The notes below the pieces were generated by a model. The model ran no database searches. It was not told where the DNA came from and was given only the letters and a program-made list of their open reading frames with translations. This document shows, piece after piece, positions 1-24,579 of a stretch of DNA of 24,579 nt. Position numbers and translations under genes: made by a program. The DNA is from a virus. Where the stretch lies: positions 1 through 24,579 of the IMG/VR virus record IMGVR_UViG_3300007516_000136; one strand, 5' to 3'. Each line of letters opens with the position of its first letter. Position 1 is the stretch's first letter.

Positions 1-2
1 AG

Positions 3-530
3 TCGCTTACATCCAACACTGAAGGAAGCCAAAATACAGCTTTAGGTTATGGTGCAGATGTGAGTGTGAGTAATCTAGCCAATACTACTGCTATTGGTAA
101 TGGAGCAACCGTTAATTCAAGTAATACTGTGCAATTGGGCAATAGCAGCATAGTGGCAGTCTATAGTTCAGGTAATAACATTATCCGAAACCCAACTTTA
201 TCTGCTATTAATGAGACGGCTACTGCAACAGCTGCACAAATCATTTCGGGTTATATTACATCAACAAGTGCAGCAGCAACTACTATTACTCTTCCAAAAG
301 CAGCAGATATTTTGACTGCAATTGGAGGTTCAGCAGCAAGAGGGACGTCTTTATGCTTTACCGTAGATAATGAAGGAGGAGCGAATACTGTTACAATTGC
401 CGTAACTGCAATAAGTGGTATTACGTCTCACCCATATAGCGCTCTTACAACCAGCACAGATGAAATCACTTCTTTATTTAGATTAGTATTCACTACTGAT
501 ACGACCGCAATACTGATTAGAGTGTATTAA
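3..530 (+). CDS. Tail fibre / adhesin C-terminus with YadA-head-like repeats (5' partial)
   Basis: The frame is open from base 3, so this is the 3' end of a longer gene; the GTG at 60 is only an internal codon. The translated start carries short repeats of the trimeric-adhesin head type: NTALGYGA, then NTTAIGNGATV, then SNTVQLGN. In YadA-like heads such repeats build a left-handed trimeric beta-roll. The remaining ~110 residues are Thr/Ala/Ile-rich with no recognisable chaperone or anchor domain, and end in a hydrophobic beta-rich stretch (LFRLVFTTDTTAILIRVY). In phages these repeats occur in receptor-binding tail fibres, so a role in host recognition is likely but inferred. It ends in TAA, 8 bases before the acetyltransferase gene. 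The receptor cannot be predicted. Confidence 0.75.
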   Translation, partial: SLTSNTEGSQNTALGYGADVSVSNLANTTAIGNGATVNSSNTVQLGNSSIVAVYSSGNNIIRNPTLSAINETATATAAQIISGYITSTSAAATTITLPKAADILTAIGGSAARGTSLCFTVDNEGGANTVTIAVTAISGITSHPYSALTTSTDEITSLFRLVFTTDTTAILIRVY

Positions 531-538
531 AGGTAATT

Positions 539-1015
539 ATGATACTCCTAAAGCAACTAATACCAGTCACACGTTCCCGTGAAAAAGTAAACGAAGGGGA
601 TTACTCGGAGGACAATATACTCAAGCCATTTAAAGGTCCATATGTAAATATAGGTGGTGTCGAAGTAGGACTAAGTGCTAAAAATCTATCAAAGGATAAA
701 GCTCTGATAAATAAGGCGGAACATAGTTTATACATTAATGGATATAGAGATTTTAGCAACATTGTTGCTGTTGAAATTTTTAGCATTGATACATTCAAAA
801 GTCAGCAGCGACAAGGGTTAGGAACTGCTGCAATGACAAAGATAATTAATATAGCAGAAGAAGAGGGTATTGTACTCTACTTAGAGGCCCTGCCTATAGG
901 TGATAAACGAATGTCAACACGTGAATTGGTAAATTGGTATACGAAGCTGGGGTTTGAACTATTAACTTATGGCCAATATCCACAAATGATAAAAATACCC
1001 AAAAGGAGAATATAA
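539..1015 (+). CDS. GNAT-family N-acetyltransferase
   Basis: A 158-residue protein with the GNAT signature. Motif A, which binds the acetyl-CoA pyrophosphate, is Q90-R-Q-G93-L-G95-T-A97, preceded by a beta-strand (VAVEIFSID) and followed by a helix. The C-terminal motif is LVNWYTKLGFE (residues 130-140), the usual 'Y-x-x-x-GF' end of the fold. The length is normal for a single-domain GNAT. The family moves an acetyl group from acetyl-CoA to an amine; the substrate here is unknown (protein N-termini, a small molecule or an antibiotic are all possible). ATG at 539 is preceded by AAAGG about six bases upstream, a weak ribosome-binding site. It lies between the fibre gene and the phosphoribosyltransferase gene, in an accessory cluster rather than a structural operon. 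Confidence 0.85.
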   Translation: MILLKQLIPVTRSREKVNEGDYSEDNILKPFKGPYVNIGGVEVGLSAKNLSKDKALINKAEHSLYINGYRDFSNIVAVEIFSIDTFKSQQRQGLGTAAMTKIINIAEEEGIVLYLEALPIGDKRMSTRELVNWYTKLGFELLTYGQYPQMIKIPKRRI

Positions 1016-1070
1016 CACTCTATCTCATAAAACAATTGCTAATACCATTTATTTTTTGTATATTATATGA

Positions 1071-1082
1071 ATAACCGGTTAT
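1071..1082. promoter_or_regulatory. 12-bp perfect palindrome directly before the hpt start codon
   Basis: ATAACCGGTTAT is a perfect inverted repeat ending two bases before the ATG at 1085. It lies just downstream of an AT-rich stretch (TATATTATAT, 1060-1069) that could serve as a -10 element. The position fits an operator or a small leader hairpin masking the start, but no regulator is known and 12-bp palindromes can arise by chance. Confidence 0.25.
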
Positions 1083-1084
1083 AG

Positions 1085-1621
1085 ATGAGCACACAGAACA
1101 CAAAGGTATTATTTGATCCAATCCAAATTGAAGATTGTGTATGGGGAATTGGAAACGCATTTAATAAACTCTACGAGGATCCTAGCATAGAAACAAACGT
1201 GGTATTTTGTCCTATACTAACTGGAGTAGTTCCCTTCTTCGCTGATCTCATTAAGTATATAGAGATGGAACCATATGTCGAGTACATTGGAGCTTCGTCT
1301 TACGACGGCACCCAACAACAACCGATCAAAACTTATAAAATGCCAGATCCCAAACTTATAGAAGGTAGGATTATTTGGCTATTTGACGATATTGCTGATA
1401 GTGGTAAAACCCTTCAACATCTAAAAGATACACTACTTTCTGATGCTTATAAAGCAGCAGAAGTGAAAACTTGTGTGTTGTTGAAAAAGAGTACCTGCAC
1501 CTTTCTAGTTGATATCTTTGGATTTTTGTTAGAGAACGATGATTGGATTCATGGATATGGATTAGATGCTCCGAACGGTCGTGGTAGAACTTCACCAGCA
1601 TTATATGCTACAACATTTTAA
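1085..1621 (+). CDS. hpt: Hypoxanthine(-guanine) phosphoribosyltransferase
   Basis: A 178-residue type I phosphoribosyltransferase, normal length for bacterial HPRT. The PRPP-binding loop is at residues 96-110 (IIWLFDDIADSGKTL), with the two acidic residues D101-D102 and the S/T-G-K-T loop. An upstream strand and loop (ILTGVVPFFADLI, 44-56) match the HPRT pattern of a small loop followed by 'F-x-A-D-L'. The C-terminal DDWIHGYGLDAPN (152-164) matches the family's purine-binding 'D-x-W/F-V-x-G-Y-G-L-D' segment, which separates HPRT from other PRTases. The enzyme would join hypoxanthine or guanine to PRPP to make IMP or GMP in the host cytoplasm, salvaging purines for phage DNA synthesis. No SD is visible; a 12-bp palindrome lies immediately before the start. 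Exact base preference is not readable. Confidence 0.85.
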   Translation: MSTQNTKVLFDPIQIEDCVWGIGNAFNKLYEDPSIETNVVFCPILTGVVPFFADLIKYIEMEPYVEYIGASSYDGTQQQPIKTYKMPDPKLIEGRIIWLFDDIADSGKTLQHLKDTLLSDAYKAAEVKTCVLLKKSTCTFLVDIFGFLLENDDWIHGYGLDAPNGRGRTSPALYATTF

Positions 1622-1623
1622 CT

Positions 1624-1815
1624 ATGAAAATTTCTTTTTACGTAGAGATTGAGGATGTTTATATCCTAAAGCAGTTTCTAGAAGATTACGAGGAGGATGA
1701 TGCTACTCCAATTTATTACACAAACAAGCCAGCAAGTCCAACTCAAGTTATGATTAGCTTGGACTTTCGTTCTTTTAACGAACTAATTGATATGGAGCTA
1801 CTCCGTGCACTTTGA
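1624..1815 (+). CDS. Small acidic protein of unknown function
   Basis: A 63-residue ORF starting two bases after the hpt stop, so it is probably co-translated with hpt. It is rich in Asp/Glu (EDYEEDD, residues 20-26) and has a beta-strand-like start (MKISFYVEIEDVYILKQFL) and end (QVMISLDFRSFNELIDMELL), suggesting a small alpha/beta fold. No motif is recognised and no function is assigned. The tight spacing to hpt and the intergenic promoter/tmRNA unit right after it mark it as the last gene of this small operon. Confidence 0.6.
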   Translation: MKISFYVEIEDVYILKQFLEDYEEDDATPIYYTNKPASPTQVMISLDFRSFNELIDMELLRAL

Positions 1816-1835
1816 TGTTTGGATAATTTTTCGTA

Positions 1836-1844
1836 TATTTATAT
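1836..1844 (+). promoter_or_regulatory. Candidate late promoter (TATTTATAT) for the tmRNA
   Basis: The 9-mer TATTTATAT lies four bases before the first base of the predicted mature tmRNA (G1849). If transcription starts there, the element occupies -13 to -5, the place where T4 late promoters carry TATAAATA. The same 9-mer precedes other transcription units at 2302, 5575 and 13678. A gp55-like late sigma factor is encoded at 4636-5307. Promoter activity is inferred. Confidence 0.45.
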
Positions 1845-1848
1845 CAAA

Positions 1849-2224
1849 GGGGCTGCTTTGGTTTTGACAGGCAGACGTGTTCTTTGAGATGATGCAAGCA
1901 GGGTTAAATGGAAATCCTTAAACACCTATTAAACAATAATTGCAAACGTAGAACTATCTACATGGACCTTCGAAGATGCTATGGCATTCGTAGGTGGTGA
2001 TTTGGCACTAGCTGCTTAATCTCTTCCGTATCACTCATAGAACATTGAATAGAAGTGAAAGCCAGGTGAGATGTGACTGAACCTAAAATCGAGTCGTACA
2101 TTGGTCCAATTGACGATGTTGAAGAACTGATTGGTATTTTGTCTAGTTAGAAAACGAGACTACGCTTGTGAATGAGTCTGTTTGAATATCTGTTTGGACG
2201 AGGATTCGAATTCCTCCAGCTCCA
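1849..2224 (+). ncRNA. ssrA: Transfer-messenger RNA (tmRNA, 10Sa RNA)
   Basis: A one-piece tmRNA of about 376 nt. The tRNA-like part has a 7-bp acceptor stem, GGGGCTG (1849-1855) with CAGCTCC (2217-2223, one G-U pair), and discriminator A2224. A TGGTTTTGACAGG segment near the 5' end resembles the tmRNA D-arm. The T arm is GAGGA-TTCGAAT-TCCTC (2200-2216), preceded by TTTGGACG as in bacterial tmRNAs. The mRNA-like part has the upstream context AATAATT, then resume codon GCA at 1942 and a 25-codon tag to 2016 with stop TAA 2017-2019. The tag starts A-N-V-E-L-S-T-W and ends G-G-D-L-A-L-A-A, the ClpXP/SspB-type degron. A GACTACGCTTGTG segment (2158-2170) matches the region before the last pseudoknot. 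tmRNA with SmpB frees stalled ribosomes and tags the unfinished protein for proteolysis. The CCA end is not encoded (CTG follows). Confidence 0.93.
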
Positions 2225-2264
2225 CTGGTTTATCATAGTCATGCTGAGAAGCACAGCTAAAGAG

Positions 2265-2294
2265 TGGTCAAGGAAGCTTGATCATTTCTTTTTT
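2265..2294 (+). terminator. Intrinsic terminator after the tmRNA
   Basis: The stem TGGTCAAG (2265-2272) pairs with CTTGATCA (2277-2284) through a GAAG loop, with one G-U pair. It is followed by a T-rich tract, TTTCTTTTTT (2285-2294). This is a standard Rho-independent terminator 40 bases after the mature tmRNA end, so the tmRNA is likely its own transcription unit with a 3' trailer that must be trimmed. Confidence 0.75.
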
Positions 2295-2301
2295 GCTGAG
2301 A

Positions 2302-2310
2302 TATTTATAT
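2302..2310 (+). promoter_or_regulatory. Candidate late promoter (TATTTATAT) after the tmRNA terminator
   Basis: A second copy of the 9-mer TATTTATAT starts 8 bases after the T-tract of the tmRNA terminator, upstream of the 2399 operon. A start about five bases downstream would give a leader of roughly 84 nt. This leader contains the palindrome CAGTTAACTG (2333-2342) and AT-rich sequence. Placement directly after a terminator supports a promoter, but activity is inferred. Confidence 0.35.
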
Positions 2311-2342
2311 ATAGTTTATTTTAAATTATTATCAGTTAACTG

Positions 2343-2373
2343 TTGTCTTTCTGGTTTATTTTCGTGATATTAT
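2343..2373 (+). promoter_or_regulatory. Possible sigma70-type extended -10 promoter
   Basis: TGaTATTAT (2365-2373) resembles an extended -10 element. A TTGTCT hexamer (2343-2348) lies 19 bases upstream as a weak -35. Transcription would begin near 2380, about 19 bases before the ATG at 2399. This might give host-polymerase (early or middle) expression of the operon holding the late sigma factor. AT-rich sequence produces such matches easily. Confidence 0.3.
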
Positions 2374-2398
2374 TAAAATAATAACTTAATTTAAAATT

Positions 2399-2665
2399 AT
2401 GATTTACTTAATTACAATTACAATTGCTAGTTTATTAGCAAACGCTACATTATTAGTCTATTACCATAAAGGATTAAAAATAAAAGAAGAATTACTGGTA
2501 AAAGTAAAAGTACTAACCGATTACGCTGAAGACCTAAGTATAAAATTAGTGCAGGAAATAGATCTTGGTATAGATTTACTGCATGAAGTTGCTGAAAAAC
2601 AAGAAGTTAAACCAGCAAAAAGAAGAGGTCGCCGCAAAAAGCCAAACACTAACAAAGCAGTTTAA
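2399..2665 (+). CDS. Single-pass membrane protein with basic C-terminus, unknown function
   Basis: An 88-residue protein. Residues 1-22 (YLITITIASLLANATLLVYY) form one hydrophobic helix with no cleavage site. Residues 27-70 are an amphipathic, probably coiled-coil helix (KEELLVKVKVLTDYAEDL). The C-terminal tail is very basic (KRRGRRKK, about 74-81), suggesting contact with nucleic acid or the membrane surface. The layout of an N-terminal anchor plus a cytoplasmic helix is the same as in the 106-residue protein at 4311. ATG is preceded by A/T-rich sequence with no SD. Its stop overlaps the next ATG (TAATG). The gene family is not recognised. Confidence 0.65.
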   Translation: MIYLITITIASLLANATLLVYYHKGLKIKEELLVKVKVLTDYAEDLSIKLVQEIDLGIDLLHEVAEKQEVKPAKRRGRRKKPNTNKAV

Positions 2666-3084
2666 TGGGCTGCTTTAGTCAACTAACACAATCCAACTTC
2701 CTCTCAGAATCTAAAGAGGAGCTGTTATCCGCGCAAAGGAAACTTGTAACGGGAGCTGCTCCACTATTTGATGCTACACTAATCTTCAATAAGAAGGACA
2801 GAAAGTATGTGTATGATAACTACATCCGGGAATATGAGCTATTAACAGAACTACTAGAGCTGGAGGTAGATGTCTCTAAGAGGTTGATATTCTATATACA
2901 AGACGATCACCTATTATTTATATACAGTAAAACAAGAAAACTTGTTGATGAAGCTGTAATCTATAACTATAACGTATGTGGGGATATTCCCTTCTGCAGA
3001 TCTAAACATATAATAAAGGGTCAAACATACTTTACAGCATTAATTGATCGTAGAATTGAGTTTACTCCTATATCTCCCAACTAG
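2665..3084 (+). CDS. Hypothetical protein
   Basis: A 139-residue protein translationally coupled to the gene before it by a one-base TAATG overlap. It looks like a mixed alpha/beta globular protein: a helical middle (DNYIREYELLTELLELEVDV, about 50-69) followed by strands (RLIFYIQDDHLLFIYS). Three cysteines (C3, and two near residues 105 and 111) show no metal-binding spacing. No domain is recognised. The stop is TAG, rare in this window, and it lies within the stem of the terminator that follows, which supports a genuine end here. Confidence 0.6.
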   Translation: MGCFSQLTQSNFLSESKEELLSAQRKLVTGAAPLFDATLIFNKKDRKYVYDNYIREYELLTELLELEVDVSKRLIFYIQDDHLLFIYSKTRKLVDEAVIYNYNVCGDIPFCRSKHIIKGQTYFTALIDRRIEFTPISPN

Positions 3085-3105
3085 CTTGCTAGTTTAGTTT
3101 TTTTT
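3079..3105 (+). terminator. Intrinsic terminator overlapping the end of the 2665 gene
   Basis: AACTAG (3079-3084) pairs with CTAGTT (3089-3094) around the loop CTTG, followed by TAGTTTTTTTT to 3105. The 6-bp AT-rich stem is weak but the T-tract is good. The TAG stop of the 2665 gene lies inside the left arm of the stem. Confidence 0.55.
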
Positions 3106-3122
3106 ACCTATATTTAGGTAAT

Positions 3123-3551
3123 ATGATAGTAAAGGCAAAGACACTTGAATGTAAGGTTTGTGGTGCGGAAGTTCCAAATTGTGGAGCACATGCTGACGCA
3201 ATCACATGCAGCATATGTGTCACAGAGCTATACTGGTATCCAGAAGATGCTCCTAAAAAGAAAACTGTAGGTTATCCAAAGGGTTGGAGATTTATGAAGG
3301 AGTTTGTGCATGAGAGTGGTACAGTATATCGTAGAGGTGAAGAGCAACCAGACCTAAAAGGAACCTTGCCAGCTACACCAATCGCACCAAAGGAACCTAA
3401 AATCAAAAAGAGTAAAACGCAAAAGGCTCAAGAAAAGCAAGAAGCTTTAGCTAAATTCAGCAAACTAAAAAAGGAATTAGCAAAAGAAACCAGAAAGACC
3501 TTTCGCAAAAAGATAGAGTTAGAAATAAAAAAGTTACAAAAATTAATTTAA
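3123..3551 (+). CDS. Zinc-ribbon protein with lysine-rich coiled-coil tail
   Basis: A 142-residue protein. The N-terminal part has C10-x2-C13 and C29-x2-C32 (CKVCGAEV and CSICVTEL), a four-cysteine zinc ribbon, with an extra Cys/His pair between them. A middle strand-rich segment (GYPKGWRFMKEFVHESGTVYRRGEE, about 50-74) is followed by a Pro/Lys linker and a strongly charged helix (about 95-142, K/E-rich) that should form a coiled coil. Small zinc ribbons in phages often bind nucleic acid or host transcription and translation machinery; that role is inferred only. ATG lies 17 bases after the upstream terminator's T-tract, with a TATTTAGGT element that looks like a degenerate copy of the TATTTATAT motif. 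Confidence 0.7.
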   Translation: MIVKAKTLECKVCGAEVPNCGAHADAITCSICVTELYWYPEDAPKKKTVGYPKGWRFMKEFVHESGTVYRRGEEQPDLKGTLPATPIAPKEPKIKKSKTQKAQEKQEALAKFSKLKKELAKETRKTFRKKIELEIKKLQKLI

Positions 3552-3555
3552 AGTT

Positions 3556-4311
3556 ATGGATTTTACAGCAGAACGATTACAAGAAAACTTTGATGAACTT
3601 ATACAGCTTATTCAACTGCATATTAGTAGTCCGAGAAAGGAAAAGTTGATCGAGTTTTATCAAGATCACCAAGAACGCTTAATGCTTATGCCAGCTAGCG
3701 GAAATATCAACTACCACAACTGCTTCCCAGGTGGTTATGTAGACCACGTTATCCGTGTAGTGGATTGTGCTCTTAAACTAAAAGAGGTGTGGGTAGCCAC
3801 TGGCGCTGAGATAGACTTTTCAAATGAGGAGTTAGTATTTGCTGCAATCAATCACGACCTAGGTAAAATAGGAACAGAGCAAGCTGAGCAGTACATTCCA
3901 AACCCATCGGAATGGCACAGAAAGAATCAAGGCAAGCTATATACAAATAATCCAGCTAATGCATTTATGCTAGTACCAGATAGAAGTTTAAAGCTCCTAG
4001 CCGATAGAGATATTGCTGTAACGGATGCTGAGTGGTTTGGTATTAAGTTGCATGATGGTATGTATGAGGAGTCAAATAAGGCTTATTACATGAGCTACAA
4101 CCCCGAAAGTGCACTCAGAAGCAATTTACCATACTTGCTGCATCACGCAGATATGTTAGCCTCTCGCATTGAGAAAACTAACACAACACCTACTGCAGAT
4201 CTTATTCATTTAAAAACTAAACAAACGAAGCGAGCAGCCAGTCTCCCTCAGGATACTACTACTGAACAGAAGGAAGATTTGATAAAAGCGTTTGGTAATC
4301 TTTTTGGATAA
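3556..4311 (+). CDS. HD-domain metal-dependent phosphohydrolase
   Basis: A 251-residue protein with the ordered metal ligands of the HD superfamily: H54 and H64 (YHNCFPGGYVDHVIRV), the H100-D101 doublet (INHDLGKIG), H166 (IKLHDG), and H196-H197/D199 (LLHHADMLASRIE). HD enzymes bind divalent metals and cleave phosphate esters, commonly in nucleotides or cyclic nucleotides. The arrangement resembles the small nucleotidase-type HD proteins of T4-like phages. Substrate is not readable; a role in nucleotide pools or in removing a signalling nucleotide of host defence would both be consistent. A Lys/Thr-rich C-terminal tail (about 210-251) lies outside the domain. It begins 5 bases after the zinc-ribbon gene and overlaps the next ATG by one base. 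Confidence 0.85.
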   Translation: MDFTAERLQENFDELIQLIQLHISSPRKEKLIEFYQDHQERLMLMPASGNINYHNCFPGGYVDHVIRVVDCALKLKEVWVATGAEIDFSNEELVFAAINHDLGKIGTEQAEQYIPNPSEWHRKNQGKLYTNNPANAFMLVPDRSLKLLADRDIAVTDAEWFGIKLHDGMYEESNKAYYMSYNPESALRSNLPYLLHHADMLASRIEKTNTTPTADLIHLKTKQTKRAASLPQDTTTEQKEDLIKAFGNLFG

Positions 4312-4631
4312 TGATAATAGCCACCTTAATTACCCTAGCAACCTTAGTAATACTACTCTGCTATCTAGTTTATATAAACTACAAAAAGGCAGAAAGAGCC
4401 GCAGACTACTGTGAAGCATACGTTCGATTTATCTCAACACTTTTCTTTCAATTCACAGAGACTAGAGATAAAATAAAAGAAGTAGATCGTTTAGGAGCTT
4501 TCCAAGCAGACGATGAAACCGGTTTTATATTTAAAGAATTAGACCACTCAATAGATGATTTATATGAATTTATTACAAAGTATGTCAACACAACAACTGA
4601 AAATAAAGAAAACAAGAAAGCCGAAGACTAA
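4311..4631 (+). CDS. Small single-pass membrane protein, unknown function
   Basis: A 106-residue protein with a strong N-terminal transmembrane helix (residues 1-23, IATLITLATLVILLCYLVYI) followed by a positively charged KKAER, which predicts a cytoplasmic C-terminus. The soluble part is helical and acidic; the segment RLGAFQADDETGFIFKELDHSI (about 63-84) looks like the conserved core. Similar short anchored helical proteins appear in T4-like environmental phages, but no function is known to me. The start overlaps the HD gene stop (TAATG). Confidence 0.65.
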   Translation: MIIATLITLATLVILLCYLVYINYKKAERAADYCEAYVRFISTLFFQFTETRDKIKEVDRLGAFQADDETGFIFKELDHSIDDLYEFITKYVNTTTENKENKKAED

Positions 4632-4635
4632 GAGA

Positions 4636-5307
4636 ATGTACTTCGGTCCAGAAGTGGATCTTGAGATTGTAAAGTATAACCAGAGTGTAGATGATTTTGA
4701 AAGAAGTAGCATATACCGATTAGGCATCAGAGCACCCTTTGAGAAGTTGGTCGAGAATGTGATCCACACATTCAAGTTTTATTACACTGGTGACCAAACC
4801 TTAAATCAAGTACAGCACGAAGTAGTGAGTTTCTTAGTCGAGAAGTTACCCAAATTCAAAAAGGACAATGGAAAGGCGTTTAGTTATTTCAGTATAGTAG
4901 CAAAAAACTACTGTATATTAAAAAATAGAAGCAACTATAAAAAGCTAACAAGCCATAATAGAATAGACTCGTCGTCAGAGTTACCTGATATTATAGAGGA
5001 TACTGAGAGAGCAGAGCAACTAAGCTCGTTTGTTAATATGTTCGTAGACTATTGGGACGATAATATGGAGGTTACTTTTTCAAAAAAGAACGATCAAAAA
5101 ATAGCGTATGGTGTAGTTGAGTTATTTAGAAAGAGAGATACAATCGAGTTGTTTAATAAAAAAGCCTTATACATATATATTCGTGAAATGTCAGATGCCA
5201 ACACCCAGCAGATTACTAAGATGGTTAAGCTGATGAAGGATAAGTACAAAGTAATGTATAATGACTTTTTAGTATATGGTTATCTGCCAAAACGCAAAAT
5301 CTACTAA
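4636..5307 (+). CDS. T4 gp55-like late-transcription sigma factor
   Basis: A 223-residue protein when started at ATG 4636, four bases after the upstream stop; the frame extends back to 4555 but that would overlap the membrane-protein gene. Residues ~33-97 (APFEKLVENVIHTFKFYY ... HEVVSFLVEKLPKF ... AFSYFSIVAKNYCI) resemble sigma region 2: core-binding helices, then the aromatic-rich -10 recognition helix. There is no sigma region 4, as in T4 gp55. The C-terminal part (about 155-212) is helical. In T4, gp55 binds host RNA polymerase with the sliding clamp and coactivator gp33 to start at TATAAATA late promoters. The candidate target here is the recurrent TATTTATAT. Family assignment is from pattern memory of T4-like phage sigma factors. 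Confidence 0.75.
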   Translation: MYFGPEVDLEIVKYNQSVDDFERSSIYRLGIRAPFEKLVENVIHTFKFYYTGDQTLNQVQHEVVSFLVEKLPKFKKDNGKAFSYFSIVAKNYCILKNRSNYKKLTSHNRIDSSSELPDIIEDTERAEQLSSFVNMFVDYWDDNMEVTFSKKNDQKIAYGVVELFRKRDTIELFNKKALYIYIREMSDANTQQITKMVKLMKDKYKVMYNDFLVYGYLPKRKIY

Positions 5308-5555
5308 TGTTAATTATTATTAATAAAGAGGATATTGTGAGCATATTACAAGAGCAAATAAGCTCCTGGGAGGATATTGGTGGAGGTCCTATATACGATG
5401 CGTTCGAGTTTGACCCAAGAAAGATATCACCCCAAGAATTAAAAGCGCTTGGCTACTACGAAAACCGAGACGCTTGGATTGCAGGAGTGCAGATCAAAAA
5501 ACTTAAACAATACCTAGAAGAGGTACAAGCAGCAAATCAATTTTGCATATCCTAA
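5307..5555 (+). CDS. Hypothetical protein
   Basis: An 82-residue protein coupled to the sigma gene by a TAATG overlap, so the two are probably made together. It has a short hydrophobic start (MLIIINKEDIVSIL), a Gly-rich turn (IGGGPIYDAFEF, about 24-35) and a C-terminal helix (QIKKLKQYLEEVQAANQF). A size and position next to the late sigma factor could suit a T4 gp33-like coactivator. However, no clamp-binding C-terminal motif is visible, so that idea is not adopted. No function assigned. Confidence 0.6.
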   Translation: MLIIINKEDIVSILQEQISSWEDIGGGPIYDAFEFDPRKISPQELKALGYYENRDAWIAGVQIKKLKQYLEEVQAANQFCIS

Positions 5556-5574
5556 ATAAACTACTACTTGCTGC

Positions 5575-5583
5575 TATTTATAT
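5575..5583 (+). promoter_or_regulatory. Candidate late promoter (TATTTATAT) for the baseplate hub operon
   Basis: TATTTATAT lies 11 bases before the ATG at 5595, in the only gap (39 bases) between the sigma-factor genes and the hub/spike genes. A start five bases downstream (5588) would leave a 7-nt leader beginning GGAATTT. The position at the start of a structural operon fits a late promoter. Confidence 0.45.
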
Positions 5584-5594
5584 AAAAGGAATTT

Positions 5595-5939
5595 ATGGAT
5601 AAAGATAGTTTATTATTTGATGATAAGAGCTTTGCTGACTTACTCAAAGACGTTTATACAAATACAAAGAAAAAGGAAGTTCAGATCAATGGATTAATTG
5701 ATCAACTAAAACCTATGATTAAGAACATGACTGATGCGTCGGTCATGGTTCCTCTTGTCAAAGAGTACTTGGAGATATCGGTAAAGAATGATGACAACCT
5801 AGTAAAGCTGACATCCATTATCCAACGGCTATTGGTAAGCGGAGCGAAGATAGCTGATGCAGATGGGATGGGACTTACAGAGGCAGAGAGAGCTCAGCTG
5901 ATGTCAGAAGCACAAGAGCTAATAGATATAACAAAATAA
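5595..5939 (+). CDS. Small helical protein preceding the baseplate hub genes
   Basis: A 114-residue, almost wholly alpha-helical, charged protein. Helices are likely at about 12-30, 33-45, 48-66 and 72-112. No cysteine or catalytic motif is seen. AAGGA lies a few bases before the ATG, one of the few SD-like sites in the window. Its stop overlaps the start of the OB-fold hub protein (TAATG), implying a linked role such as an assembly factor or small hub component, but this is inferred from position only. Confidence 0.65.
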   Translation: MDKDSLLFDDKSFADLLKDVYTNTKKKEVQINGLIDQLKPMIKNMTDASVMVPLVKEYLEISVKNDDNLVKLTSIIQRLLVSGAKIADADGMGLTEAERAQLMSEAQELIDITK

Positions 5940-6922
5940 TGGGACTATTTGATTTTTTTCAAGATCCAAATGCCTCTGGACCAGCAGGTCCAGGCAATAA
6001 TCACAAACAAAGGATATATCCAGCGCATGTGATAGAAGTGTGTATGGATGAAGATTCACCGTTATATGAAAACCCCGAAGATATCGGGAAGATAAGATTT
6101 CGTGATGTGGGTAATACATATCTATTTGCTTCAAAAAAGGAAAATGCACTAGTAACTGTTGCCTGGCCTTTAGACAGAAGTGTATCTAGGTATCCACTTC
6201 CAGGAGAGCAAGTAGTAGTATTTTCTGCCTTTGGTGATGTAAGATTGCCATTTACAACAGCATTACAGAGAATTAGCTTTTATGCACTTAATATATCAAC
6301 TTCCCACAACATAACCTCCAACGTGCAACCCTTCATTATGTCAAATGAGAGTTTGATTGAGGAGCTTAGGGTACCAAGAGCGACTGCAGAAAAGAGGTTT
6401 GAAAAGAAGTTAATCGATAGAGATAAGTTTAAAGAGGGTAGTAGTGAGAAGATTTATAAACAACTAAAGCCCTTCGAAGGTGACTTCATATTACAAGGAC
6501 GGTTTGGTAATTCCATTCGTTTGAGCTCAACCACTGCAAAAGAAAAGGTAGGACAAACACCGTGGAAGAGTTATGGCCCTTCAGGAGATCCTATCATGGT
6601 TTTGCGAGTAAATGATGGTAGTACTACTAAGATGGATGATATGTGGGTCTACGAGGATATATCAAAAGATCAAAGCTCGATGTATCTTACTACAAATCAA
6701 AACGTAGAGCTGAGTCTACAGTGTACTGCGAAAATGAAATCATGGCTTGCAGTATATGAGCTTGCTAATAATGGGGCTTTGGATAAGATCCCAAGTGATA
6801 GTAAGTTGTATGAGCAGGACTCAAACTATCCTAAAATAGTAGATCTAACTAAGCCAATAGTAGATGAGTTTAAGCCAGCTGATACACCTCCTACAATTCC
6901 AACGCCACCACTGCAACCCTAA
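5939..6922 (+). CDS. gp5-like baseplate hub / spike OB-fold protein
   Basis: A 327-residue protein. The N-terminal part (about 25-120) is a beta-rich barrel (IYPAHVIEVCMDEDSPLY ... IGKIRFRDV ... WPLD ... LPGEQVVVFSAFG) like the OB fold of gp5/VgrG-type spikes. Residues 180-196 (EGDFILQGRFGNSIRLS) and 217-225 (DPIMVLRVN) match a segment common in spike proteins of T4-like environmental phages, and about 239-255 (EDISKDQSSMYLTTNQ) continues it. The C-terminus is Pro-rich (PPTIPTPPLQP). It lacks the lysozyme and triple beta-helix of T4 gp5; these functions seem to be carried by the next genes. It should sit at the tip of the tail tube in the baseplate hub. Confidence 0.65.
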   Translation: MGLFDFFQDPNASGPAGPGNNHKQRIYPAHVIEVCMDEDSPLYENPEDIGKIRFRDVGNTYLFASKKENALVTVAWPLDRSVSRYPLPGEQVVVFSAFGDVRLPFTTALQRISFYALNISTSHNITSNVQPFIMSNESLIEELRVPRATAEKRFEKKLIDRDKFKEGSSEKIYKQLKPFEGDFILQGRFGNSIRLSSTTAKEKVGQTPWKSYGPSGDPIMVLRVNDGSTTKMDDMWVYEDISKDQSSMYLTTNQNVELSLQCTAKMKSWLAVYELANNGALDKIPSDSKLYEQDSNYPKIVDLTKPIVDEFKPADTPPTIPTPPLQP

Positions 6923-6933
6923 ACTATAGAAAA

Positions 6934-7926
6934 ATGTCATATATTCCATCATCAATCTTACCCGAATTTCAAAAAGCATGTATTGAAATCAGAGATGAAT
7001 TGCATAAGAATTACGGAATAATTATCGAAGCCGTAGCTGCAAAGGCAGTGAAACAATCCGGAGTAACTCCAAAGATTAAAGTAGAAACCTTAGTTAAGTT
7101 TTGTGAGGGATTCGTTATTCCTCAAATACAACGACTGGATGGAGGATGGGTGGATCATCCAAAAGACGAAGGAGGTCCAACAATGCGCGGTATAATATCC
7201 GTCACATTTCAAGCAGAGTACAATAAGATATTTATAGAATGGCCTAGATTAGCTGGCCTTAATTCGTTAGCCGATAAAGCGGAAGCCCTTGCTCTTAAAT
7301 ATGAAGGAGTAAGAGGTGGTAATAGCAATAATTCAGAGGTTAAGGCAGCATTGTTTGCTTTTAACTCAAGCAACAGAGTATCAGCTATGTTTATATGGAG
7401 CATACTATGCAGCCCAGGTGCTGGATTTCCAATAGCAGTAATGTCTGCCGATGCATGGTTGGGGTTTATACAATTTGATATGTGTTGGGCTGGGGGCATT
7501 ACAGCAGTATTCTCTACTGCCTCAACCAAAGACAGAAAAGCCGAGTTTGATGTCGTAGCTCAGAAGTTTGGATACACCGGAACACCTGGTCAACAATGGG
7601 CTTGGGCCAAGTGGATTAATGACACATTACCTCCACCCAACCTTCCAAAGTTTGCTGTAGCTTGCTTTGCTAGTCAGGTTAGCTACTACGATAGAGCATT
7701 GCCGGTTAGTGGAGTCGAAGTCGAAAATCTGGTATTTAGAGGATACCACTTCGATCGACTTATTAATAACAAAGTATCAACACTTAAAATGTGTATTATC
7801 ATAAATGAGATATTCAATAAAAATACAAAAACACTATTTACTTTTGATGAAAAGGAAAAGGAATATCTTTCAGTAAAAGCAGCAACATATGAGACATTGA
7901 GTATAAATTACCCGACAGGAGGATAA
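6934..7926 (+). CDS. GH108-like N-acetylmuramidase (tail-associated lysozyme)
   Basis: A 330-residue protein. Residues 60-90 follow the glycoside hydrolase 108 signature 'E-G-G-x-x-x-x-P-x-D-x-G-G-x-T-x-x-G-I': L68-D69-G70-G71-W72, P76, D78, G80-G81-P-T83, G86-I87. The later segments FDMCWAGGITAVF (181-193), RALPVSGVEVENLVFRGYHFDRL (254-276) match the second helical half with the 'F-x-x-G-W-x-x-R' end. The family cleaves N-acetylmuramic acid-beta-1,4-N-acetylglucosamine bonds in peptidoglycan. The position where the catalytic Glu normally stands is Asp69, so activity may be altered. About 50 extra N-terminal residues and a C-terminal helical tail surround the domain. Its place between hub and needle genes indicates entry rather than final lysis. 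No SD at the start. Confidence 0.7.
   Translation: MSYIPSSILPEFQKACIEIRDELHKNYGIIIEAVAAKAVKQSGVTPKIKVETLVKFCEGFVIPQIQRLDGGWVDHPKDEGGPTMRGIISVTFQAEYNKIFIEWPRLAGLNSLADKAEALALKYEGVRGGNSNNSEVKAALFAFNSSNRVSAMFIWSILCSPGAGFPIAVMSADAWLGFIQFDMCWAGGITAVFSTASTKDRKAEFDVVAQKFGYTGTPGQQWAWAKWINDTLPPPNLPKFAVACFASQVSYYDRALPVSGVEVENLVFRGYHFDRLINNKVSTLKMCIIINEIFNKNTKTLFTFDEKEKEYLSVKAATYETLSINYPTGG
7918..7923 (+). promoter_or_regulatory. Strong Shine-Dalgarno (AGGAGG) for the 7930 gene
   Basis: AGGAGG lies within the last codons of the muramidase gene, seven bases before the ATG at 7930. It is the only consensus SD seen in the window; most other starts have A/T-rich upstream sequence or overlap the previous stop. 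It decides the 7930 start. Confidence 0.6.
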
Positions 7927-7929
7927 ATC

Positions 7930-8895
7930 ATGGCAACACTAACGTACGCAGAGATACTTGAAAAGGTAAAGAGTGAAGGAGGAATAGACGCCACCCTTAA
8001 AGATATTGGAACAGCAACCGCAACAGCAGCAGCAATCGACGCAGGAGTTGCAGTAGAGGCAGAGGGGAGTGAATTTAGTGCACAAGACCTTGTTGGCAGG
8101 TCAATTGAAATAGAGGTGGAACAACTACCCGTTATTGATTTTCCAATGGAAGATCAGCAATTTTCATCTAAAGTTAGTAAGAACAGTAAACCAGATCTAA
8201 ACACACTTTTGTCGTTGAAGAATGGAATGGGTGGTAAAGTCAACAACTATCAAAAAGGTTATGGTCAGGTTATAATAAACAGTAGTCGATTGGTATTTAA
8301 TGCATCGAGAGACTTTTTGATGATGTTTGGTAAGGAGGGGGTAGCGATAGCATCACCAGGTCCAGTAAACCTGGACTCAGAAAAAGCGATTACTCTATTC
8401 GGTGAAAATGGTTTATTTCTTGGAGTTCCAAACAAAGGAGAAGAAATAAAAGACAACATTCCAAAACCAAGATCGAAAGGTGATGCAACACCAAATCAAG
8501 AATATGAACCACTAGTGTTGGGTATTAAGTTAGCTAATATACTAGAGGATTTAATTTATATATTAAAAAATGCAAATATAATTGTACCAGTTGGAAAGGG
8601 TTATTTTCTCGAGGACACACAATGGGAATTGGCTAGTTTAGCAGCAAGAATTCCAGAAATGCTAAGTACATATGCCTATGTGGATGGAATTAGTCACAAT
8701 AAGCCAGACCCACCACCACCAGCTCCAGATAAGATAACACCATATCCTACTAGATTAGTAGGAGTAATTACGGCTTTAGGAGATTCACAACTGAGCAACA
8801 CGACAAGTAATAGCATTAGTGCAACACAACCAATCACATCACCACTAGAATCCCTTCCAGGATTCTATGAAGGTGTAGATTTGTACACATTCTAA
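7930..8895 (+). CDS. Spike/needle-like beta-structural virion protein
   Basis: A 321-residue protein. Residues ~108-167 are short repeated strands (QKGYGQVIINSSRLVFNASRD, GKEGVAIAS, GPVNLDSEKAITLFGENGLFLG), the pattern of the beta-helical needle part of gp5/VgrG-type spikes. PLVLGIKLANILEDLIYIL (194-212) is the 'LG-x-x-L-x-x-L' helix that usually follows it, and a Pro-rich linker (DPPPPAPD) is near 260. The N-terminal 60 residues are Ala/Thr-rich. It likely forms part of the membrane-piercing spike with the 5939 product. Its ATG has the best Shine-Dalgarno in the window: AGGAGG eight bases upstream, overlapping the muramidase stop. Not tied to a named family. Confidence 0.55.
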   Translation: MATLTYAEILEKVKSEGGIDATLKDIGTATATAAAIDAGVAVEAEGSEFSAQDLVGRSIEIEVEQLPVIDFPMEDQQFSSKVSKNSKPDLNTLLSLKNGMGGKVNNYQKGYGQVIINSSRLVFNASRDFLMMFGKEGVAIASPGPVNLDSEKAITLFGENGLFLGVPNKGEEIKDNIPKPRSKGDATPNQEYEPLVLGIKLANILEDLIYILKNANIIVPVGKGYFLEDTQWELASLAARIPEMLSTYAYVDGISHNKPDPPPPAPDKITPYPTRLVGVITALGDSQLSNTTSNSISATQPITSPLESLPGFYEGVDLYTF

Positions 8896-8899
8896 TTGT

Positions 8900-10375
8900 A
8901 TGGTAGAGTTAAAAGGAAAAATAGGACAAATAGCAACTGGTGCAGTTGTTTTAAACGAAGCATACCCACTCTGGCAAAGAATGGTAGATGACTTGAAGAG
9001 GGATAAGGCTTTAGAGCTCAAAGCAAAACAAGGGTATGTATCAAAATATGATATAGTAGACGAGTTACGCAAACGAGCCAAAGACAAGGCTCCAGCAACA
9101 GATCTTACACTAGCTAGTATGTTAGATCCAAAGGTATTAATAGTAGATATTATAGGCATTAAGCCATCTGGATCAGCTGATCCAGATGCATCTGGATCAG
9201 TAGCAACTGGAAGTGGCTTCCCCTCCGGATCTTATGAAAAACTAGAAACATATATTACAACACTAGGAGCAGATAAATTCGAACCACCACTATCACTTAA
9301 ACAAAAGAGTCCATCTCAGGAGTTTTATGTTCACCCAATACCAAATAATCTTAAAGAAGATCCAAGAAGGACTGGTAGATTGTTTGTAGTAGATGCTGAG
9401 ACTGTAAAGAACAAAGACCTATTGTCATGGATCTATAATAATAGCTTGTTATATGGATTTTTACCTTACGGGAGCCCAGAACCAAATGCATTTTATTTTG
9501 TAGGGAAGGAGAAGGTTAAAGATCTGGTGAGGACTGCAGGCGATGTAGCAAAGGTTGTGTCCACATTTCTAGGTTCAATTTTACCAAAGGATATCATAAC
9601 GATTAGCACTGACAAAGTATTAACACACAGCTTAACGCCAGGAACAGAATTCGCAGATCCAGGTAACGCAGAGGAAGTAGTGGCAGTTATTGTAGCGGGT
9701 GTTACCACCCCCGCTGCAGGTTTGATAGTAACTAATAACAAAATTGACCTATTACTTTATAAACCAGCTGGAGAAATGCTCGCTCTCCGAGCAGACGCAG
9801 CGTTTGCTTACGCAGCAATGAAAGCAGCAGCAGCTAACGAAAGTCCAAAAATCGGTCTGAGGTTGACTTCCGCGTACCGTCCACCACTTGGTTCCTATAC
9901 AAAAATGGTTACTAGTAAAGGCACGGAATTATCAGTCACAACGCAGTACTCTTTGAGAGTGAGTAATCTTAAAGAGGGCATCGTAGATAAATCTGACAAC
10001 CAATATATGAGAGGACCAATGGAAAATTTCCATCCTGCAACCGCTCCCCCAGGGAGTTCCTTTCATGGGGATGGACTAGCGCTTGACCTTAACACCGGAG
10101 GATTTCCAGAACTAAGCGCGAAGACTCCATTTAGTCAAGGTGGAAGGATAATGGAATGGTTAACCCGCAACGCTCATCGATATGGATTTATTAGATCAGT
10201 CCCAAGCGAAGCGTGGCACTTTGAGTACCTTCCACCCGGAAAACCAAACAAGTACAATCAAAGTTCAGCAACTGGTCCATATACAATAATTAAAAGCAAC
10301 AATTCACAATGGGGCCCTTATGGTAATGAAGATTGGAACTCGAGAGGTGGTTTTCTAGGCTCAGGGGCACCTTGA
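8900..10375 (+). CDS. Tail-associated M15/VanY-type D-Ala-D-Ala peptidase with degenerate N-terminal half
   Basis: A 491-residue protein. The C-terminal third is a peptidase M15 domain: SAYRPP (324-329), then S387-F-H389-G-D-G392-L-A394-L-D396, then SEAWHFEY (436-443). Zinc ligands are H389, D396 and H440, with E437 as catalytic base. M15 enzymes cut the peptide stems of peptidoglycan, often at D-Ala bonds. Residues 176-200 align without gaps to 419-443 (W, N, YGF and E-P/A shared) but have Ala in place of the zinc His, suggesting a decayed second copy. A Gly/Ser linker near residues 90-111 contains a 36-bp inverted/direct repeat. With the muramidase gene two ORFs upstream, this gives the tail two complementary wall-cutting activities. 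The stop is TGA; a 64-base gap follows. Confidence 0.8.
   Translation: MVELKGKIGQIATGAVVLNEAYPLWQRMVDDLKRDKALELKAKQGYVSKYDIVDELRKRAKDKAPATDLTLASMLDPKVLIVDIIGIKPSGSADPDASGSVATGSGFPSGSYEKLETYITTLGADKFEPPLSLKQKSPSQEFYVHPIPNNLKEDPRRTGRLFVVDAETVKNKDLLSWIYNNSLLYGFLPYGSPEPNAFYFVGKEKVKDLVRTAGDVAKVVSTFLGSILPKDIITISTDKVLTHSLTPGTEFADPGNAEEVVAVIVAGVTTPAAGLIVTNNKIDLLLYKPAGEMLALRADAAFAYAAMKAAAANESPKIGLRLTSAYRPPLGSYTKMVTSKGTELSVTTQYSLRVSNLKEGIVDKSDNQYMRGPMENFHPATAPPGSSFHGDGLALDLNTGGFPELSAKTPFSQGGRIMEWLTRNAHRYGFIRSVPSEAWHFEYLPPGKPNKYNQSSATGPYTIIKSNNSQWGPYGNEDWNSRGGFLGSGAP
9165..9200. repeat. Three alternating copies of a 12-mer forming a 24-bp perfect palindrome
   Basis: The 12-mer CATCTGGATCAG occurs at 9165-9176 and 9189-9200. 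Its exact reverse complement, CTGATCCAGATG, occurs between them at 9177-9188. Copies 1-2 and 2-3 each form a perfect 24-bp inverted repeat. It encodes part of a Ser/Gly/Asp linker (about residues 89-101) of the M15 protein and keeps the frame. Confidence 0.9.
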
Positions 10376-10439
10376 TAAACTACTGGAAATCTAGGATATA
10401 GTTAAATTCAGAAATAGCACTACTAAAAACGCAAAATCG
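10376..10439. other. Short intergenic gap before the tape-measure gene
   Basis: This 64-base AT-rich gap is one of the longer ones in the structural region. I see no TATTTATAT motif, hairpin with T-tract or SD in it. It may only provide an A-rich translation start region (ACTAAAAACGCAAAATCG). Confidence 0.4.
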
Positions 10440-13400
10440 ATGCCATATAATTTTAAGACAACCTTTACGGAACCTCTAATTGCACAGCTTGATGCCGGAA
10501 CAATAACAGGAGCAGAGGATTGGGCAACAGCTATTACAAGCCTTTACGCAAAGACGGTGGCTATGGGTTTACCTCAAGGAGTTCCACCGACACTTCCAGC
10601 ACCAGGTCTAAACCCTACAACACCACCACCATATCCAATCGGACCAGTAGGAATTACAAACAATCCAAAAGAGAAGGCCTTTAAGCAGACAATTAAAGCA
10701 TACTTTCTCGCAAAGGAGATAGGAAACGATAAAGCAGCTTTGAAAGGCCTAGTACAAACCTCGAACCAGCTTATTGCAAAAATAAAAGTAAGACGAAAAG
10801 AGGTTTTGGATTTGGTTGAGAACATAAAAGCATTATCAAAGGAGGTCGCCAACATCCCAAAGTATATCGAAGAAATGATTGCAGCAGTGAAGGAAATTAT
10901 TACTGAGGATATTAAAAGGGTAAAGGATTTGCATGATCTATTTGCTAATCTAGAGCAGGAACTCAAACGACAAATGTCAGCAGAAGATATACGACGAGTT
11001 TTCAGCAAGGAGTTGCAGCTTTTAAATATACTCAAAAATATAAAGATTGATAGCTTTGAAGACCTACAAGAGTTGTCAGAGTTTTCAAAAAAAATAAAGG
11101 AGCGTGTTGATTCTATTAAAAGAGAGGCTGGAGTATCAGTTGTCGGGAAATCAGGTGAGGGAGAACGAATGGCTCATGTGAAAGATTATATGGGTGGTAA
11201 GATTGTTGAAATCGTATTGTCTATAGATCAATTATCCGCAATCGCAGTTAACCCACCAAACTTACTAAATTATTTAGATAGGTTGCAGCGCAAGTCACCT
11301 AAGTTTAGAAGAATATATCAGGTTGTGTCTAAGCTAGATTCAATTGAGAGATATGTTAAGCCTCAGATAGTAAAGTTAAATAAAAACAAAGACCAAAAGA
11401 TCAAACAAATTAAAGACTATATTCAACCAAAGATAGACGAAATTAGAAAGAAGGTTGACGAAAAGACTCAAGAAATCTTATCAAAAAAGAGAGAAGGCGT
11501 AAATGAAAATTTATATGTAAAAACAAAAAAGCGCGTTGATGGGTTTAGAAAAACACATGGTGAAAAAATTAAGACAGCTAAAAAGAAAATAACACTGCTA
11601 CAAGAGGTGCTTTCAAAGTCCTCTAAACTTATACGAAAGGTAGATTCGCTTGTAGTATCTTTGGAGCAGGAGTTTGAAGGCGCTAAGTCCGAGTTAATAG
11701 TACTCAAGCAGGGCATAAAGGATGGCTCTGCATACGAGAACTTCACTGAACTATCAAAGGATTTTAAAAAACAACTAGCAGATAGAATACAACAACCATT
11801 GATTCCAACCTCACAAAATCAATTATCAACGGACCCAACGCAACCGCCATCACTAAGCCAAATTAGAGAGAATGCAAGACCTGGAGAGTTTGTACAAGGG
11901 TATGAGAGAAGGATTGATAGCCCAAATGATTTGGAAAGATCACGAGAATTACGTAAGCAATCTAACAAAGATGCAGAGGGAATTATAGCAACAGAGGAGG
12001 AGGTGTACACTTATATGTCTAGTGTGGGCTTAGGAGAGCTGTCTACCACAGCCTTCAGAGCTATTTCCGAATCCAAAACCAACTTGGATATGTTTAAAAA
12101 AGTCTTTCGAAAGAAGAAGAGCTCATATAATAGCTATGTTGAAGAAATAGAATCACTCAAAGTTGATAGTAATGATTTACTGGACACCATCTCAGCAATT
12201 ATAGGGAATAGTGAAGTAAGGCAAGCCCGAAGAGATCAGCGAAGAGATCAAAGAAAGCAGAGGAGAGATCAAAGAGACGCTGATGAACAGCAAGGGACGT
12301 CATTAAAGCAGCTATTCCAGGACATTATGACGAAAATAAAACCATGGATTGCAAAAGCAAAAGCGTGGGCTGAAAGAATCTTAAAGCAGGTTAAAGATTA
12401 CATCAAAGAAAAAGCTGAAAAATTTGAAGAGGATATTGAGCGGTTTTTGTTGAACCTAGTACCACTTGGTAGTGATAAAAAAGACTATGAAACTAAGCAG
12501 CTCGAAGCGCAAGCCAAAAAGCTGAAAATTCAACACTACAAAAAGCAGATAAGATATTATCAAAAGCTAGGAACAGCTATTGGTAAAGTTGCAGAAGGCT
12601 CACTGATTTTATCAAAAAACCTGTTCACAGACGGTAGGTATCTGCTATCTGCTAATGAGAAGGCTCTAACAGATGTGGTGAATGGTATATATGACTTCAA
12701 AGCCACAAGAGCTAATAATGATGCCTCAGTAATATCAGGGCTTCAGGCTGATAGAGTATCTTTCATTGCAAGGATGGATGATCTAATTATAATAGAGATG
12801 CTAATACTTGGTTTGATAGAGTTTTTCAAAGCGGTGACAGACTCAAAGAGCTATGTTGCTGATTGGAATAGTTTTATTGAGTCACTGAAGGACAGTCCAG
12901 CTTATGTGACAGATGCACTCAAAGCGTTGGGTGAGGTTTACAAAAACCCACCAAAAAATCCACTAACAATAAAGACTCTGGTAGAGGATACTCTGGACGC
13001 ATCAAACGTAATGAGAGCATTTGAGGAAGTCCCAGTGATAAATGGATTGTTGGTGCTTGAAGAAAAGCACCTTGGGGGAGTAAGGGAGTTGCTCAAAACT
13101 ATAACAGATAGCAAACTCAAAGACGCAGTCAACAGATTAGCTAGTGGTCGAACAAAGTCTAAGGCACTTTATGAATCAATAAGAGAATTGAGTGCTGTGC
13201 TAAATAGTAAAAGCTCATTTATAAGATACTTGTTGGAAAAGCTGAAAGAATTACTTGAAAAGCTTGCAATCTTTATTCGCAAAGAAGTGGATAAGTTTGT
13301 CACTGAAGCAAAGATATGGATAGCTAAGAAGTTAGAAAAAATCAAAGAGCAATACGATGAGCAACTGGATAAAATAAAGGAGAGAGCTGTAAATGCAGAC

Positions 13401-13667
13401 GCAATAGTAATGTCTACTGTCTTTGGATTAGCAGCGCAATTATATTGGGCCGGAGCAGTTTGGACGGGACCCACAGCATCCACACACACTACGTTCACAG
13501 TAGGATTATTCGCTCCAAAAATGAAGGCGTTATCAAAAGATGGAGCAACCGGATTTGTAACGGAGATGGCAAAGGGGTTCGAAAAGCAATTACAAACAAT
13601 GTCGGGAATGGTGACTCCACCACCAAACACAGGAATACCACCTATCCTATTTACTGGCTACAAATAA
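10440..13667 (+). CDS. Tape-measure-like coiled-coil tail protein
   Basis: A 1075-residue protein dominated by long charged heptad-type helices (about 75-470, 540-620, 640-740, 930-1005) with Lys/Glu-rich stretches. A hydrophobic segment (IIIEMLILGLIEFFKAV, about 783-799) and a Gly/Ala-rich C-terminal region (about 1005-1075) could insert in the membrane or contact the tail terminus. This is the layout of tail tape-measure proteins. At roughly 0.15 nm per helical residue, the full length would correspond to a tail near 160 nm. A short basic repeat, RRDQ, occurs three times (about 597-610). The N- and C-termini share a similar helix-plus-proline module. Position between spike and gp25/gp6 genes suits the tail-core role. 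Start ATG follows an A-rich stretch with no SD; other starts are unlikely. Confidence 0.65.
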   Translation: MPYNFKTTFTEPLIAQLDAGTITGAEDWATAITSLYAKTVAMGLPQGVPPTLPAPGLNPTTPPPYPIGPVGITNNPKEKAFKQTIKAYFLAKEIGNDKAALKGLVQTSNQLIAKIKVRRKEVLDLVENIKALSKEVANIPKYIEEMIAAVKEIITEDIKRVKDLHDLFANLEQELKRQMSAEDIRRVFSKELQLLNILKNIKIDSFEDLQELSEFSKKIKERVDSIKREAGVSVVGKSGEGERMAHVKDYMGGKIVEIVLSIDQLSAIAVNPPNLLNYLDRLQRKSPKFRRIYQVVSKLDSIERYVKPQIVKLNKNKDQKIKQIKDYIQPKIDEIRKKVDEKTQEILSKKREGVNENLYVKTKKRVDGFRKTHGEKIKTAKKKITLLQEVLSKSSKLIRKVDSLVVSLEQEFEGAKSELIVLKQGIKDGSAYENFTELSKDFKKQLADRIQQPLIPTSQNQLSTDPTQPPSLSQIRENARPGEFVQGYERRIDSPNDLERSRELRKQSNKDAEGIIATEEEVYTYMSSVGLGELSTTAFRAISESKTNLDMFKKVFRKKKSSYNSYVEEIESLKVDSNDLLDTISAIIGNSEVRQARRDQRRDQRKQRRDQRDADEQQGTSLKQLFQDIMTKIKPWIAKAKAWAERILKQVKDYIKEKAEKFEEDIERFLLNLVPLGSDKKDYETKQLEAQAKKLKIQHYKKQIRYYQKLGTAIGKVAEGSLILSKNLFTDGRYLLSANEKALTDVVNGIYDFKATRANNDASVISGLQADRVSFIARMDDLIIIEMLILGLIEFFKAVTDSKSYVADWNSFIESLKDSPAYVTDALKALGEVYKNPPKNPLTIKTLVEDTLDASNVMRAFEEVPVINGLLVLEEKHLGGVRELLKTITDSKLKDAVNRLASGRTKSKALYESIRELSAVLNSKSSFIRYLLEKLKELLEKLAIFIRKEVDKFVTEAKIWIAKKLEKIKEQYDEQLDKIKERAVNADAIVMSTVFGLAAQLYWAGAVWTGPTASTHTTFTVGLFAPKMKALSKDGATGFVTEMAKGFEKQLQTMSGMVTPPPNTGIPPILFTGYK

Positions 13668-13677
13668 AATTACTAAC

Positions 13678-13686
13678 TATTTATAT
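13678..13686 (+). promoter_or_regulatory. Candidate late promoter (TATTTATAT) for the gp25/gp6 operon
   Basis: The 9-mer TATTTATAT lies in the 28-base gap after the tape-measure gene, nine bases before the ATG at 13696. A start five bases downstream (13691) would leave a leader of about five bases. This is the second copy at the head of a structural block. Confidence 0.45.
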
Positions 13687-13695
13687 TAAAACAAC

Positions 13696-14178
13696 ATGAA
13701 AGCATCCGAATTTATAAATCTAATGCGCAAGGTTATACGCGAAGAGGTACGTACTGTGATTAGAGAAGAGCTTAAAAGCTTAAAACCACTATTAATGGAA
13801 AAGTCTAGTCCGAAAAGAGTAGGTATTGCAGACCATATATCACAACCAGCTCGAATACCTCAAGTAAAAATAAAACAAGCAGAAAGAACTATCCAAGAAC
13901 CAAGATTTACTGGACCTTTGGCTGACTTACTAAACGAAACATACGAATCAATGATAGCACGACCACAAGAGGAGGATGAATGGCCAGATATGAATAACGG
14001 TCCAATGGACTCGCAAATGTTCGCAGGGATGGAGGGAAGTACTATGGGCTTAAACTCAATGCTTGCAGATGAGTCCTCACTGCCAGCTAGCAGAGGATAT
14101 AGTGATCCAACCAATGCGTTCGTGAAAGACTACTCAGCTATAATGAAATCAGCCGACGCAATCCAAGGAAAATTATAA
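13696..14178 (+). CDS. Hypothetical protein with basic/acidic N-terminal helix
   Basis: A 160-residue protein. The N-terminal 35 residues form an amphipathic helix with alternating Arg and Glu (LMRKVIREEVRTVIREELKSL), a start seen in several small proteins of T4-like environmental phages. The rest is low in predicted structure, rich in Pro, Met, Ser and Asp (EEDEWPDMNNGPMDSQMFAG, about 94-113), and probably flexible. No catalytic motif. Its stop overlaps the gp25 start (TAATG), so it is translated together with the baseplate genes and may be an assembly or linker component. Function unknown. Confidence 0.6.
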   Translation: MKASEFINLMRKVIREEVRTVIREELKSLKPLLMEKSSPKRVGIADHISQPARIPQVKIKQAERTIQEPRFTGPLADLLNETYESMIARPQEEDEWPDMNNGPMDSQMFAGMEGSTMGLNSMLADESSLPASRGYSDPTNAFVKDYSAIMKSADAIQGKL

Positions 14179-14594
14179 TGGCAATTCCAATAAAAATATA
14201 TCCGCTAGACTTTGAGTCCAACGTAGCAATTGGAATTGATCTTCCAATGATTACAGAGGCTGGAGGTGTGTTTAGTTTAAACTATCTGACCATGGATCAG
14301 GCAGTAGCCAATGCAAAGAACTTATTACTAACAAACGAAGGAGAGAGAGTGATGCAACCTGAGTTTGGATGCAACTTACGTAAAACGTTATTTGAGAATA
14401 TGACGGACGAGACTCTTGAAGTTTTGGAGGACCGTATAAGAAATACTTTTGGGTATTGGCTACCTTACATATTTATTAAAGAGCTGCAACTTACACCAGA
14501 TGATGATTATAATAAGCTATTTATAAAACTGACAATAGGTTTGGAGGGTAATAAATTTGACACTAGGTCAATAGAAGTAGAAATAAACACATAA
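14178..14594 (+). CDS. gp25-like baseplate wedge protein
   Basis: A 138-residue protein, the usual length of the GPW/gp25 family (T4 gp25 is 132). It shows the family order: an N-terminal strand region (PIKIYPLDF), the helix with 'N-A-K-N-L-L-L-T-N-E-G-E-R-V-M-Q-P-E-F-G' spacing (about 40-60), in which R-V-M-x-P-E-F-G is the hallmark, then L-x-x-x-L-F-E-N (64-71) and a C-terminal beta region. gp25 starts sheath assembly in the baseplate inner ring and holds the wedge core with gp6 and gp53. The gp6-like gene directly follows, 5 bases on, as expected for contractile-tail baseplate operons. Confidence 0.9.
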   Translation: MAIPIKIYPLDFESNVAIGIDLPMITEAGGVFSLNYLTMDQAVANAKNLLLTNEGERVMQPEFGCNLRKTLFENMTDETLEVLEDRIRNTFGYWLPYIFIKELQLTPDDDYNKLFIKLTIGLEGNKFDTRSIEVEINT

Positions 14595-14599
14595 TAAAG

Positions 14600-16492
14600 A
14601 TGGCTAACATTTCAAGAAAACCATCAAAGGATATAAAATACTTTGGACGCGACTTTGATTCTTTGAAGAAGGGGTTGATTGAGTTTGCTAGAGTTTACTA
14701 TCCAAACACATATAATGACTTTAATGAGGCATCACCAGGAATGATGTTTGTTGAAATGGCTGCTTACGTCGGGGATGTGTTAAACTATTATGTTGATTCT
14801 CAATTTAAAGAATCACTACTATTACACGCTACCGAAAAACGAAGCGTTATGTCAATAGCCTCAGCAATGGGATATAAACCAAAGATTAGTGTACCATCTC
14901 AAGTTGAATTGGATATATTCCAGCTGCTTCCAGCCTCAGGGAGTGGTGTAGACGTTGCTCCAGATATAAGATACGCACTGCGCATTGGGTCAGGAATGAG
15001 AGGACGCAGCACAGCAAATCAAACGGAGTTCCTAATTCAAGACGCCATTGACTTTTCAGTAGATAATATATATTCCCCAACGGAGTTTTCTGTGTATACT
15101 ATAGATAATAATGGTGCACCGAATTACTTTCTAGCAAAAAAGACAGTTAAGGCAATCTCAGCAGAACCGAGAGTAATGGATGTTGTGGTTGATGGAACTA
15201 GTAAGTTTTTTAAATTTCAATTGCTCGGAGCAGATCTAATCGGAATTGATAGTATAATTGATAGTGACGGTCATCTATGGTACGAGGTTCCTTATTTAGC
15301 TCAAGATACTATTTTTGAAAAAGTAGCGAATACATCGTTCAACGATCCAGACGCTGCTGTTTATAGTGAAGATACTCCGTATCTAATGAAGCTGAAAAAA
15401 GTACCACGCCGATATATAGTAAGAACAACAGACAAGGGATTTGAAGTACAATTCGGATCTGGTATCAGCTCATCACCTGATGAAGAGTTGCTAGCAACAC
15501 CTGAGAACATTGGACTTAGGTTGCCGACCGGAAAAGATGACTTGGATGCATCTATAGATCCACAAGCCCCAATTTTTACGGGGGCTTATGGTGTAGCACC
15601 ATCCAACACAACACTAACTGTTGTTTATTTAGCGGGTGGCGGTGTGAAATCAAACGTACCTAGCAACACCATTACTGATGTAGTAGCAATAACACCACAC
15701 ACAGGAAGCTTTCCTTTAAGTACCGGAGCCCTGAACGCTAACATAATTAACTCAGTCGCTATCAATAATCCAATAGCAGCTGTAGGTGGTAGAAATGAGG
15801 AAACATTAGATGAAGTGAAACAAAACACACTAGCATCTTTCACATCTCAAAATAGAGCAGTGACTAAGGAAGATTATATAATTAGAGCGTACGCAATGCC
15901 TAATGTGTATGGTAGTGTTGCAAAAGTATTCATCACACCTGACGAACAAAGCAACATTGGAACTTCAAAGGCCCACGACGCCGTAGCGAATCCATTAGCA
16001 TTGAATATGTACGTGCTAGGGTATAATGTTGATAAGCAGTGCACTGTATTGAACAGAGCAGTTAAGGAGAACCTAAAAACGTATATCTCCCAGTACAAAA
16101 TGCTAACTGATAGTATTAATATAAGAAACGCATATATTATTAATATAGGAGTGGATTTTGATATAATTCCAATACCCAGCTTTAATGCAAACGAAGTCAT
16201 ACTAAGTAGTATTTCAAAATTAAAAGAGTTTTTTGCTATTGATAAATGGCAAGTAAACCAGCCAATTATATATGGAGACATATACAATATATTACTATCC
16301 GTTACCGGTGTTCAAACAGTAACCGCTGTTCGTATCAAAAACCTCAACGATGAGTTAGCGGGGTATAGTGATGTGTACTACTACATAGAATCATCAACCA
16401 AAAGTGGAATTATTTACCCAAGTCTCGATCCGGCAATCTTCGAAGTAAAATTTCCAGACAATGATATTAAAGGACGCATAGCAACATACTAA
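14600..16492 (+). CDS. gp6-like baseplate wedge protein (baseplate J-like)
   Basis: A 630-residue protein close in length to T4 gp6 (660). The N-terminal part (DIKYFGRDFDSLKKGLIEFA ... PGMMFVEMAAYVGDVLNYY, about 11-66) is the conserved helical start of gp6/baseplate-J proteins, where 'P-G-x-x-x-x-E-x-x-A-Y-x-x-D-x-L-x-x-Y' is diagnostic. The centre is beta-rich; the segment NPIAAVGGRNEETLDEVKQN (about 392-411) followed by RAVTKEDYI (about 419-427) matches the J-family 'G-x-x-x-E-T-x-x-x-x-R/K ... A-V-T-x-x-D-Y' motif. Two gp6 chains form the triangular wedge heterotrimer with gp7 and build the inner baseplate ring. It follows gp25 and precedes the 16494 gene by one base. Confidence 0.9.
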   Translation: MANISRKPSKDIKYFGRDFDSLKKGLIEFARVYYPNTYNDFNEASPGMMFVEMAAYVGDVLNYYVDSQFKESLLLHATEKRSVMSIASAMGYKPKISVPSQVELDIFQLLPASGSGVDVAPDIRYALRIGSGMRGRSTANQTEFLIQDAIDFSVDNIYSPTEFSVYTIDNNGAPNYFLAKKTVKAISAEPRVMDVVVDGTSKFFKFQLLGADLIGIDSIIDSDGHLWYEVPYLAQDTIFEKVANTSFNDPDAAVYSEDTPYLMKLKKVPRRYIVRTTDKGFEVQFGSGISSSPDEELLATPENIGLRLPTGKDDLDASIDPQAPIFTGAYGVAPSNTTLTVVYLAGGGVKSNVPSNTITDVVAITPHTGSFPLSTGALNANIINSVAINNPIAAVGGRNEETLDEVKQNTLASFTSQNRAVTKEDYIIRAYAMPNVYGSVAKVFITPDEQSNIGTSKAHDAVANPLALNMYVLGYNVDKQCTVLNRAVKENLKTYISQYKMLTDSINIRNAYIINIGVDFDIIPIPSFNANEVILSSISKLKEFFAIDKWQVNQPIIYGDIYNILLSVTGVQTVTAVRIKNLNDELAGYSDVYYYIESSTKSGIIYPSLDPAIFEVKFPDNDIKGRIATY

Positions 16493-16493
16493 G

Positions 16494-17621
16494 ATGATAC
16501 TAAGATTTTATCCAACCAAAGATGCGACAATATATGAGCGCTCTCCAAACAAGAATGCTGGTTTAGATGCCGTGTTAGATATATCCAAGGTTCTAGACGG
16601 ATCTACTGCATATAATTCACGAGCTCTTTTGGATTTTGATTTTGAAGCAATAGCACAGACTCTCTTAGATCGGGGACTTGAAGGTGACAGTTACAGTGCT
16701 AGTTGGAAACTCAAAATGTATATCGCAGAGGAGCATGAAGTTCCATTAGATTATCAGATAAACTGTTATATGGTATCAGGTCCATGGTCAATGGGGATTG
16801 GTAGACATGGAAATATACCAGAGACTACAGTGGGAGTGAGCTGGAATCACAGAGTAAGCCCATTAGATCCAACCACAGCGTGGGGAGCTGGCTCTTCCCC
16901 CGCTGGAACAACGTGGAACTATGCAACCAATCCAGGAGGAGGAGAGTGGTATGCATTACCAGAAGTAACCCAAAGCTTTAATTACAAATCTGGTGATCTC
17001 GACTTAGACGTCTCTGAGATGGTACCACTATTACTAGCATCCATTGACCCGGCCACAATCCCTCCAACTTATGGCGGATTTTTGATTAAAAAACAAGACT
17101 CAGACGAAAGCTCTAATTTACCGTTTAGAAGCTTGAAGTACTTTAGTAGAGACACACACACAATATACTCACCAATACTAGAATATGGATATGATGATAG
17201 TGAGCAAGACTCGTCATTACCAAGCATAAACACAAGCGGTAGTTTTAATGTGGTCGCCGTTAATATGAGGCAAGAGTACAAAGAGACTTCAGTCCATAAA
17301 ATCCGATTTGCAGCAAGACCAACTTACCCAGTAGCCACATTTGTAACAGAAGCAAGTCAACTACAGAGATATATATTACCAGCAGGTTCTCAGTATGCTA
17401 TATATAGTGCACATACAGATGATGTGATTATTGATTTTAGTAATAACACAACACTGAGTAGTGATGAGGAAGGAAACTACTTCCAACTATCATTTGAGAA
17501 CTTTCAACCGGAAAGGTACTATCGATTTGTACTTAAAATAAAGAACAGCGCTACTGAAAGTGGCTTATTTGACTATCAAATATACGATAATAATTGGGTA
17601 TTCAGAGTTTCAAGAAAATAA
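16494..17621 (+). CDS. Virion structural protein with DNRLRE-like beta-sandwich
   Basis: A 375-residue protein. The N-terminal ~220 residues begin with LRFYPTKDATIYERSPNKNAG, then LDISKVLDGSTAYNSRALLDFDF, which follows the DNRLRE pattern ('D-A-x-I ... N-x-G ... L-x-V ... R-x-L-L-x-F-D'). They continue with a W-rich middle (GVSWNHRVSP, WYALPEV) and DLDVSEMV, the usual late strand. DNRLRE domains are beta-sandwiches found in surface-bound extracellular proteins. Residues ~240-375 form a second beta-rich domain. It is probably a baseplate or tail-side decoration, perhaps binding glycans; this is inferred. The stop shares its last base with the ATG at 17621. Confidence 0.6.
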   Translation: MILRFYPTKDATIYERSPNKNAGLDAVLDISKVLDGSTAYNSRALLDFDFEAIAQTLLDRGLEGDSYSASWKLKMYIAEEHEVPLDYQINCYMVSGPWSMGIGRHGNIPETTVGVSWNHRVSPLDPTTAWGAGSSPAGTTWNYATNPGGGEWYALPEVTQSFNYKSGDLDLDVSEMVPLLLASIDPATIPPTYGGFLIKKQDSDESSNLPFRSLKYFSRDTHTIYSPILEYGYDDSEQDSSLPSINTSGSFNVVAVNMRQEYKETSVHKIRFAARPTYPVATFVTEASQLQRYILPAGSQYAIYSAHTDDVIIDFSNNTTLSSDEEGNYFQLSFENFQPERYYRFVLKIKNSATESGLFDYQIYDNNWVFRVSRK

Positions 17622-20600
17622 TGAGAAATGCAGATGGAACATTAAATGGTAACTCTAACGATAACGTCTCTGCAACAACTTCAGGGAAGATTGTATTTTT
17701 ACCAACTAGTAGCGTAGACGAAAATCTTACTACGTACGATTTAATGCCTATTATCTTAAACCGTCCACCAATCATTACAATCAACATTTCAGAAAGATCA
17801 GCACCTCAAATTAAATCATCAGCAACGGCAAACGCAAGCGGCGAACATTTATATAGGTTTCCAGATGGAACTGTTAAAGTATACATCGGATCAACTTTCA
17901 CCTTAAATATAGGAGCGGTACAACCTGACATATATAACGTTGAAAACGGAATACCAACTATTAAAGCACCCGATCAGGAGTTATTTTTTGTGTGGAGGCA
18001 GGATAGCGCTATTATAAGAACTAGAGAGAGACCATCATTACAAAGCCGAACAATAGTGAGTGGCAGCAGCATTAGATTTGAGCGAATTCAGCCAAATTCA
18101 GCTGGAACGTATACTTGTGAAATATCAAATGATATAGGAGCAGTTCAGTCAGAAGCTATAACGATAGAGGTGCTTAATCCAGATTTAGATGCTTATTTCT
18201 ATAGAAACTTAGTGATCAACGGAAATGCAACAACAGGCGTTGAAGGTTGGACTGCAAATAATGGTGATTTTGTACAAAAGGAGCTGTACCGAAAGGATGG
18301 TGTTGAGTTAAAGACACCAAATCGCGTAGATTTATTTGGATATAATATCGATACAATGCACCCCCGACCATATCAAATTGAAACCGGACTAATTAAAAAC
18401 GTAAAGTATAACGAAGATTTTTTAAAAAAAGGAGGTGGAGGTTATTTTACTCGAGATGTTTATAAGTTTGAACGAGCAGGAGGGAACTACTATGTACAAG
18501 CCTACCAAGAAATTGATGTAACAGAAATACAAGACATAATAAGAGGTAGTATTTATGGTATTGATGGTGTGAGAGTTGTCTTTGGCTGCTATATAGGTAA
18601 TGCAGTGTCTCAGTGGACTCCAACAATACCAGTAGTAGGTGTAGATCAAAAAACAAATCCAGAAAATTACTACTTGGGAGCTCCACGAATTAGTGTTCAG
18701 AATTTCTTAATGGCAGGACCAGGACAAACAACAGATCAAGTATATGTCACACTGGAGGAATATGATAATGAATCACGACTAGCCAGTACTGTCGTTAATC
18801 CAGATGGAGTTACTACAACAACACTACCAACGTCAGTGATTCTTCGAGACCCATGGGACAAAAGAAAAACAAAGTATCAAGGGGAAAAGTACTACACAAA
18901 AGATGTTTACGGTTTGGGTATTACTTCTAAAGGTGATTGGATAGATAATACTTTATTTGTGGCAGATGAGCTATATCCAAATCTAAACAACAGACCAACA
19001 CACGGTCAGTACTTAGAATTCAACCGAGTAGTGCTAGAGAGGTTAAACCCAAAAACTACTAAAATCCGCATTGCTATAAACTTTATAACTACGGATTGGA
19101 GAATGTATGAGCACTGGGATTATGAGTTATTAGGGAGTGATAGAATCTTTGAGCATGTAGGTTGGGAAGCACCACACAAGAAAAATACATTTATTAAAGA
19201 GGCGGATGGGTGGATTCGATCAATACTAGACGTGAGTAGCAAGTATAAGGATAGACCACCGATTGAGAAGTACACGCTAGCACCATCACCTCGTCTAGCA
19301 GTTACAGGATTGAGTTTGGCATTAATACCAATAGAGAGATTAAACAAAAAAGCCACAGACTACTATACAACAACTGCGCTATCATTAAATAACAAACCAG
19401 TCACTCAGACTCCGTCAGCGCTATCAACAGATTTTATATTTGACCCAGAAGGTAAATTGAATCAAGAGTTGTTCGTAACCTTTAAACACAACTCACCTGC
19501 AAGCTACTCTTTGTCCAATGGTTTAATAGAAAAATCACATAGAACAAGTGTATCACTTACTAGTAGACGAAAAGGAGATACGAGTAGCCCTAAGAGGATA
19601 AGTAATGCAACTAGTTCACTATTCCCATTCGCTAAAGGAAAGCTTACCTACGTTTATGCTGAAAATTCGCTGGAATTTAACAAAAATGTGAGTGAAACTG
19701 AAAATACTTTGCGCATCTCCAATATAAGAAAAAACTTTGTAAGAGAGGATCCTTTTCCAATAGCTGATCCTCTAGGTTACAAGCATATACTAAACACTGC
19801 ACCAGCTTGGACTGCATTTGGGTCATTTAGTCCCACAAAGGATGTGGGAAGAAAGGTTGAGTGGAAGAATGTCGCGAAGTACATGCTCTATTATATAGCA
19901 ACATCCGATGGGAGTACTAAATTTAATAGTTATTTACTAGTAATAGAAGAGACCGCAGTAACAATATATAGAGATGCATCACTTGCAAGCGGAACAGGGG
20001 AAGCTGAATTCAAAGTTACTGATTATACAATAGACACTAATGGTACACTAGACTTCAGCTTACCCATAGAGTTATTGACTGCAAGCATAGAAGATGGAGG
20101 ACTAGGTATACCAGCAAAGCAAGATCATATGCTGAACTTGAACTCACTAGAAGCGCTGCAGGCAATGAAGCAATCTGAAGGCGAAGCATTGGCAATAGGA
20201 GCTGGAGGTGTAGCAACTGATCCTATGGTATTTAGTAGCAATAGACAGTATAACATAGATGAGTTATGGAAGAGCTACTTTCAGTTGACAACTGACAGAG
20301 AGTGGATGGGTATAAATTATACACAATATGAGGGTCGGGATAGTCTAATCGCTCAGCAATATGTACCATTTGAAAGAGATGTTAGGGATTATCTACGTGG
20401 TGAGAGCGGAGGTGTAGTTCCAACACTAGCTACCCTAGTGAAGGATTGGAAGGTGGACAACTTAGGTATGGTGCAAATCAAGATAAGAAAAATAATGCCA
20501 AACCCTGGGTATAGCACGATATTATACGCAGTTCGTACAGCACCACAATTAGGAACTAACTCGAATGGAACTCCGGTCTACGGTACTGGACCTATGGGTG

Positions 20601-20653
20601 AAATGTATACTGTGCACTATCCAAAACTTATTGACTCAGCTACTAAGATATGA
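17621..20653 (+). CDS. Large virion structural protein with Ig-like domain (paralogue of the next gene)
   Basis: A 1010-residue protein from ATG 17621; the frame opens back to a TTG at 17594, but the TAATG overlap with the previous stop favours this ATG. Residues ~85-185 are an I-set-like immunoglobulin fold: the core Trp (FFVWRQ, W125) and the closing SAGTYTCEISNDIG (160-173, C166) are present, while the first disulphide Cys is absent. It is followed by AYFYRNLVINGNATTGVEGW (191-210), resembling the start of a galactose-binding-like fold. The remaining ~800 residues are beta-rich without named domains. By size and position after gp6 it could replace T4 gp7, but no sequence feature proves that. 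Ig domains on phage virions commonly give weak binding to host surface sugars. Confidence 0.6.
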   Translation: MRNADGTLNGNSNDNVSATTSGKIVFLPTSSVDENLTTYDLMPIILNRPPIITINISERSAPQIKSSATANASGEHLYRFPDGTVKVYIGSTFTLNIGAVQPDIYNVENGIPTIKAPDQELFFVWRQDSAIIRTRERPSLQSRTIVSGSSIRFERIQPNSAGTYTCEISNDIGAVQSEAITIEVLNPDLDAYFYRNLVINGNATTGVEGWTANNGDFVQKELYRKDGVELKTPNRVDLFGYNIDTMHPRPYQIETGLIKNVKYNEDFLKKGGGGYFTRDVYKFERAGGNYYVQAYQEIDVTEIQDIIRGSIYGIDGVRVVFGCYIGNAVSQWTPTIPVVGVDQKTNPENYYLGAPRISVQNFLMAGPGQTTDQVYVTLEEYDNESRLASTVVNPDGVTTTTLPTSVILRDPWDKRKTKYQGEKYYTKDVYGLGITSKGDWIDNTLFVADELYPNLNNRPTHGQYLEFNRVVLERLNPKTTKIRIAINFITTDWRMYEHWDYELLGSDRIFEHVGWEAPHKKNTFIKEADGWIRSILDVSSKYKDRPPIEKYTLAPSPRLAVTGLSLALIPIERLNKKATDYYTTTALSLNNKPVTQTPSALSTDFIFDPEGKLNQELFVTFKHNSPASYSLSNGLIEKSHRTSVSLTSRRKGDTSSPKRISNATSSLFPFAKGKLTYVYAENSLEFNKNVSETENTLRISNIRKNFVREDPFPIADPLGYKHILNTAPAWTAFGSFSPTKDVGRKVEWKNVAKYMLYYIATSDGSTKFNSYLLVIEETAVTIYRDASLASGTGEAEFKVTDYTIDTNGTLDFSLPIELLTASIEDGGLGIPAKQDHMLNLNSLEALQAMKQSEGEALAIGAGGVATDPMVFSSNRQYNIDELWKSYFQLTTDREWMGINYTQYEGRDSLIAQQYVPFERDVRDYLRGESGGVVPTLATLVKDWKVDNLGMVQIKIRKIMPNPGYSTILYAVRTAPQLGTNSNGTPVYGTGPMGEMYTVHYPKLIDSATKI

Positions 20654-23379
20654 AAAAGCTAACAACAAGACTAACATCAGCATCACAAGACACAGCACTG
20701 AGGTCTGGTGACTTTTTTCTAATGCCAGAGTCACCCTTCCCACCAGCAATAACATCCGATCTGCCAAACAACATAAGACAGAAGAGCTATATAAAAGAGT
20801 ATGTCGATGGCGTTCCAGATTATGAGGATTTAAAACCGATATTTGGTGTATACTACGTAAAGGCTAATACGGAGTTGGAAATGATTATTGTTGCTCAAGA
20901 TCCATCTCAAGTAGATATGGATAAGATAGGAGATGACAGCAATCTAAGCTACGCTTGGTATAAAAATGGAGCACCACTTGTAGGACCTAACTCACTATTC
21001 AATGGAAAGGGAGCTCGAGGACTTCGACTACCACCAGAGGAGGTAACAGAGGAAACTTCTGGAATATACGTATGCGAGGTATCAAATGCTTACGGAGTTA
21101 CCCCTACAACATCAGTGGAGATACAGATAACAGATCCAAAAAACCATCCACTATTATATAAGAACTTAATTCAAAATGGTTCTGGAGCTGGTGGAGTAGA
21201 CAAGTGGACAGTTGATCGTGGAATTATATCAAGAACTTTTCAAAATAGTGCATGGATGTCTTACTTTTTTGGCAGTCTTCCACCATTTACCTATTACGAT
21301 TTCACCGCTGAAAAAGCCACTCAAAAAGAACACGATTTCAGGTTTGATCAAGGAGGACATGGTGGATTATTTTATCATGTATTCAATACGTGGTTGAAAG
21401 AAGAAAAAGATTTATTCAAAAAAGACAATAAGGCTAGTTCAAATGATATTAGTGTAGAGTGGCTGCAGTGGTATGTTAGAACCTTCCCACCACAGATAGT
21501 AGCTAATGAGGATGCGGGTACGCATAAGCGAGCAGCATTCTTTCCAGGCATAGACTGGATAGATAGATATAATAAAAATCAAAATCCAAAACATATAGGT
21601 CTTATAGGAGAGGTAGAAGATAGAGCTATGACCTATCTAACAAGAGATAAGATAAAATTTCAAAAGGATGGAGGAACTGCAACAACGACACTAACTCAAA
21701 CTATCAACATAGAAAAGGCAGCCAGCTTTACTGACAATATAGTACTGGGTGTGAGACCTTTGATTGGCCAATTCTTTTCTTACGTTGGAGCTGGCATCAC
21801 CGGATATTTAATAAAAGTAAAGGTGTTAGGTGTAGGTGAGCGCACTTTTAATTGGTTTGTTCGAGACTCTGAGGACTTTTTTGCAAAACTACAAGGAGCT
21901 GCTGTATCGGAAGCACTCTATATTGCTATCGAAGAGGGCTCAGATATCGAAATAATACCCTTGGTTCAAGATCAAACGACAATCACACTAACACTTAGAG
22001 ACTCATCACAAAGGGAGCTATCACAAGTGACCTTTGATGGCCCTAATGCAGTGGATGTTTTTGCTATTAAAGAGAAGTCTCAATTCCCACTAACGTGGTA
22101 TCCTATCTTCGATTTATTACTAACCAACAACAACACAATAAAGATTTTTGGTCAAAAGTACTCGTCCACAAAGGCATTGCAACCACTAATGGCACCCAAC
22201 CCTGCTGTAGTAACGGAAAGGGTATTTGGTGTTGATTTTACATTAAAACTAGACAGTGAAGTTGAAGTCGCTGATATGAAGAGGTTTATGGATTTGGTTA
22301 TGAAATACTCACCAGCACAACAGACATCAATGGGTTTGATACCAGTAAAAAAGTCGGACCTCAAGAAACTTATAGGTCACCGCGGTCATTGGAGTCTTGA
22401 ATTAATAGTGGCAGATATGAAGCGGACTGGTGAATGGTGGGATGATGTCAACTCAGCAGTAGATGAGAATAATCCACAATTTGACATTGCTAGAAAACGA
22501 GAATTATACCGCTCCATTGCCAAATTATTTAAATCCGTCGCAAAAGTTATCGTGCTAGAAACCCCAATTGTGCTAGAAACCCCAATTGGACAGAGTAGTG
22601 GGGCATCCGAGCTTGATGGGGCATACACAGTCCACATGGACCGCAATGCTGCGTTTTATATAAACAATGTAGAGTACAGAGAAGGAGGTCAGCTTTTCCC
22701 AAAACAACCAAACAACAACCCACCATTTAGCTACAATCCCATCCACGCTTCACGAGACAATAAAGCACTACAAGATTACGGAGCAGCAGCGATGTTTGCT
22801 ATAGGAGGAGAGTTTCAGATTCCAGAATCTACTAGAGTTATCGATATAAAGGTGTCTTTCACACACGACTCGAACGCGTTTAGAGATGATTCACCTGAAA
22901 CTAAGGGGTGGAAAAAAGGTACAATCTATAGGGATGATTTTGGTAATAAAGCAGCGGATAGCAGAAGGGTGTTGGAGTATGGTTACCCTCGATGCGGAAT
23001 CACGATGATGAAGTTGATGTTACTACCACAAACAGAACAACCAGATACAGATTTTATTAGTTATTTTATACCACCAATTAGCGAAACTGTTTGGGGAAGA
23101 AATAAACGACAACTTTTTGAAAACGTACATGACACTTCCCAACCAGGAGATTTTTCTTATGATTTTTATATGCCAACAACTGTTCCAAGCTTTAGAGGCA
23201 TGGATGTGTATGAATTAGGAAAACACACTCTTGCAGTTGAAAAGATCATAGTTCAGCAGAGAAAGGAACTCAGCCCTCAGATGTCTGATGAGGAGTCAGA
23301 GAAGCTTGCAAAGGATATTCAGCAATTTGAAGGATCCACACCAGCACGAGATGAGACTTACGGAGATGAGTCTGTATAA
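20650..23379 (+). CDS. Large virion structural protein with Ig-like domain (second paralogue)
   Basis: A 909-residue protein whose ATG lies within the previous gene's end (ATGA overlap). It repeats the layout of its neighbour: an Ig-like domain at about 65-162 with core Trp (YAWYKNG, W103) and ETSGIYVCEVSNAYG (135-149, C142), again without the first Cys. This is followed at once by LLYKNLIQNGSGAGGVDKW (168-186). The shared order points to an old tandem duplication with strong divergence. Around residues 635-646 an exact 18-bp tandem duplication gives VLETPI twice. The C-terminus is a charged helix ending PARDETYGDESV. It is probably a baseplate or tail-fibre-network component; exact role unknown. 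Confidence 0.6.
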   Translation: MKKLTTRLTSASQDTALRSGDFFLMPESPFPPAITSDLPNNIRQKSYIKEYVDGVPDYEDLKPIFGVYYVKANTELEMIIVAQDPSQVDMDKIGDDSNLSYAWYKNGAPLVGPNSLFNGKGARGLRLPPEEVTEETSGIYVCEVSNAYGVTPTTSVEIQITDPKNHPLLYKNLIQNGSGAGGVDKWTVDRGIISRTFQNSAWMSYFFGSLPPFTYYDFTAEKATQKEHDFRFDQGGHGGLFYHVFNTWLKEEKDLFKKDNKASSNDISVEWLQWYVRTFPPQIVANEDAGTHKRAAFFPGIDWIDRYNKNQNPKHIGLIGEVEDRAMTYLTRDKIKFQKDGGTATTTLTQTINIEKAASFTDNIVLGVRPLIGQFFSYVGAGITGYLIKVKVLGVGERTFNWFVRDSEDFFAKLQGAAVSEALYIAIEEGSDIEIIPLVQDQTTITLTLRDSSQRELSQVTFDGPNAVDVFAIKEKSQFPLTWYPIFDLLLTNNNTIKIFGQKYSSTKALQPLMAPNPAVVTERVFGVDFTLKLDSEVEVADMKRFMDLVMKYSPAQQTSMGLIPVKKSDLKKLIGHRGHWSLELIVADMKRTGEWWDDVNSAVDENNPQFDIARKRELYRSIAKLFKSVAKVIVLETPIVLETPIGQSSGASELDGAYTVHMDRNAAFYINNVEYREGGQLFPKQPNNNPPFSYNPIHASRDNKALQDYGAAAMFAIGGEFQIPESTRVIDIKVSFTHDSNAFRDDSPETKGWKKGTIYRDDFGNKAADSRRVLEYGYPRCGITMMKLMLLPQTEQPDTDFISYFIPPISETVWGRNKRQLFENVHDTSQPGDFSYDFYMPTTVPSFRGMDVYELGKHTLAVEKIIVQQRKELSPQMSDEESEKLAKDIQQFEGSTPARDETYGDESV
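22552..22587 (+). repeat. Exact 18-bp tandem duplication inside the 20650 gene
   Basis: GTGCTAGAAACCCCAATT occurs twice in direct succession (22552-22569 and 22570-22587). It encodes VLETPI-VLETPI and keeps the frame. Perfect identity indicates a recent slippage event. Confidence 0.95.
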
Positions 23380-23405
23380 TTAATTACGTAATTTTAACAC
23401 TAGCA

Positions 23406-23414
23406 TATTTATTA
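23406..23414 (+). promoter_or_regulatory. Possible late promoter variant (TATTTATTA)
   Basis: In the 45-base gap before the GTG at 23425, TATTTATTA differs from the recurrent TATTTATAT at the last two positions and is placed in the same way (10 bases before the start codon). A 12-bp palindrome, AATTACGTAATT (23382-23393), lies just before it. The same variant occurs once inside the gp25 gene, so specificity is limited. Confidence 0.3.
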
Positions 23415-23424
23415 ATAAAAATAC

Positions 23425-24132
23425 GTGGCAAAGATAGCAAAATCTATAGTAACATTACAATCTAGGAACAATGCCACATTGCCAATAGCAGCTGGAAAGT
23501 CTATTAGGGGTGCAGGCATTAGTAAAGATATCGCACCACAAGCAGTAGAACCTAGACCAGCAGCTAAACCACTACAACCATCGATGGTAAGTCCTTTTGG
23601 AATTAAACCCAATAACGTTACAATATATCCAAACGATGCAGTAGTAGTTGATGTGTTCAATGCTCTTAATCTATATTTAGAGACGAACTTCCGGGTAAAT
23701 AGCTATACTAAAGATGATTTGGATATCACTTTAGATGTAGAGGCTGATCTAAAGCAGTTTAATTATATCACAGGAAAGTATAACGTACAGTATAAGTTTC
23801 ATCGAAACTACCTAGGATCTGGAGATGGACATAGGATAGGGATTCAGGAGATAAGCTCTGACGGATTAGAGGTACGTGTAGTTCCAACACTCAGTAGCAC
23901 CATCAGTAATGCCGATTTCTTAGACTTCTTTGCGAAGGGGTTTTTTGAGATTACAAAAGCACAAGTACTACCTAGTCTATTCTTACATAGACAAACCGAA
24001 AACGGAATAGAATCTTACCGTATTTTTGATTATGTTCAAGATAAATTTACGGTTAGTCAAAACCCATTCTCGATCATATTAAAATTAGCAGCACCCATTC
24101 CAAGTTCAGTTACGCTAGGTGAGCGTGTGTAG
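23425..24132 (+). CDS. Virion structural protein, N-terminal part (ends at in-frame TAG)
   Basis: 235 residues from a GTG start; the frame is closed upstream by TAA at 23416-23418 and no ATG is suitable. An N-terminal Ala/Pro-rich leader (about 1-60) is followed by beta-rich structure. YNVQYKFHRNYLGSGDGHRIGIQEISSDGLEVRV (about 119-152) resembles a segment common in large tail proteins of T4-like environmental phages. The C-terminal end AAPIPSSVTLGERV stops at TAG 24130-24132 in the middle of what looks like a continuing strand. The same frame stays open for 149 further codons, so this is probably one gene interrupted by, or read through, an amber codon. TAG could arise from TGG by one G-to-A change. 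Confidence 0.65.
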   Translation: MAKIAKSIVTLQSRNNATLPIAAGKSIRGAGISKDIAPQAVEPRPAAKPLQPSMVSPFGIKPNNVTIYPNDAVVVDVFNALNLYLETNFRVNSYTKDDLDITLDVEADLKQFNYITGKYNVQYKFHRNYLGSGDGHRIGIQEISSDGLEVRVVPTLSSTISNADFLDFFAKGFFEITKAQVLPSLFLHRQTENGIESYRIFDYVQDKFTVSQNPFSIILKLAAPIPSSVTLGERV

Positions 24133-24579
24133 GTAGCACAACAAGTAAGTGATTCAATTGCTGATTCGATCACACTTATTCCACCCAAACCCAAAAGAAA
24201 CCAAACCTTCATTGCAGGACCAAATTGGGATGTATTAAGTAAAACTCAAACAGCAATCACAACTCCATACAAGGATTGGGACGACATACTTTCAACAAAC
24301 CAAGAAACCACGGAAGGGATAATTAATAAGTTATTGAGTGGATCTCTTGTTGAAGGAATTAAATTAAACACTGACTACAGAGATTTTGAAAATCACATTA
24401 CCTTCGGCTCTGCAGTAGAGCGAATACAAAACTACAGATACAAGCTAGCACTAATAGAAAGCTATGATGCAAGAATAGCGGAATTGACAACCAATCTCGA
24501 CTCACTGCCAAGTAGTAGTGTATCTAGTAGTTTAGCTTTCCAAACCAATGTAATTAATGCAAAAAACAAAAGAGCTGTG
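24133..24579 (+). CDS. In-frame continuation of the 23425 gene past the TAG (3' partial)
   Basis: All 149 codons from 24133 to the window end are open in the frame of the upstream ORF. They contain no ATG, and GTG only as the very last codon, so an independent start would need TTG or ATT. The product looks like normal coding sequence: VAQQVSDSIADSITLIPP, then a Gly/Pro turn (IAGPNWDVLS), WDDILSTNQETTEGIINKLLSG (about 54-75), and helical YRYKLALIESYDARIAELTT (about 103-122). It reads as the natural next domain of a tail protein. Interpretations are programmed or suppressor-tRNA readthrough, a nonsense mutation, or a sequencing or assembly error. Confidence 0.6.

Follow-up and report, generated by a model that had tools for sequence, protein, structure and literature searches.

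The question raised by this locus is why a gene in a viral contig should carry an amber codon part of the way through its reading frame. The window analysed here is the whole of a linear viral contig of 24,579 bases (IMG/VR record IMGVR_UViG_3300007516_000136), in which the TAG at 24130–24132 is in frame with an ORF at 23425–24132 (GTG start, 235 aa). Beyond the TAG the same frame stays open for 447 bases, or 149 codons, up to the contig end, with no ATG and with GTG only as its last codon. An initial annotation had described this arrangement, correctly on re-reading of the sequence, and had mentioned neither the in-frame TTG codons at 24334 and 24484 nor the end of the record 447 bases past the TAG. 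It offered two explanations, namely regulated readthrough giving short and long forms of a tail protein, or a TGG-to-TAG mutation; the second is supported by the comparisons below and the first is not. We put the probability at roughly 90% that the TAG is a lone TGG-to-TAG lesion, whether an error of sequencing or assembly or a defective allele of recent origin, rather than regulated readthrough or a changed code. The features concerned are as follows.

23425–24579, + strand: 5′ part of one gene (GTG start), interrupted by the TAG and cut by the contig end; the product is most likely a large virion structural protein from the baseplate/tail region
24130–24132, + strand: in-frame TAG where relatives have an invariant TGG (Trp); residue 236 of the window product
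24133–24579, + strand: continuation of the same reading frame for 149 codons, constrained as in relatives

Used as a query with W at the TAG, the 385-residue product matched 26 IMG/VR loci (L002–L027) at 43–65% identity, the tblastn alignments spanning both sides of the TAG. In all 26 the frame is open across the site with no stop, the relatives' ORFs being uninterrupted, and none of these homologues ends at the position of the TAG. The downstream open frame is not a chance one, since every relative's protein continues into a stretch that aligns with it. Judged from these alignments, the frames on either side of the TAG are one gene, whose full length in relatives is 1,481–1,553 aa (in contigs holding the whole gene, with L011 excluded for a bad join). 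The homologues belong to the same gene family and likewise lie behind two large structural genes, but opposite the window's TAG stands TGG in 26/26 loci. The corresponding residue of L002, W233, is invariant in a full-length alignment of 13 sequences, and a tryptophan also stands at the site in two distant phages at about 30% identity, an uncultured 484-kb phage (LR756508.1) and Microcystis phage Mel-JY01 (PP395634.1, CDS 167764–171774, WWT39511.1, annotated as 'hypothetical protein'), the latter being of the same gene family with Trp against the window's TAG. The initial annotation had given a Trp at this place in related phage proteins and proposed aligning the product and the downstream frame to homologues; one uninterrupted protein covers both, and the Trp is confirmed. 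A single G-to-A change at 24131 separates TGG from TAG.

The neighbourhood of the gene points to its likely role. Upstream lie a gp25-like baseplate wedge gene at 14178 (PF04965, E 2.7e-11) and a gp6-like wedge gene at 14600 (PHROG baseplate wedge), followed by two large genes with weak Ig-domain matches, after which the amber gene is placed, as it is in the IMG/VR relatives. Because these genes precede it, the product is most likely a large structural protein of the baseplate or attached to the tail, its exact role being suggested by position. Profile searches of PHROGs, Pfam and PDB with the protein and its full-length relatives gave no informative match to a family or solved structure, no DNA similarity to named phages was found, a scan with the 909-aa neighbour gave no match, and no relative was present in the genome contigs searched. 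The two neighbouring large structural proteins, encoded at 17594–20653 and 20650–23379, each contain a related region that matches Ig domains weakly, and look partly paralogous. The start of the 17594–20653 gene is probably the ATG at 17621, where the ORFs of relatives align, rather than the TTG at 17594.

Just ahead of the amber gene is a further feature.

23404–23419, + strand: promoter-like element rich in A/T (CATATTTATTAATAAA), 5 bases upstream of the GTG, with a similar element ahead of the gene in most relatives

In nearly all relatives the GTG of this gene has an A/T-rich element resembling (C)ATATTTATATTAAAA a few bases upstream and lacks an obvious Shine–Dalgarno sequence, and similar matches occur in the window at 13676–13691, just before the 13696 gene, and at 1834–1849, just before a tmRNA. 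In a pattern scan of the window the element was not commoner than chance, so that its support comes only from the recurring position; it may be a late promoter lying very close to the start codon, with a short-leader or leaderless mRNA. The tmRNA, at window 1849–2225, is phage-encoded (Rfam RF00023, 98.7 bits), and its predicted tag, at 25 aa, is unusually long. In the sister contig L037 the tag is 29 aa and in the relative G006 14 aa, and long tags may be a trait of this sub-lineage.

If the stop had been in place for long, its effect might be sought in the codons that follow. The downstream part has 57–78% amino acid identity to the 17 nearer loci and 46–49% to the other nine. Compared with the sister locus L004, identity is 0.62 upstream of the TAG and 0.78 downstream, where the differences at codon positions 1, 2 and 3 (0.21/0.11/0.59) fall mostly at the third. 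In protein trees the terminal branches for the upstream and downstream parts are 0.249/0.132 for the window, 0.414/0.155 for L004, 0.290/0.137 for L007 and 0.249/0.143 for L008, so the window's ratio resembles that of its neighbours and its terminal branch is no longer than those of sister lineages. By these measures there is no relaxed constraint or decay after the TAG, which would make the stop very recent, suppressed, or absent from the real genome. The TAG differs by one base from an invariant sense codon, and constraint continues beyond it.

The accuracy of the contigs themselves bears on this. L028, a contig of 7,089 bases from another sample, is the same virus, with 99.9% identity over window 11088–18177. 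The two differ by six substitutions and one one-base deletion, about 1 base per kb. The deletion, near position 7001 of L028 (window 18089) and 88 bases from the end of that contig, breaks the 17594–20653 gene. Three of the six substitutions are silent third-position changes, which may be real polymorphism; at 16382 the window has an odd residue, Tyr, where L028 and all four relatives aligned there have Asp or Asn. Applying the rate of 6 per 7,090 to the coding bases of the window, without selection, gives an expected 0.99 nonsense changes, or 0.42 if all changes were transitions, figures that have only six substitutions behind them and that overestimate errors if some of the differences are true silent polymorphisms. 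Comparable breaks are found in sibling contigs: L039 has a frameshift at 10294–12182 in the gp6-like gene (orthologue of window 14600–16492), and L038 has a frameshift with missing residues at 4605–5275 (orthologue of window 4555–5307). Given this expectation and these breaks, one amber in 24.6 kb is unremarkable. An early stop in L011 (1,060 aa) was considered as a second amber and rejected. That contig is 100% identical to L012 until L012 ends, and exactly there, at 9086, it joins sequence ~175 bases further on in its relative L013, so that the frame is broken; the break is probably a false scaffold join.

The favoured account, a lone lesion, would run as follows. The gene starting at 23425 most likely encodes a conserved structural protein of ~1,530 aa in the virion of a tailed phage, and a single G-to-A change at 24131 turns its invariant Trp codon into an in-frame amber. 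Either the TAG would not be in the real genome, the metagenomic assembly having a wrong base close to a contig end, or it would be a very recent nonsense mutation carried by a defective or minor variant. The TAG is 447 bases from the contig end, however, and so is not at the very edge. An exact search of IMG/VR, with R at 24131 so as to admit both bases, found no other contig over the site. We infer error or recent mutation as the cause. The DNA as written would give a truncated product of 235 aa, most likely functionless, and no regulated mechanism would be needed.

Among the alternatives, the one that survives best is that the amber is real and is read by a suppressor tRNA, encoded by the phage or its host, so that full-length protein is still made and this is the lone TAG so far; we regard this as very unlikely. 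The virus is known from a fragment alone and the tRNA could sit elsewhere, related phages do carry tRNA genes, and the downstream frame is fully constrained, as suppression would have it. Against this, a tRNA search of the window, itself a fragment of the virus genome, found none, and no tRNA with a CUA anticodon was found in the records of 15 relatives, some of them 91–166 kb long and possibly all fragments. The five tRNAs in those records have the anticodons tct, ttc, taa, tag (Leu) and cat. Of these, the one with 'tag', a Leu tRNA of G008, was considered as an amber suppressor and rejected, as it reads CUA codons.

The use of TAG elsewhere also argues against suppression. The 22 other complete genes of the window end in TAA (18), TGA (3) and TAG (1, at 3084), and in 7,722 codons there is one internal stop; the initial annotation had likewise counted TAG ends only at the amber site and at 3084, with no internal TAG in any other long structural gene, and its view that a general recoding of TAG is unsupported is borne out. 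Orthologues of the 3084 gene in L037 and L038 stop at the same aligned place, also with TAG, and the amber gene itself is terminated by TAG in eight relatives (L002, L008, L009, L014, L015, L016, L023 and L026) and by TAA in others. No other window gene with an orthologue in relatives is interrupted. From this pattern, TAG is not recoded in this clade and is a stop. The locus shares an in-frame TAG in a phage structural gene with the TAG-recoding, crAss-like phages of genetic code 15 (PMC9523058, PMC10607447). Those phages have many TAG-bearing genes, the gut phage phAss-1 having TAG in 41 ORFs (PMC10607447), whereas here there is one TAG and the clade ends genes with that codon; general recoding under code 15 is rejected on these grounds. 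The records searched also yielded no suppressor tRNA. A stronger form of the suppressor explanation, more unlikely still, would have a real and fixed amber read by a tRNA of the host or by one of the phage's own, encoded outside the known fragment, with full-length protein made only in suppressor-bearing cells; the lineage, which otherwise uses TAG as stop, would then be starting to recode it. Suppression from either source is without positive support.

It is less probable again that the gene is being lost or split in this lineage, leaving a pseudogene or two separately translated parts. The in-frame TTG codons could in principle restart translation, but the downstream frame offers no ATG and a GTG only at its final codon, its constraint is unrelaxed, and a structural gene of ~1,530 aa that is kept in all relatives would be unlikely to be dispensable.

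Least probable of all is programmed readthrough, in which the structural protein would be made as a 235-aa short form and, rarely, as a long one. Some RNA phages and plant viruses do make virion proteins by readthrough, Q-beta A1 being an example, and the anatomy here is what would be expected, with an in-frame stop inside a virion gene followed by a long, conserved coding extension. Unlike the Q-beta A1 type, the stop is not conserved in relatives (TGG in 26/26, so neither is the two-form arrangement), there is no stimulatory RNA structure 3′ of it (the following 90 and 131 bases fold no better than shuffles, with z-scores of 0.36 and 0.05), and it falls early, at residue 236 of about 1,530, where conservation runs on without a break, rather than at the border between a complete protein and an optional extension. 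The short and long tail proteins suggested by the initial annotation thus find no relative with the stop, no downstream structure and no suppressor tRNA in the records searched.

A lone lesion of the kind favoured here carries little biological weight. Its lesson is that, on meeting a single in-frame stop in a metagenomic phage contig, one should begin by comparing it with relatives and with the error rate of the contig; for one as long as this, 0.4–1 nonsense changes would be expected by chance, and one was found. Should the amber prove real and suppressed, TAG reassignment would have been caught at an early stage, in a phage lineage where the codon still serves as a stop.
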